From Halopseudomonas xiamenensis (GTDB taxonomy: Bacteria; Pseudomonadota; Gammaproteobacteria; Pseudomonadales; Pseudomonadaceae), in assembly GCF_014219065.1 (NCBI RefSeq), contig NZ_JACLGO010000027.1, positions 1-60,744 of the forward strand: a stretch of 60,744 bases of DNA, given 5' to 3'. The translations under genes and the position numbers were made by a program. Under the pieces are notes generated by a model, which saw nothing but the letters and a program-made list of their open reading frames with translations, was not told where the DNA came from and searched no databases. This document shows, piece by piece, positions 1-60,744 of the stretch. Each line of letters starts with the position of its first letter. The first letter of the stretch is position 1.

Positions 1-104
1 CAGCCTCCTATCCCGCCTTTTGGGTTCGCGAGCGAAGGCGAGGAAATACTTTCACGGTCTCGCCTGCGCTACGCCGGCGGGCGGCATGATGCAGCGTACG
101 CCGG

Positions 105-135
105 TTGACCCTCACATCATGGCAAGGTTTACTGT
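105..135 (+). promoter_or_regulatory. CueR-type copper-responsive promoter of copA
   Basis: A -35 box TTGACC (105-110) and a -10 box TACTGT (130-135) are separated by 19 bp, the long spacer typical of MerR-family promoters. Between them lies an interrupted dyad running from ACC to AAGGT that matches the E. coli copA/CueR operator half-sites in sequence and spacing. The promoter points into the copper ATPase 37 bp downstream. CueR itself is not in the window, so the regulator is inferred. Confidence 0.75.
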
Positions 136-171
136 CGAGGCTATATATAGCCACTGCCGCCAGAGGTCCAG

Positions 172-2649
172 ATGAAGGTTCCACTCGAGGATGCAACACC
201 CGCCACACTCAGCCTGCCGATCGAGGGCATGACCTGCGCCTCCTGTGTCGGTCGGGTGGAGAGGGCGCTCGCCCGGGTCGAAGGGGTCGGTGCGGTAACG
301 GTGAACCTGGCTACCGAGCGTGCCGAGATCCAGCCTGCCGGAGCGCTGGATGGCGCGGCGCTGATCCAGGCGGTGGAGAAGGCCGGCTACCAGGCCGTCG
401 CCCGTACCACCGAGCTGGCGATAGAGAACATGACCTGCGCCTCCTGCGTTGGCCGGGTGGAGCGGGTGCTGCGGGCGGTGCCGGGGGTGACCGGGGTGCA
501 GGTGAACCTGGCCACCGAGCGCGCCAGCGTCCAGGGGCTGGCCAGTGATCAGGCGTTGCTGGCGGCGGTGGCCAGGGCCGGTTATCCCGGACGGGTGCTG
601 GGTGATGCCAGCCAGTCCAGCGAGGCCGAGGCCCAGCGCAAGGAGACCGAGCAGAACACGCTGCGCCGTGACCTGCTGATCGCCGCACTGCTGGCGCTGC
701 CGGTGTTCATCATCGAGATGGGCTCGCACATGATCCCGGCCATGCACGAGCTGGTGATGAACAGTATCGGCATGCAGCGCAGCTGGTACCTGCAGTTCGT
801 GCTGACCAGCCTGGTATTGCTGATACCGGGGCGGCGTTTCTATCAGCAGGGCTTCCCGGCGCTGCTGCGCCTGGCCCCGGACATGAACTCGCTGGTGGCG
901 GTCGGCACCTCGGCGGCCTATGCCTATTCGGTGGTGGCGACCTTCGCGCCGGGCCTGCTGCCTGAGGGCACGGTCAACGTGTACTACGAGGCGGCGGCGG
1001 TGATAGTGGCGCTGATCCTGCTCGGCCGTTATCTGGAGGCGCGGGCCAAGGGCCGCACCTCCGAGGCGATCCAGCGGCTGGTCGGGTTGCAGGCCCGGGT
1101 CGCCCATGTCTCGCGCGACGGTGGTATCGAGGACATCCCCATCGGCGAGGTAATGACCGGCGACGTGGTCGAGGTCCGGCCCGGTGAACGGGTGCCGGTG
1201 GATGGTGAGGTGCTGGAGGGCCAGACCTATATCGACGAGTCGATGATCACCGGTGAGCCGGTGCCCGTGGCCAAGACCGCCGGCAGCGAGGTGGTCGGCG
1301 GCACGGTGAACCAGACCGGCGCCTTTACCCTGCGCGCCACCGCCGTCGGTGGCCAGACCGTACTGGCGCAGATCATCCGCCTGGTCGAACAGGCCCAGGG
1401 TTCCAAGCTGCCGATCCAGGCGGTGGTAGACAAGGTGACCATGTGGTTCGTGCCGGCGGTGATGGGTGCGGCGCTGCTGACCTTCCTGGTGTGGCTGGTG
1501 CTGGGCCCGCAGCCGGCGCTGACCTTTGCCCTGGTCAACGCGGTGGCGGTGCTGATCATCGCCTGCCCCTGTGCCATGGGGCTGGCCACGCCGACCTCGA
1601 TCATGGTCGGTACCGGTCGGGGCGCCGAGCTGGGGGTGCTGTTTCGCAAGGGCGAGGCGCTGCAACTGCTCAAGGATGCCGCGGTGGTAGCGGTGGACAA
1701 GACCGGTACCCTGACCGAGGGTCACCCGGTGCTGACCGACCTGGAGGTGGCCAGCGGATTCCAGCGTGAGGTGGTGCTGGGCAGTATCGCCGCGGTGGAA
1801 TCACGTTCCGAGCACCCGATTGCCCGGGCCATTGTCGATGCCGCGCAGCAGCAGGGCATCGCCTTGCCGGCGCTGACCGAGTTCGAGTCGGTCACCGGTA
1901 TGGGCGTTTGCGCCCGTGCCGATGGTATCCCGGTACAGGTCGGCGCCGACCGCTATATGCGCGAGCTGGGGCTGGATGTCGGGGTCTTCGCGCAGACCGC
2001 GCAGCGCCTCGGCAGCGAGGGCAAATCACCGCTGTATGCGGCGATCGACGACCGGTTGGCGGCCATCGTCGCGGTCGCCGACCCGATCAAGCCCAGCACG
2101 CCCGCCGCCATCGAAGCCTTGCACCAGTTGGGCCTCAAGGTGGCGATGATTACCGGCGACAATCAGGTCACCGCCCGCGCCATCGCCGCCCGCCTGGGTA
2201 TCGACGAAGTGGTGGCCGAAGTGCTGCCCGAGGGCAAGGTCGAGGCGGTGCGCCGGCTCAAGGCCGAGCATGGCACCCTGGCCTTCGTCGGTGACGGCAT
2301 CAATGACGCGCCGGCGCTGGCCGAGGCCGACGTCGGCCTGGCCATTGGCACCGGCACCGATGTGGCCATGGAAGCGGCGGATGTGGTGCTGATGTCCGGC
2401 AACCTGCAGGGCGTACCCAATGCCATTGCCCTGTCGCAGGCGACCATCGGCAATATCCGCCAGAACCTGTTCTGGGCCTTCGCCTACAACACTGCACTGA
2501 TTCCGGTGGCGGCGGGGGTGCTGTATCCGTCCCACGGGATTCTGCTGTCACCGATCTTCGCCGCCGGCGCCATGGCCTTGTCCAGCGTGTTCGTGCTGGG
2601 CAACGCGCTGCGCCTGCGGCGGTTCCGGGCGCCGTTACTGCAAGGCTGA
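172..2649 (+). CDS. copA: Copper-exporting P1B-type ATPase CopA
   Basis: The product pumps Cu(I) from cytoplasm to periplasm using ATP. The 825-residue protein starts with two heavy-metal-binding (HMA) domains, each with a GMTCASC or NMTCASC motif (Cys22/Cys25 and Cys89/Cys92). Membrane helices follow, then the ion-binding CPC motif (Cys465-Pro-Cys467), the phosphorylation motif DKTGT (Asp509) and the hinge motif GDGINDAP near residue 705. Length and order are those of CopA. An AGAGG ribosome site precedes the ATG, and a CueR-type promoter lies at 105-135. The 3' end overlaps the convergent LysR gene by 15 bp. Copper specificity follows from the CPC motif and the promoter; Ag(I) is a usual secondary substrate. 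Confidence 0.95.
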
Positions 2650-3582
2650 GCCAGCGTGGCTGGCTGACTGCTGCAGGGCGGCCTCGTGCTGCAGCCAGCT
2701 ACGGAAGTCGGCCGATCCCGGCAGGCTGGCGCACTCCGGGCGGTAGACGATGTAGTAGTCCAGCTGCGAGGTGAAGCTGATCCCGGGGAACAGCCGCACC
2801 AGGCGACCGGCGGCCAGGTCGTCATGGGCCATGGCGCTGCGCGCCAGCGCGATGCCATGGCCTTCGGCCGCGGCCTGCAGGACGGCGGCGGAGCTGTTGA
2901 TCTTCATGCCGCGCAACGGCACGCTGCCGGTTACCCCGGCACTGTGCATCCAGGCTTCCCAGGTCGGGAAGCCTGGATGGCCATCCATCGACAGGTCGTG
3001 GATCAGCGTCTCGCGCGCCAGCTGGTGCGGATCATCCAGCGTACCCAGGCGCTGCAGCAGCGCAGGTGAGCACACCGGGTAGACCTCTTCGCTCATCAGC
3101 TTGTCCGCGGCCAGACCCGGCCAGCTGCCGGTACCGTAACGCACCCCGATATGCATCTTCCCGGCGATGAAGTCCACCGGTCTGAGGCTGGTTTCCAGGC
3201 GCACGTCGATATCCGGGCAGAGCGCCTGGAAGTGGTGGATGCGCGGCAACAGCCACTTGGCGGCGAACGCCGGGCTGACGGTCACGCTGAGCGCATAGTT
3301 GGCCGAGCTTTCCTGCAGATACTTGTAACCCAGCGCCAGCCGGTCGAGGCCGGAGCGGATCACCGGCAGTGCCCGTTCGGCGGCTTCGGTCGGTATCAGC
3401 CTGACCGGTCCGCTGGTGGCACGATGGAACAGCGGCTTGCCCAGCCACTGCTCCAGCGAGCGGACCAGTTGGCCGACTGCGGCGGGGGTGACGTTCAATT
3501 CGCTGGCGGCGCCGGCAAAGCTCTGGTGGCGGGCGCTGGCCTCGAATGCGCGCAGGGCGTTGAGATGCGAGGGTAATTTCAT
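2635..3582 (-). CDS. LysR-family transcriptional regulator (GcvA-like)
   Basis: A 315-residue LysR-type regulator. An N-terminal winged helix-turn-helix (about residues 5-65, with [20 protein letters not shown] as recognition region) is followed by a periplasmic-binding-like effector domain. The start of the protein ([20 protein letters not shown]) resembles the GcvA/AmpR subgroup. It is transcribed away from the cupin/MFS pair at 3785-5673, the usual arrangement for a LysR regulator and its target, so it probably controls that pair. It overlaps the end of copA in convergent orientation. The effector cannot be read from the sequence. Confidence 0.88.
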
Positions 3583-3784
3583 GGCGGTAAAGTTTTTCTT
3601 TCCGGATGGAATACTTTATCTGATTTGTCGGGAAGAAGACGTTCGCTGAAAATGCGCTGAAAAAGGCATGGATGCGTGCTTGACGATCCCTGGCAAGGGC
3701 GGATCAGGCAAATCATCATACATATTTTTTCTATCTCATGCAGAGGTTGCCGGGAAACCTCCAGGCCGGACAGGAGCCATAGCC

Positions 3785-4462
3785 ATGCTTGTCAACGCTG
3801 ATTTTTCACGTCGCGCCAGTCTGACGCCGGACCAGTATCAATGGGTGCCTTCGCCCCAGCCCGGTGTTGAGCGGGTGATGCTCGACCGCCTGGGTGCCGA
3901 GTACGGGCATGCCACCAGCCTGGTGCGTTATGCGCCGGGCGTGCACTTTCCCCTGCACCAGCACCCCGGTGGTGAGGAAGTGCTGGTGCTGTCGGGTACC
4001 TGGTGTGAGGGGGCGCAGCAGTATCCGGCGGGTACCTATCTGCGCAACCCACCGGGCTCCAGTCACGCGCCGTTCAGCAGCGAAGGCGCGACGCTGTTCG
4101 TCAAGCTCTGGCAGATGGCCCCGGAGCCAGGCCAGCCGCTGCGCATCGATACCCGCGATCCCGCCGCCTGGAGCCTGGACAATGCGCATGAATGCTGCGA
4201 GTTGTACCGGGACGCGGTCGAGCATGTCTGGCTCCAGCGCCTGGACGCCGGCAGTCGCGTGCTGCCGGCGCTGGTACCTGGCGCCGAGCTGCTGGTGCTG
4301 GATGGTGCCCTGCGCGAGGGCGAAATGCTGTATCCCTCGGGCAGCTGGTTGAGGTTACCCGCCGGGGAATATGCCGGGCTGGTTGCCGCTGACACCCTGG
4401 TAACCCTGTACCTGAAGATCGGCCCGCTCGGCGTCCGCAGTGGGCAGGGGGAGCACCGATGA
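3785..4462 (+). CDS. Two-cupin protein (ChrR-like cupin family)
   Basis: A 225-residue protein with two cupin folds. The first contains the metal-ligand pattern HFPLHQHPGGEE (about residues 58-69), a glycine-rich turn and SSHAPF. The second (about 155-215, from GSRVLPALVPGAELLVLDG) has lost most of the histidines and is probably structural. The start was set at 3785, where AGGAG precedes the ATG; an upstream in-frame ATG at 3668 lacks such a site and would add an uncharacteristic extension. Its stop overlaps the next start (ATGA), so it is coupled to the MFS gene. The family resembles the cupin half of ChrR anti-sigma factors, but no sigma-binding domain is visible. Enzymatic role unknown. 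Confidence 0.75.
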   Translation: MLVNADFSRRASLTPDQYQWVPSPQPGVERVMLDRLGAEYGHATSLVRYAPGVHFPLHQHPGGEEVLVLSGTWCEGAQQYPAGTYLRNPPGSSHAPFSSEGATLFVKLWQMAPEPGQPLRIDTRDPAAWSLDNAHECCELYRDAVEHVWLQRLDAGSRVLPALVPGAELLVLDGALREGEMLYPSGSWLRLPAGEYAGLVAADTLVTLYLKIGPLGVRSGQGEHR

Positions 4463-5673
4463 GCGCGCATGACGGCAGTCTCGATCAGGATGCGCCAGCG
4501 CTGCTGTCCGAGCGCGAGCAACGCGGCAATATCGCCCGTCTGACCCTGGCCCAGGCGCTGGCCGGCGCCAACTCGGTGGTGGTCTATGCCACCGGCGCCA
4601 TCGTCGGCCATATGCTGGCCGCGGACAAGGCGCTGGCGACCCTGCCGATCTCCATCTTCGTGGTCGGTATGGCCGCCTGCATCCTGCCCAGCGGGGTGAT
4701 CGCCCGGCGTCATGGCCGGCGCGCGGCCTTTCTGGTCGGCACCGGGGCCGGGGTCCTGGCCGGGTTGCTGGCGGTCATGCTCGGTTCGTTCTGGCTGTTC
4801 TGCCTGGGCACCTTTTTCGGTGGTGCCTATGCGGCGGTGGTGCTGTCCTTCCGTTTCGCCGCCGCCGATGGCGTCAGTCCGGCCCGGCGCGCCCGGGCGC
4901 TGTCGCTGGTGATGGGTGGCGGCGTTGCCGCCGGCATCGTCGGGCCGCAGCTGGTGAGCCATACCATGTACCTGCTGCCCAACATGTTCATGGCCAGCTT
5001 CCTGGCCCAGGCCCTGGTGGCGGCACTGTCGGCGCTGGTGTTGCTGGGCGTACGGCTGCCGAAGCCGAGCGCGGCGCAGATCGCTGGTGGGCGGCCGCTG
5101 ACGGATATCGTGCGCCAGCCACTGTTCATCATCGCGGTGACCTGCGGTGCGGTGTCCTACCTGCTGATGAACTTCCTGATGACCGCCGCACCGCTGGCCA
5201 TGCAGATGTGCAGCCACTCGCAGCACAGTGCCAACCTGGGGTTGCAGTGGCACGTGATCGCTATGTATGCGCCGAGTTTCTTCACCGGCAGGCTGATCGC
5301 CCGTTTTGGCGCTGGCCGTGTGGTGGCGGCGGGGTTGCTGCTGACGGGTATATCCATCGCCGTGGGGCTGACTGGGATCGAGGTGGCGCATTTCTGGCTG
5401 ACCCTGATCCTGCTGGGTGTCGGCTGGAACTTCGGCTTCGTCGGTGCCTCGGCCATGGTGCTGCAGTGCCATCGACCGGAGGAAAATACCCGGGTGCAGT
5501 CGCTCAACGACTTCATCGTGTTCGGTACCATGGCGGTGGGTTCCTTCGCCTCCGGCGGGGTGCTGGCTGCCTATGACTGGAGCGCGGTGCTCTGGGTCTC
5601 GCTGATCCCGCTGGGGCTGGCGGTGCTGGCTCTGGTGACCACGCCCCCGGAACACCGGGTGCGGGCCAACTGA
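4459..5673 (+). CDS. Major facilitator superfamily transporter
   Basis: A 404-residue integral membrane protein with about 12 hydrophobic segments and the cytoplasmic-loop signature IARRHGRRAAF after helix 2, a variant of the MFS motif A. It overlaps the upstream cupin gene by 4 bp (ATGA), so the two form a coupled unit likely controlled by the divergent LysR gene. Substrate is not predictable; pairing with a cupin suggests uptake or export of a small organic compound. The downstream gap (5674-5808) shows nothing recognisable. Confidence 0.85.
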   Translation: MSAHDGSLDQDAPALLSEREQRGNIARLTLAQALAGANSVVVYATGAIVGHMLAADKALATLPISIFVVGMAACILPSGVIARRHGRRAAFLVGTGAGVLAGLLAVMLGSFWLFCLGTFFGGAYAAVVLSFRFAAADGVSPARRARALSLVMGGGVAAGIVGPQLVSHTMYLLPNMFMASFLAQALVAALSALVLLGVRLPKPSAAQIAGGRPLTDIVRQPLFIIAVTCGAVSYLLMNFLMTAAPLAMQMCSHSQHSANLGLQWHVIAMYAPSFFTGRLIARFGAGRVVAAGLLLTGISIAVGLTGIEVAHFWLTLILLGVGWNFGFVGASAMVLQCHRPEENTRVQSLNDFIVFGTMAVGSFASGGVLAAYDWSAVLWVSLIPLGLAVLALVTTPPEHRVRAN

Positions 5674-5808
5674 GCGGGAGCCCTTATGGGGCACAGTGCA
5701 CCGCCACCTCGATGATCGGCATGATCGCGATAGCTCATGGAAAACCCTTAAGTCCCGGTTAATCGGCAGGTGTCAGTATCTGGACAGGTTTACCGGGAGG
5801 ATGTGAGT

Positions 5809-7605
5809 TTGAGTGTCTATCGACCTGTGCTGATGCTGCTGGTCCTGGCCTTGTGGTCTGGCAACGGCCTTGGAGCCGGCAATGCTTTCCTGCCCTGGAG
5901 CAATGACCAGGGTTTTCTCGAGGCCGGCGAGGTGTTCCAGTTGGAGCCGCCGCAGGCGGCTGGTGATGGCTGGGTGGCGCAGGGGCGTATTGCCGAGGAT
6001 TATTATGTCTACCGCCATTCGCTGCGGCTGGAGGATGCTCAAGGACGGGCCGTCGAGCTGGATATGCCGGAGGGTGTCGCCCGGCATGATGAGTTCTTCG
6101 GCGATACCGAGATCTTCATGGGAGACAGCCTGCAGCTGCGTTTCGCTGCGGCAACCGCGCCGCTGACCCTGCACTGGCAGGGGTGTGCCGAAGCCGGGCT
6201 GTGTTATCCGCCGCAGAGCCTGGCGGTGAGCCTGCCCGGATCATCGCCGGTTGCTGCCGGAGGTGACCGCGGCAGCTCGGCGCCACAGACCGGATCGGCC
6301 ACTCTGGCCGAGGACCAGGCCGCCGCGCAGCGGCTGGCGACGCTCGGGCCGCTGGCCGGTACCGCGCTGTTCTTCGGCTTTGGTCTGCTACTGGCATTCA
6401 CTCCCTGTACCTTGCCGATGATCCCCATAGTGTCGAGCATGGTGGTGGGCAGCCAGGCCCGGCCACGCCGGGCTTTTGCCTTGACCCTGAGTTACGTGCT
6501 GACGATGGCCGGTACCTATGCGCTGCTCGGCGTGGCCGCCGGGCTGGCCGGAGCCAACCTGCAGGCCACCCTGCAGTCGCCCTGGTTGTTGGGAGCCTTT
6601 GCCGCGCTGTTCGTGATTCTCGCCAGCTCGCTGTTCGGTCTGTTCGAACTGCGCCTGCCATCAGTTTTGGTGAACCGGGTCGAGGCCGCCGGGCGTGGCC
6701 AGGCAGGTGGCAGTCTGGCCGGCGCAGCGGCGCTGGGCCTGCTGTCCGCACTGCTGGTCGGCCCCTGCATGACCGCGCCGCTGGCCGGCGCCCTGCTGTA
6801 TATCGGCCAGACCGGCAGTGCCCTGTACGGCGGGCTGGCGTTGTTCGCGCTGGGGCTGGGCATGGGCCTGCCGCTGCTGGTCATCGCGGTGTTCGGTGCC
6901 CGGGTACTGCCCAAACCGGGCGCCTGGATGGACCGGGTGCGGGTGGCGTTCGGCTACGTCATGCTCGGCATGGCGGTGCTGATGCTGGCGCGCTTTCTGC
7001 CGGGCAACATCAGCCTGTTGCTGTGGGGTGCCTGGGCACTGGCGGTGGCGGTCGGCCTGGTTGCCTGGGCCCAGGCGCTGGTGGCCCGGCAGCGATTGGC
7101 CTGGGGCCTGCGTTTCGGTGCGGTGCTGGTCGGGTTGTGGTCGTTGCTGATGTTGGTCGGTGCCGCCTCGGGTGGTGATTCCACATTGCAGCCGCTGGCC
7201 CATCTGCGCGGCGCGGCCCCGGCGGCTGCAGCGGCGCAGCCCGAGTATGTCCAGGCCAAGTCGGTGGCGGAAGTGGATGCACGCCTGGCCGATGCGGCGG
7301 AGCAGGGCCAGTGGACGCTGATCGACTTCTATGCCGACTGGTGCATCAGTTGCCATGTGATCGAGCGCGAGGTGTTCGGCGACCCGGCCGTTGCGGCGCG
7401 GCTGGCGCGCATGCAGGTAGTGCGTCCGGATGTCACGCGCAACGATGCTGCCGACCGCGAGCTGCTCAGGCACTGGGGTGTGCTCGGGCCGCCGACGCTG
7501 ATCCTGGTCAGCCCGGATGGCGAGGAGCACCGCGCGCTGCGGGTGGTTGGCGAGATTCCGGCCAATGACTTCCTGGCACGTCTGGATACGGCGGGTACAC
7601 CATGA
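5809..7605 (+). CDS. dsbD: Thiol:disulfide interchange protein DsbD
   Basis: DsbD moves electrons from cytoplasmic thioredoxin across the inner membrane to periplasmic thiol reductases. A signal peptide precedes the N-terminal immunoglobulin-like domain, which carries the Cys pair in QGCAEAGLCYP. The eight-helix core has one cysteine in FTPCTLPMIPI and the other in LVGPCMTAPLAG. The C-terminal thioredoxin domain has CISC (Cys512/Cys515 from the chosen start). The TTG start at 5809 was chosen because GGGAGG precedes it at good spacing and the signal peptide begins directly; a GTG at 5770 is in frame but has no site. It overlaps the TlpA-like gene (ATGA). With the next two genes it resembles the P. 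aeruginosa PA2478-PA2476 arrangement. Confidence 0.9.
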   Translation: MSVYRPVLMLLVLALWSGNGLGAGNAFLPWSNDQGFLEAGEVFQLEPPQAAGDGWVAQGRIAEDYYVYRHSLRLEDAQGRAVELDMPEGVARHDEFFGDTEIFMGDSLQLRFAAATAPLTLHWQGCAEAGLCYPPQSLAVSLPGSSPVAAGGDRGSSAPQTGSATLAEDQAAAQRLATLGPLAGTALFFGFGLLLAFTPCTLPMIPIVSSMVVGSQARPRRAFALTLSYVLTMAGTYALLGVAAGLAGANLQATLQSPWLLGAFAALFVILASSLFGLFELRLPSVLVNRVEAAGRGQAGGSLAGAAALGLLSALLVGPCMTAPLAGALLYIGQTGSALYGGLALFALGLGMGLPLLVIAVFGARVLPKPGAWMDRVRVAFGYVMLGMAVLMLARFLPGNISLLLWGAWALAVAVGLVAWAQALVARQRLAWGLRFGAVLVGLWSLLMLVGAASGGDSTLQPLAHLRGAAPAAAAAQPEYVQAKSVAEVDARLADAAEQGQWTLIDFYADWCISCHVIEREVFGDPAVAARLARMQVVRPDVTRNDAADRELLRHWGVLGPPTLILVSPDGEEHRALRVVGEIPANDFLARLDTAGTP

Positions 7606-8429
7606 TCAGCGTCGGTCCCTTTCCGCTGCAGGCGGTGATCGTTTCCGGCGCCTTGCTGCTGGCCTGGCTGGTGACCCGCAGCCTGGCCCGGCATATGGCT
7701 GGCGAGCCGTACAAACTCGCTGGTGCGCTGCTGCTGGATGCGTTCTTCTGGGGCCTGCTCGGTGCCCGGCTGGCCTGGATCCTGCTGTGGTGGGAGGAGT
7801 ACAGCGCCGCGCCGGTCAGCATGATCGCCATCGGCGATGGTGGTTTCAGCTGGTGGGCGGGGGTTGCCGTTGCACTGGGCTATGTTGGCTGGCGCAGCCG
7901 CGCCCGGCGCGTGCTGCGGATATCGGTACTGACCGGCGTGCTCAGCGGGGTACTGGCCTGGTTCGCCGCCGGTGCGGTAATCGGCCTGCTGCAGGCGCCG
8001 CCCATGCCCAATCTGGCGCTGGCGACGCTGGACGAGCAGCCCGTCACCCTGGGCGACTATCAGGGCCGGCCAGTGGTGATCAATCTGTGGGCGACCTGGT
8101 GCCCGCCTTGCCGGCGCGAGATGCCGGTATTGCAGCAGGCCCAGGCGCAGTTTCCGCATATCTCCATCGTGCTGGTCAATCAGGGGGAGGACGCCGGACA
8201 GATACAGAGTTTTCTCCAGCAGCAGGGGCTGGAGCTGACCGATGTACTGCTCGATCCCTTCTCCCGCACCATGCACGAAATGGGTGCGCGGGCGCTGCCC
8301 ACCACGCTGTTCTTCGATGCCCAGGGGCGCCTGGTGGACTCGCATATGGGCGAACTCACCATGGGTAGCTTCAAGAGCAAGATATCGCGCCATTTTCCCA
8401 TTCCATCGCCCGATACAGACAAGGAGTAG
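7602..8429 (+). CDS. Membrane-anchored TlpA-type thioredoxin with Lgt-like N-terminal domain
   Basis: A 275-residue fusion. Residues 1 to about 130 form several membrane helices that resemble part of prolipoprotein diacylglyceryl transferase (compare GLLGARLAWIL and GGFSWWAGV with the Lgt GGRLGYVL and HGG regions). The catalytic HGG histidine is not kept, so transferase activity is unlikely. Residues 140-275 are a periplasmic TlpA/ResA-like thioredoxin domain with WCPPC (Cys167/Cys170) and a cis-proline at ALPTT. It overlaps dsbD by 4 bp and is followed 2 bp later by dsbG, so it probably relays electrons from DsbD to a periplasmic substrate or to DsbG. Confidence 0.85.
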   Translation: MISVGPFPLQAVIVSGALLLAWLVTRSLARHMAGEPYKLAGALLLDAFFWGLLGARLAWILLWWEEYSAAPVSMIAIGDGGFSWWAGVAVALGYVGWRSRARRVLRISVLTGVLSGVLAWFAAGAVIGLLQAPPMPNLALATLDEQPVTLGDYQGRPVVINLWATWCPPCRREMPVLQQAQAQFPHISIVLVNQGEDAGQIQSFLQQQGLELTDVLLDPFSRTMHEMGARALPTTLFFDAQGRLVDSHMGELTMGSFKSKISRHFPIPSPDTDKE

Positions 8430-8431
8430 AC

Positions 8432-9202
8432 ATGTTTTCACCACCTTCGCGCCTCGCTGCCAGCCTGGCCACCGGCCTGATGCTGATGGCCGGCTGCAGC
8501 CAGGCGCAGGACCAGCGACCAGCGGCCATCCAGGCTCTGGAACAGCAGGGCCTGACGATCATCCAGGAATTCGATGCCGGAGCGCCGGTACGCACTTTTG
8601 CCGCGGTCGCCGGTGACCGGCCGGTGGCGGTCTATCTCATGCAGGACGGCAGTGCCATCGTTGGCACGCGGCTGGATGCCGACGGCCAGCCGCTGGACGA
8701 TGCCGCCCTGGAGGAACTGGTTGCCAGGCCCATGAGCGACCAGGCCTGGGCGCAGTTGGAGTCCTCCAGTTGGGTACTCGATGGCCAGGCCGATGCGCCG
8801 CGTATCGTCTACACCTTCACCGACGCCAACTGCCCGTTCTGCAACCGTTTCTGGGAGGCCGCACGGCCCTGGGTGGATGCCGGCAAGGTGCAGCTGCGGC
8901 ATGTCATGGTCGGTGTGATCAAGGAGGACAGCCTGACCAAGGCTGCGGCCATTCTCGGTGCCGCTGACCCATCAGCTGCGTTGGCGGAGAACGAACGCAA
9001 GCATCAGCGTGGCGGCATCGCTCCCGCGCGCAGTGTGCCGACCGAGATCGGCAGGCAGCTGGAGGATAACCACCAGTTGATGATGATGCTGGGCTTTCGC
9101 GGCACGCCGGGCATCGTGGTCAAGGATGGCGAAGGGTTGATCAGCAAGCACAACGGCATGCCCCGGCCAGAGGCCTTGGCCGATATCATGGGGCCGCGCT
9201 GA
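8432..9202 (+). CDS. dsbG: Thiol:disulfide interchange protein DsbG
   Basis: A periplasmic dimeric disulfide isomerase/reductase that protects single cysteines. The 256-residue product begins with a signal sequence that may be a lipoprotein one (LMLMAGCSQA). An N-terminal cystatin-like dimerisation domain follows, then a thioredoxin fold with NCPFC (Cys134/Cys137) and the cis-proline loop RGTPGIV. DsbG of E. coli carries CPYC. It is the last gene of the dsbD unit, consistent with DsbD keeping it reduced. AAGGAG precedes the ATG. Confidence 0.88.
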   Translation: MFSPPSRLAASLATGLMLMAGCSQAQDQRPAAIQALEQQGLTIIQEFDAGAPVRTFAAVAGDRPVAVYLMQDGSAIVGTRLDADGQPLDDAALEELVARPMSDQAWAQLESSSWVLDGQADAPRIVYTFTDANCPFCNRFWEAARPWVDAGKVQLRHVMVGVIKEDSLTKAAAILGAADPSAALAENERKHQRGGIAPARSVPTEIGRQLEDNHQLMMMLGFRGTPGIVVKDGEGLISKHNGMPRPEALADIMGPR

Positions 9203-9250
9203 CAGGCGGCGTCAGTGCCCCCGGGGGAGGAACGCTGATCAGATATCGGG

Positions 9251-9275
9251 TTGTCGAGCAGCTGCTCGACGACAA
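9251..9275. repeat. Palindromic REP-like element
   Basis: A near-perfect palindrome built on GTCGAGC/GCTCGAC (core 9253-9270). The same core occurs in the intergenic palindromes near 24.4, 24.5, 27.4 and 45.4 kb. It sits 48 bp after dsbG and may act as a weak terminator or mRNA-stabilising hairpin. The rest of 9203-9430 shows no gene; a second small inverted repeat (GCGCAGTTTCACTGCGC) lies at about 9385-9401. Confidence 0.6.
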
Positions 9276-9430
9276 ACCTCCCTGCCTGCTGGGCGTTGGC
9301 GTAGCGCCACCGCTTTGCTGAACGCCGCAAAATTGATCTGGCGCATCCCACAGCCACTCCGTTTGGCCTATCGTTAGGCTGGTAGCGCAGTTTCACTGCG
9401 CTGATTCGCTTCATGGCAAGGGCTGCACAT

Positions 9431-10531
9431 ATGGCATCTTCTGTTCTCTCGAATAAACGTATTCTGTTTCCTGTCGTGCTCGGCGTAGTGGCATTGCTGG
9501 GTTGGTATGCCTGGACGCAGTATGCCGAGCAGGGGCCGGGGGAAGGGTTCATCAGCGGTAATGGCCGTATCGAGGCGACCGAGATCGATATCGCCACCAA
9601 GCTGGCGGGCCGGGTCGAGCAGATCCTGGTGCGCGAGGGTGACTTCGTCAGCGCCGGCCAGGTAGTGGCGAAGATGCAGATCGACACCCTGCAGGCGCAA
9701 CGTGAGGAAGCGCTGGCCGCTCACCAGGAATCCATACATGCGGTTGCGGCGGCCAAGGCGCAGATCAGCCTGCGGGAAAGCGACGTGGCGGCCATGCAGG
9801 CGCTGGTGGCGCAGCGTGAAGCCGAGTTGAATGCGGCCAAGCGCCGCCTGGCGCGTACCGAGGTACTGGCCAGGGACGGTGCCATTTCCCGCCAGCAACT
9901 GGATGATGACCAGGCCGCCGCCCATAGTGCAGAGGCGGCGGTGGCCGCCGCCAGAGCCCAGGTGTCGGCGGCGCAGGCAGCAGTCGAGGCGGCGAAGGCG
10001 CAACAGACTGGCGCACAGTCCCGGGTCGCTGCCACCCAGGCGACCATCAACCGCATCGAGGCCGACCTGGCGGACAGTGAACTCAAGGCCCCGCGCGACG
10101 GCCGGGTGCAGGTGCGCGTGGCCCAGCCCGGCGAGGTGCTGGCCGCCGGTGGCCGGGTACTGAACCTGCTCGACCTGTCGGATGTGTACATGACCTTCTT
10201 CGTGCCCGAGGTTGCCGCCGGCCGGCTGGCACTGGGCAGCGAGGTGCGCCTGGTGCTGGATACCGCGCCGGACTATGTGGTGCCGGCACGTATCTCCTTT
10301 GTCGCCAGCCAGGCCCAGTTCACTCCGAAGACCGTGGAGACCGCCAGCGAACGACAGAAGCTGATGTTCCGCGTGCGGGCACAGATCCCGCCCGAGCTGT
10401 TGCAGCGCTACCTGGAGCAGGTCAAGACCGGTGTGCCCGGCGTGGCCTGGATCAAGCTGGACGCCTCCGCCGCCTGGCCCGAGAGTCTGGCCATCCCCGC
10501 CAGCCTGAGCCTGTCGCATGCCGACGACTGA
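9431..10531 (+). CDS. HlyD-family membrane fusion protein (YhiI-like)
   Basis: The periplasmic adaptor subunit of an ABC exporter. A single N-terminal transmembrane helix is followed by a biotinyl-lipoyl-like half-motif ([20 protein letters not shown]), a long alanine/glutamine-rich coiled-coil hairpin (about residues 85-210), the second half-motif ([20 protein letters not shown]) and a beta-barrel domain. The start was placed at 9431, preceded by AAGGG; the in-frame ATG at 9413 has no ribosome site. The 3' end overlaps the next gene by 14 bp. The order HlyD, double ATPase-permease, permease is that of E. coli yhiI-rbbA-yhhJ. Confidence 0.88.
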
Positions 10532-13253
10532 AACCGTCGCCCGGCTGCTGGACGTCAGCCTGCGCTACGGCAACACCCGCGCGCTGGATGCTATCGACCT
10601 GGACATACCGGCTGGCCGCATGGTCGGCCTGATCGGCCCGGACGGGGTTGGCAAATCCAGCCTGCTGGCACTGATCTCCGGCTCGCGGCGTATCCAGCAG
10701 GGCCAGGTACTGGTGCTCGGCGGCGACATGGCCGAACGCCGGCACCGCAACCGGGTCTGTCCGCGTATCGCCTATATGCCCCAGGGGCTGGGGCGCAATC
10801 TCTATCCGACCCTGTCGGTGGAGGAGAACCTGCAGTTCTTCGCCCGGCTGTTCGGTCATGATGCGGCGGAGCGGCGCCGGCGTATCGATGACCTGACCCG
10901 GGCCACCGGCCTGCATGGCTTTCTCGAGCGTCCGGCGGGCAAGTTGTCCGGGGGCATGAAACAGAAGCTGGGCCTGTGCTGTGCGCTGATTCATGACCCG
11001 GACCTGCTGATCCTGGATGAACCGACTACCGGTGTGGACCCGTTGGCGCGGGCGCAGTTCTGGGAACTGATCGCCCGTATCCGCCGTCAGCGCCCGGGCA
11101 TGAGCGTGATGGTCGCCACTGCCTACATGGACGAGGCCCAGGGCTTCGACTGGCTGGTGGCGATGGATGAGGGCCGGATACTGGCCACCGGCACCCCGGC
11201 GCAGTTGCTAGAACATACCGCCAGCAGTTCGCTGGAAACGGCATTCATCGCGCTGCTGCCGGAGCAGCGCAAGCGCGGGCATGCACCGGTGGTGATTCCG
11301 CCATTGCAGGTCGATGAACAGGATATCGCCATCGAGGCGCGGAACCTGACCCTGCGCTTCGGCGACTTCACCGCGGTGAAGGATGTCAGCTTCCGCATCC
11401 GTCGTGGCGAGATCTTCGGCTTCCTCGGCTCCAATGGCTGCGGCAAGACTACCACCATGAAGATGCTCACCGGTTTGCTGCCGGCCAGCGAGGGGCAGGC
11501 CTGGTTGTTCGGTGCCGAGGTCAGCCCGAAGGATATCGAGACCCGGCGCCGGGTAGGCTACATGTCCCAGGCGTTCTCCCTGTACAGCGAGCTGACCGTG
11601 CGCCAGAACCTGGTGCTGCATGCGCGGCTGTTCTCCGTGCCGGAACAGGAGATTGCCGAGCGGGTGGCACAGATGGTGGACAGGTTCGGCCTGCGCGAGG
11701 CCATCGACAGCCTGCCGTCGAGCCTGCCACTGGGTATGCGCCAGCGCCTGTCGCTGGCGGTGGCCATGGTGCACCAGCCGGAACTGCTGATCCTCGACGA
11801 GCCGACCTCGGGCGTCGATCCGGTGGCGCGTGACGCCTTCTGGCGCCTGCTGGTGGAGCTGTCGCGGCGCGACAAGGTGACCATCTTCCTGTCCACCCAC
11901 TTCATGAACGAGGCCGAGCGCTGTGACCGCATGTCGATGATGCATGCCGGGCAGGTGCTGGACAGTGACGTGCCGGCCAGGCTGGTGGAGAAGCGCGCAG
12001 CGGACAACCTGGAGCAGGCCTTCATCGGCTACCTGATCGAGGCCGGGGCCGGTGGTGGAGACGAGCCGCAGACGGATCTGCCGGCGCCGCTCCAGTCACC
12101 CGCCGAGCAGTTGCCCGTGGTCCGGCATCGACCATTCAGCCTGCAGCGCATGCTCAGCTATCTGTGGCGCGAGAGCCTGGAGCTGCAGCGTGACCCGATC
12201 CGCGCCACACTGGCGCTGGTCGGCTCGCTGATGCTGATGTTCGTCATCGGCTTCGGCATCAGCCTGGATGTGGAAGACCTGCGCTACGCGGTGCTCGACC
12301 GCGACCAGACCAGCCTCAGCCGAGACTATGCATTGCAACTATCGGGCTCGCGCTACTTCATCGAACAACCGCCACTCACCGATTACCAGGAGCTGGACCG
12401 GCGCATGCGCAGCGGCGAGGTGTCGCTGGCCATCGAGATACCGCATGGCTTTGCCCGTGACGCGCTGGCCAGGCGCCCGGTGCAGATCGGTGCCTGGGTG
12501 GATGGCGCCATGCCGCAGCGGGCCGAGACGCTCAAGGGCTACGTGCAGGGCATGCACCAGCACTGGCTGGCCACGCAGATCATCGAGCGTGGTGGCGCAC
12601 TGCCGGTCAGCGCCGAGATCCAGACCCGCTTTCGCTACAACCCTGATGTGCAAAGCCTGCCCGCCATGGTGCCGGCGGTGATCACCATGCTGTTGCTGAT
12701 GCTGCCGGCGATGCTGACCGCGCTGGCGGTGGTGCGGGAGAAGGAAACCGGCTCGATCACCAACTTCTACGTCACCCCGGTGACCCGCAGCGAGTTCCTG
12801 CTCGGCAAGCAGTTGCCCTACGTGGCGCTGGCGATGCTCAACTTCCTGTTGATGACCTTGCTGGCGGTGAACCTGTTCGGCGTGCCGATCAGCGGCAGCT
12901 TCCCGACCCTGGTGCTGGCGGCGCTGATCTTCAGCCTGGTCGCCACCGGCATGGGCCTGCTGGCCTCGGCGGTGACCCGCAGCCAGATCGCCGCGATGTT
13001 CTTCGCCATGATCGGCACCATGGTGCCGGCCACGCAGTTTTCCGGCCTGGTCGATCCGGTGTCCTCGCTGGAGGGGGCAGGGCGGGTGATCGGTGAGCTG
13101 TACCCGGCCAGCCATATGGTCAGCATCAGCCGCGGCGTGTTCAACAAGGCCCTGGGCCTGCCGGAACTCGCCGGGGCGTTCTGGTCCATGCTGCTGTCGG
13201 TACCGGTGATCATGGGCCTGGCCATAGTGCTGCTGAAGAAACAGGAGCGTTGA
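10518..13253 (+). CDS. rbbA: Fused ABC transporter, two ATPase domains plus permease (RbbA-like)
   Basis: A 911-residue protein with two nucleotide-binding domains followed by an ABC-2-type permease. NBD1 has a degenerate Walker A ([10 protein letters not shown], about residue 40) and signature [15 protein letters not shown]2 has Walker [11 protein letters not shown] (about residue 312) and signature [11 protein letters not shown]. Walker B LLILDEPT occurs in both. From about residue 545 a large extracytoplasmic loop and membrane helices form the permease half. E. coli RbbA (ribosome-associated ATPase) shares this architecture, and the flanking YhiI- and YhhJ-like genes support the assignment. 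Export of an unknown substrate is more likely here than a ribosomal role, though both have been proposed for the family. Confidence 0.85.
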
Positions 13254-13254
13254 G

Positions 13255-14385
13255 ATGAACGGCCGATCCCTGCTCAATATCTATCGCCTGGGCGTCAAGG
13301 AGCTCTGGAGCCTGTGGCGCGACCCGACCATGCTGGTGCTGATCGTCTACGTGTTCACCGTGGGCGTGTATACCGCGGCCAACGCCATGCCGGAAACCCT
13401 GAACCGGGCGCCGATCGCCATTGTCGACGAGGACGATTCGGCACTGTCGCGGCAGATCGTCTCGGCCTTCTACCCGCCGTATTTCACCACACCGCAGATG
13501 ATCAGCATGGCGCAGATGGACAGCGGCATGGACGCGGGTCTCTATACCTTCGCCTTGTACATTCCCCAGGGCTTCCAGCGCGACGTGCTGGCCAACCGGG
13601 CTCCGGACCTGCAGCTCAACGTGGACGCCACGCGCATGAGCCAGGCGTTCACCGGCAGTGGTGCGGTGCAGCAGATAGTGACCGATGAAATCACCGAGTT
13701 CGTCCAGCGCCAGCGCGGCAGCGCACAGCCGCCGATCGAGCTGGTACTGCGTGCGCGCTTCAACCCGGGCCTGGAGAAGGCCTGGTTCGGCAGCCTGATG
13801 CAGGTGGTCAACTACATCACCATGCTGTCGATCATCCTTACCGGTGCGGCGCTGATCCGTGAGCGCGAGCATGGCACTATCGAGCATCTGCTGGTGATGC
13901 CGGTCACACCCACCGAAATCATGCTCGGCAAGGTCTGGTCCATGGGGCTGGTGGTGCTGGTCGTCGCCGCGCTGTCGCTGAACCTGGTGGTGCGCGGGGT
14001 GCTGGGCGTGCCGGTGGATGGTTCGCTGCCACTGTTCTTCACCGGTGCCGCGCTGTGCCTGTTCGCAACCACCTCGATGGGCATCTTCCTCGCTACCCTG
14101 GCGCGCAACATGCCCCAGTTCGGCATGCTGATGATGCTCACCATCATGCCGTTGCAGATGCTCTCCGGCGGCACCACGCCGCGCGAAAGCATGCCGCAGC
14201 TGGTGCAGACCATCATGCTGGCGGCGCCGACCACGCACTTTGTCGAGGTGGGCCAGGCGATCCTCTACCGCGGTGCCGGCCTGGACGTGGTATGGAAGCC
14301 CTTCCTGGCGCTGGCGGTGATGGGTTGTGTGATGTTTGGCGGCGCACTGCTACGCTTTCGTAAGGCCCTCGGCGGTATGGCCTGA
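13255..14385 (+). CDS. ABC-2-type permease (YhhJ-like)
   Basis: A 376-residue ABC-2 permease. One N-terminal helix is followed by a large periplasmic domain (about residues 45-180) and a cluster of five to six helices in the C-terminal half, with the characteristic EREHGTIEHLLVMPVTPTEI segment. It starts one base after the RbbA-like stop, within the same transcript, and probably pairs with that protein's permease half to form the membrane channel. Substrate unknown. Confidence 0.85.
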   Translation: MNGRSLLNIYRLGVKELWSLWRDPTMLVLIVYVFTVGVYTAANAMPETLNRAPIAIVDEDDSALSRQIVSAFYPPYFTTPQMISMAQMDSGMDAGLYTFALYIPQGFQRDVLANRAPDLQLNVDATRMSQAFTGSGAVQQIVTDEITEFVQRQRGSAQPPIELVLRARFNPGLEKAWFGSLMQVVNYITMLSIILTGAALIREREHGTIEHLLVMPVTPTEIMLGKVWSMGLVVLVVAALSLNLVVRGVLGVPVDGSLPLFFTGAALCLFATTSMGIFLATLARNMPQFGMLMMLTIMPLQMLSGGTTPRESMPQLVQTIMLAAPTTHFVEVGQAILYRGAGLDVVWKPFLALAVMGCVMFGGALLRFRKALGGMA

Positions 14386-14433
14386 GCCCCTGTCCGGGCA
14401 CCGGCCGGCCGCTGACATACAAGGACAGCTGAC

Positions 14434-15792
14434 ATGCTTACATTGACCTGCCTCGGCGGCGCCGGCACCGTGACCGGTTCCAAGCACCTGCTGACCCATG
14501 GCGACACCCGTATCCTCATCGATTGCGGTCTGTTCCAGGGTCTGAAGAACCTGCGCGAGCTGAACTGGCAGCGCCTGGTGGTGGCGCCGGACACTATCGA
14601 TGCGGTGGTGCTCACCCATGCCCACCTGGACCACTGTGGCTACCTGCCGCGCCTGGTGCTGGATGGCTTCACGGGGTCTATCTACGCCACCGAATCGACC
14701 CGCGATGTAGCCGAACTGATCCTGCTCGACAGTGCCTGGCTACAGGAAAAGGACGCCGAGTTCGCCAACCGCAAGGGCTTCAGCAAGCACAAGCCGGCCT
14801 TGCCGCTGTACCGGGTGGTGGATGCCGAGCGTACGCTCAAGCAGTTCAAACGGGTGCCCTGGCACCGCGAGGTGGAGCTGCCTGGTGGCGCTAGGCTGCA
14901 GATGCGCCGCGCCGGACATATCCTCGGTGCTGCCACCGTACAGATCGATATCGCCGGCAAGCGGGTGGTGTTTTCCGGCGACCTGGGGCGTTATGGGGAT
15001 ATGGTCATGTTCGACCCCGAGCCGGTGGCCGAGGCGGACTACATCGTCATCGAGTCGACCTATGGCAACCGTCGACACGACAAGTCGGACCCGCTTGAGG
15101 CCCTGGCCCAGGTGATCGAGCGCACCGTGCAGCGCGGCGGCACAGTGGTGATACCGGCCTTTGCCGTGGGCCGGGCCCAGGCGCTGATCTATGACCTGTG
15201 GCTGTTGCGCCAGGCCGGACGCCTGAACAACGTGCCGATCTATCTCGACAGCCCCATGGCCACCAGCGCCACCGAGATGCTGTGCCGGCACAATGCAGAC
15301 CATCGGCTGACCGCCGAGGAGTGCGCCGCCGCCTGCTCGGCGGTCAACTATATCCGCGATGTGGAGGAGTCCAAGGCGTTGTCCGCCAGTCGCTATCCCA
15401 AGGTGATCATCTCCGCCAGCGGCATGGCCACCGGTGGTCGGGTACTGCACCACATCGCCGCCTTTGCCGGCGACCACCGCAACACCCTGCTGTTTTCCGG
15501 CTTCCAGGCCGCCGGCACCCGGGGGCGCAAGCTGCTGGAAGGCGCGCGGGAAGTGAAGATCTACGGCCACTGGATGCCGGTGAATGCCGAGGTAACCGAA
15601 CTGCCCATGCTCTCGGCGCATGCCGACAGCGATGAACTCATACATTGGCTCTCCGGCTTCCAGCGGCCGCCGCAGCATGTGTTCATCGTCCATGGCGAGC
15701 CGGAGGCATCCGAAGCCCTGCGTGAGCGTATCCTGCGTGAGCTGGGCTGGGAGGCATCGGTACCGCTGCAGAACCAGGAGATCCATCTGTAA
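14434..15792 (+). CDS. Beta-CASP metallo-beta-lactamase-fold hydrolase (RNA-processing type)
   Basis: A 452-residue metallo-hydrolase. The zinc-binding motif THAHLDH (His62, His64, Asp66, His67) lies in the MBL domain. The beta-CASP insertion and C-terminal RMMBL region show SASGMATGGR and LSAHADSDE. The family includes CPSF73-like nucleases, and bacterial members of this length are usually annotated as MBL-fold proteins with an RNA specificity domain. It begins 48 bp after the permease gene and may be read through from it; no direct link to export is apparent. RNase activity is inferred from the family. Confidence 0.85.
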   Translation: MLTLTCLGGAGTVTGSKHLLTHGDTRILIDCGLFQGLKNLRELNWQRLVVAPDTIDAVVLTHAHLDHCGYLPRLVLDGFTGSIYATESTRDVAELILLDSAWLQEKDAEFANRKGFSKHKPALPLYRVVDAERTLKQFKRVPWHREVELPGGARLQMRRAGHILGAATVQIDIAGKRVVFSGDLGRYGDMVMFDPEPVAEADYIVIESTYGNRRHDKSDPLEALAQVIERTVQRGGTVVIPAFAVGRAQALIYDLWLLRQAGRLNNVPIYLDSPMATSATEMLCRHNADHRLTAEECAAACSAVNYIRDVEESKALSASRYPKVIISASGMATGGRVLHHIAAFAGDHRNTLLFSGFQAAGTRGRKLLEGAREVKIYGHWMPVNAEVTELPMLSAHADSDELIHWLSGFQRPPQHVFIVHGEPEASEALRERILRELGWEASVPLQNQEIHL

Positions 15793-15825
15793 GCCCGTCC
15801 AGCGGGCAGCTGTTTCTTCTCCCTC

Positions 15826-15867
15826 TTGATCCATGTCAGTTCCTCCGGACGTTACCTGGCCTACTCT
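15826..15867 (+). promoter_or_regulatory. Anr/FNR-type site and promoter of the arc operon
   Basis: TTGAT-N4-GTCAG (15826-15839) matches the Anr/FNR consensus TTGAT-N4-ATCAA in most positions. A -10-like TACTCT sits at 15862-15867. The box centre is then about 41 bp upstream of the expected start site, the class II activator position. Oxygen-limited induction of arc operons by Anr is established in Pseudomonas aeruginosa. The site here is inferred. Confidence 0.6.
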
Positions 15868-15959
15868 GCTGGAGCGATGAAGGCAGGTTTCTGAACTGAC
15901 TGGCATGCATCCCCCCGGCTTCGTAGCCTGCGCGAGGCCCGAGGGCAGGAGAGACTGCT

Positions 15960-17405
15960 ATGACTGAAGAAAACAAGGCCGCGCAGAATCCGGAAGATGA
16001 TCTGGCGACCCGGTTCCCCACGGCCTACACCATCCTGTTGTTGCTGATAGTTCTGGTGGCTGCACTGACCTGGATCATTCCGGCGGGTCAGTACGAGCGC
16101 AGCATGAACGAGGAGATCGGGCGCGAAGTAGCCGTACCGGGAACCTATCAGGTAGTCGAAGCCAACCCGCAGGGCTTCACTGACATCATGCTGGCGCCTA
16201 CGACCGGCTTCTACGACCCCGACAGCTACGTTGCCAATGCCATCGATGTGGCGTTGTTCGTCCTGTTCCTGGGTGGCTTTCTCGGTGTGGTGAATGCCAC
16301 CGGGGCAATCGATACCGGTATCCGCAGCGTCATGCAGCGCCTGGAAGGGCGAGAGATCTGGATGATCCCGATCCTGATGACGCTGTTCGCCCTCGGCGGC
16401 ACGACCTATGGCATGGCCGAGGAAACGCTGGCCTTCTATGCCATTCTGGTGCCGATCATGATCGCAGCGGGCTACGATGCGGTGACCGGGGTGGCGGTGA
16501 TTCTGATCGGTGCCGGTATCGGCGTGCTGGGCTCGACCATCAACCCGTTCGCCACCGTCATCGCCTCCAATGCTGCGGATATTCCCTTTACCGATGGCAT
16601 GCTGCTGCGGCTGGTGCTGCTGATTGGCGGGCTGGTCATCTGCGCGGCCTATGTGATGCGTTATGCCCGGCGGGTCAAGGCAGACCCCGCGCGTTCGGTC
16701 GTGGCCAGGCAGCGTGAAGCCCATCGCAAGCTATTTCTGCAGGTGGAGGCTGAGCATGGCGACATCGCCCTGAGCCTGACGCAGAAACTGGTGCTGCTGA
16801 TCTTCGCGGTGACCTTCGTGGTCATGATCTGGGGCGTGTCCTCCCAGGACTGGTGGATGGACAAGATGGGGGCGCTGTTCCTCGGAGCTGCGATCGTGGT
16901 CGGCCTGGTTGCCCGGCTCGGCGAGAAGAGGCTGACCGGCAGCTTCGTCGACGGCGCCCGCGATCTGCTGGGAGTGGCCCTGGTGGTGGGGCTGGCGCGG
17001 GGCATCGTGGTCATCATGGAGCAGGGGATGATCGCCGACTCGATCCTGCATGGCGCCGAAACCACCCTGGGCGACCTGTCGGAACTGGCGTTCATCAACC
17101 TGATGTTCTGGATCGAGGTGGGCATGAGCTTCTTCGTGCCATCCTCATCCGGTCTCGCGGTACTGTCGATGCCGATCCTGGCGCCGTTGGCGGACTTTGC
17201 CGATGTCAGCCGCGACCTGGTGGTGACTGCCTATCAATCGGCCAACGGCCTGGTCAACCTGATCAACCCGACCTTTGCCGTGGTCGTCGGTGGTCTGGCC
17301 ATAGGCCGCGTCTCCTATGATCGCTGGCTGGTGTTCATCTGGCCGCTGCTACTGATACTGACGCTGTTCATCACACTGGTGATCAGCATTGGAGCCTTCC
17401 TGTAA
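15960..17405 (+). CDS. YfcC-type membrane transporter, probable arginine/ornithine exchanger
   Basis: A 481-residue integral membrane protein of the YfcC/DcuC (C4-dicarboxylate carrier-like) superfamily, with about 12 hydrophobic segments, GGFLGVVNATGAIDTGI, TYGMAEETLAFY and a C-terminal SANGLVNLINPT motif. AGGAGAG precedes the ATG. It is the first gene before arcA, arcB and arcC, 24 bp upstream of arcA, the place ArcD holds in P. aeruginosa. It most probably imports arginine and exports ornithine (or citrulline). The function is from context; the family also includes carriers of other substrates. Confidence 0.8.
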   Translation: MTEENKAAQNPEDDLATRFPTAYTILLLLIVLVAALTWIIPAGQYERSMNEEIGREVAVPGTYQVVEANPQGFTDIMLAPTTGFYDPDSYVANAIDVALFVLFLGGFLGVVNATGAIDTGIRSVMQRLEGREIWMIPILMTLFALGGTTYGMAEETLAFYAILVPIMIAAGYDAVTGVAVILIGAGIGVLGSTINPFATVIASNAADIPFTDGMLLRLVLLIGGLVICAAYVMRYARRVKADPARSVVARQREAHRKLFLQVEAEHGDIALSLTQKLVLLIFAVTFVVMIWGVSSQDWWMDKMGALFLGAAIVVGLVARLGEKRLTGSFVDGARDLLGVALVVGLARGIVVIMEQGMIADSILHGAETTLGDLSELAFINLMFWIEVGMSFFVPSSSGLAVLSMPILAPLADFADVSRDLVVTAYQSANGLVNLINPTFAVVVGGLAIGRVSYDRWLVFIWPLLLILTLFITLVISIGAFL

Positions 17406-17429
17406 CCCACTGGCAACAGAGGATTCATC

Positions 17430-18659
17430 ATGACTGAACATGCTCTTGGCGTTCACTCCGAAACCGGTATCCTGCGGCAGGTCATCGTCTGCCGCCCCGG
17501 CCTGGCCCATCGCCGACTGACGCCGACCAATTGCGATGCGCTGTTGTTCGATGACGTATTCTGGGTCAAGCAGGCGCAGAAGGACCATGATGTGTTCGCC
17601 GAGCTGATGCGGGCGCGTGGCGTGGAGGTGCTCGACGTCAATCAGCTGCTGGCCGACACCCTGGATATCGACGAAGCGCGCAGCTGGCTGCTCGATCGAC
17701 GGATCACCTGGGACCATATCGGTGTCGGTATGGTCTCCGACCTGCGGGCCTGGATGGATGAGTTGCCGGGTCAGACCCTGGCGGAATTTCTCATCGGCGG
17801 ATTGCAGGTGAGTGACCTGCCGTTCAATCCAACTGGCCTGTTCGGTAACCACCTGGGGCCGTCCGGCTTCGTCCTGCCACCGCTGCCGAACTTCCTTTTC
17901 ACCCGCGACAACAGCGCCTGGATTTACGATGGCGTCACCCTGAACCCCATGTACTGGAGCGCACGCAAGCCTGAAACCCTGCTGATGGCCACGGTCTATC
18001 GCTTCCATCCACTGTTTGCCGGCAAGGTTGACGTGCTCTGGGGGGACCCGCTCAGGGACCACGCCCTGGCCACGCTGGAAGGTGGCGACATCATGCCGGT
18101 CGGCAACGGGGCGGTGCTGGTGGGCATGGGCGAGCGCTCATCGCCTCAGGCGATCGGGCAACTGGCCAATGCTCTGTTCCAGCGCGGCACCGTCGATCGT
18201 GTGGTTGCCTGCCAGATTCCCAAGACCCGCTCCGCCATGCATCTGGATACCGTCTTCACCTTCTGTGGCGGCAATGTGGTAACCACCTTCAAGGAAGTGG
18301 CCGATCAGATGGTCTGTTACGACCTGCGCCCCGGCACCGGCGGCAAGCACCTGTCGTTCCGCCAGGACCCGCGTCCGTTGTTCGACGTGGTGGCTGACGT
18401 GCTCGGCTATGATTCCCTGGTCGTGGTGCCTACCGGCGGGGATACCCCCGCAGAGCGCGAACGTGAACAGTGGAATGATGGCAACAACGTACTGGCGCTG
18501 AGCCCGGGCGTGGTGATTGGCTATGATCGTAACGACGACACCAACGCGGCGCTGGAAATGGCGGGTATCGAAGTGCTGAAAATACCCGGCGCCGAACTGG
18601 GCCGGGGCCGAGGTGGTGGTCGTTGCATGAGCTGCCCGACCATCCGGGATGCGATCTGA
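17430..18659 (+). CDS. arcA: Arginine deiminase
   Basis: Hydrolyses L-arginine to citrulline and ammonia, the first step of the fermentative arginine deiminase pathway. The 409-residue protein shows [18 protein letters not shown] (about 155-172), the catalytic HLDTVFTFC stretch (about 271-279) and the C-terminal GGGRCMSCP whose first cysteine, Cys399, corresponds to the nucleophile (Cys406 in P. aeruginosa). It lies in a tight operon with the YfcC-type carrier upstream and ornithine carbamoyltransferase 15 bp downstream. Confidence 0.97.
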
Positions 18660-18674
18660 CGGGAAGGTACGAAG

Positions 18675-19676
18675 ATGGCTTTCAATCTGAAGAATCGACA
18701 CTTTCTCACCCTGCGGGACTTCACGCCGCGTGAAATCAGTTTTCTGCTCAAGCTGGCCAGCGACCTGAAGGCAGCCAAGTATGCGGGCACCGAAGTGCCG
18801 CTGCTGCGGGGCAAGGATATAGCGCTGATCTTCGAGAAGGATTCCACCCGCACCCGGGTCGGGTTCGAGGTGGCAGCCTTCGATCAGGGCGCACGGGTCA
18901 CCTATCTGGGGCCCAGCGGAACGCATATCGGCCACAAGGAATCGGTCAAGGACACCGCCAGGGTCCTTGGCCGGGTATATGACGCCATCGAATATCGCGG
19001 CTTCGGCCAGGCGGTGGTCGAGGAGTTGGCGCAATATGCGGGTGTACCGGTCTACAACGGCCTGACCGATGAATTCCACCCCACCCAGGTACTCGCCGAT
19101 CTGCTCACCATGCAGGAGCATGTGGACAAGCCGCTGCGTGAAGTGGCCTATGTGTTTATCGGCGATGCCGCCAACAACATGGGCGACAGCCTGCTGATTG
19201 GCGGCGCCAAGATGGGCATGGACGTGCGTCTCTGTGCCCCCAGGGCCTGCTGGCCGAGCGAGGCCGTCCGGCAGGAAGCGCAACGGATCGCCGAGACCAG
19301 CGGCGCCCGCATCATGATCACCGAGGATATCGACAGCGCTGTTGCCGGGGTGGATTTCGTCTATACCGATGTCTGGCTGTCCATGGGTGAGCCCGAGGAA
19401 AAGTGGGCGCAGCGGATCAAACTGCTGTTGCCCTACCAAGTCAATGCCGAGCTGATGGCCCTGACCGGTAACCCGCGGGTGCGCTTCATGCACTGTCTGC
19501 CCGCCTTTCACAATACCGAAACCAGCATCGGCAGAGAGATCCAGCAGAAGTTCGGAATCGATGCCATGGAGGTCACCGAGGAGGTGTTCGAGGGCCCGGC
19601 CAGCATCGTCTTCGATCAGGCGGAAAACCGCATGCACACCATCAAGGCGGTACTCGTCGCCACCCTGGGAGGCTGA
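18675..19676 (+). CDS. arcB: Catabolic ornithine carbamoyltransferase
   Basis: Converts citrulline and phosphate to ornithine and carbamoyl phosphate in the deiminase pathway. The 333-residue protein has the carbamoyl-phosphate loop STRTR (Ser57-Arg61), [11 protein letters not shown] (about 135-145) and the ornithine-binding HCLPAFH (His273-His279). Its place between arcA and arcC argues for the catabolic isozyme rather than anabolic ArgF. A GGAAGG site lies just upstream of the ATG. Confidence 0.94.
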
Positions 19677-19677
19677 C

Positions 19678-20616
19678 ATGCTGATCGTCGTTGCCCTGGG
19701 CGGTAATGCCCTGTTGAAGCGCGGTGAACCGCTGACCGCCAGCGTCCAGCGCGCCAATGTGCGGATAGCCGCCCAATCCCTGGCCGCCCTGGTGCGTGCC
19801 GGTCATGATCTGGTGGTCACCCACGGCAATGGACCGCAAGTGGGGTTGCTGGCCCTGCAGGGAGCCAGCTACAGGCCGGATGAGGCCTATCCCCTGGATG
19901 TGCTGGGGGCGGAAACCGAAGGGATGATCGGCTACATCATCGAACAGGAACTGGAAAATGCCCTGGAGCACGACCGACCGGTGGCAACCTTGCTGACCCA
20001 GGTGGTGGTGGACCGGCATGACCCGGCGTTCGCCAACCCGACCAAGTTCGTCGGGCCGGTGTACCAGCGGGCTGAGGCCGAAGACCGAGCCCGGGCCGCC
20101 GGCTGGCATATCGCCGCCGACGGCGACAGATGGCGCAGGGTAGTACCCTCGCCGCGGCCACTGGAAATTCCGGATATGCGGGTGATCAGGCTGCTGCTGG
20201 ACCAGGGGGTGATCGTCATCTGCGCGGGCGGAGGCGGGATACCGGTAGTGCGGCTGGAGGATGGCAGTACGTTGGGGGTCGAGGCGGTGATCGACAAGGA
20301 TGCCGCCAGCGCCTTGCTGGCGCGCGAACTCAAGGCCGATGCCCTGTTGCTGTTGACGGATGTCGATGCGGTGTACCGGGATTTCGGTTCGGACAGCGCC
20401 GCAGCGATACCAAGCCTGAGCCTGGAGCAGGCGCGTGCCCTCGACCTGCCTGCCGGCTCCATGGGCCCCAAGATGAGAGCCGCCATCGAGTTCGCCGAAG
20501 GGGGTGGGATCAGTGGTATTGGCAGATTGGAGGATGCACTGGCGATCTTGCAGGGCAGGGCGGGGACGCGTGTGTTGAGGGAGCAGGATGCCACGGACGG
20601 CAGAGAGGTGGACTGA
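19678..20616 (+). CDS. arcC: Carbamate kinase
   Basis: Transfers phosphate from carbamoyl phosphate to ADP, giving the ATP yield of the arginine deiminase pathway. The 312-residue protein begins [16 protein letters not shown] and contains [20 protein letters not shown] and a C-terminal [16 protein letters not shown] motif, all typical of the amino-acid kinase fold. The ATG at 19678 was chosen because it sits one base after the arcB stop with GGGAGG ahead of it; the frame is open upstream but only inside arcB. A terminator follows at 20676. Confidence 0.95.
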
Positions 20617-20675
20617 GCGTCAGGCTAGGATATTGGCTCGGCGGTTGCAAACAGTATGCGCAAAATGCGAAAAAC

Positions 20676-20707
20676 AAAAAGCCCAGACCGAAGTCTGGGC
20701 TTTTTGT
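20676..20707. terminator. Bidirectional rho-independent terminator
   Basis: AAAAA-GCCCAGAC / GTCTGGGC-TTTTT: an 8-bp GC-rich stem with a four-base CGAA loop, flanked by an A-run on one side and a T-run on the other. It can end the arc operon on the plus strand and the tRNA-Gly/Glu transcript arriving on the minus strand. Confidence 0.9.
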
Positions 20708-20712
20708 TTATT

Positions 20713-20788
20713 TGGAGCGGGAAACGAGGCTCGAACTCGCGACCTCAACCTTGGCAAGGTTGCGCTCTACCAACTGAGCTATTCCCGC
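20713..20788 (-). tRNA. tRNA-Gly (GCC)
   Basis: A 76-nt gene with the CCA end encoded. Acceptor GCGGGAA pairs with TTCCCGC; the D-loop AGCTCAGTTGGTAGAGC, an anticodon loop TTGCCAA with anticodon GCC, and TTCGAGCC in the T arm are all visible. It follows tRNA-Glu by 16 bp in the same transcript, and the bidirectional terminator lies directly after it. Confidence 0.97.
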
Positions 20789-20804
20789 AAATCTGACGCC
20801 GAAG

Positions 20805-20880
20805 TGGCGTCCCCTAGGGGACTCGAACCCCTGTTACCGCCGTGAAAGGGCGGTGTCCTAGGCCACTAGACGAAGGGGAC
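20805..20880 (-). tRNA. tRNA-Glu (TTC)
   Basis: A 76-nt gene with encoded CCA. The acceptor GTCCCCT pairs with AGGGGAC, and the anticodon loop CTTTCAC carries TTC. The sequence is identical over its full length to the tRNA-Glu gene at 32850-32925 on the opposite strand. It is the first gene of the Glu-Gly tRNA unit. Confidence 0.97.
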
Positions 20881-20965
20881 ATATCCGGACTTCACAGTGC
20901 CGAGGTGTTAACCCTGGCTACTTGCCGCTTACTTCGTGTTGCGTTGTTCGCTGCAAGTGGCGCGC

Positions 20966-20994
20966 ATTTTAGGCATGGTCCTGGGAAGCGTCAA
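20966..20994 (-). promoter_or_regulatory. Sigma-70 promoter of the tRNA-Glu/Gly unit
   Basis: On the minus strand, TTGACG (20989-20994) and TAAAAT (20966-20971) are 17 bp apart and are followed by the GC-rich discriminator GCGCGCC, a feature of stringently controlled stable-RNA promoters. It reads into tRNA-Glu 85 bp downstream. The gene-free stretch 20617-21105 thus holds the terminator, the two tRNA genes and this promoter; nothing else was recognised in 20995-21105. Confidence 0.8.
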
Positions 20995-21105
20995 CCCCTC
21001 AAGCCAATCTTTTTTCAGGTTTTTTTCGTGCGCCCCGAATTCCGTGGCCTGCATGGCTGACGCTCCGTCAACGGCTCTGCGCCCAGCTCAGTACACCTTT
21101 GCCGA

Positions 21106-21654
21106 TCAGGCCGAGAGATAGTCCTCTGTGGACTTCACCGTACCGTAGCCGAACTCGAAAGCCGCCATCATCGCCGCGTGTACCTGGGCGGCGGGCACGT
21201 TCACGCCGTTGAAGGCGAGGTCGAGGGTGGCGCAGGCATCATGCAGCACCGTTACCGGGTATTCCATGTCGGCTGCGGCGCGTACCACGGCATCGATGCA
21301 CATATGACTCATGGCACCGACCACCACGACTTCCTCGACTCCCTGGGCATCGAGTTGCTGCTTGAGGTCCGTGCCGCGGAACGAGTTGATGTGATTCTTG
21401 ACGATGACCGCTTCGCCGGCTGCCGGTGCGACAGCTGGCTGGATCTCAACGCCATCCGTCCCCGGCACAAATACCGGTGCTTCCCCATTGGTGAATTCGT
21501 GGCGGATATGGAATACCGGAATGCCTTTGTTGCGGGCATCCTCGATCACTCGGGCGGCATTGGCCGCCGCTGCCTCGATGCCCGATAGCGGCAGTTTGCC
21601 GGTGGGCAGGTATTCGTTCTGCAGATCGACAACGATCAGGCCGCGTTTTTTCAT
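21106..21654 (-). CDS. Isochorismatase-family cysteine hydrolase
   Basis: A 182-residue isochorismatase-like hydrolase. The catalytic triad is visible as Asp10 (IVVDLQNEYL), Lys in IVKNHINSF and Cys in AMSHMCIDAV. The ATG at 21654 has AGGAGA upstream; the frame remains open much further but only as a shadow of the neighbouring gene. Members hydrolyse amides, imides or nicotinamide-like substrates; the exact one cannot be told. It lies next to a GlxA-type regulator, a common pairing, but that regulator is interrupted here. Confidence 0.88.
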   Translation of the reverse strand: MKKRGLIVVDLQNEYLPTGKLPLSGIEAAAANAARVIEDARNKGIPVFHIRHEFTNGEAPVFVPGTDGVEIQPAVAPAAGEAVIVKNHINSFRGTDLKQQLDAQGVEEVVVVGAMSHMCIDAVVRAAADMEYPVTVLHDACATLDLAFNGVNVPAAQVHAAMMAAFEFGYGTVKSTEDYLSA

Positions 21655-21797
21655 GGTTTCTGTCTCCTGGTTCATGGCGAAGGCGAGCCGATATGGTCGC
21701 CCGCAAACGGGGGAAGGGGGAGTGGCGCTATCGACAATATCGGGGTCAATATCGACATTGGCGCCCGTTGGTCGGCAAGCGCCGCTAATCCCGGCGA

Positions 21798-22775
21798 TCA
21801 GTAGGTGGGTTGCTGCCCTGCGCTGAAGCGGCGCCGGTATTCGCTCGGCGATAGCCCCACGATGCGCGTGAAGACTTTCCTGAATGCGCTGGGATCGCTG
21901 TAGCCGACTTCCCAGGCCACCCGGTCGATTGATGCGTTGCCGAACTGCAACAGCTCCCGCGCCCTGCCTGTCCGCAGGCGCTGACAATATTCGGTGGTGG
22001 TGAGGCCGGTGGCCTTCTGGAAGCGGCGCAGGAAGGTACGTTGCTCCAGCCCGGCTTGCGCTGCGAGCGTCACCAGCGATACGTCCTGTGCCTAGGTCGC
22101 CTGTAGCCAATGCTGCACCTTGAGTACGGCCGTATCCCCATGGGTCAGGCGCGGGGAGAAAACCGTGTAGTGGCGCTGCTCGCGGCCGGCCGGATCGACC
22201 AGTAGCATGCGCGCGGTGCCGATCATGGCCGACGGGCCGAGCAGGCGATCCACCAGCCGCAGGCCCAGGTCGGTCCAGGCCATGAGGCCACCGGCGGTGA
22301 TGATATCCCCGTCGTCGATGAGCAATTGATCGGCATCCACGGCCACCTCGGCAAAGCGCTGCTGCAGCAACTCGGCATGCGACCAGTGGGTAGTCATTCG
22401 CCGGCCCGCCAGCAGGCCGGTGGCCGCCAGCAGGAAGGCGCCTGCGCATACCGAGGTCAGTACCACTCCCTGGGCATGGCGCTCGCGCAGCCAGGCTGCC
22501 AGCGGGGCAGCTGCATCCACTCCGATCGGCTCGTTCAGGCTGGGTGGGAGGACCAGTGCCGCGAGCGTTCCCGGGGGTGTGCCGGGGTAACTGTCGAATA
22601 CGCAATCGGGGGCGTGTCCCGCTTTTTCCTGTTGCCAGTGGGTTACCCGCAAGACCGGCTCTGCGGCCTCCGTGTGCTGGGCCACGAACTGGTTCGCGAC
22701 CGTGAACAGGTCAGTCAGTCCGAGGATGGCAGCCTGCTGCGCACCGGGGTAGATTACCAATCCGATCTCGATCAT
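21798..22775 (-). pseudogene. GlxA-family AraC-type regulator interrupted by an in-frame amber codon
   Basis: The N-terminal part (22775 down to 22095) is a DJ-1/PfpI-like domain from MIEIGLVIYPGAQQAAILG to VQHWLQAT, including VCAGAFLLAATGLL. A single TAG at 22092-22094 then interrupts the frame. The same frame continues with [20 protein letters not shown] and a complete AraC double helix-turn-helix ending [11 protein letters not shown]. No frameshift is present, so one nonsense change separates sensor and DNA-binding domains. Full length would be about 325 residues, usual for GlxA-type regulators. The start at 22775 has GGAG at good spacing. It presumably once regulated the neighbouring hydrolase. 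Sequencing error or suppression are alternatives. Confidence 0.85.
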
Positions 22776-22867
22776 CCTGCTACTCCACTGTGTTGTAAGC
22801 GGGTTCATTGTGTCGCCATCGCTAATATGGCATAACGACATACATTCTTGCCGATGGAGAGTTTCCC

Positions 22868-23626
22868 GTGTCCCCCATGCTTATTGCGATCCTGGTTGTC
22901 GGCGGTCTGGCGATAGTGATCGGTATCGGCTTTCTCAGCCAGGCCGTGGAGCGTTCGCGTCTGCAGCGCGCCCGGGCGGTAGCCGAGTTGCAGGCGCGCT
23001 GGAACCATTGCAACGGCATCAGCGCAGGGTTGCCGGGCCAGTTCATGTCCGCCGAGCTGAAGATGCTGCTGTTGCAGCTCGAAGCCAGTCTACTGGAGCG
23101 CCTGCTCAAGCAGGATGGCAAGCAGGCACGTTATGCCAGCCAGCTGGCCGAGGTGCGCGAGCAACTGGGCAAGGGCGAGCCGCGTATCGACAATGCGCCG
23201 CTGGTGATCGGTAACGAGGCCAGTGCGCAGGTGGCCCGGCAGCAGTTGGGTGACCTGCTCCGTCTGCTGGAGCAGGCGCGGCGCGAAGGTAGTATCGATG
23301 ATGCGGTATTCCAGCGCTGGAACCAGGAACTGGGCCAGCACCTGCTGCAGACCACCCTGAGCATGTACCAGGCGCTGGCCAACCAGGCGATGCAGGCCGG
23401 CAAGCCGCGTGTCGCCAAGCTGCAGTATGAACGGGCACTGGCCTACCTGGCCAAGCAGCAGCATCCCGCCGGCGTCAGCCAGGTCGCGGTGTTCCGCCAG
23501 TTGATGCTGCAGGCGGAGCAGGCCGCGCTGCATATGGAACAGGCCGGCACGGCATTGAGCGAGGGAGTGCAGGCGCTGGAGGAGGATGACCAAGCATGGA
23601 AGAAGAAAGCGTTGTACGATGACTGA
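22868..23626 (+). CDS. Membrane-anchored helical protein of unknown function
   Basis: A 252-residue protein I do not recognise as a characterised family. An N-terminal transmembrane helix (residues 4-23) is followed by a charged, leucine/glutamine-rich, almost wholly helical region with likely coiled coils, rich in LLxxLE-type heptads. No catalytic motif is visible. The GTG start at 22868 has GGAG at correct distance; an in-frame ATG nine bases later lacks one. It is followed 23 bp later by a GST gene and may be co-transcribed with it. Confidence 0.7.
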   Translation: MSPMLIAILVVGGLAIVIGIGFLSQAVERSRLQRARAVAELQARWNHCNGISAGLPGQFMSAELKMLLLQLEASLLERLLKQDGKQARYASQLAEVREQLGKGEPRIDNAPLVIGNEASAQVARQQLGDLLRLLEQARREGSIDDAVFQRWNQELGQHLLQTTLSMYQALANQAMQAGKPRVAKLQYERALAYLAKQQHPAGVSQVAVFRQLMLQAEQAALHMEQAGTALSEGVQALEEDDQAWKKKALYDD

Positions 23627-23649
23627 CTTCTCAATCTGGAGCCCGTCGC

Positions 23650-24309
23650 ATGTCCCTGATCCTCTACGGGGCGATTCTCTCGCCCTTCGTCCGCAAGATC
23701 CGTATTCAGCTGGCCGAGCAGCAGATCGCCCATGAGCTGGTGACCCAGCCGCCGTTCAACCAGCCCGACTGGTACTACGAGATCAGCCCGCTGGGGCGTA
23801 TTCCGGCGCTGCGCGATGGGGATCTCGGCCTGGCCGATTCCAGTGTCATTGGCCAGTACCTGCAGGATACGCGGGGTGGGGCGGCGTTGTACGGTGAGAC
23901 TCCACAGCAGGCCGCACGGGTACGCTGGCTGGAGAAGTATGCCGATTACGAGCTGGGTGCGCTGGCGACCCTGGTGGTATTTCGCAACCGCATTGTCCGG
24001 CCGGTTATGGGCGAGTCCTGTGACGAAGCCGCCATCCAGCAGGCACTGGAGGTGGGGCTGCCACCGCTGTTCGATTACCTGGAAACCCAGCTTGGCGATC
24101 AGCGCTATTTCCTGGGCGAGCATTTCAGCATGGCCGATATCGCGGTGTGCTGCCAGTTGATCAACCTGGCCCATGCCGGCGAGCTGATCGATGAAATGAC
24201 CTGGCCTGGCCTGTCCTCGCTACTCAGCCGGGTTACCGCACGCAGCAGCGTCAGCAGCCTGCTGCCGGCCGAGCATCAGTTGGTAGCGAAGATGACCGGG
24301 CGGGTGTAA
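23650..24309 (+). CDS. Glutathione S-transferase family protein
   Basis: A 219-residue GST. The N-terminal thioredoxin-like domain begins LILYGAILSPFVRKIRIQL and contains the cis-proline GRIPAL and the glutathione-contacting DSSVIGQYL. The C-terminal helical domain includes FLGEHFSMADIAVCCQL with the conserved N-capping aspartate. Substrate unknown. A pair of 108-bp repeats begins 14 bp after the stop. Confidence 0.88.
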   Translation: MSLILYGAILSPFVRKIRIQLAEQQIAHELVTQPPFNQPDWYYEISPLGRIPALRDGDLGLADSSVIGQYLQDTRGGAALYGETPQQAARVRWLEKYADYELGALATLVVFRNRIVRPVMGESCDEAAIQQALEVGLPPLFDYLETQLGDQRYFLGEHFSMADIAVCCQLINLAHAGELIDEMTWPGLSSLLSRVTARSSVSSLLPAEHQLVAKMTGRV

Positions 24310-24322
24310 CCGCTCCGGGCTA

Positions 24323-24538
24323 TCAGAGTTTCCGGTGTGCTTTTCGGGGTGTGGCGCGCCTGCGCCACGCCTGCTCCGGATGATGCTGGAGCCTGTCGTC
24401 GAGCGGGCGCTCGACAACCCTGGGGTGGCATCAGAGTCTCCGGTGTGCTTTTCGGGGTGTAGCGCGCCTGCGCTACGCCGGCTCTGGATGATGCTGGAAC
24501 CTGTCGTCGAGCGGGCGTTCGACAACCCTGGGGCGGCA
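24323..24538. repeat. Tandem duplication of a 108-bp unit with two palindromes each
   Basis: Two copies (24323-24430 and 24431-24538) fill the space between two convergent genes. Each contains hairpin A (24351-24368; 24459-24476), of the form GTRGCGC-GCCT-GCGCYAC, and hairpin B (24398-24415; 24506-24523), GTCGAGC with GCTCGAC. The copies differ at several positions. In hairpin A the two differences fall on paired bases (G:C versus A:T), so pairing is preserved. In hairpin B the change gives a G:T pair. This looks like a BIME/REP-type element. Confidence 0.85.
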
Positions 24539-24543
24539 GATGT

Positions 24544-25497
24544 TCATTGCTTCTGGGTGGCACTGCTGCAGGAGTGGGGCGGGGTGGTGCCGAGGGTGTT
24601 GCAGGCAGCTGGCTTGTCCGCTTGCTCGCTGCACTGGCGGGCGGCCTGGGCCTGTTTGCTGCAGCCGAGCATGTCCAGGCCGGTCGCCAGATTGGTCCAG
24701 CCCGGCTGGAAGTCGGGGAAGTCATTGACCAGTTGCTGGAACTGCTCGAGGGCGGTCTGGCGTTCATTTTTTGCCCAATAGGTATTGCCCAGACCCAGGC
24801 GCGCCGCCGGCTGTTCCGGCCACTGCTCTGTGGCGCTCTGGTAGGCGCGCAGGGCGCTGTCCAGGCGGCCGGTCTGCTCCAGGTCGCTGGCTGCCTTGAG
24901 ATAGCTCAGTGGCTGGGCGGTGGCCGGTAACTGGCCCGGTGGCAATACCACCCTGGCCCAGCGGTCGGCGCGTTGCCAGGTGCGCATGAACACTGTGAAT
25001 GGCTCGCGCTGGGCCTGGTTCAGGCCGCTGTGCAGGATCATCTCCTGCGCCGGCAGGTCATAGCCGATGACCACCGCGTAATGCCATTGTGGATACCAGT
25101 CGAAGGCCAGGTTCTGCATGACCAGCACCGGGTTGCCGGCGTTCACCTCGGCGAGAATCGCCTCCAGCTTTCTTTCCAGCGGGTAGACCAGCAGGTCGCG
25201 CTCGCGGGCGGCCGAGACCATTTCCACCTGCAGGGTGCCCTTGCGTTCAGGCAGGTAGATGCGGTCCTTCAGGGCATCCGGCGTGGCGGCCACATCGCGG
25301 TGATTGAGGACCATGGCCAGCGAGGCAGGGCCGCACTGGTAGGCGTCCTGGGCGTGGAAAGGCACCTCGTCGAGGATGACCCGCTCGGGCAGGTGGCTCA
25401 GGGTGGATGGCTCGGGCAGCACCGGAGCGCGCCCGGCGCAGGCTGACAGCAGGGCTGTCAGTCCGAGCAGGGCGGCAAGCCGCAACAAGGCAGGCAC
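24544..25497 (-). CDS. PA2778-family cysteine peptidase, lipoprotein with TPR region
   Basis: A 317-residue lipoprotein. The signal peptide ends in LLSAC (lipid-anchored Cys20). A papain/C39-like domain follows with catalytic-type cysteine in YQCGPASLAMVL and histidine in HYAVVIGYD. The C-terminal half (about 200-300) contains tetratricopeptide-like helices (SALRAYQSATEQWPEQPAARLGLG). It matches the pattern of the P. aeruginosa PA2778 family. The gene is 3 bp downstream of the PA2779-like gene, so the two form an operon. The target is not known. Confidence 0.85.
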   Translation of the reverse strand: MPALLRLAALLGLTALLSACAGRAPVLPEPSTLSHLPERVILDEVPFHAQDAYQCGPASLAMVLNHRDVAATPDALKDRIYLPERKGTLQVEMVSAARERDLLVYPLERKLEAILAEVNAGNPVLVMQNLAFDWYPQWHYAVVIGYDLPAQEMILHSGLNQAQREPFTVFMRTWQRADRWARVVLPPGQLPATAQPLSYLKAASDLEQTGRLDSALRAYQSATEQWPEQPAARLGLGNTYWAKNERQTALEQFQQLVNDFPDFQPGWTNLATGLDMLGCSKQAQAARQCSEQADKPAACNTLGTTPPHSCSSATQKQ

Positions 25498-25500
25498 TGC

Positions 25501-25914
25501 TTAGCGGTTGATACAGTTGACGAAGCGGAAGATGTTGGTGGCGCAGAGCATGTCGGTGATGATGAAGATCACCAGGAACAGCACGATGACACCGAGCACG
25601 CCGGCACCGGCCGGGGCTTCATCCAGCTGGCTGTTGAAGTAGGCCAGTTCTTCTGCGGTCAGGCTGTTGATGCGTTGTTCAACCTGCTCGGGAGCGACGC
25701 CCATGCTGGCCAGCTTGTCCTGCACCGCTTCATCATCCAGCATCGCCTTGAGCTGGTCACGATCGACACTCAGTTGTTCCTGCGCTATCACCTCATGGGT
25801 ACCAACCATTGCAGCCTGGGTGGCCTGGGCGTGCAGGCTGGCCATGCTGGTGAGCATGAATAGTGCGGCCATGAGGATGGATACATAGCGCCGGGCAGTG
25901 GATGTATGGTTCAT
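25501..25914 (-). CDS. PA2779-family small membrane protein
   Basis: A 137-residue protein with an N-terminal signal sequence (ILMAALFMLTSMASLHAQA), a short acidic helical domain (about 35-100) and a C-terminal transmembrane helix (VLGVIVLFLVIFIITDMLC). It corresponds to the PA2779 family, always seen with the PA2778-type peptidase located 3 bp downstream. It may anchor, chaperone or be cleaved by the peptidase; these are inferences. The 104 bp between it and the next gene shows no clear feature. Confidence 0.82.
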   Translation of the reverse strand: MNHTSTARRYVSILMAALFMLTSMASLHAQATQAAMVGTHEVIAQEQLSVDRDQLKAMLDDEAVQDKLASMGVAPEQVEQRINSLTAEELAYFNSQLDEAPAGAGVLGVIVLFLVIFIITDMLCATNIFRFVNCINR

Positions 25915-26018
25915 GGGACTACTCCTTGTTTCGAGTCGGGGGCTTTGGTTTTTTGCTGCTTATCGACACTTCTTGTGACACGCAAAGCCGGGGCCGGTTC
26001 CTGTCATTGTCACCCGGG

Positions 26019-27302
26019 CTACCAGCCCAGGCGATCGCGCAACTGGTAGTACCAGGCGCCCAGGGCGGTCATGGGCACCCGCAGCAGCCTGCCGCCAGGG
26101 AAGGGATAGTGAGGTAGCTCGGCGAAGGCATCGAAGCGCTCGGCCTGCCCGCGAATGGCCTCGGCGAGCACCTTGCCGGCGACGTGCGTATAGGTCACGC
26201 CATGGCCGCTGCAGCCCTGCGAATAGAAGATATTGCTGCCCAGCCGGCCCATCTGCGGCAGACGCGACAGGGTCAGCAGGAAGTTGCCGGTCCAGGCATA
26301 GTCGAACTTCACCCCGCTCAGCTGGGGAAAGGTGCGCACCAGGTTCGGCCGGATCATCGCCTCGATGTTGGCCGGATCGCGTGCGCCATAGACCACGCCG
26401 CCACCGAAGATCAGGCGCCTGTCGGCGGACAGCCGATAGTAGTCGAGCAGGTAGTTGCAGTCCTCGACGCAATAATCCTGCGGTAGCAGTCGCTGGGCCA
26501 GTTCCGGCTCCAGCGGCTCGGTGGCGATTACCTGGGTGCCGCAGGGCATGGATTTGGCCGCCAGCGGTGGCAGCAGGTCGCCCAGATAGGCGTTGCCGGC
26601 CACCACGATGAAGCGCGCACTGACCTGGCCTTGTTCGGTATAAACAACAGGTGTTGGGCCCTGCTGCACCCGCAGCACTGCCGATTGCTCATAAATGATG
26701 CCGCCCAGGGACTCCACCGCCGCGGCCTCACCGAGTACCAGGTTGAGCGGGTGGATATGCCCGCCGCTCATGTCCAGCATGCCGCCGATATAGCGTTCGG
26801 TGTCCACCACGCCGCGGATCGCCTGGGCATCGAGCAGTTGCAGTTGGGTATGCCCGTAGCGTTCCCAGAGCTGCTTCTGCTGTTCAAGGTGGGCGAGTTG
26901 CCGGTGATTCAGTGCGGCGAATACGCCGCCGTCCTTGAGGTCGCAGTCGATGGCGTAACGCTGGACCCGCTCGCGTATGATGCGCCCACCCTCGAAGGCC
27001 ATTTCGCCCAGCAGTCGTGCCTGTTGCGGTCCGACCTGCTTCTCGATTACGTCCAGGTCCCGGCTGTAGCTGTTGACGATCTGCCCACCGTTGCGTCCCG
27101 AGGCGCCAAAGCCGACCTTGGCCGCTTCCAGTACGGTAACCCGGAAGCCATGTTCGAGCAGGAACAGCGCCGTGGAGATACCGGTATAGCCGGCGCCGAT
27201 CACGCACACATCGGTTTCATGGGCACCCTGCAGGGGTGGGCGTTCCGGCGTTGGCATGGCGGAGGCGGCGTAGTAGGAAGGCGGGTAGGGCGTATGGTTC
27301 AT
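26019..27302 (-). CDS. FAD-dependent amine oxidoreductase (PuuB/DadA-like)
   Basis: A 427-residue flavoprotein of the D-amino-acid oxidase fold. The dinucleotide-binding motif VIGAGYTGISTALFLLEHG lies near residue 34, with FGASGRNGGQI and a C-terminal YSQGCSGHGVTYTHVAGK typical of the gamma-glutamylputrescine oxidase group. The start at 27302 has AAGGTG six bases upstream; an in-frame codon nine bases earlier is less well placed. A substrate such as gamma-glutamylputrescine or another amine is likely, but no other puu gene is nearby. Confidence 0.85.
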   Translation of the reverse strand: MNHTPYPPSYYAASAMPTPERPPLQGAHETDVCVIGAGYTGISTALFLLEHGFRVTVLEAAKVGFGASGRNGGQIVNSYSRDLDVIEKQVGPQQARLLGEMAFEGGRIIRERVQRYAIDCDLKDGGVFAALNHRQLAHLEQQKQLWERYGHTQLQLLDAQAIRGVVDTERYIGGMLDMSGGHIHPLNLVLGEAAAVESLGGIIYEQSAVLRVQQGPTPVVYTEQGQVSARFIVVAGNAYLGDLLPPLAAKSMPCGTQVIATEPLEPELAQRLLPQDYCVEDCNYLLDYYRLSADRRLIFGGGVVYGARDPANIEAMIRPNLVRTFPQLSGVKFDYAWTGNFLLTLSRLPQMGRLGSNIFYSQGCSGHGVTYTHVAGKVLAEAIRGQAERFDAFAELPHYPFPGGRLLRVPMTALGAWYYQLRDRLGW

Positions 27303-27371
27303 GCTGCGCACCTTGTTTGATATTTTTTACGTGTTCGATGCTACCGGTTCAAACGGGGGAACACCAGAGTC

Positions 27372-27426
27372 GTCGAGCGGGCGCTCGACACGGGCGCGAG
27401 GTTGGGATGTAGCGCGCCTGCGCTAC
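27372..27426. repeat. REP-like palindrome pair (same family as 24.3-24.5 kb)
   Basis: Hairpin B (27372-27389) and hairpin A (27409-27426) are identical to palindromes in the tandem repeats at 24.3-24.5 kb but lie in the reverse order and closer together. The element lies downstream of the emrB-type gene, between it and the amine oxidoreductase promoter. A partial copy of hairpin A occurs at about 59-75. Confidence 0.75.
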
Positions 27427-27457
27427 GCCATCCGGGGCTGCTGGGTGGATAGGTCGG

Positions 27458-28999
27458 TCAAGTCTGCCCCGGCGCCTTCGGCAGCGGGCGGGTCAGGAGG
27501 ATGCATACCACCGAGCAGGCGAGCATGATGCCGATCATGTGGAAGGCATCGTTGTAGGCCATGATCTGCGCCTGCTGGCGTACCTGCGTGTCGAGCATGC
27601 GCAGGGCCGCTTCGGCGCTGCCCAGTTGTTCACCGAGCAGTTGCAGCCGCTCGGTGGCGGCGGCGTTGCCGACACTGACATGGCTGCGCAGGATGTCGAA
27701 ATAGTACGCCGCGCGGCTGTCGAGGATGGTGGCCAGGGCGGCGATGCCGATGGCGCCACCCAGGTTGCGCAGGATGTTGTACAGGCTGGAGGCGGAGCCT
27801 GCCTGGGAGGGCGGGATCATGGCGGTGGCGATGATCGACAGCGGCACCATGATCATGGGCTGGCCGCAGGCCCGCAGAATCTGGATGCCGATCAGCTGGT
27901 CACCGGCAAAATCCAGGTTGAGCGAGCCGGTGAGGAAGCTGCCCAGGCCGAACAGCGCAAGGCCGCTGGCGCAGATCAGCCGCGCGTCGACAAAGCGCAT
28001 CAGGATCGGCACCAGGGGGATCAGCAACAGCTGGGGCAGGCCCATCCACATGATCACCTGGCCGATCTGCAGTGCGTTGTAGCCCTGGATCTGCGCCAGG
28101 TACAGCGGCAGGATGAAGATGGTGCCGTACAGCCCCACGCCCAGGCCGATATTGGCCAGGCTGCCGAGCAGGAAGTTGCGCTGCTTGAGCAGACGCAGGT
28201 TGACCAGGTGGTTGTCGCGTGACAATTGCAGGATCACGAAACACACCAGGCTGACGAAGGCGAGGCTGGCCAGCGTCACCATCCAGGATGATTCCAGCCA
28301 GTCCTCGCGGTGGCCCTCTTCGAGGAATACCTGCAGGCAGCCCAGACCGATGGCCATGGTCAGGATGCCGGCGTAGTCACCCTTTTTCAGCAGCTCCCAA
28401 CGCGGCTCGCTCTTGTCCAGGCCATACAGCAGGCCGAAGGTCATCAGGGCGCCGGGGACGATGTTGATGTAGAAGATATATTCCCAGCCGTAGTTCTCGG
28501 TCAGCCAGCCGCCGAGGGTAGGGCCGATGGAGGGGGCGAAGGTAGCGGTGATGGCGAACAGCGCCATGCCCTTGGGGCGTACATTCAGCGGCAGCTTGGT
28601 CAGCACCAGCGAGAAGGCGAAGGGAATCAGCGCACCCCCGGCCAGGCCCTGCAGCACCCGGAAGACGATCATGCTTTCCAGGTTCCAGGCCATCGAGCAG
28701 AGCAGCGAAGCCATCACGAACAGGGCCGAGATGCTCACCGCGAAGCGCCGCGGTGAGAGGATCATGGCCAGCCAGGCGGCCAGCGGAATGATGATGATCT
28801 CGGCGACCAGGTAGGAGGTGGAGATCCAGGAGCCTTCCTCGATGGTGGCCGACAGCGCGCCCTGGATATCCTTCAACGACGAGTTGATGATCTGGATGTC
28901 CAGGATCGCCATGAAGGCGCCGAGAATGGCGCTGAGAATGGCAATCCAGTCACGGCGGGTCGGAGGCGGGATGTACTGCGCTTGTGCCGTTTCAGTCAC
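27458..28999 (-). CDS. DHA2-family MFS drug exporter (EmrB-like)
   Basis: A 513-residue membrane protein with about 14 hydrophobic segments and the DHA2 signatures LGAFMAILDIQIINSSL (helix 1), ISTSYLVAEI and RVLQGLAGGALIPFAFS (motif C region). It overlaps the HlyD-type gene by 8 bp and should form a tripartite pump with it and an outer-membrane channel encoded elsewhere. Drug or fatty-acid export is usual for the family; the substrate is undetermined. Confidence 0.9.
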   Translation of the reverse strand: MTETAQAQYIPPPTRRDWIAILSAILGAFMAILDIQIINSSLKDIQGALSATIEEGSWISTSYLVAEIIIIPLAAWLAMILSPRRFAVSISALFVMASLLCSMAWNLESMIVFRVLQGLAGGALIPFAFSLVLTKLPLNVRPKGMALFAITATFAPSIGPTLGGWLTENYGWEYIFYINIVPGALMTFGLLYGLDKSEPRWELLKKGDYAGILTMAIGLGCLQVFLEEGHREDWLESSWMVTLASLAFVSLVCFVILQLSRDNHLVNLRLLKQRNFLLGSLANIGLGVGLYGTIFILPLYLAQIQGYNALQIGQVIMWMGLPQLLLIPLVPILMRFVDARLICASGLALFGLGSFLTGSLNLDFAGDQLIGIQILRACGQPMIMVPLSIIATAMIPPSQAGSASSLYNILRNLGGAIGIAALATILDSRAAYYFDILRSHVSVGNAAATERLQLLGEQLGSAEAALRMLDTQVRQQAQIMAYNDAFHMIGIMLACSVVCILLTRPLPKAPGQT

Positions 29000-30023
29000 G
29001 CAGGTCGACCTTGACGCTCACCGACATGCCCGGGCGCACCTTCTGGCTCAGCGGATGATCGTTGTCGATGCGGATTTTCACCGGAATCCGCTGCACCACC
29101 TTGGTGAAGTTGCCGGTGGCATTGTCCGGTGGCAACAGGCTGAACTGCGCGCCGGAGGCGGGGAACAGGCTGTCGATGGTGCCCTGCACCGGCTGGTCGT
29201 CGAAGGCGTCGAAGAGCAGGGTGGTGCTCTGGCCCTGGCGCATGCGCTTGATCTGGGTTTCCTTGAAGTTGGCCTGCACCCACAGATCCCTGCCGGGCAC
29301 TATGGCCAGCAGATGATCGCCGGGCTGTACGTTCATGCCGATGCGCACGCTGCGCTGGCCGACCCGCCCTGGCACGGGCGCGCGGATCTCGCTGCGCGAC
29401 AGGTCCAGTTCGGCCTTGGCCACCTCGCTCTGTGCCGCCTGGATCAGGGCGGCCAGCCGGTCGATATCCGCGCCCAGGGTATCCTTGCTCAAGACCTGGG
29501 TCTGCAGCTCGGCCTCGGCGCCGCGCACCTGGGCCTTGGCCACATCCAGCTGGGCGCGAAAGTTGCTCAGTTGTTCCTCGGAGGCGTAGCCGGACTGGCG
29601 CAGCGGCAGGATGCGCTTGATATCCAGCTCGATACGGCGTTGCTCGGCCTTGCGCGCCTCGACGGCGGCGCGGGCCGCTTCGATCAGGCTGCCCTGGCGC
29701 ACCAGCTGGGCGCGGGCCTGCAGGTGTTCGGCCTCGCGGGTCGCCAGGTTGGCACGGGTCTGCGCCAGTGCGGTGCTGAAGTCCCGGTCGTCCAGGCGTA
29801 CCAGCAGATCCCCGGCTTCCACGCTCTGGTTGTCGGTGACCAGTACCTCGGTGATCTGCGCGGCGAGCTGGCTGCTGACGCGGGTGATGTCGCCGTGCAC
29901 ATAGGCGTTGTCCGTCTTTTCGTAATGCCGACCGATCAACCACCAGTGGCTGAGGAAGGCGGCGATGACCAGGGCTACCAGAAGCAGGAAAACGAACAGA
30001 CGAGTGCGGACCCGGGCCGACAT
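28992..30023 (-). CDS. HlyD-family periplasmic adaptor (EmrA-like)
   Basis: A 343-residue membrane fusion protein. One N-terminal helix (about 9-26) precedes the EmrA signature YEKTDNAYVHGDITRVSSQL, a lipoyl-like half-motif, a long coiled-coil hairpin (about 80-190), IRAPVPGRVGQRSVRIGMNV and the barrel domain with ANFKETQI. It is the first gene of the pump operon and faces a divergent LysR gene; the 102-bp gap should hold both promoters. Confidence 0.9.
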   Translation of the reverse strand: MSARVRTRLFVFLLLVALVIAAFLSHWWLIGRHYEKTDNAYVHGDITRVSSQLAAQITEVLVTDNQSVEAGDLLVRLDDRDFSTALAQTRANLATREAEHLQARAQLVRQGSLIEAARAAVEARKAEQRRIELDIKRILPLRQSGYASEEQLSNFRAQLDVAKAQVRGAEAELQTQVLSKDTLGADIDRLAALIQAAQSEVAKAELDLSRSEIRAPVPGRVGQRSVRIGMNVQPGDHLLAIVPGRDLWVQANFKETQIKRMRQGQSTTLLFDAFDDQPVQGTIDSLFPASGAQFSLLPPDNATGNFTKVVQRIPVKIRIDNDHPLSQKVRPGMSVSVKVDLRD

Positions 30024-30125
30024 GCTTTACCCCTTTTTGTATTGTATGCGCCACTCTACCACTGTTCCGCGCTGGCCCAATGGCGCTAGAATCTGGAAAC
30101 TTTGTTGCATTACAGGAACAGTGTG

Positions 30126-31055
30126 ATGGGATTGGACGACGCCCTGATATTCACCCGGGTCGTGGAGTGTCATAGTTTTACCAGTGCCGCGCTGACGTTG
30201 GGCATGCAGAAATCCACCGTCAGCCGTCGTATCGCGCAGTTGGAGGAGCGTCTTGGCGTGCGCCTGCTCAACCGCACCACGCGCAAGCTGCGCCTGACCG
30301 AGGTGGGGCAGGCCTACTACGAGCGTTGCCGGCAGATCATGCAGGAGTTCGCCGAGGCCGAGCAGGCTATCATGCAGTTGCAGCGCGAGCCTACCGGCCT
30401 GCTGCGCATCAGCTCGCCGATCGAGTTCGGCCAGCTGTTTCTCGGTGGCGTGGTGGGCGATTTCATGCGGCTGTATCCGGCGATTCAGGTCGAGGTCGAG
30501 TTGACCACCCGGGTGGTCGATCCGGTCGAGGAGGGGGTGGACATCGTCATCCACCGCGGCCGGCCGCAGGACTCGAGCCTGGTGGCGCGATCGATGATGC
30601 ACAGCCCGCGGCAGCTGTTCGCCAGTCCCGCCTATCTGGCCGAGCATGGTGTGCCGCAGCGGCCGGAAGACCTGCTGCAGCACCGCTGCATCCATACGCT
30701 GATGGATGACGGGCGCAAATGGCATTTCCTGGAGCCGGCGGTCAGCGTCGCAATCAGCCCGGTGCTGACCATCAACAACATCACCTTTGCCCGGGAGGCG
30801 GCCCTGGCCGGCGCCGGGGTGATCAATGTACCGGCGTTCATTGCCGAGCCCTTTGTCGAGCAGGGCCTGTTGAGTCGTGTGCTGGAACACTGCGTGTTGC
30901 CCTCCACCGAACTCTATGCGCTGTATCCGTCCCGGCGCTTCCAGGCGATGAAGGTGAAGGCCTTTATCGACTACATGATTGAGCAGCTGCGTGAGCGGCT
31001 GAATGTCGGGGTGGAGGAGCATGATGATCCACTGGTAAAATTGCCTTCTACCTGA
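30126..31055 (+). CDS. LysR-family transcriptional regulator
   Basis: A 309-residue LysR regulator of the CrgA/AaeR-like subgroup. The winged helix domain begins [20 protein letters not shown] with [20 protein letters not shown] as recognition region, followed by a two-lobed effector domain. The ATG at 30126 has CAGGA upstream; an earlier in-frame codon at 30102 lacks one. Divergence from the EmrAB-type operon suggests that it regulates the pump. gltX follows 43 bp downstream. Confidence 0.88.
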
Positions 31056-31098
31056 GCTACTTACTGGCCCGCTGGGGCCGCTGTTATCGAGATATTCC

Positions 31099-32586
31099 AT
31101 GACCGTGCGTACCCGTATTGCTCCGTCCCCCACCGGAGATCCCCATGTAGGCACCGCCTATATTGCCCTGTTCAACCAGTGCTTCGCCCGCCAGCATGGC
31201 GGCAAGTTCATTCTGCGCATCGAGGATACCGATCAGGTGCGCTCCAGTGCCGAATCGGAACAGCAGATCCTCGACTCGCTTCGCTGGCTGGGGCTGGACT
31301 GGGACGAGGGCCCGGATGTCGGCGGCCCCCATGGCCCCTATCGGCAGAGCGAGCGCAGCGCGATCTACCATGAGCACAGCGAACAGCTGATCGCCAAGGG
31401 CCATGCGTTCCGCTGCTTCTGCAGCGCCGAGCGCCTGGACCAACTGCGTGCCGAGCAGATGGCCAACAAGCAGACACCCGGCTATGACGGTCACTGCCTG
31501 CATCTGAGCGAGGCGGAAGTGACCCAGCGCGTTGCCGCTGGTGAACCCCATGTGGTGCGCATGAAGGTGCCTGATGTCGGCGTGTGCAAGGTGCAGGACA
31601 TGCTGCGCGGCGAGATCGAGATCCCCTGGGAGCAGGTCGACATGCAGGTGCTGATGAAAGCCGATGGCCTGCCTACCTACCACCTGGCCAACGTGGTGGA
31701 TGACCACCTGATGCAGATCACCCATGTGCTGCGCGGCGAGGAGTGGATCAACTCGGCGCCCAAGCACATCCTGCTGTACCGCTACTTCGGCTGGGACATG
31801 CCGCAGCTGTGCCATATGCCGCTGCTGCGCAACCCGGACAAGAGCAAGCTGTCCAAGCGCAAGAACCCGACCAGTATCATCTTCTACCAGCGCATGGGCT
31901 ACCTGCCGCAGGCGCTGCTCAACTACCTGGGGCGCATGGGCTGGTCGATGCCGGACGAGCGCGAGAAGTTTTCCCTGGCCGAGATGGTCGAGCACTTCGA
32001 TATCCAGCGCGTGTCCCTGGGGGGGCCGATTTTCGATGTGGAAAAACTCGCCTGGCTGAACGGGCAGTGGATTCGTGACCTGCCGGAGCAAGCCTTTGTC
32101 GACGCGGTGCAGCAATGGGCACTCAACAGCAACTACCTGCGACCGCTGGTGCCACTGGTGCAGAGCCGGGTGGAAACCTTCAGCGAACTGGTACCGCTGG
32201 CCGGGTTCTTCCTGACCGGCCGGGTCCACCTGGACGTGGCCCAGTTTGCGCACAAGAAGCTGTCCCAGGACGAGGTGCGCCAGGTATTGCAGCTGCTGCT
32301 GTGGAAGCTGGAAGCGCTGCGCCAGTGGGACAAGGATGGCATCACCGCCAACATCCAGCAGGTGGCCGAAGGCATGCAGCTCAAGCTGCGCGACCTGATG
32401 CCGCTGTTGTTCGTGGCCATCACCGGCCAGGCCAGTTCGGTCTCGGTACTCGACGCCATGGCGCACCTGGGGCCGGACCTGACCCGCTTCCGTCTGCGCC
32501 AGGCCCTGGAATTGCTGGGCGGGGCGTCGAAGAAGGAGGTCAAGGCCTGGGAAAAGCTGCTGGCCGATTTTGCCAGCGCCCAGTAA
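31099..32586 (+). CDS. gltX: Glutamyl-tRNA synthetase
   Basis: Charges tRNA-Glu with glutamate. The 495-residue class I synthetase has the HIGH-type motif in [13 protein letters not shown] (residues 9-21), [11 protein letters not shown], and the KMSKS-type loop KLSKR (250-254). Full length for the family. It lies directly upstream of a tRNA-Ala/Glu/Ala cluster, so enzyme and cognate tRNA genes are neighbours, as in other Pseudomonas genomes. The tRNA cluster has its own promoter. Confidence 0.97.
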
Positions 32587-32621
32587 TTTGCCCTTAAGTT
32601 GCTGTTTTACGTAATTTTCTG

Positions 32622-32650
32622 TTGACAGCTTCGGGCCATGGACCTAATAT
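32622..32650 (+). promoter_or_regulatory. Sigma-70 promoter of the tRNA-Ala/Glu/Ala cluster
   Basis: TTGACA (32622-32627) and TAATAT (32645-32650) are 17 bp apart, near consensus, followed by a GC-rich discriminator GCGCCCC. tRNA-Ala begins 18 bp later. This is the layout of a growth-rate-regulated stable-RNA promoter. Confidence 0.85.
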
Positions 32651-32668
32651 GCGCCCCGTCCAGAAGAC

Positions 32669-32744
32669 GGGGCTATAGCTCAGCTGGGAGAGCGCCTGCA
32701 TGGCATGCAGGAGGTCTGCGGTTCGATCCCGCATAGCTCCACCA
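32669..32744 (+). tRNA. tRNA-Ala (GGC), first copy
   Basis: 76 nt with encoded CCA. Acceptor GGGGCTA pairs with TAGCTCC, including one G-U pair. The anticodon loop ATGGCAT carries GGC. It differs from the copy at 32965 by a paired change in the outermost T-stem base pair (T:A here, A:T there). Confidence 0.97.
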
Positions 32745-32849
32745 ATTTTTTGGTCATCGCTTGTCGGTGACCTGTTTTACACTAGCCGATATGCTTTACT
32801 GCATATCAGGTGATGAAACGATACCAGCATCGTTTCGAGAAGGGTTTGC

Positions 32850-32925
32850 GTCCCCTTCGTCTAGTGGCCTAGGACACCGCCCTTTCACGGCGGTAACAGG
32901 GGTTCGAGTCCCCTAGGGGACGCCA
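32850..32925 (+). tRNA. tRNA-Glu (TTC)
   Basis: 76 nt with encoded CCA, anticodon TTC in loop CTTTCAC. Identical to the minus-strand copy at 20805-20880. The preceding 105-bp spacer holds a small hairpin (GGTCA with TGACC) but no further gene was recognised. Confidence 0.97.
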
Positions 32926-32964
32926 TTCTTTACCGGCACTTCGGTGTCGGGGTCGCAAGACCAC

Positions 32965-33040
32965 GGGGCTATAGCTCAGCTGGGAGAGCGCCTGCATGGC
33001 ATGCAGGAGGTCAGCGGTTCGATCCCGCTTAGCTCCACCA
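32965..33040 (+). tRNA. tRNA-Ala (GGC), second copy
   Basis: 76 nt with encoded CCA and anticodon GGC. Same acceptor, D and anticodon arms as the copy at 32669; the T-stem differs by a compensatory base-pair swap. A terminator follows 5 bp later, ending the cluster. Confidence 0.97.
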
Positions 33041-33045
33041 TTTCC

Positions 33046-33077
33046 AAGGGCCGACACTTGTTGTCGGCCCTTTTTTT
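33046..33077 (+). terminator. Rho-independent terminator of the tRNA cluster
   Basis: AAGGGCCGACA pairs with TGTCGGCCCTT across a short CTTGT loop, followed by a run of T residues. It ends the tRNA-Ala/Glu/Ala transcript just before the convergent TetR gene. Confidence 0.93.
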
Positions 33078-33095
33078 ATCCGCAATTCCCCGGTA

Positions 33096-33665
33096 TCAGT
33101 CACTCACCATGTGCAGATGCCCAAGCACGGATTCGACCAGCGCTCCAAGCTGGTCCGGCTTCATCAACTCCTCTGGAAGCAACCGGTCGATCAGCAGCTG
33201 GGACAACCCATGGACCAGGGCCCAGGCGGCGAGTGTGCCGCTCTGCTCCTGATCGGTAGTGGCAGTCTGGCTCCGCAGCAGCCCGAAAGCAGCACCGGCT
33301 GCATCAGCCAACAGCCCGGGCTTTTTCCGGTCCAGTTCGGGGCTGAACATCAGCTTGTAAAGCGACGGATTGCCAATGGCAAAGCTGATATAGGCCTGCC
33401 CCATCTCCATGAGGGTGCCATCCTTTCCCTCTTCTGCGCGCAGGCGCCTGGCCAGCTCGTTAAAGCCGTCTGCCGCCAACGCCATCAATAACGTCTCCCG
33501 GTTGTCGAAGTGCCGGTAGGGCGCGGCATGGGACACTCCGACGCGACGCGCCAGCTCGCGCAGACTCACGGCGCTTGCACCATTCTGTTCAAGGGCTTCC
33601 CGGGCTGCGTTCAATAGCGCCCCGCGCAGGTCGCCATGGTGGTAATCAGATTCTTTGGTTTTCAA
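33096..33665 (-). CDS. TetR-family transcriptional regulator (WHG-domain type)
   Basis: A 189-residue TetR regulator. The helix-turn-helix lies at about residues 30-55 (SLRELARRVGVSHAAPYRHF), with the HHGDLRGALLNAA start typical of the TetR_C_33/WHG subgroup. The C-terminal ligand domain has KLMFSPEL. It diverges from the DoxX-like and carotenoid oxygenase genes and probably represses them; two direct repeats lie between the two start codons. Ligand unknown. Confidence 0.88.
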   Translation of the reverse strand: MKTKESDYHHGDLRGALLNAAREALEQNGASAVSLRELARRVGVSHAAPYRHFDNRETLLMALAADGFNELARRLRAEEGKDGTLMEMGQAYISFAIGNPSLYKLMFSPELDRKKPGLLADAAGAAFGLLRSQTATTDQEQSGTLAAWALVHGLSQLLIDRLLPEELMKPDQLGALVESVLGHLHMVSD

Positions 33666-33709
33666 TGTTGACGGTGCCTACTTTGAGGTTCAATGTTTAT
33701 GGTGTCTAC
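33662..33709. promoter_or_regulatory. Direct-repeat operator candidate between tetR and doxX
   Basis: Two related 20-bp sequences, 33662-33681 and 33690-33709, share TCAATGTT, GGTG and CTAC at the same places and are spaced 28 bp apart. They occupy the whole divergent promoter gap. Such repeats often are binding sites for the adjacent TetR protein. No perfect palindrome is visible, so the assignment is tentative. Confidence 0.45.
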
Positions 33710-33725
33710 ATTACCGGAGGCGGCC

Positions 33726-34244
33726 ATGATTTTCTTCCTTTCTTTACTCGTTCTCACTGGACTCGCCTGGCTGGCTGGCCGTATGGGCGTGACCTCTCTG
33801 CGTGAAGGGCGCGCGTGCATGAGAGTGGCGCTAACAGTGGCATTGGTGTTTTTTGGCGCAGACCATCTGCTCACCCCGCAGCGCTACCTGCCCATGATTG
33901 AAAGCTGGATGCCCTGGGCAAGTACCGTTGTGGCGCTGACCGGCATCTGCGAAATCGCCGGCGGTTTGGGGTTGTTGGTGCCCAGGCTACGGCGACTGGC
34001 GGGTGCGCTGCTGGCGGTGTACTTCATTGCGGTGTTCCCGGCCAATGTGCATAACGCCTTGCAGGGTTTGAGCGTGGACGGCTTGCCTGTCAGCGCGTGG
34101 TACTACTGGGTACGGCTTGGATTTCAGCCATTGGCAGTCTGGTGGGCGTTATTCAGCGCAGGTCTAGTGCGCAGGCCCTTCACTGGCGGGTCGGATATCA
34201 GCTTGCGCCCGGCACGCATGCATGGGAGACACGATAATGGTTAA
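33726..34244 (+). CDS. DoxX-like membrane protein
   Basis: A 172-residue membrane protein with about four to five helices and the motif FFGADHLLTPQRYLPMIESW followed by GICEIAGGLGLLVP, characteristic of the DoxX/DoxD-like superfamily. The ATG at 33726 has GGAGG five bases upstream; an upstream in-frame start at 33693 lies in the operator repeats and has no site. It overlaps the carotenoid oxygenase gene by 8 bp. Function unknown; DoxX-like proteins are linked to redox or lipid processes. Confidence 0.8.
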   Translation: MIFFLSLLVLTGLAWLAGRMGVTSLREGRACMRVALTVALVFFGADHLLTPQRYLPMIESWMPWASTVVALTGICEIAGGLGLLVPRLRRLAGALLAVYFIAVFPANVHNALQGLSVDGLPVSAWYYWVRLGFQPLAVWWALFSAGLVRRPFTGGSDISLRPARMHGRHDNG

Positions 34245-35649
34245 TAACGGAAGTGCGCTTGGATTCACAACTCTGGGTCAGGAGTTGACGGAAGTCGAAC
34301 TGCATCAGCGCGGCCAGGTGCCTGAGTGGCTTGAGGGTGACCTGTTGCGTACCGGGCCGGCACAGTTTGAGGTAGGCAAAGCGTCTTATCAGCACTGGTT
34401 CGACGGTCTTGCGATGCTGTACCGGTTCCATTTTCAGCAAGGGCGTGTGGTCTACTCCAATCGCTATTTGCAAAGCGATGCCTACTTGAAGGCTAAAGCC
34501 GCCGGAGCACCCAGCAGTCCTGAGTTCGCCACCAACCCGCTGCCGACTCTGCTACAGAGATTGCGGCTCGTCGCGCGAGCGGGTTCAGGCAACAACGCCA
34601 ACGTCAACACCAGCAGGATCGGCACCCACACTGTGGCATTAACGGAGACACCCCAGCCAGTGGCCTTCGATCCGGCCAGCCTGGCCACCCTGGACAGCCG
34701 CACGCTGCTGCCATCGCTACCGGGGCAGGTCACCACGGCCCATCCGCACTTTGATGCGCGTCGCCAGTGCCAGTACAACTACCTGTTGGAGTTCGGGCGG
34801 GTAAGCAAGTACCGCCTCTACCGCATTGATGCCGGCACAACACAAGCGCAACTGGTGGCCACGCTCGACACGCAGCGCCCGGCCTACATGCACTCATTCG
34901 GTATGAGTGAGCGTTATCTGGTGCTGACCGAGTTCCCGCTGGTCACCAACCCCTTGCGCTTCCTGCTCGGGAATCGGCCGTTTATCCAAAATTACCGCTG
35001 GGAGCCAGAGCGGGGCACCCTGTTCCATGTGATCGACAAGGACACTGGTCAGATCATGAAAACCGCCCGGGCAGAACCGTTCTTTGCATTTCACCACGTC
35101 AATGCCTTCGAACGGGACGGGAAGCTCTGCGTAGATATCATCGCCTTTCCCGATCCTTCGGTGATCGACGAGCTATATCTGGAGCACCTCAGATCCGAGG
35201 CACCCACGAAGGCAGCGGGAAAGCTAACCCGCTTCACCGTTGACCTGGATGGCGATGACGCGGTGGTATCACAAACACTGGCGGACGCCGCACTGGAGTT
35301 GCCCCGCTTTGATTACCGTCGCCGTGCAGGACAACCTTACCGCTACGTGTACGCAGCGGGGACAAGCCCCAAAGCGGCATTCATGGATACGTTGATTCGG
35401 ATTGACCTCGAGACAGGGAAGGAGACAGCCTGGCATGAGGCGAGCTGCTACCCAGGCGAGCCGGTATTCGTACCCAGGCCCGAAGCCCAGGGCGAAGACG
35501 ACGGCGTCATTCTGTCCGTGGTGCTGGACGCCAAGGTCGGTCGATCATTTCTTATCGTTCTGGACGCGGCAAATTGGAGTGAGCAGGCACGGCTCGAGGT
35601 GCCACATCCGGTGCCGTTCGGTTTCCATGGCAACTTCTTTAAGGGCTAA
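34237..35649 (+). CDS. Carotenoid oxygenase-family protein
   Basis: A 470-residue member of the carotenoid cleavage dioxygenase/RPE65/lignostilbene dioxygenase superfamily. Its beta-propeller holds a non-haem iron with four histidines; candidates are in TTAHPHFDA, AYMHSFGMSE, FAFHHVNAF and the C-terminal VPFGFHGNFF. The N-terminal EWLEGDLLRTGPAQFEVG and HWFDGLAMLYRF are typical. The ATG at 34237 has GGGAG seven bases upstream. It overlaps the DoxX-like gene and should be under the TetR regulator. No carotenoid or retinal synthesis gene is in the window, so stilbene-type or apocarotenoid substrates are equally possible. Confidence 0.88.
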   Translation: MVNNGSALGFTTLGQELTEVELHQRGQVPEWLEGDLLRTGPAQFEVGKASYQHWFDGLAMLYRFHFQQGRVVYSNRYLQSDAYLKAKAAGAPSSPEFATNPLPTLLQRLRLVARAGSGNNANVNTSRIGTHTVALTETPQPVAFDPASLATLDSRTLLPSLPGQVTTAHPHFDARRQCQYNYLLEFGRVSKYRLYRIDAGTTQAQLVATLDTQRPAYMHSFGMSERYLVLTEFPLVTNPLRFLLGNRPFIQNYRWEPERGTLFHVIDKDTGQIMKTARAEPFFAFHHVNAFERDGKLCVDIIAFPDPSVIDELYLEHLRSEAPTKAAGKLTRFTVDLDGDDAVVSQTLADAALELPRFDYRRRAGQPYRYVYAAGTSPKAAFMDTLIRIDLETGKETAWHEASCYPGEPVFVPRPEAQGEDDGVILSVVLDAKVGRSFLIVLDAANWSEQARLEVPHPVPFGFHGNFFKG

Positions 35650-35713
35650 GACCTTGTTGAAAAAATCGGACAGATTTATCTAATGATTGGGTACTCCACC
35701 GCCACGGCCGGGA

Positions 35714-36835
35714 CTATTGCAGCGGCCGCAGCCGGGCGACCAGCTCTCCCTGGCGGTTGATGCCCATCTTTTCGTAGATGCTCTTGATCTGGCTGCGAAT
35801 GGTTGCCACCGACACTTCTCGTGCCTCGGCGATGGTTTCGGGCTTCTGCCCATTGGCCAGTTGCATGGCGATCTGTGCTTCGGCATCGGTCAGCAGGAAG
35901 GCCGCCTTCAGCGCGGCAATCAGCTGCTGGTCGTCCCGCTTGGCGCCACGCGCCAGTACCAGTGCCCTGGGGGTGAAGCTGAAGGTGAAGGGTCTGGCCG
36001 GCAGCGAAATCACATCAACGATGATGGTGTCGGGTGTCTTGTCGCCCCGCAGCGAACGAATGAACAGGCTCTTCATCAAGGGTGGGCCTGGGCGCCGCAG
36101 ACCGGCAATCGCCGCTCGGATGGTTTGGTCCAGCGCCAGGCTGTCCTGGGGCAGTTCGGCTGCCAGGCAGTTGAGTTGCAGCTTGAGAAAGCGTCCGCTG
36201 CTGAGCAGGTCCTCGGCCTGGGGTGTCATGGCCATTACCTGTCCCACATGGTCACAGGCGAATGCCGCCAGAGACATGGCCTCCATGGCGCCGGTAAGCA
36301 GGTTGGCGATATTGCCTTCGAGCAGCATCTGGGTACGCACCGCGCTGCGCACATGGGGGGCCAGGGAGGCGAAAACCTGCTTCTGCTCGTTGGTGATATG
36401 CCCGTCCCTGCTGCTGCGTGATACCGCCAGCCCGATCAGGGAGTCCGTTCCAGCGATCAAGGTGCTCAAGCAGCAGTAGGGAACGTCCCAGTGTCTGCTC
36501 CACTTGTAATGCTCGTTGGTTTTGATCTGCTCTGGCGTAATGAAATCCGCCTCGGCTATTACTCGCCCCGTCCCGGCCGCCATGCCAGCGCGCACCCGTG
36601 GATTCAGTTCGGGACTGGAGAAGCCCAGTTCATCGAACTCGGTGGCTATCTCGGGATTTATGGTCCAGGTGTTGAAAGGTGTAGTGATACTGGTTCCGAT
36701 GCCGATCAACTGGCCACCTTCCGAACCTGTGGCCTGGGCGAACAGCTCAAGGGCCTGATACCAGCCATCCCCATTCAATGCTGCGTCGGTAAAGCTATCG
36801 GCAACCCGAACCCACTGATCATCCGCGTCGAGCAT
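35714..36835 (-). CDS. LuxR-type (FixJ/NarL HTH) transcriptional regulator
   Basis: A 373-residue regulator. The C-terminal LuxR-type helix-turn-helix (about 308-370) contains LTDAEAQIAMQLANGQKPETI and VSVATIRSQIKSIYEKMGI. The N-terminal 200 residues look like a GAF/PAS-type sensor without a recognisable autoinducer or receiver domain. It is divergent from the selenoprotein operon across a 211-bp gap, so it is a candidate regulator of that operon. Its signal is unknown. Confidence 0.85.
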   Translation of the reverse strand: MLDADDQWVRVADSFTDAALNGDGWYQALELFAQATGSEGGQLIGIGTSITTPFNTWTINPEIATEFDELGFSSPELNPRVRAGMAAGTGRVIAEADFITPEQIKTNEHYKWSRHWDVPYCCLSTLIAGTDSLIGLAVSRSSRDGHITNEQKQVFASLAPHVRSAVRTQMLLEGNIANLLTGAMEAMSLAAFACDHVGQVMAMTPQAEDLLSSGRFLKLQLNCLAAELPQDSLALDQTIRAAIAGLRRPGPPLMKSLFIRSLRGDKTPDTIIVDVISLPARPFTFSFTPRALVLARGAKRDDQQLIAALKAAFLLTDAEAQIAMQLANGQKPETIAEAREVSVATIRSQIKSIYEKMGINRQGELVARLRPLQ

Positions 36836-36977
36836 TCTTGTTTTTCTCGGTCAAGCCCAGTCGGCAGGCCTGTAGCGGGCCTGACTGTTTCGGTCACGAT
36901 AATGCCTCGATAATGGCCTTTGGGAAAGAGGCGGGGAATGTTCCATCAATCATCTCGCCTATGATGCCAGTCCAGGT

Positions 36978-37006
36978 TCGACAACCCGTGTCGGCCTGCT
37001 TATGCT
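36978..37006 (+). promoter_or_regulatory. Possible promoter of the selenoprotein operon
   Basis: TCGACA (36978-36983) and TATGCT (37001-37006) are 17 bp apart and 40 bp upstream of the thioredoxin-like gene. The boxes match sigma-70 consensus only in part, which would fit a promoter needing an activator such as the divergent LuxR-type protein. Confidence 0.35.
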
Positions 37007-37046
37007 GTTCTCTCGATAACCCATAAGACCCGCAAAAGGGCTGCCG

Positions 37047-38486
37047 ATGAAAACTGCCTTGCCAGATGGCCTGATCGTTGTGGCCAAAGCTGATTGCCCC
37101 ACCTGCCGGTTGGCCGAGCCACTGCTCGCTGAGCTGAACGCGCAAGCCGGGCCTCTGACGGTCTATGTGCAGGACTCCACGGAGTATGCTGCCGACCTGC
37201 CTGGCACCTTGTACGACAAGACTCTGGAACACTCCTACCGCCTGGGTATCGAATTCGTACCGACGCTGATCCGTGTCGAGAATGGCGTCGAGGTGCAGCG
37301 CACCTACGGCTGGCACAAGGAGGATTGGCGGCAGATATCCGGGCTGGCTGCGTTGGGTGAGGACTTGCCGGTGATGCGCCCCGGCTGCGGATCGAAGACG
37401 CTGGAGCCGGGGATTGCCGAGGAACTGGAGCTGGCATTCGGGGATATTCGGCTGCAGTCCCGCGAGATCGATTTTTCCGCCGTCGATGATCCCTTCGAGG
37501 CCTGCTTCGAACGTGGCTGGAGCGACGGCTTGCCGGTGGTGCCACCGACGCCGGTGCGGGTGCTGCGCATGCTCAAGGGTACCCGGCGCAAGCCGGATGA
37601 GGTGGTTGGCCTGATGCCGCCGGACCTGGTGCCCTGCACGGTGGAGAAGGTGGCGATCAATGCGGTGATGGCAGGCTGCAAACCTGAATATATGCCGGTG
37701 CTGCTGGCGGCGCTGGAGGCGGCCCTGACCGACGAGTTCGGCCTGCACGGGCTGATCTGCACCACCATGTTCGGCAGCCCGCTGATTATCGTCAACGGCC
37801 CGGCAGCCAGGGCGGTCGGCATGAACTCGGGCGTCAACGCGTTGGGGCAGGGTAATCGCGCCAATGCCACCATTGGCCGGGCTTTGCAGCTGATCATTCG
37901 CAATGTCGGCGGTGGCCGCCCCGGCGAGATCGATCGTGCCACGCTGGGTAACCCCGGCAAATACAGTTTCTGCTTTGCCGAAGCCGAGGACAGCGAATGG
38001 CTGCCACTGGCGCAGGAGCGGGGTATAGAAGCTGGGCGTTCGGCGGTGACGCTGTTTCCCGGCGAGGGGGTACAGGGCATCATCGACCAGAAATCCCGCG
38101 ATCCCGAGTCCCTGGCACGCTCCTTCGCCCTGTCACTGCGCGCCGTCGATCATGCCAAGCTGGCCATGGCGGGGGATGCGGTGCTGGTGGTATCGCCCGA
38201 GCATGCGCGGGTCTTTATCGACGCAGGCTGGTCCAAGCAGCGGCTGCGTGAAGAACTGGACCGGCTGCTGCTGGCGCCCGGCAAGGAGTTGGTCGCCGGT
38301 GCCGGGGGTATTACCGAGGGAATTCCCGAACGTTTCAAGGACATGCAGGTACCCAAGTTTCGTCCTGGTGGCCTGCTGATCGTCCGGGCTGGCGGTACCG
38401 CCGGTCTGTTTTCTGCCATCATCGCCGGCTGGGCTGCGTCTGGCCCGGTCGGCTCGTCTGCGGTAACACGTGAGGTGAACACATGA
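37047..38486 (+). CDS. Thioredoxin-like two-domain protein coupled to the UGSC selenoprotein
   Basis: A 479-residue protein, no signal peptide seen. Residues 1-105 form a thioredoxin-like domain with ADCPTCRLAEPLL (Cys17-x-x-Cys20) and a cis-proline-like FVPTLIRV. From about residue 150 a second domain of unknown function carries SDGLPVVPPTPVRVLRML, VEKVAINAVMAGCKPEYMPV, NSGVNALGQGNRANATIGRA and a C-terminal glycine-rich stretch. An AAAAGGG site precedes the ATG. Its stop overlaps the start of the UGSC gene (ATGA), so the two are translated together. The natural inference is that this protein reduces, or forms a complex with, the selenoprotein. I cannot name a reaction. Confidence 0.8.
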   Translation: MKTALPDGLIVVAKADCPTCRLAEPLLAELNAQAGPLTVYVQDSTEYAADLPGTLYDKTLEHSYRLGIEFVPTLIRVENGVEVQRTYGWHKEDWRQISGLAALGEDLPVMRPGCGSKTLEPGIAEELELAFGDIRLQSREIDFSAVDDPFEACFERGWSDGLPVVPPTPVRVLRMLKGTRRKPDEVVGLMPPDLVPCTVEKVAINAVMAGCKPEYMPVLLAALEAALTDEFGLHGLICTTMFGSPLIIVNGPAARAVGMNSGVNALGQGNRANATIGRALQLIIRNVGGGRPGEIDRATLGNPGKYSFCFAEAEDSEWLPLAQERGIEAGRSAVTLFPGEGVQGIIDQKSRDPESLARSFALSLRAVDHAKLAMAGDAVLVVSPEHARVFIDAGWSKQRLREELDRLLLAPGKELVAGAGGITEGIPERFKDMQVPKFRPGGLLIVRAGGTAGLFSAIIAGWAASGPVGSSAVTREVNT

Positions 38487-39022
38487 ACGAGAACAGGGTA
38501 CTGGACCCGACGGCGGAGCAAGCGCCGGCCCAGCGGGCGCGTCTGCCCCGGCCGACGTCGATAGAGGGCAAGGTGGTCGGCCTGCTGGATATATCCAAGC
38601 CGCGTGGCGATGTCTTCCTCGACCGTATCGAGGAACAGCTGGCTGCCATGGGTATCCAGGTCAAGCGTTACGCCAAGCCGACCTTCACCCGGATCGCTCC
38701 GACCGAACTCAAGCAGCGGATGGCCGCCGAGGTCGATCTGCTGGTGGAAGGGCTGGCCGACTGAGGGTCTTGCACGTCGTGCTGTATGCATGACATAGCA
38801 GACCTGGAGTCGCGTCAGGTTCCGGGTGTTGGAGTTGCCTCCAGCGAATTCATCGAGGCTGCGGCGTTGCAGTCGCGGGCGCTGGGTTTCGACCCGGCAA
38901 TGGTCTTCGTGCCGCATCCGATTCAGGATCGTACCGATGAGGAAATGCGTGCCCTGGCCGATGCCGCCCTGCCGGATATCCTGCGCTTGCTCTGCGCAGA
39001 GGAGGGTGATGCCGCCGAGTGA
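38483..39022 (+). CDS. UGSC-motif selenoprotein (in-frame TGA read as selenocysteine)
   Basis: Read conventionally, the frame from 38483 stops at TGA 38762-38764, giving 93 residues ending EGLAD. The same frame continues without a break to a stop at 39020-39022. With TGA as selenocysteine the product has 179 residues and the motif U94-G-S-C97-T-S-C100-C101. After the TGA the protein still looks real (LESRQVPGVGVASSEFIEAA, MVFVPHPIQDRT). A SECIS-like hairpin begins one base after the TGA, and selA, selB and selC follow. A Sec/Cys pair suggests a redox enzyme, probably fed by the coupled thioredoxin-like protein. The motif agrees with a UGSC family of (seleno)proteins known from surveys; its reaction is unknown. 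Confidence 0.92.
38765..38804 (+). promoter_or_regulatory. Bacterial SECIS element
   Basis: Directly after the TGA the RNA can form a two-part hairpin: lower stem 38766-38770 with 38800-38804, a 2-bp extension (38772-38773 with 38798-38799), and a 7-bp upper stem 38776-38782 with 38788-38794 closing a UGUAU loop. The loop starts 18 nt after the UGA and has G as its second base. These features agree with described bacterial SECIS rules (short apical loop, G in the first two loop positions, 16-37 nt spacing). Confidence 0.8.
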
Positions 39023-39071
39023 GCATGCCGAGGGTTTGCGGCAACCGGGTGTGAACAACAAAAGGTAAGCA

Positions 39072-40457
39072 ATGAAACAGCCGACAAACCCTCTGTATCC
39101 GCCTTCGGTTGACCACATGCTGGGTTGGCCGCTGATTCAGGCACTGGTGGCCAGCCATGGCCGGACACTGGTGCTCGGTTGTCTGCGCGAGGCCCTGGCA
39201 TTGTGGCGTGACGGTACGGCAAATGATCCGGCAAGTTTCATGCAGGCAGTGCAGCAACTGGTCGAGAAGACCCTCGTGCCGTCCATGCGGCCGCTGTACA
39301 ACCTCACCGGCACCGTGCTGCATACCAACCTGGGTCGCGCACCGCTGCCGCCGGAAGCGATCGAGGCAATGACCGCGGTAGCGCTGGGCGCGAGCAATCT
39401 CGAGTTCGATCTGCAGACCGGGCTGCGTGGCGACCGTGATGAGCATGTCGAGCAATGGATCTGCCGCCTGACCGGTGCCGAGGCGGCCACCGTGGTCAAC
39501 AACAACGCCGCAGCGGTATTGCTGGTGCTCAATGCACTGGCGCAGCGCCGCGAAGTGGTGGTATCCCGGGGTGAGCTGATCGAGATTGGTGGCTCCTTCC
39601 GCCTGCCCGACATCATGGCCCGCGCCGGGTGCAAACTGCGTGAGGTGGGGGCGACCAACCGTACCCACGCCCAGGATTATGTCCAGGCCATTGGTCCGCG
39701 CACTGCACTGCTGCTCAAAGCCCACACCAGCAATTTCAGTATCCAGGGTTTCACCAAGGCGCTGAGCGAGGCGCAGTTGGCGGATATCGCTCGTGAACAC
39801 CAGTTGCCGCTGGTGGTGGATCTGGGCAGTGGTTCGCTGATCGACATGCAGGCGCTCGGTCTGCCCGCCGAGCCGGTGGTGGGCCGGGTACTGGAACAGG
39901 GCGTGGATATCGTCACCTTCAGCGGCGACAAGCTGCTTGGCGGTCCCCAGGCCGGCATCATTGCCGGCCGGGCGGATCTGGTGGCGCGCATACGCAAGAG
40001 CCCGCTCAAGCGGGCGCTGCGCTGCGACAAGATGACCCTGGCCGCCCTGGAGGCGGTATTGCGCCTGTATGCCGACCCCGACACCCTCGTGCAGAAGGTT
40101 CCGACCCTGCGCCTGCTCACGCGCAGCGCCGAGGATATCCGCCGTACCGCTGAGGCTTTGCTACCGGCGCTGGCGGCATGGGCTGGTAGCGCTGTCCAGG
40201 TGGATGTGCATGAGGTCAGCAGCCAGATCGGCTCCGGTTCGCTACCGCTGGAGCTGTTGCCCAGCGCCGCATTGCGACTGCGCAGCAACAGCCCCAACAA
40301 GCGTGAGCGCAGCCGCCATCTGCGTGAGCTTGCCGAGCGTTTGCGTAGCCTGCCGCAGCCGGTGATAGGGCGCATTACCGATGACAGCCTGCTGCTCGAT
40401 TGTCGCTGCGTGGAGCAGCCTGCGGCGCTGCGGGCGCAATGGGAGGCTGGGGTGTGA
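39072..40457 (+). CDS. selA: L-seryl-tRNA(Sec) selenium transferase
   Basis: SelA converts seryl-tRNA(Sec) to selenocysteyl-tRNA(Sec) using selenophosphate. The 461-residue PLP enzyme shows NLTGTVLHTNLGRAPLP (about 76-92) and the cofactor lysine in SGDKLLGGPQAG (Lys287). Length matches bacterial SelA. It starts 49 bp after the selenoprotein stop with AAAGG ahead of the ATG, so it is probably in the same transcript. Its end overlaps selB. The selenium donor gene selD is not in the window. Confidence 0.96.
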   Translation: MKQPTNPLYPPSVDHMLGWPLIQALVASHGRTLVLGCLREALALWRDGTANDPASFMQAVQQLVEKTLVPSMRPLYNLTGTVLHTNLGRAPLPPEAIEAMTAVALGASNLEFDLQTGLRGDRDEHVEQWICRLTGAEAATVVNNNAAAVLLVLNALAQRREVVVSRGELIEIGGSFRLPDIMARAGCKLREVGATNRTHAQDYVQAIGPRTALLLKAHTSNFSIQGFTKALSEAQLADIAREHQLPLVVDLGSGSLIDMQALGLPAEPVVGRVLEQGVDIVTFSGDKLLGGPQAGIIAGRADLVARIRKSPLKRALRCDKMTLAALEAVLRLYADPDTLVQKVPTLRLLTRSAEDIRRTAEALLPALAAWAGSAVQVDVHEVSSQIGSGSLPLELLPSAALRLRSNSPNKRERSRHLRELAERLRSLPQPVIGRITDDSLLLDCRCVEQPAALRAQWEAGV

Positions 40458-42316
40458 TCATCGCCACTGCCGGGCATGTGGATCATGGCAAGACCTCGTT
40501 GGTGCGGGCGTTGACCGGCATCGACACTGATCAGCAGGCCGAGGAAAAGCGCCGTGGCCTGACGATCGAACTCGGCTTCGCCTGGGTCTTCACTGACGAG
40601 GGGCAGGCGCTGGGCTTCGTCGACGTACCGGGGCATGAGCGCTTCATGGCCACTATGCTGGCCGGCGTCGCCGCCGTGGACGCCGCGTTGCTGGTGGCGG
40701 CGGCGGATGACGGGGTGATGCCCCAGACCCGCGAGCACCTGAGTGTACTGCGGCTGCTCGGGGTGGAGCGGTTGGTCATTGTCCTCAGTCGTTGTGATCT
40801 GGCGGAGCCGGCGAGGGTGGCGTTGGTACGGGATGAACTGCATGAGTTACTGGCACCGCAGGGCTGGGATGAGCCGCCGGTATTCTGCGTATCGGCTGTC
40901 ACTGGCGAAGGCATACAGCTGCTCCAGGAGTACCTGCTCGGGCTGGCCCGGGATCACCGTCTGCGTACCCCTGGCGGCCATGCGCGGCTGATGGTCGATC
41001 GCCGCTTCAGCGTGGCGGGAGCTGGCTGCGTGGTAACCGGCACCCTGGTCAGCGGCAGCCTGCAGGTGGGGCAGCGCTTGCTGGCCGACGGGCTTGAGCT
41101 ACGCGTGCGCAGCCTGCAGATAGCGGGTCGGGAAGCGCCACAGGTGGCAGTTGGGCAACGCTGTGCCGTGAATCTGGTGGGCGTTACCGAGGAACATCCG
41201 CGCCGGGGGGATTGGCTGACGGCAGTGGCGTTCGACAGCTCCGATAGGCTGGATGTGGAGCTGGTGCAACTGGAGGGCAGCCGCTGGCATCGCGGCCTGC
41301 TGCAGTTGCACCTGGGTACGGCGGTGCATCCGGTGCGGGTAGTGGTGCTGGAGGAGGGCCGACCGGCGCTGGCGCAGTTGATGCTGCAGCGCCCGGTGCA
41401 GGCGGTATGGGGGGAGCGCTTCATCATCCGCGACCCGGCGGTCAATACCACGCTTGGCGGTGGACGGGTGCTTGACCCGCAGGGGCTGCGGCGCGGGCGT
41501 GGCAAGGCGCAGCGCCTGGCGCTGCTACGGGACTGGCAGCAGGCGGCGACTGCACGGCAGGCGTTGATGGCGGCCATGCGCTGGCAACCGGTGGAGTTGG
41601 GTGGCTTCGCCCAGCGCTTCAACCTGACCGAAGCCGAATTGCAGGCACTGCTCGACACCATCAATGATTGCGAAGTCCTGTGCGGGCAACGTCAGGCCTG
41701 GGCTCTGCTGCCAGAGCGGCTGGAGGCGGCCTGGGCCAGCGTGTTTGCCTGGCTTGGCGCCTGGCATGCAGCGCACCCCGAGCAGTTGGGGCCGGGCGAG
41801 GGCGAGCTGAAGCTGGCCGCTGGTCTGCAATTGCCGTCGGAGCTGAGCAGCTGTCTGCTGAGCCGATGGTTGCGCGATGGTCGGCTGCAGCGCCAGGTCT
41901 GGGCCTGGCACCTGCCGGGGCACCGACAGCAGTTGCTGGAGGAAGACCAGATGCTGCTCGCCAGGGTCAGCGAACTGTTGCTGGCTGGCGGGTTGCGTCC
42001 GCCGATTATCGGTGAGCTAAGCCAGGCGCTGGAGATGGAACTGGAGCAGCTCCAGGCGTTTCTTCAGCGCATGCAGCGTGCGGGTGAGCTGATCGCGGTA
42101 GCACCGAACCGCTATTATCTGCCGTCCCAGATCGATGGGCTGGTGGCGGTGGCGCAACGCTTGGCGGCGGGCTCCTGCTCTGGTAGTTTCACTGCCGCCG
42201 AATACCGGGATGCTTCCGGTATCGGACGCAACCTGACCATCCAGGTGCTGCACTATCTCGACCGGGCGGGCATCACCCGCTTCGTGCGGGAACAACGTTT
42301 CCTTGCCGCTGGCTGA
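40454..42316 (+). CDS. selB: Selenocysteine-specific elongation factor
   Basis: SelB brings Sec-tRNA to the ribosome at a UGA followed by a SECIS. The 620-residue protein begins directly with the GTPase motif ATAGHVDHGKTSL (P-loop at residues 7-14), then DVPGHERFM and an EF-Tu-like core. The C-terminal half has the winged-helix repeats that bind SECIS RNA. The GTG at 40454 overlaps the selA stop (GTGA) and gives the usual SelB N-terminus; an upstream ATG in the frame lies within selA. tRNA-Sec begins 14 bp after the stop. Confidence 0.96.
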   Translation: MIIATAGHVDHGKTSLVRALTGIDTDQQAEEKRRGLTIELGFAWVFTDEGQALGFVDVPGHERFMATMLAGVAAVDAALLVAAADDGVMPQTREHLSVLRLLGVERLVIVLSRCDLAEPARVALVRDELHELLAPQGWDEPPVFCVSAVTGEGIQLLQEYLLGLARDHRLRTPGGHARLMVDRRFSVAGAGCVVTGTLVSGSLQVGQRLLADGLELRVRSLQIAGREAPQVAVGQRCAVNLVGVTEEHPRRGDWLTAVAFDSSDRLDVELVQLEGSRWHRGLLQLHLGTAVHPVRVVVLEEGRPALAQLMLQRPVQAVWGERFIIRDPAVNTTLGGGRVLDPQGLRRGRGKAQRLALLRDWQQAATARQALMAAMRWQPVELGGFAQRFNLTEAELQALLDTINDCEVLCGQRQAWALLPERLEAAWASVFAWLGAWHAAHPEQLGPGEGELKLAAGLQLPSELSSCLLSRWLRDGRLQRQVWAWHLPGHRQQLLEEDQMLLARVSELLLAGGLRPPIIGELSQALEMELEQLQAFLQRMQRAGELIAVAPNRYYLPSQIDGLVAVAQRLAAGSCSGSFTAAEYRDASGIGRNLTIQVLHYLDRAGITRFVREQRFLAAG

Positions 42317-42330
42317 CGCCGGCGACCAGA

Positions 42331-42425
42331 GGAAGGACATCGTCCCCGGTGGGGCGCCCGGACTTCAACTCCGGTGAGATGCGCAACGCGTGTCTGGTGG
42401 GTTCGACTCCCATGTCCTTCCGCCA
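42331..42425 (+). tRNA. selC: tRNA-Sec (TCA)
   Basis: A 95-nt tRNA with an 8-bp acceptor stem (GGAAGGAC with GTCCTTCC), discriminator G and encoded CCA. The anticodon loop CTTCAAC carries TCA (42365-42367), and a long variable arm follows. All are hallmarks of bacterial tRNA-Sec. It lies 14 bp after selB, on the same strand. Confidence 0.97.
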
Positions 42426-42450
42426 TTTACCTTTCCTGCGAATCCCCATC

Positions 42451-42472
42451 GCCGCGAGGCGCGGCTCCTACA
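42451..42472. repeat. Pseudomonas-type REP half-element
   Basis: GCCGCG-AGG-CGCGGC hairpin followed by TCCTACA, the layout of classic Pseudomonas REP sequences. It lies between selC and the convergent decarboxylase gene. The family differs from the GTCGAGC palindromes elsewhere in the window. Confidence 0.55.
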
Positions 42473-42526
42473 ACCACGGCTGGCGCTGTGCTTTCCGGTA
42501 AAGGGTTAAGTGAGCAGCACTGCTCC

Positions 42527-44779
42527 CTATACCAGGCAATCCACATAGTGGTGGATGCTGCCATCCTTCTGCGTCACCATCCGCAATCCGTGGATATCAC
42601 TTTCGAACCCGGGGAACTGCTCGTCCAGACTCTGGGCCACGCGCAGGTAATCGGCGATCGCGGTGCTGTCGTCGGGAAAGCGCTCCCCCGGCATGATCAC
42701 CGGGATGCCGGGCGGGTAGGGCACCAGCATGACGGCGCTGATGCGCCCCGCCAGTTGCTCTACCGGCACCATTTCCACCTGGCCACGGACCATCTGCTGG
42801 TAGGCGTCGGCGGGGCGCACGACGATCTCCGGCAGCTCGGTGTAGATCTGCCGCAGTACCCGGACCATATGCTGCTGCTTGTAGAAGCGGTGCAACTGAT
42901 GGCAGAGATCCTGCAGGCCCAGGCCGGGATAGTGACCGCTGCGGGCGATCACCGGCAGGGTCAGTTCCAGCGGGGCATTGCCGTCGTATAGCCGCTTGAA
43001 CTCCTGCAGTTCCGATACCAGGGTGCTCCATTTGCCTTTGGTGATGCCCAGCGAGAACAGGATCAGGAAGGAGTACAGGCCGGTCTTCTCCACCACCAGC
43101 CCGCGTTCGGCGAGAAAGCGGGTGACCACGGCCGCGGGAATGCCGGTGCGGCCCAGGCGGCCCTGGTCTTCCACGCCGGGGGTGAGCAGGGTGACCTTGA
43201 TCGGGTCGAGCAGGGCATAGTCCTCCGCCATGTCGCCGAAGCCGTGCCATTCGGCCTGGTGGTCCAGGGTCCAGTCGTCGGCGCGCAGTTGTTCGGCATT
43301 CAGCGCCTGCTCCGGTTCCCAGACATCGAACCACCACTGGTCTTCGTCCAGGCGCTCGGCGGTCTGCTGCATGGCGCGGCGGAACGACAGGGCCTCGTCG
43401 AGGGTTTCCTGGACCAGCGAGCGGCCGGGTTCGCCGGCCATCATGCCGGTGGCCACGTCGATCGAGGCGATGATGCCGTAGTGCGGCGAGGTGGAGGTAT
43501 GCATCATGAAGGCTTCGTTGAAGCGTTCCACATCCAGCTGCTGTTCGGCGCTGTTCTCGGCGAGGATGATCGAGGCCTGGGACAAGGCCGCCAGCACCTT
43601 GTGCGGCGACTGGGTGGCGAACACCAGTGGATGCCGGGCGCGTTCGAAGCCGCGTTTGCTGCCCATGCCGTGGCGTCCGGCATAGAACTCATGGAAGGCC
43701 GCGTAGCCGTACCAGGCTTCGTCGAAGTGCAGGATGTCGACGGCATCTTCCAGCTCATCCTTGATCAGCTCGGCGTTGTAACAGAGGCCGTCATAGGTGG
43801 AGTTGGTCAGTACGGCGAGGCGGATGCGTGCATGGCGCCCCTGCAGCAGCGGATGTTCAGCCAGGCGCTGGCGCAAGTTCTGTGGGGAAAACGAGTCCAG
43901 ACTGATCGGCCCGATGATGCCGTAGTCGTTGCGTGAGCCGGTCAGGTAGACCGGGATGGCGCCGGTCATGATGATCGCGTGGAGGATGGACTTGTGGCAG
44001 TTGCGGTCGACCAGTACTACGTCGTCGCGGGTGACGAAAGCGTGCCAGATGATCTTGTTGGCGGTGGAGGTGCCGTTGATCACATAGAAGCTGTGGTCGG
44101 CGCCGAAGGTTCTGGCGGTATTGGTTTCGGCCTCGGCGATCGGACCGTTGTGATCGAGCAGTGAGCCCAGCCCGGGAACCGACACCGACAGGTCCGAGCG
44201 CAGGGTGTTCTCGCCGAAGAAATCATGGAACGCACGGCCTACCGGGCTCTTGCGAAAAGCCACGCCGCCGCCGTGGCCGGGGGAGTGCCAGGAGTAGCTG
44301 GCGCGGCCGGTATAGTCGAGCAGCGCCTTGAAGAACGGCGGCAGCAGCTGTGCCAGGTAGGCGCGGGCAGTTCGGGCGATCTGCCCGGCGATGAACGGCA
44401 TGGTGTCTTCGAACAGGTAGATGATGCCGCGCAGCTGGTGTAGGTCGCGCAGTTGGCTGAGCAGTTGGCCGTCCAGTGCCTGAGTGGTGCTCAATGCCAT
44501 GATCGGCAGCTCGGGTGAGCGCGAATGCGCGGCGGAGAACAGCTTGCGCACCGGCTCCAGCTCGTCGGCCGGGTCGTTCTCGGCGGTGAACAGGATGCAG
44601 GACAGGCCGCGATGCGCTTCAGCCACCAGGCGGCCTTCATCCAGCGAGGTGGTCGCCAGTACCTCGAAGCCTTCGTGCTGCAGGGCAGTGAACAGTTCGG
44701 CCAGTTGCTGGCCTGCGACGTTGTTGCGCCCGGTATCCGGGTTGATGACCAGAATGGGGAAGTGTAGATGCTTGAACAT
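42527..44779 (-). CDS. Orn/Lys/Arg decarboxylase, LdcA-like
   Basis: A 750-residue PLP-dependent fold-type I decarboxylase. An N-terminal receiver-like wing domain (about 1-130) is followed by YSWHSPGHGGGVAF, VINGTSTANKIIWHAFV, the DEAWYGYAAFHEFY aspartate motif and the cofactor lysine in TQSPHKVLAALSQASII (Lys394). The C-terminal domain is complete. Length fits the P. aeruginosa lysine decarboxylase LdcA; lysine, arginine and ornithine enzymes are hard to separate by eye. It may contribute to polyamine supply or acid stress. Monocistronic, facing selC. Confidence 0.9.
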   Translation of the reverse strand: MFKHLHFPILVINPDTGRNNVAGQQLAELFTALQHEGFEVLATTSLDEGRLVAEAHRGLSCILFTAENDPADELEPVRKLFSAAHSRSPELPIMALSTTQALDGQLLSQLRDLHQLRGIIYLFEDTMPFIAGQIARTARAYLAQLLPPFFKALLDYTGRASYSWHSPGHGGGVAFRKSPVGRAFHDFFGENTLRSDLSVSVPGLGSLLDHNGPIAEAETNTARTFGADHSFYVINGTSTANKIIWHAFVTRDDVVLVDRNCHKSILHAIIMTGAIPVYLTGSRNDYGIIGPISLDSFSPQNLRQRLAEHPLLQGRHARIRLAVLTNSTYDGLCYNAELIKDELEDAVDILHFDEAWYGYAAFHEFYAGRHGMGSKRGFERARHPLVFATQSPHKVLAALSQASIILAENSAEQQLDVERFNEAFMMHTSTSPHYGIIASIDVATGMMAGEPGRSLVQETLDEALSFRRAMQQTAERLDEDQWWFDVWEPEQALNAEQLRADDWTLDHQAEWHGFGDMAEDYALLDPIKVTLLTPGVEDQGRLGRTGIPAAVVTRFLAERGLVVEKTGLYSFLILFSLGITKGKWSTLVSELQEFKRLYDGNAPLELTLPVIARSGHYPGLGLQDLCHQLHRFYKQQHMVRVLRQIYTELPEIVVRPADAYQQMVRGQVEMVPVEQLAGRISAVMLVPYPPGIPVIMPGERFPDDSTAIADYLRVAQSLDEQFPGFESDIHGLRMVTQKDGSIHHYVDCLV

Positions 44780-44935
44780 GCCGTCTCCTGAAACGGGAAC
44801 AGATTCTGACGCTGTGCATCCAGTGTTGTGCCGGTACGCATGCTTGGCAAGTGCGCAGGGTGAATTGCTGTTCGCCTATCGGGCAGCCTGCGATGGTATG
44901 CTGCACCTCTTTGTTTTGCTTGCGGGAGACAGGGT

Positions 44936-45367
44936 GTGAAATGGGATCTGCAGAACCCCTTTATCGATCATGTGCTGGTGCAGCCTGAGGATATCGATGA
45001 GCTGGGGCATGCCAACAACGCGGTCTATGTGCGCTGGTTGGAGCGTTGCGCATGGCAGCATTCCCAGTCGCTGGGGCTGGGCTTGCCCGAATATCAGCAG
45101 TTGAACCGGGCCATGGTGGTGGTGCGTCATGAGATCGACTACCTGGCGGCGGCTTATGTCGATGAGCAGTTGCAGATGGCGACCTGGATCGTCAGTTGGG
45201 ATAGCAAGCTGCGCATGACCCGGCGCTTTCAGCTGATACGCCCGGACGATGGCGTCACCCTGCTGCGGGCTCATACCACCTTCGCCTGCGTCGAACTGAG
45301 CAGTGGGCGCCCGCGGCGGATGCCGGCGGAATTTGTCGAGGGATATGGGCAGGCGATTGTGGCCTAG
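44936..45367 (+). CDS. Acyl-CoA thioesterase (4HBT/YbgC-like)
   Basis: A 143-residue hot-dog-fold thioesterase. The motif VQPEDIDELGHANNAVYVRWLE holds the catalytic-type aspartate and the conserved HANN. The GTG at 44936 has GGAG at seven bases and begins MKWDLQNPF; no better ATG exists. Hydrolyses an acyl-CoA of unknown chain. It ends at a large inverted repeat shared with the convergent ppnP gene. Confidence 0.85.
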   Translation: MKWDLQNPFIDHVLVQPEDIDELGHANNAVYVRWLERCAWQHSQSLGLGLPEYQQLNRAMVVVRHEIDYLAAAYVDEQLQMATWIVSWDSKLRMTRRFQLIRPDDGVTLLRAHTTFACVELSSGRPRRMPAEFVEGYGQAIVA

Positions 45368-45370
45368 TGG

Positions 45371-45424
45371 CGGGTTGTCGAGCGCGACTCGGTCCGATCG
45401 CGACCCGAGGCGCTCGACAACCCG
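45371..45424. repeat. Large inverted repeat between convergent genes
   Basis: A 15-bp perfect outer stem (45371-45385 with 45410-45424), built on the GTCGAGC core of the REP-like elements, plus an inner imperfect stem (CTCGG with CCGAG). It sits exactly between the ends of the thioesterase and ppnP genes and may serve as a terminator for both, although no T-run follows. Confidence 0.7.
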
Positions 45425-45433
45425 GTGGGGTAC

Positions 45434-45715
45434 TCAGCGATACTCGCACAGGTAGGCGGTGTCCTGCGCTACCTGCAGCTGGAAGCGACTGTTGGCCGGT
45501 ACGGTAAACTGGCTGCCGGCCTTGAAGTCCTCCCAGAACTCGCTTCCGGGCAGCTTGACGGTCAGCTGGCCGCTGATCACGTGCATGATTTCCAGCTGGT
45601 TGGTGCCGAACTCGTACTCTCCCGGGGCCATGACGCCGACGGTGGCTGCGCCTTCGGGTTGGGTGAAGGCGATGGAGGCTACTTTTCCTTCGAAGTACTG
45701 GTTGACGCTGAACAT
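45434..45715 (-). CDS. ppnP: Pyrimidine/purine nucleoside phosphorylase PpnP
   Basis: A 93-residue single-domain cupin of the former DUF1255/YaiE family. The motifs [20 protein letters not shown] and [16 protein letters not shown] are diagnostic. The protein phosphorolyses various nucleosides to base and ribose 1-phosphate. Complete length. Confidence 0.92.
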
Positions 45716-45841
45716 GTCGTGGCTCCCTGGATGGGTGGAAAGAGGCGCATATTATGCCTGCGGTCGCTTTTGCCAGCCAGCACGGCGAAGCCTGCTATCA
45801 TCAGCGCTCAACTGTGTAATGCATGACATCAGGAGTCTGGT

Positions 45842-46714
45842 ATGGCGAATGTGGCCTTTATTGGGTTGGGGGTGATGGGGTATCCGATGGCGGGGCATCT
45901 GGCCAGGGCCGGGCATGAGGTGACCGTGTACAATCGCACCGCGGAAAAGGCGCAGCAGTGGGTGGCGCAATATGGCGGGCGGGCCTGCGCTACACCGGCC
46001 GAGGCGGCGCAGGATCAGGACTTCGTGATGGTCTGTGTCGGCAATGACCAGGACCTGCTGGAGGTGATCAGTGGCGCCGAGGGTGTGCTGGCGGGAGCGC
46101 GCAGTGGCACTGTGATCGTCGACCATACCACCGCATCGGCCGGCGTGGCCCGGCAATTGAACGAGCTGACCGCGGAGCGTGGCGTGGGCTTTCTCGATGC
46201 GCCGGTGTCAGGTGGCCAAGCTGGTGCCGAGAATGGCCAACTGACCGTGATGGTCGGTGGTGAGGAGGCGGTGTTCGACCTGGCGCGCCCGGTAATCAAC
46301 AGTTATGCCCGCATGCTCAAGCTGATGGGGCCGATCGGCAGTGGCCAATTGACCAAGATGGTCAACCAGATCTGCATCGCCGGGCTGGTCCAGGGCCTGG
46401 CCGAGGCGCTGCATTTCGCCCAGCGCGCGGGGCTCGACGGTGAGGCGGTGGTCTCGGTGATCAGCAAGGGCGCGGCCCAGTCCTGGCAGATGGAAAACCG
46501 CCACAAGACCATGCTCGCCGGCGAATTCGACTTCGGCTTCGCGGTCGACTGGATGCGCAAGGACCTGTCGATCGTGCTGGATGAGTCGCGCCGCAATGGT
46601 GCGCAGCTACCGGTCACCGCCTTGGTCGACCAGTTCTATGCCGATGTCCAGCAGATGGGCGGGGCGCGTTGGGATACCTCCAGCCTGATTGCCAGACTCA
46701 ACCGCGGAAAATAA
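45842..46714 (+). CDS. NAD(P)-dependent beta-hydroxyacid dehydrogenase
   Basis: A 290-residue member of the 3-hydroxyisobutyrate/tartronate semialdehyde reductase family. The Rossmann motif IGLGVMGYPMAGHLARAG is at the N-terminus, the substrate motif DAPVSGGQAGAENGQL near residue 120 and the catalytic lysine in GQLTKMVNQI near 170. The exact substrate is open. It overlaps the convergent DUF486 gene by 17 bp. Confidence 0.88.
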   Translation: MANVAFIGLGVMGYPMAGHLARAGHEVTVYNRTAEKAQQWVAQYGGRACATPAEAAQDQDFVMVCVGNDQDLLEVISGAEGVLAGARSGTVIVDHTTASAGVARQLNELTAERGVGFLDAPVSGGQAGAENGQLTVMVGGEEAVFDLARPVINSYARMLKLMGPIGSGQLTKMVNQICIAGLVQGLAEALHFAQRAGLDGEAVVSVISKGAAQSWQMENRHKTMLAGEFDFGFAVDWMRKDLSIVLDESRRNGAQLPVTALVDQFYADVQQMGGARWDTSSLIARLNRGK

Positions 46715-47045
46715 AATACACCGCACCGAGCAGGCATAAGCCGGCCCAGAGATAGTCCAGCTTCAATGGCTGATGCAGGAAGAGCACCGCAAAGGGCACG
46801 AACACGCAGAGCGTGATCACTTCCTGCATGATCTTCAGCTGGGCCACTGACATCTCGGTATAGCCGATGCGGTTGGCCGGCACCATCAGCAGATACTCGA
46901 ATAAGGCAATGCCCCAGCTGACCAGGGCGGCGATGACCCATGGCTTGCTGTTCAGGGTGCGCAGGTGCCCGTACCAGGCGAAGGTCATGAAAATATTCGA
47001 CAGGCTCAACAGCAAGGCGGTTTGCGCCCAGACGGGTATCTGCAT
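46698..47045 (-). CDS. DMT-family (DUF486) small membrane protein
   Basis: A 115-residue protein with four hydrophobic helices and the motif FMTFAWYGHLR, followed by SWGIALFEYLLMVPANRIGY, typical of DUF486 proteins related to small drug/metabolite transporters. Function not established. Convergent overlap with the dehydrogenase gene. Confidence 0.85.
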   Translation of the reverse strand: MQIPVWAQTALLLSLSNIFMTFAWYGHLRTLNSKPWVIAALVSWGIALFEYLLMVPANRIGYTEMSVAQLKIMQEVITLCVFVPFAVLFLHQPLKLDYLWAGLCLLGAVYFIFRG

Positions 47046-47122
47046 GGTGTGGGTCTCGAAAAGGCATGATGGGTGCCCGCAAGCCGGGGCGTAATCAGAT
47101 TCACGGGGATTCTAACTTCCAT

Positions 47123-47374
47123 ATGCAATGTCGAGAAGGCTGTGGTGCCTGCTGCGTGGCACCCTCGATAACCTCACCGATTCCGGGCATGCCGCAGGGC
47201 AAGCCGGCGGGTGTCGCCTGTATTCACCTGACCGCGGAGCGCCGCTGCGGCATCTTCCACTCGCCGATGCGGCCCAGGGTATGCGCGGATTTCATGGCCG
47301 ATGGGCAGGTGTGTGGCAATGATGCCGAGGAGGCGTTGCAGATTCTCGCCTGGTGGGAACAGGCCACGGCCTGA
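47123..47374 (+). CDS. YkgJ-family cysteine-cluster protein
   Basis: An 83-residue protein with eight-odd cysteines in the pattern CREGCGACC, then CIHL, CGIF, CADF and CGND, typical of YkgJ-like zinc/iron-chelating proteins. The start at 47123 (MQCREGCGACC) fits the family; upstream in-frame codons exist from 47066 but add an unlikely extension. The ribosome site (GGGGA) is distant. Function unknown. Confidence 0.78.
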   Translation: MQCREGCGACCVAPSITSPIPGMPQGKPAGVACIHLTAERRCGIFHSPMRPRVCADFMADGQVCGNDAEEALQILAWWEQATA

Positions 47375-47387
47375 ACGGAACTGCTAC

Positions 47388-47503
47388 CTCTACACCCGTC
47401 ATCCTCGCTCTACACCCGTCATCCTCGGCGTAGGCCGAGGATCCATGGTGCCGACTGACCCAGGGTGGCCGGTGGATCCTTCGCCTGCGCGAAGGATGAC
47501 GGG
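47388..47503. repeat. Composite palindromic intergenic element with tandem 20-bp repeat
   Basis: A 20-bp sequence is directly repeated (47388-47407 and 47408-47427). From 47415 to 47503 the outer ends are inverted repeats (CCCGTCATCCT with AGGATGACGGG). They enclose two hairpins (CCTCGGC with GCCGAGG; CCTTCGC with GCGAAGG) and an inner GGATCCA/TGGATCC pair. No reading frame is convincing. This looks like a MITE- or ERIC-like non-coding element. The remaining bases to 47566 contain a T-run but no clear stem. Confidence 0.75.
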
Positions 47504-47566
47504 TTTTGGGAGGGACGGCTCAAGTGAGCAGCTTTGCGCTTCGCAGCGTTTTTTTCGGAACTGCCC

Positions 47567-48841
47567 TTACTTGCTCGGGTAGTCGCGCTGGGTGTGGCCG
47601 GTGTACAGCTGGCGCGGGCGGCCAATCTTGTACGGACCGCTGATCATCTCGTTCCAGTGTGCGATCCAGCCCGGGGTACGGCCGGTGGCGAAGATCACGG
47701 TGAACATCTCGGTCGGGATGCCGATGGCCTTGAGAATGATGCCGGAGTAGAAGTCCACGTTCGGGTACAGGTTGCGTTCGACGAAGTAGGGGTCGCTCAG
47801 GGCGATCTCTTCCAGCTTCATTGCCAGTTCCAACTGCGGGTCGTTGATGCCCAGTTCGCCGAGCACTTCGTCGCAGGTCTGCTTCATGACCTTGGCGCGG
47901 GGGTCGAAGTTCTTGTACACGCGGTGACCGAAGCCCATCAGCTTGAAGGGATCGTCCTTGTCCTTGGCCTTGGCCAGGAACTTGTCGATATTGGACACAT
48001 CGCCGATTTCATCCAGCATGCGCAGTACCGCTTCGTTGGCACCACCGTGGGCCGGCCCCCAGAGGGCAGCGATACCGGCGGCGATACAGGCGAACGGGTT
48101 GGCACCGGAGGAGCCGGCCAGACGCACGGTAGAGGTGGAGGCGTTCTGTTCATGGTCGGCATGCAGCACGAAGATGCGGTCCATGGCGCGGGCCAGTACC
48201 GGGCTGATCGGTTTGATCTCGGCCGGGGTATTGAACATCATGTGCAGGAAGTTTTCCGAGTAGCTCAGGTCGTTGCGCGGATACATCATCGGCTGACCGG
48301 CGGAATACTTGTAGACCATGGCAGCGATGGTCGGCATCTTGGCGATCAGACGAATGGCCGAGATTTCGCGATGATGGGGGTCGTTGATATCCAGCGAGTC
48401 GTGATAGAAGGCGGACAGGGCGCCGACGACGCCACACATGATGGCCATGGGATGGCCGTCACGACGGAAGCCATTGAGGAAGTTCTTCAGTTGCTCGTGA
48501 ACCATGGTGTGGTTCTTGATGGTGCTGTCGAATTTCTCCTTCTCCGCCGGGGTGGGCAGTTCGCCCTTGAGCAGCAGGAAGCAGGTTTCGAGAAAATCGG
48601 ATTTTTCCGCCAGTTGCTCGATCGGATAGCCTCGATGCAGCAGTACACCCTTGTCGCCATCAATGAAGGTGATCTTGGATTCGCAGGATGAGGTCGCCAT
48701 GAAACCGGGGTCGAAGGTGAAGACGCCTTCGTTGGTCAGGCCGCGAACGTCGATGACATCCGGCCCCAAAGTGCCCGAATAGACAGGCAGCTCGATGGGG
48801 GCAGCGCCCTCGATGATCAACTGCGCTTTTTTGTCAGCCAT
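47567..48841 (-). CDS. gltA: Citrate synthase (type II, hexameric)
   Basis: Condenses oxaloacetate and acetyl-CoA, entering the TCA cycle. The 424-residue protein has [34 protein letters not shown] and [15 protein letters not shown], which carry catalytic histidines, and an N-terminal domain of the NADH-sensitive Gram-negative type. AGGAGG lies at good spacing before the ATG. It is divergent from sdhCDAB over a 344-bp gap. Confidence 0.97.
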
Positions 48842-48898
48842 TGATGGCCTCCTATTTTGCTGTATCGAAAGTGTGACCCCCCACGCAGGGCCCGCATC

Positions 48899-48926
48899 AC
48901 TATAAGGTCAAAAACCCGTTTGTCAA
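48899..48926 (-). promoter_or_regulatory. Promoter of gltA
   Basis: On the minus strand TTGACA (48921-48926) and TATAGT (48899-48904) are 16 bp apart, about 58 bp upstream of the gltA start. Near-consensus sigma-70. The gap 48842-49185 otherwise contains AT-rich stretches and a likely sdh promoter. Confidence 0.7.
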
Positions 48927-49051
48927 TTCTACCGATAGAGTTTCCCGATCGTTGCTATTCAAAGGTTTTATTGACAAAACGGGATGCGCGCATTTGACGC
49001 AGTGCGGAGTCTTGCAAGGGCGGGGGAGGCTGTCGGCAGGGCTTTATCGCG

Positions 49052-49080
49052 TTGTAATCAGGCCGCCAAGTCTCTATACT
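49052..49080 (+). promoter_or_regulatory. Candidate promoter of the sdh-suc block
   Basis: TTGTAA (49052-49057) and TATACT (49075-49080) are 17 bp apart and about 105 bp upstream of sdhC. A second -10-like TATAAT occurs at 49160-49165 with a poor -35. Either could drive sdhCDAB. Confidence 0.5.
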
Positions 49081-49185
49081 CCTTGACCGGCAAAATGACC
49101 CATTCGGCTTCGTTCCTGAAGCTGTGCCGCGCGTCATTTGGGTGTGAACCACACCTTTCTATAATCCAGCCCTGTCCACAGGGTA

Positions 49186-49578
49186 ATGAGTGTGAATATA
49201 GCCGTGAATAGCAAAAGACCTGTCAACCTAGATCTCAGGACAATCAAACTTCCTGTCACAGCCTATACGTCTATTGTTCACCGCATCTCGGGAGTCATCC
49301 TGTTCATCGCCATCGCTGGTCTGCTTTGGATGCTGAGCACGTCACTGAGTTCCGAAAGCGGTTTCGAGCAAGTCAAGGCATGCCTGCAAAATCCGTTCGC
49401 CAAGCTGGTGCTCTGGGGTGTCCTGTCCGCCCTGTTGTATCACCTGGTGGCGGGTATTCGTCACCTGGTGATGGATGCCGGTATCGGTGAGAGCCTGGAG
49501 GGTGGCCGACTTGGCTCCAAGCTGGTGATTGTCATCGCCGTCGTTCTGATTGTTCTCCTGGGGGTATGGATATGGTAA
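49186..49578 (+). CDS. sdhC: Succinate dehydrogenase cytochrome b556 subunit
   Basis: A membrane anchor of complex II with three helices. The 130-residue protein shows RPVNLDLRTIKLPVTAYTSI, the haem/quinone-region HRISGVILF and HLVAGIRHLVMD. In-frame alternatives to ATG 49186 are GTG 49192, which has AGGG at better distance, and GTG 49204, which matches shorter Pseudomonas homologues. The 3' end overlaps sdhD. Confidence 0.93.
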   Translation: MSVNIAVNSKRPVNLDLRTIKLPVTAYTSIVHRISGVILFIAIAGLLWMLSTSLSSESGFEQVKACLQNPFAKLVLWGVLSALLYHLVAGIRHLVMDAGIGESLEGGRLGSKLVIVIAVVLIVLLGVWIW

Positions 49579-49943
49579 CCAACGTCACCAACCTGTCGCG
49601 CAGCGGTCTGTATGACTGGATGGCGCAGCGTGTATCCGCTGTGCTGCTGGCAGCCTATACCCTGTTTCTGCTTGGTTTTCTGCTGCTCAACCCCGGGCTG
49701 ACCTACGCCGAGTGGCAGGGTCTGTTCAGCAACAACGCCATGCGCATCTTCAGCCTGCTGACGCTGGTTGCGCTGAGCGTGCACTCATGGGTCGGCATGT
49801 GGACCATCTCCACTGACTACCTCACCCCCATGGCCTTCGGCAAGGCCGCCACCGTCCTGCGCTTCCTGTTCCAGGCGATCTGTGGTCTGGCGATGTTCGT
49901 GCTGTTCGTCTGGGGTGTACAGATTCTTTGGGGTTTCAACTAA
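49572..49943 (+). CDS. sdhD: Succinate dehydrogenase membrane anchor subunit
   Basis: The second membrane anchor of complex II: 123 residues and three helices, with [19 protein letters not shown] near the start and [15 protein letters not shown] containing the haem-ligand-type histidine. ATG 49572 was preferred to ATG 49566 because a GGGGG site is correctly spaced and the product begins MVTNVTN like its homologues. The last base is shared with the sdhA start. Confidence 0.93.
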
Positions 49944-51715
49944 TGGCTAACATTCGTACTTTGACATTTGATGCCATCATCGTCGGTGGTGGTGGTGCCG
50001 GTATGCGCGCGGCGCTGCAACTGGCTCAGGGCGGTCACAAGACTGCCGTGGTAACCAAGGTGTTCCCGACCCGCTCGCACACCGTTTCCGCCCAGGGCGG
50101 GATTACCTGCGCGATCGCCTCGGCCGACCCGAATGACGATTGGCGCTGGCACATGTACGACACCGTCAAGGGCTCCGACTACATCGGTGACCAGGACGCC
50201 ATCGAGTACATGTGCTCCGTAGGCCCCGAGGCGGTATTCGAACTCGAGCACATGGGCCTGCCGTTCTCCCGTACCGAGCAGGGCCGCATCTACCAGCGTC
50301 CGTTCGGTGGCCAGTCCAAGGACTACGGCAATGGCGGTCAGGCCGCACGTACCTGTGCTGCCGCCGACCGTACCGGTCACGCGCTGCTGCACACCCTGTA
50401 CCAGGGCAACATCAAGAACAACACCACCTTCCTCAACGAGTGGTATGCGGTTGACCTGGTCAAGAACCAGGACGGCGCCATCGTCGGTGTCATCGCCATC
50501 TGCATCGAAACCGGCGAGACCGTCTACATCCGCTCCAAGGCCACCGTTCTGGCCACTGGCGGCGCGGGTCGTATCTACGCTTCCACCACCAACGCCCTGA
50601 TCAACACCGGTGACGGCGTCGGCATGGCGCTGCGTGCCGGCGTGCCGGTGCAGGACATGGAAATGTGGCAGTTCCACCCGACCGGTATTGCCGGTGCCGG
50701 GGTACTGGTCACCGAAGGTTGCCGTGGTGAAGGTGGCTACCTGATCAACAAGCATGGCGAACGCTTCATGGAGCGTTACGCGCCGAACGCCAAGGACCTC
50801 GCCGGTCGTGACGTCGTAGCCCGCTCCATGGTCAAGGAAATTCTTGCCGGCAACGGCTGTGGCCCAGATGGCGACCACGTGATGCTGAAGCTGGATCACT
50901 TGGGTGAAGAAGTGCTGCACAGCCGCCTGCCGGGTATCTGTGAACTGTCCAAGACCTTCGCCCACGTCGACCCGGTTACCGCTCCGGTGCCGGTGGTTCC
51001 GACCTGCCACTACATGATGGGTGGCGTGGCCACCAACATCCATGGTCAGGCCATTGCCCAGGATGCGGACGGCAACGACAGAATCATCGAAGGTCTGTTC
51101 GCCGTAGGCGAAGTGGCCTGCGTATCGGTACACGGCGCCAACCGTCTGGGCGGCAACTCGCTGCTCGACCTGGTGGTGTTCGGCCGTGCTGCCGGTCTGC
51201 ACCTGGAAAGCGCACTGAAGGAAGGTATCGACTACCGCGGCGCTTCCGAGTCCGACATCGAGGCTTCGCTGTCGCGTCTGTCCGGTATCAACACCCGCAC
51301 CACCGGTGAAGATGTCGCTCCGCTGCGCAAGGCACTGCAGAACTGCATGCAGAACTACTTCGGTGTATTCCGTACCGGTGAATACATGCAGAAAGGCATC
51401 AAGGAGCTGGAAGGTCTGCGTGAGCGCATCGCCAACGTCAAGATCGACGACAAGAGCAACGCGTTCAACACTGCGCGGATCGAGGCGCTGGAACTGCAGA
51501 ACCTGCTGGAAGTGGCCGAGGCAACCGCCATCGCCGCTGAAGCGCGCAAGGAAAGCCGTGGCGCCCACGCCCGCGAGGACTTCGAGGAGCGTGATGACGA
51601 GAACTGGCTGTGCCACAGCATGTATCATCCGCAGACCAAGCAGCTGACCAAGCGCGCGGTCAACTTCGCACCGAAGACCGTTCCGGTGTTCGAACCTAAA
51701 GTCCGCACTTACTAA
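49943..51715 (+). CDS. sdhA: Succinate dehydrogenase flavoprotein subunit
   Basis: The catalytic subunit that oxidises succinate to fumarate. The 590-residue protein has the FAD motif [17 protein letters not shown], the covalent-flavin histidine in SHTVSAQGG and the active-site region [15 protein letters not shown] with [14 protein letters not shown] 49943 overlaps the sdhD stop by one base and gives the usual N-terminus. Full length. Confidence 0.97.
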
Positions 51716-51726
51716 GGGGGTCCGGT

Positions 51727-52431
51727 ATGTTGCAAGTCAGTATCTATCGTTACAACCCGGAGACCGACAAGGCTCCTTACATGCAGGACTTCCAGGTCGA
51801 TACCGAAGGCAAGGACCTGATGGTTCTCGACGTCCTGCAACTGGCCAAGGAGCAGGACGCCGGTCTGGGCTTCCGTCGCGCCTGCCGTGAAGGGGTGTGC
51901 GGTTCCGACGGCATGAATATCAACGGCAAGAACGGCCTCGCTTGCATCACTCCGCTGTCCAGTGTAGTGAAGAACAACAAGCTGGTTCTGCGTCCGCTGC
52001 CAGGTTTGCCGGTAATCCGTGACCTGGTCGTCGATATGAGCATCTTCTATAAGCAGTACGAGAAGGTTCAGCCGTATCTGCAGAACGACACGCCGGCGCC
52101 GGCTATCGAGCGCCTGCAGTCGCCCGAGGAGCGGGAAAAGCTGGATGGCCTGTACGAGTGTATTCTCTGTGCATGCTGCTCCACCTCCTGCCCCTCGTTC
52201 TGGTGGAACCCGGACAAGTTCATCGGTCCTGCTGGCCTGTTGCAGGCCTACCGCTTCCTGGCGGATAGCCGTGATACCGAGACCGAGAACCGCCTGGCGG
52301 CATTGGATGATCCGTTCAGCGTGTTCCGCTGCCGTGGCATCATGAACTGCGTGAATGTCTGTCCCAAGGGTCTGAACCCGACCCGGGCCATTGGACATAT
52401 CCGCAACATGCTGCTGCAAAGCGGGACCTGA
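51727..52431 (+). CDS. sdhB: Succinate dehydrogenase iron-sulfur subunit
   Basis: Passes electrons from FAD to quinone. The 234-residue protein carries the [2Fe-2S] cysteines in CREGVCGSDGMNINGKNGLAC and the cluster motifs CILCACCSTSCPSFWWN and CRGIMNCVNVCPKGLNP for the [4Fe-4S] and [3Fe-4S] centres. It ends sdhCDAB; a 304-bp gap leads to sucA. Confidence 0.97.
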   Translation: MLQVSIYRYNPETDKAPYMQDFQVDTEGKDLMVLDVLQLAKEQDAGLGFRRACREGVCGSDGMNINGKNGLACITPLSSVVKNNKLVLRPLPGLPVIRDLVVDMSIFYKQYEKVQPYLQNDTPAPAIERLQSPEEREKLDGLYECILCACCSTSCPSFWWNPDKFIGPAGLLQAYRFLADSRDTETENRLAALDDPFSVFRCRGIMNCVNVCPKGLNPTRAIGHIRNMLLQSGT

Positions 52432-52456
52432 TCAGAGCACTTTGAAGTACGTCTGC

Positions 52457-52481
52457 GCCGTCCCCTGCATCAGGGGGCGGC
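52457..52481 (+). terminator. Strong hairpin between sdhB and sucA without a T-run
   Basis: An 11-bp stem (52457-52467 with 52471-52481, one G-T pair) closes a three-base loop, 26 bp after the sdhB stop. No T-run follows, so it may be a partial terminator or an mRNA-stabilising element. The gap 52432-52735 also has a second inverted repeat (GGCCGC with GCGGCC, 52497-52521). No gene was found in it. Confidence 0.5.
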
Positions 52482-52735
52482 CAGTAATTGAATTCGGGCC
52501 GCCGCTCACAAAGCTGCGGCCTGTATTATGTAGCTAAACCAACAGGGGCACCGGGTAACACCCGAACTATCTGTCGGGGCCGGCAATATTCCGGTTTCGC
52601 GGAATGTGACAGAGCAGGGCGACTGGCAGGGACAATGCCGAGACCCCATCTGACTGTTCTGCACGGATGGCAATCTGATTGCCAATTAATGGTCTTTTGC
52701 GCCAGGTGGTGTCCCCTTATAGAGGGTGACCAAGA

Positions 52736-55573
52736 ATGCCAGACAGCGAAATGCAGCAGCTGTGGAGTACCTCTCACCTATCCGGTGGGAATGCCTCCTA
52801 CGTTGAAGAGCTCTATGAGCTCTATCTGCACGATCCGAACAGTGTCGCCGAAGAATGGCGCAGCTATTTCGACAAGCTGCCCCAGCTCAATGGCTCGACT
52901 GGCTCGGACATTTCCCATTCCACCATTCGCGAGCATTTCCTGTCGCTCGCGCAGAACAACCGTCGCCCGCAGGCCGTAAGCGGCGGACAGGTCAGCAGCG
53001 AGCGTGACAAGAAGCAGGTGGGTGTGCTGCGCCTGATTCAGGCTTACCGCATGCGCGGCCACCAGGCCTCCAGCCTCGATCCGCTGGGCCTGTGGGAGCG
53101 GGAAAAAATCGCTGATCTGACGCTGGCCGAGTACGGCCTGACCGATGCCGATCTGGATACCGTGTTCCGTACCGGTGAACTGAACATCGGCAAGGAAGAA
53201 GCTCCCCTGCGGGAAATTCTCGATGCGCTGAAGTCGACCTATTGCGGTACCTTCGGTGCTGAATACATGCATATCGTCGATTCCGCCCAGCGCCGCTGGT
53301 TCCAGCAGCGTCTGGAGAGCGTGCGCGGCAAGCCGCAGCATTCGACCGAGAGCAAGCGTCACCTGCTCGAGCGCCTGACCGCCGCCGAAGGCCTGGAAAA
53401 GTACCTGGGCACCAAGTACCCGGGCACCAAGCGTTTCGGTGTGGAAGGCGGTGAGAGCCTGATCCCCATGCTCGACGAGATCATCCAGCGCTCCGGCTCC
53501 TACGGGGTCAACGAAGTCGTGCTGGGCATGGCCCACCGTGGCCGCCTCAACGTGCTGGTCAACACCCTGGGCAAGAACCCGCGTGACCTGTTCGATGAGT
53601 TCGAAGGCAAGAAGATGATCGACCTGGGCTCCGGTGACGTGAAATATCACCAGGGCTTCTCCTCCAACGTTATGACTTCCGGTGGCGAAGTGCATCTGGC
53701 GCTGTCGTTCAACCCCTCGCACCTGGAGATCGTCTCCCCGGTGGTAGAAGGGTCGGTACGCGCCCGCCAGGATCGTCGCAAGGATGCCACCGGCGACAAG
53801 GTGTTGCCGATTAGCATCCATGGCGATGCGGCCTTCGCCGGCCAGGGTGTGGTCATGGAGACATTCCAGATGTCCCAGACCCGTGCCTACAAGACCGGTG
53901 GTACCGTCCACATCGTGGTCAACAACCAGGTCGGCTTCACTACCAGCCGCCAGGAAGATGCCCGTTCCACCGAGTACTGCACCGACATCGCCAAGATGAT
54001 CCAGGCGCCGATCTTCCACGTCAACGGCGACGATCCGGAAGCGGTCCTGTTCGTCACCCAGCTGGCGGTAGACTATCGCATGCAGTTCAAGCGCGACGTG
54101 GTGATCGACCTGGTCTGCTACCGCCGCCGTGGTCACAACGAAGCGGACGAGCCGTCCGGCACCCAGCCGCGCATGTACGCGGTGATCAATAAGCACCCGA
54201 CCACCCGCGAGATCTATGCCAAGCGCCTGGTAGAGGGCGGTGTGCTGAGCGAGGAGCAGGTGCAGGAGCGGATCGAGGAGTACCGCACCGCGCTGGATAA
54301 CGGCGATCATGTAGTGAAGAGCCTGGTCAAAGAGCCCGACTCCAACTCCTTTGTCGACTGGAAGCCCTACCTGGGTCACCAGTGGACTGCGCGCCACGAT
54401 ACCCGTTTCGACCTCAAGACGCTGCAGGAGCTGGCCAACCGCCTGACCAACCTGCCCGACGGCCTGGTGGTCCAGCGCCAGGTGTCGAAGATCATCGAGG
54501 ACCGAGTGAAGATGGCCGCCGGCGGGCTGGCGTTGAACTGGGGCTTTGCCGAGACCATGGCCTACGCCACGCTGCTGCATGAAGGTCATCCGGTGCGTAT
54601 TACCGGTCAGGACGTGGGCCGCGGAACCTTCTCCCACCGTCATGCGGTGCTGCACAACCAGAAGGGCGATGGCGCCTACATCCCGCTGGCCAACCTCAGC
54701 GACAACCAGCCGCGTTTCGATATCTACGACTCGCTGTTGTCCGAAGAGGCGGTGCTGGCCTTCGAATACGGCTACGCCACCACCACGCCCAACGCGCTGG
54801 TGATCTGGGAAGCCCAGTTCGGCGACTTCGCCAACGGTGCCCAGGTGGTGATCGACCAGTTCATCACCAGCGGTGAGCACAAGTGGGGCCGGCTGTGCGG
54901 TCTGACCATGCTGCTGCCGCACGGCTATGAAGGGCAGGGTCCCGAGCACTCCTCGGCGCGCCTGGAGCGCTTCCTGCAGCTGTGCGCCGAGCAGAACATC
55001 CAGGTTTGCGTGCCGACCACACCGGCCCAGATCTACCACCTGCTGCGCCGTCAGGTGATCCGTCCGCTGCGCAAGCCGCTGGTGGTGCTGACGCCGAAAT
55101 CCCTGCTGCGTCATAAACTGGCAATCTCGACCCTGGAAGATCTGGCCGAAGGGTCCTTCCAGACCGTGATCCCGGAAGCCGACGCCATCGATCCGGCGAA
55201 GGTCGACCGAGTGGTCATGTGCAGTGGCAAGGTGTATTACGATCTGCTGGAGAAGCGGCGCGCCGATGAGATCGAGAATGTCGCCATCGTCCGTATCGAA
55301 CAGCTGTACCCGTTCCCGGAGGATGACCTGGCCGAGGTTCTCGCCCCTTACACCGGATTGAAGAAGGTCGTCTGGTGTCAGGAAGAGCCGATGAACCAGG
55401 GCGCCTGGTATTGCAGCCAGCATCACATGCGCCGCGTGCTGGCACAGCACAGCGTCAGCAATCTGTATCTGGACTACGCTGGACGAGAGGCTTCTGCAGC
55501 ACCTGCTGGTGGCTACCCCTCCGTTCATGCCGAAGAACAAGCGAAACTCCTGCAGGACGCGCTCTACGCTTGA
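52736..55573 (+). CDS. sucA: 2-Oxoglutarate dehydrogenase E1 component
   Basis: Thiamine-diphosphate-dependent decarboxylase of 2-oxoglutarate. The 945-residue protein begins with LSGGNASYVEELYELYLHDP (E2-binding N-terminus), then GMAHRGRLNVLVNTLGK, FNPSHLEIVSPVVEGSVRA, the thiamine motif (GDAAFAGQGVVMET) and GHNEADEP. GAGGG precedes the ATG. First gene of sucAB-lpd. Confidence 0.97.
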   Translation: MPDSEMQQLWSTSHLSGGNASYVEELYELYLHDPNSVAEEWRSYFDKLPQLNGSTGSDISHSTIREHFLSLAQNNRRPQAVSGGQVSSERDKKQVGVLRLIQAYRMRGHQASSLDPLGLWEREKIADLTLAEYGLTDADLDTVFRTGELNIGKEEAPLREILDALKSTYCGTFGAEYMHIVDSAQRRWFQQRLESVRGKPQHSTESKRHLLERLTAAEGLEKYLGTKYPGTKRFGVEGGESLIPMLDEIIQRSGSYGVNEVVLGMAHRGRLNVLVNTLGKNPRDLFDEFEGKKMIDLGSGDVKYHQGFSSNVMTSGGEVHLALSFNPSHLEIVSPVVEGSVRARQDRRKDATGDKVLPISIHGDAAFAGQGVVMETFQMSQTRAYKTGGTVHIVVNNQVGFTTSRQEDARSTEYCTDIAKMIQAPIFHVNGDDPEAVLFVTQLAVDYRMQFKRDVVIDLVCYRRRGHNEADEPSGTQPRMYAVINKHPTTREIYAKRLVEGGVLSEEQVQERIEEYRTALDNGDHVVKSLVKEPDSNSFVDWKPYLGHQWTARHDTRFDLKTLQELANRLTNLPDGLVVQRQVSKIIEDRVKMAAGGLALNWGFAETMAYATLLHEGHPVRITGQDVGRGTFSHRHAVLHNQKGDGAYIPLANLSDNQPRFDIYDSLLSEEAVLAFEYGYATTTPNALVIWEAQFGDFANGAQVVIDQFITSGEHKWGRLCGLTMLLPHGYEGQGPEHSSARLERFLQLCAEQNIQVCVPTTPAQIYHLLRRQVIRPLRKPLVVLTPKSLLRHKLAISTLEDLAEGSFQTVIPEADAIDPAKVDRVVMCSGKVYYDLLEKRRADEIENVAIVRIEQLYPFPEDDLAEVLAPYTGLKKVVWCQEEPMNQGAWYCSQHHMRRVLAQHSVSNLYLDYAGREASAAPAGGYPSVHAEEQAKLLQDALYA

Positions 55574-55608
55574 GCCGCTGCACAACACAGTTTATTTAAG
55601 GATTGACA

Positions 55609-56841
55609 ATGGCGATTGAAATCAAGGCCCCTACATTCCCCGAATCGGTTGCGGACGGCACTGTTGCAACCTGGCACAAGCAACCTGGCGATGCGGTCAA
55701 GCGTGATGAGCTGATCGTTGACATCGAGACCGACAAGGTTGTGCTGGAAGTTCTGGCCGAGGCCGATGGTGTACTGGGTGATATCATCAAGGGCGAAGGC
55801 GATACCGTTCTCAGTGGTGAACTGCTGGGCACACTGAATGAGGGTGCTACTGCCGCACCGAAGGCCGAGGCCGCTCCGGCAGCCGCCGCTGCAGCTCCCG
55901 CCGCTGCTGAAGCCGAAGCCGGTGACGAGCAACTGCTGAATCCGGCTGCGCGCAAACTGGCCGAAGAAAGCGGTCTCGACCCGGCGCAGATCAAGGGCAC
56001 CGGCAAGGGTGGTCGCGTGACCAAGGAAGACGTGCTCAACGCCATCGAAGCGAAGAAGTCCGCACCGGTCGCCGCCGCTGCACCAGCGGCCAAGCCCGCC
56101 GCCGCCCCTGCCTCCAGCGTGGTGCTGGGCGAAGGTGATCGCGTCGAGAAGCGTGTGCCCATGACCCGCCTGCGTGCCCGCATCGCCGAGCGCCTGGTCG
56201 AGGCGCAGTCGAGCATGGCCATGTTGACCACCTACAACGAAGTCGACATGAAGCCGGTCATGGACCTGCGCAAGAAGTACAAGGACCTGTTCGAGAAGAA
56301 GCACAATGGCGTACGCCTGGGCTTCATGTCCTTCTTCGTCAAGGCGGCCACCGAGGCGCTGAAGCGCTTCCCGGCAGTCAACGCTTCCATCGACGGCAAG
56401 GACATCGTCTACCATGGCTACCAGGATATCGGTGTAGCCGTATCCAGCGACCGCGGCCTGGTAGTACCGGTGCTGCGTAACACCGAGTTCATGAACCTGG
56501 CGCAGATTGAAGGCACCATCAGCGACTTCGGTCGCAAGGCGCGCGACGGCAAGCTGTCCATGGAAGAGATGACCGGTGGCACCTTCACCATTTCCAATGG
56601 CGGTGTGTTCGGCTCCCTGCTGTCCTCGCCGATCGTGAACCCCCCGCAGGCCGCGATTCTCGGCATGCACAAGATCCAGGAGCGCCCGATGGCCGTTGAT
56701 GGCCAGGTGGTGATCCGGCCGATGATGTATCTGGCGCTGTCCTACGACCACCGTCTGATCGATGGCAAGGAGGCGGTCAGCTTCCTGGTGGCGATCAAGG
56801 AGCTGCTGGAAGATCCGGCTCGCATGCTGTTGGACATCTGA
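55609..56841 (+). CDS. sucB: 2-Oxoglutarate dehydrogenase E2 (dihydrolipoyl succinyltransferase)
   Basis: Transfers the succinyl group to CoA. The 410-residue protein has one lipoyl domain with the lipoylated lysine in [10 protein letters not shown], an alanine/proline linker, the E3/E1-binding domain ([17 protein letters not shown]), a second linker and the catalytic domain with [19 protein letters not shown] 55609 has AAGGA six bases upstream. Confidence 0.97.
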
Positions 56842-56886
56842 CCGCAGCAACTGGTTTTAACGCGTCAAGCGGCAGGCTGCCGGTAG

Positions 56887-58371
<1,485 letters not shown>

Positions 58372-58381
58372 GCACGCCTCC

Positions 58382-58426
58382 CCGGACCGCCGGCACCTCT
58401 GCACAACGGATGTGCCGGCGGTCCGG
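58382..58426 (+). other. Very stable hairpin between lpd and sucC
   Basis: A perfect 15-bp GC-rich stem (58382-58396 with 58412-58426) closes a 15-nt loop, 10 bp after the lpd stop. No T-run follows. It could terminate partly, protect the sucAB-lpd mRNA end, or set the ratio of sucCD to upstream genes. Confidence 0.75.
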
Positions 58427-58576
58427 TTGCCGACTCACAAGGCAAGGTCGAAGGATCGACCAGCACCCCCTGCGGGTGACTCGGGTATGCAGGGACTCCG
58501 GTCCGGCAGCCTGATCGGTGACAGCGGCGCAGTACCGCCGCTGTTATGAAATTCATACGAACAACGGTACAAATGA

Positions 58577-59743
58577 ATGAACCTTCACGAATATCAGGGG
58601 AAGCAGCTGTTCGCTGAGTACGGCCTTCCTGTCTCCAAGGGCATCGCTGTCGACACTCCCGAAGCAGCTGCCGAAGCCTGTGACACCATTGGTGGTTCCG
58701 AGTGGGTGGTCAAGGCCCAGGTTCACGCCGGTGGTCGCGGCAAGGCCGGTGGTGTGAAGCTGGTCAAGAGCAAGGAAGACGCCAAGGCCTTCGCCGAGCA
58801 GTGGCTGGGCAAGCGTCTGGTGACCTACCAGACAGACGCCAACGGCCAGCCGGTTTCCAAGATCCTGGTGGAATCCTGCACTGATATCGATCAGGAGCTG
58901 TACCTGGGTGCCGTAGTCGATCGCTCCACCCGTCGTATCGTATTCATGGCCTCCACCGAAGGTGGTGTCGAGATCGAGAAGGTCGCCGAGGAAACTCCCG
59001 AGAAGATCCTCAAGGCCACCATCGACCCGCTGGTTGGTCCGCAGCCCTACCAGGGCCGTGACCTGGCTTTCCAACTGGGCCTGAAGGGCGACCAGATCAA
59101 GCAGTTCACCAACATCTTCGTCGGTCTGGGCAAGCTGTTTGCCGACTACGACCTGGCGCTGCTGGAAATCAACCCGCTGGTGATCAAGAAAGACGGCAAC
59201 CTGCACTGCCTGGACGCCAAGATCAACATCGATGCCAACGCACTGTACCGTCAGCCGAAGCTGCGCGCCATGCACGATCCGTCCCAGGACGACGCGCGTG
59301 AAGCCCATGCCGCCAAGTTCGAACTGAACTACGTGGCCCTGGACGGCAACATCGGTTGCATGGTCAACGGTGCCGGTCTGGCCATGGGTACCATGGACAT
59401 CGTCAACCTGCACGGCGGCAAGCCGGCCAACTTCCTCGACGTAGGTGGTGGCGCGACCAAGGAACGTGTGACCGAAGCGTTCAAGATCATCCTGTCCGAC
59501 AGCAATGTGGCCGCGGTTCTGGTCAACATCTTCGGCGGTATCGTACGTTGCGACATGATTGCCGAAGGCATCATCGGCGCGGTCAAGGATGTAGGCGTCA
59601 AGGTGCCGGTAGTGGTGCGTCTGGAAGGCAACAACGCCGACCTGGGTGCCAAGGTACTGGCTGAAAGTGGTCTGAACATCATCGCAGCAACCAGTCTGAC
59701 CGACGCTGCAGTACAGGTCGTCAAAGCGGCGGAGGGCAAGTAA
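58577..59743 (+). CDS. sucC: Succinyl-CoA synthetase beta subunit
   Basis: With SucD, converts succinyl-CoA to succinate with ATP or GTP formation. The 388-residue ATP-grasp protein begins [20 protein letters not shown] and has [26 protein letters not shown] and [16 protein letters not shown]. The ribosome site is weak. An ATG four bases upstream is out of frame. One base is shared with sucD. Confidence 0.97.
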
Positions 59744-60624
59744 TGAGCATCCTGATCGACAAGAACACCAAGGTAATCTGCCAGGGCATCACTGGCTCCC
59801 AGGGTTCCTTCCACACCGAACAGGCCATCGCCTACGGCACCCAGATGGTCGGCGGCGTGACCCCGGGCAAGGGTGGTACCGAGCACCTGGGCCTGCCGGT
59901 CTTCAATACCGTTCGTGAAGCGGTTGAAGCCACTGGCGCCGACGCCTCCGTGATCTACGTTCCGGCTCCGTTCTGCAAGGACTCCATCCTGGAAGCCGCC
60001 AACGCCGGTATCAAGCTGATCGTGTGCATCACCGAAGGTATCGCTACCCTCGACATGCTGGATGCCAAAGTCAAGTGCGATGAGCTGGGCGTACGCCTGA
60101 TCGGGCCCAACTGCCCGGGCGTCATCACCCCCGGCGAGTGCAAGATCGGCATCATGCCCGGTCACATCCACCTGCCGGGCAAGGTAGGTATCGTTTCCCG
60201 TTCCGGTACCCTGACCTACGAAGCGGTCAAGCAGACCACTGACGCCGGTTTCGGTCAGTCCAGCTGCGTCGGTATCGGTGGCGACCCGATCCCTGGCTCC
60301 AACTTCATCGACATCCTGAAGCTGTTCCAGGAAGACCCGCAGACCGAAGCCATTGTCATGATCGGCGAGATCGGCGGCAGCGCTGAAGAAGAAGCCGCAG
60401 CCTACATCAAGGCCAATGTGACCAAGCCGGTGGTGTCCTACATCGCTGGTGTGACTGCTCCGGCAGGCAAGCGCATGGGCCACGCCGGCGCGATCATCTC
60501 CGGCGGCAAGGGTACGGCCGACGAGAAGTTCGCCGCACTGGAAGATGCAGGCGTCAAGACCGTCCGCTCGCTGGCCGAAATCGGCAAGGCGCTGTCGGAG
60601 CTGACCGGCTGGGAAATGAAGTAA
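59743..60624 (+). CDS. sucD: Succinyl-CoA synthetase alpha subunit
   Basis: Binds CoA and carries the phosphohistidine intermediate. The 293-residue protein shows [30 protein letters not shown] and the active-site histidine in [16 protein letters not shown]. Start overlaps the sucC stop by one base (TAATG). A strong terminator follows 17 bp after the stop. Confidence 0.97.
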
Positions 60625-60641
60625 TTCCCCGCTGATGTGCA

Positions 60642-60671
60642 GACAAAACCCCGCTTCGGCGGGGTTTTGTC
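60642..60671 (+). terminator. Rho-independent terminator after sucD
   Basis: A 13-bp perfect stem (60642-60654 with 60659-60671) with a TTCG loop; the stem's last bases include a TTTT tract. It closes the sdh-suc block and could work in both directions. The last 73 bases of the window hold another small palindrome (GGGTTGCGCTAACGCG-like region on the minus strand) but no gene. Confidence 0.93.
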
Positions 60672-60744
60672 ATTGTGCGCCAGGCATGGCGCGTTGCGCG
60701 TTAGCGCAACCCGCTTGGCTGTGGTGGCCAAGCAGGTGACTTGG

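Follow-up and report, generated by a model that had tools for sequence, protein, structure and literature searches.

The window analysed here (the whole stretch of DNA, 60,744 nucleotides) encodes a pair of overlapping genes, one for a UGSC (seleno)protein and one for a partner protein, next to genes for selenocysteine (Sec) incorporation. The features of this region are as follows:

34222-35649, RPE65/carotenoid-oxygenase gene, upstream of the pair
35714-36835, minus strand, LuxR-type regulator, upstream of the pair
37047..38486, plus strand, partner gene, 479 aa, with an N-terminal thioredoxin-like domain and a C-terminal domain (C-domain) without a family name
about 37047-37376, plus strand, thioredoxin-like domain of the partner, its first ~100 residues, motif C17-P-T-C20
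about 37422-38483, plus strand, C-domain of the partner, without a Pfam or NCBIfam name
38483..39022, plus strand, UGSC (seleno)protein gene, 179 aa with codon 94 as predicted Sec, from profile matches and homologues
38762..38764, plus strand, in-frame TGA, predicted Sec codon 94, from the reading frame and relatives
38776..38794, plus strand, predicted upper hairpin of a bacterial SECIS, 7 bp stem, loop UGUAU, apical GU
39072..40457, plus strand, selA, L-seryl-tRNA(Sec) selenium transferase, from the ORF list and Pfam/NCBIfam
~40454..42316, plus strand, selB, Sec-specific elongation factor, from the ORF list and Pfam/NCBIfam, overlapping the selA stop; its GTG start is placed by the beginning of the profile match
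42331..42425, plus strand, tRNA-Sec, anticodon TCA (Rfam RF01852, 78.5 bits)

The stop codon of the partner gene overlaps the start of the UGSC gene (ATGA), whose frame opens with ATG at 38483, meets TGA at 38762-38764, and continues for 85 codons until a stop at 39020-39022. As the first-pass annotation had anticipated, a conventional reading yields a fragment: the mechanical ORF list contains a 93-residue ORF at 38483-38764. When read through the TGA, the product matches both the Pfam UGSC family PF24696 (E 2.5e-41, 142.1 bits against a cut-off of 25, residues 5-171) and the NCBIfam equivalog NF041046 (148.5 bits against a cut-off of 125), which indicates that the coding sequence continues beyond the TGA and upholds the earlier assignment to this family. 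The motif in the window protein is U94-G-S-C97-T-S-C100-C101, which includes a UxxCxxC arrangement (U94-GS-C97-TS-C100) of the GrdB/PrdB type. Across 42 aligned UGSC sequences, with TGA read as C, the C/U-G-S-C motif is invariant (the window has TGA followed by GSC); among the four Sec/Cys positions of the longer motif, 94 and 97 are invariant while 100 and 101 vary. Judged by its sequence, the window gene is a member of the published but uncharacterised UGSC family and differs from it in nothing essential: it exceeds both cut-offs, has its predicted Sec in the UGSC motif, and carries a SECIS-like hairpin. That the family is known from selenoproteome surveys and has no assigned reaction, as had been stated earlier, agrees with three of these papers (PMC2398784, PMC13188914, PMC9312934; these, like all papers below, are cited from partial text).

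A UGSC gene was detected in 20 of 38 related genomes, and all 20 copies have exactly one in-frame TGA. Order-wide, 25 of 293 genomes gave a total of 35 matches over the cut-off (two shared with the set of relatives), with one TGA in 34 and Cys in the remaining one (G076). Six over-cut-off matches, five with one TGA and one with none (G662), came from 349 Pseudomonadota genomes that had been sampled independently of UGSC and its partner. Weak PF24696 matches below the cut-off at four loci (L044-L047) were considered spurious and dropped. Over the 75 codons that follow the TGA, six pairwise comparisons gave dN values of 0.036-0.139 versus dS values of 0.865-1.596; dN this far below dS indicates that the stretch is translated. 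The contrary explanation, that the TGA is a true stop and that the locus holds a pseudogene or encodes only a 93-residue protein, has the standard reading in its favor yet is hardly credible given the recurrence of a single in-frame TGA (20/20 relatives with the gene, 34/35 order-wide matches), the constraint on the codons after it, the existence of Cys homologues, and a selA gene that begins 49 bp downstream. The TGA at 38762 is thus predicted from comparative sequence evidence to encode selenocysteine, and the homologues that had been expected to span it were found: relatives run through the position, with Sec or Cys there. It should be noted that only TGA was read through in these searches and that UGSC genes read through TAG would escape them; UGSC-motif selenoproteins with TAG as Sec codon have been described in Geodermatophilaceae (PMC5330540). 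In three metagenome UGSC proteins from short contigs (P0002, P0003, P0005), the Sec position is occupied by Trp or Arg, which may reflect sequencing error, recoding, or loss.

The predicted hairpin lies 14-32 bases downstream of the T of UGA. Of 31 distinct Sec genes, 29 form its five inner pairs, compared with 8 of 37 distinct Cys genes (Fisher p 9e-10, for genes that are related to one another and with the Cys genes in other clades). One spurious second match at L067 was removed from the Cys set, and the motif filter missed one gene of each type: L048, a Sec gene that forms the five pairs, and the Cys gene L040. Among 30 aligned Sec genes, pairing was found in 86.7% of 210 cells, compared to 8.6-52.4% when the positions were slid, and the two outer pairs are absent from 13 and 11 of these genes. 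Shuffling of columns still gave 84.1% pairing because the hairpin columns are nearly fixed. Pair changes do occur, from C-G to G-C in L048 and from U-A to G-U in L041/L042. Folding of the window sequence alone gave z-scores of -2.57 (51 nt), -1.29 (41 nt), and -1.23 (42 nt). The SECIS previously placed near the TGA therefore has a counterpart in a SECIS-like hairpin that is kept far more often in Sec than in Cys genes.

The Sec machinery reported in the first-pass annotation is likewise close by, with the ends of selA, selB, and tRNA-Sec all less than 3.7 kb from the TGA; selD is found elsewhere in the same genome (442.7 bits against a cut-off of 125), such that all four components are present. 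Taken together, the conserved TGA, purifying selection after it, the kept hairpin, and the adjacent Sec genes sustain the original claim of a selenoprotein gene with a TGA inside its frame. Among the 38 relatives, 22 encode an over-cut-off SelB, and UGSC is present in 20 of these and in none of the other 16 (p 7e-9). The distance between UGSC and selB is below 1.7 kb on one contig in 18 of the 20; the two genes are on separate contigs in G010 and G027. The search for Sec clients covered Sec-dependent formate dehydrogenase, for which no alpha subunit above the cut-off was detected in this genome (best fragment 46 bits). Co-occurrence and adjacency of SelB and UGSC, together with the lack of a formate dehydrogenase match, suggest that UGSC is likely the main Sec client here. 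Three relatives (G015, G020, G023) each have two over-cut-off selB genes, one located 94-97 bp after UGSC and the other elsewhere.

The partner gene (37047-38486), which the first-pass annotation had left unmentioned, is more informative than the UGSC gene itself. Relatives of the encoded protein number at least 8000 in the protein database, and the best named match among the matches listed is from 'Pseudomonas sp. MYb185' (94% identity), followed by Halopseudomonas entries, which points to a Halopseudomonas-like host. No Pfam or NCBIfam family was found for the C-domain of the window protein, nor a Pfam family for 26 members; MTTB matches in 2 of the 26 (best E 0.058) were taken as chance. 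Conserved features of this domain include a nearly invariant cysteine, C211, in MAGCKPEY and the stretch GNRANATIGRA. The C-domain adjoins UGSC in all 64 distinct loci that had been chosen for UGSC, with a largest gap of 591 bp, and no UGSC gene among them lacks the partner; the two genes share a strand in 63, the exception being L133, where they converge. These loci comprise 38 named Cys loci (L049-L086), 26 stretches (L121-L146), some of which come from the same genome, and the window, minus L125, which duplicates L067 (100% over 5509 bases) and was dropped, reducing 65 stretches to 64. In the shorter loci (L001-L043 and L048), the C-domain was found in all except L020 and L028, which a contig end cuts on the side where it would be expected. 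Moreover, the same 5 of the 349 Pseudomonadota genomes hold both families and 344 hold neither (1/C(349,5)=2.4e-11). The constant adjacency in 64 loci suggests that the two proteins likely work together. At one locus (L048, the same place as L126), a Sec-containing UGSC and the partner C-domain are fused in a single protein. A metagenomic (GOS) survey described UGSC fused to a conserved domain termed Unknown_1 (PMC2398784), and the L048 protein is likewise UGSC plus a domain of unassigned function. Another locus (L121, 7077-9636) has UGSC plus two tandem matches to the partner C-domain.

Among plasmids, 24 records match the C-domain, and in 8 of the ten that were fetched UGSC adjoins it; no match was obtained in phage records. 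In the other two plasmids, from Vibrio europaeus and Sporomusa termitida, a UGSC-like domain without the Cys motif is fused before the C-domain (L153, 6275-7960; L154, 6236-7960), with MGTS in place of that motif, and both fusions adjoin aconitase X/DUF126 genes. The pair can thus exist without its redox site, and it is possible that such fusions, going by their sequence, represent a non-redox branch.

In an AlphaFold2 model of UGSC (pLDDT 92.1, 42 sequences), strands and helices follow the order E H E H E H E H E H, and U94 sits after the strand at 86-92 and before the helix at 95-110. On the basis of this model, the fold is predicted to be flavodoxin/Rossmann-like rather than thioredoxin-like. 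Structural matches (Foldseek, VIA-align) included flavodoxins, SsuE, and receiver domains, a common arrangement that permits no functional call; no thioredoxin was among the best 50 of either search. Comparison of the UGSC sequence with solved structures gave nothing convincing. Thioredoxins are the only clear matches when the partner sequence is compared with solved structures, and a structure search with the partner matched its thioredoxin domain and returned no credible match for the C-domain; fumarate-hydratase matches (TM about 0.2, rmsd over 11 A) were disregarded. The published description considers UGSC likely to be thioredoxin-like and names no partner in the text available (PMC2398784), whereas the present model is of flavodoxin/Rossmann type and, in the loci examined, a partner gene always lies next to UGSC. 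UGSC resembles thioredoxin-fold selenoproteins in having a short Sec-x-x-Cys redox motif, but differs from them in the five alternating strand-helix units of its model.

Possible sources of electrons are encoded at many of the loci. The thioredoxin domain is fused to the partner in 36 of the 64; among the 28 without this fusion, the partner carries a Cys pair at its C-terminus in 12 (of CSSGTC, CIDC, and CVDC types), and trxA is a separate gene directly upstream in 2 (L083, L086). The remaining 14 have none of the three, although one is cut by a contig end (L063) and another has trxB. A trxB-like gene was present in the fetched stretch of 12 of the 64 loci, including four from Methylobacterium and four from Alcaligenaceae, and was not found in the fetched stretch of the other 52; four of the 12 were scanned against Pfam, and all four contain Pyr_redox_2. 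Annotated trxB genes also occur in 3 of the ten plasmid loci, in the orders partner-UGSC-trxB (Roseovarius), trxB-TTT-SDR-partner-UGSC (Variovorax), and trxB-trxA-partner-UGSC (Arthrobacter, where both trx genes were also scanned). The simplest reading of these gene arrangements is that electrons would pass from NADPH via TrxB and a thioredoxin-type dithiol to UGSC. In Arthrobacter (L149, 8015-8830), UGSC is fused to a NifU-like C-terminal domain, and upstream of it are trxB-trxA and a gene for a ComA (phosphosulfolactate synthase-like) protein.

Recurrent neighbors of the pair include CaiB-type CoA-transferases, FCD or LysR regulators, TTT binding proteins, acyl-CoA dehydrogenases, an SDF dicarboxylate symporter, RraA-like and AcnX proteins, TRAP transporters, and, in five Bacteroidota loci, BKACE. 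Representatives of trxB, CaiB, BKACE, AcnX, RraA, and SDF were checked against Pfam and the other neighbors were named by eye or from record annotation; recurrent antisense ORFs were ignored in the clustering, and SDR and ABC clusters, which also recur, are too common to weigh. The repeated presence of organic-acid transporters and enzymes of CoA esters fits a setting in the catabolism of small carboxylic acids, which is likely from gene content. Neither a transporter nor a CoA enzyme was identified among the genes scanned beside the pair in the window.

A functional parallel is offered by D-proline and glycine reductases. A proposed scheme for the former has PrdA holding the substrate while the Sec of PrdB attacks the alpha-carbon, the C-N bond is cleaved, and the resulting selenoether is resolved by Cys (PMC3091704); GrdB of glycine reductase bears a UxxCxxC motif (PMC13188914). 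Both PrdA/PrdB and GrdB/GrdE thus combine a UxxCxxC Sec motif with a separate substrate subunit, as proposed here for UGSC and its partner, and the NADPH-thioredoxin reductase-thioredoxin supply of glycine reductase is like that suggested above (PMC3091704, PMC13188914). When a trimmed UGSC profile (91 sequences) was aligned to 124 GrdB-like Cys proteins with hhalign, a score of 29.1 was obtained (E 4.4e-4, probability 33.5%) with the Sec/Cys pair and an HP/FP motif in register, against scores of at most 19.7 in 60 column shuffles and of 17.0 and 16.4 for reversed profiles. One of 24 control families, however, reached 29.2 over 26 columns (E 0.0019), equalling that raw score, and untrimmed alignments gave probabilities of only 14% and 9.9%, such that kinship between UGSC and GrdB is suggestive only. 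Other searches returned nothing: the Pfam GRDB family (PF07355) has no match in 42 UGSC members up to E 10 and none in the window's own genome (nor in any control genome in the same search), PrdA/GrdE-like (pyruvoyl-forming) Pfam families have none in 26 partner C-domains up to E 10, and no PDB relative of the GrdB-like proteins was found. The UGSC system therefore differs from these reductases in lacking both a GRDB match and a recognised PrdA/GrdE-like partner. Its hosts also differ in that they include Methylobacterium and Bradyrhizobium, which are aerobic genera. The best reading, by analogy, is that UGSC and its partner would work like D-proline/glycine reductase while standing outside that family.

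It is proposed, with about an even chance of being correct, that UGSC and its partner form a two-subunit reductase driven by thioredoxin-type dithiols. In such an enzyme the two proteins would bind each other, with the partner C-domain, which has the conserved C211 and GNRANATIGRA stretch, holding the substrate. The selenolate of U94, positioned just before a helix in the predicted flavodoxin-like fold, would attack the substrate, and C97 (or C100/C101) would resolve the selenium intermediate as a selenenyl-sulphide. This bond could then be reduced by the fused thioredoxin domain (CPTC), itself recharged by a TrxB-type NADPH reductase. The whole scheme would copy that proposed for D-proline reductase and serves as a working analogy (PMC3091704).

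Two other functions were weighed against a dithiol-driven reductase of this kind. UGSC could be a general thiol/selenol peroxidase or disulphide reductase that acts in oxidative stress and is reduced by its thioredoxin-like partner. Surveys do place UGSC with Trx/Prx/Grx-like selenoproteins (PMC2398784, PMC13188914), and a thioredoxin domain and trxB are near some loci; however, what recurs near the pair is transporters, CoA-ester enzymes, and regulators, a peroxidase would have no evident use for the large conserved C-domain, and the predicted fold of UGSC is not thioredoxin-like, which together make this explanation unlikely. Still less probable is a metal- or Fe-S-binding role of the Cys/Sec cluster, with the pair acting in metal handling or as a cofactor enzyme: of the four Sec/Cys positions in the cluster, invariance is limited to 94 and 97, fusion to NifU is a single case, linkage to trxA/trxB points to dithiols, and the fold match may be merely a common arrangement. 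In its most ambitious form, the proposed reductase would belong to a new and widespread selenol/thiol reductase class, aerobes included, that uses the proline-reductase trick, together with a partner whose fold is unrecognised, to cleave C-N or other C-X bonds in small carboxylic acids, and Halopseudomonas would keep the Sec machinery beside it mainly for this one enzyme; so extended, the idea is speculative and, on balance, rather improbable.

By title, the papers found on UGSC selenoproteins are bioinformatic surveys or reviews, and neither a partner nor a reaction is named in the available text of seven papers (PMC2398784, PMC13188914, PMC9312934, PMC5330540, PMC7539508, PMC3091704, PMC12176620), a scope that leaves most subscription journals and all supplements outside. 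What is new here is the system around a known family, namely a constant partner, a thioredoxin supply, and a revised fold prediction; with the components thus defined, the function of UGSC becomes biochemically testable.

Several of the plasmid loci have further features. Cys-type UGSC genes lie beside the partner on three haloarchaeal plasmids (L150, L152, L156), and UGSC genes with an in-frame TGA are present on two others (L151, L155; Paracoccus ferrooxidans pFER4 and Acidovorax sp. T1 p2-T1). Plasmid p2-T1 carries IS1071 and has been typed as IncP and conjugative, and on pFER4 a selB gene is annotated 3.3 kb past the partner gene.
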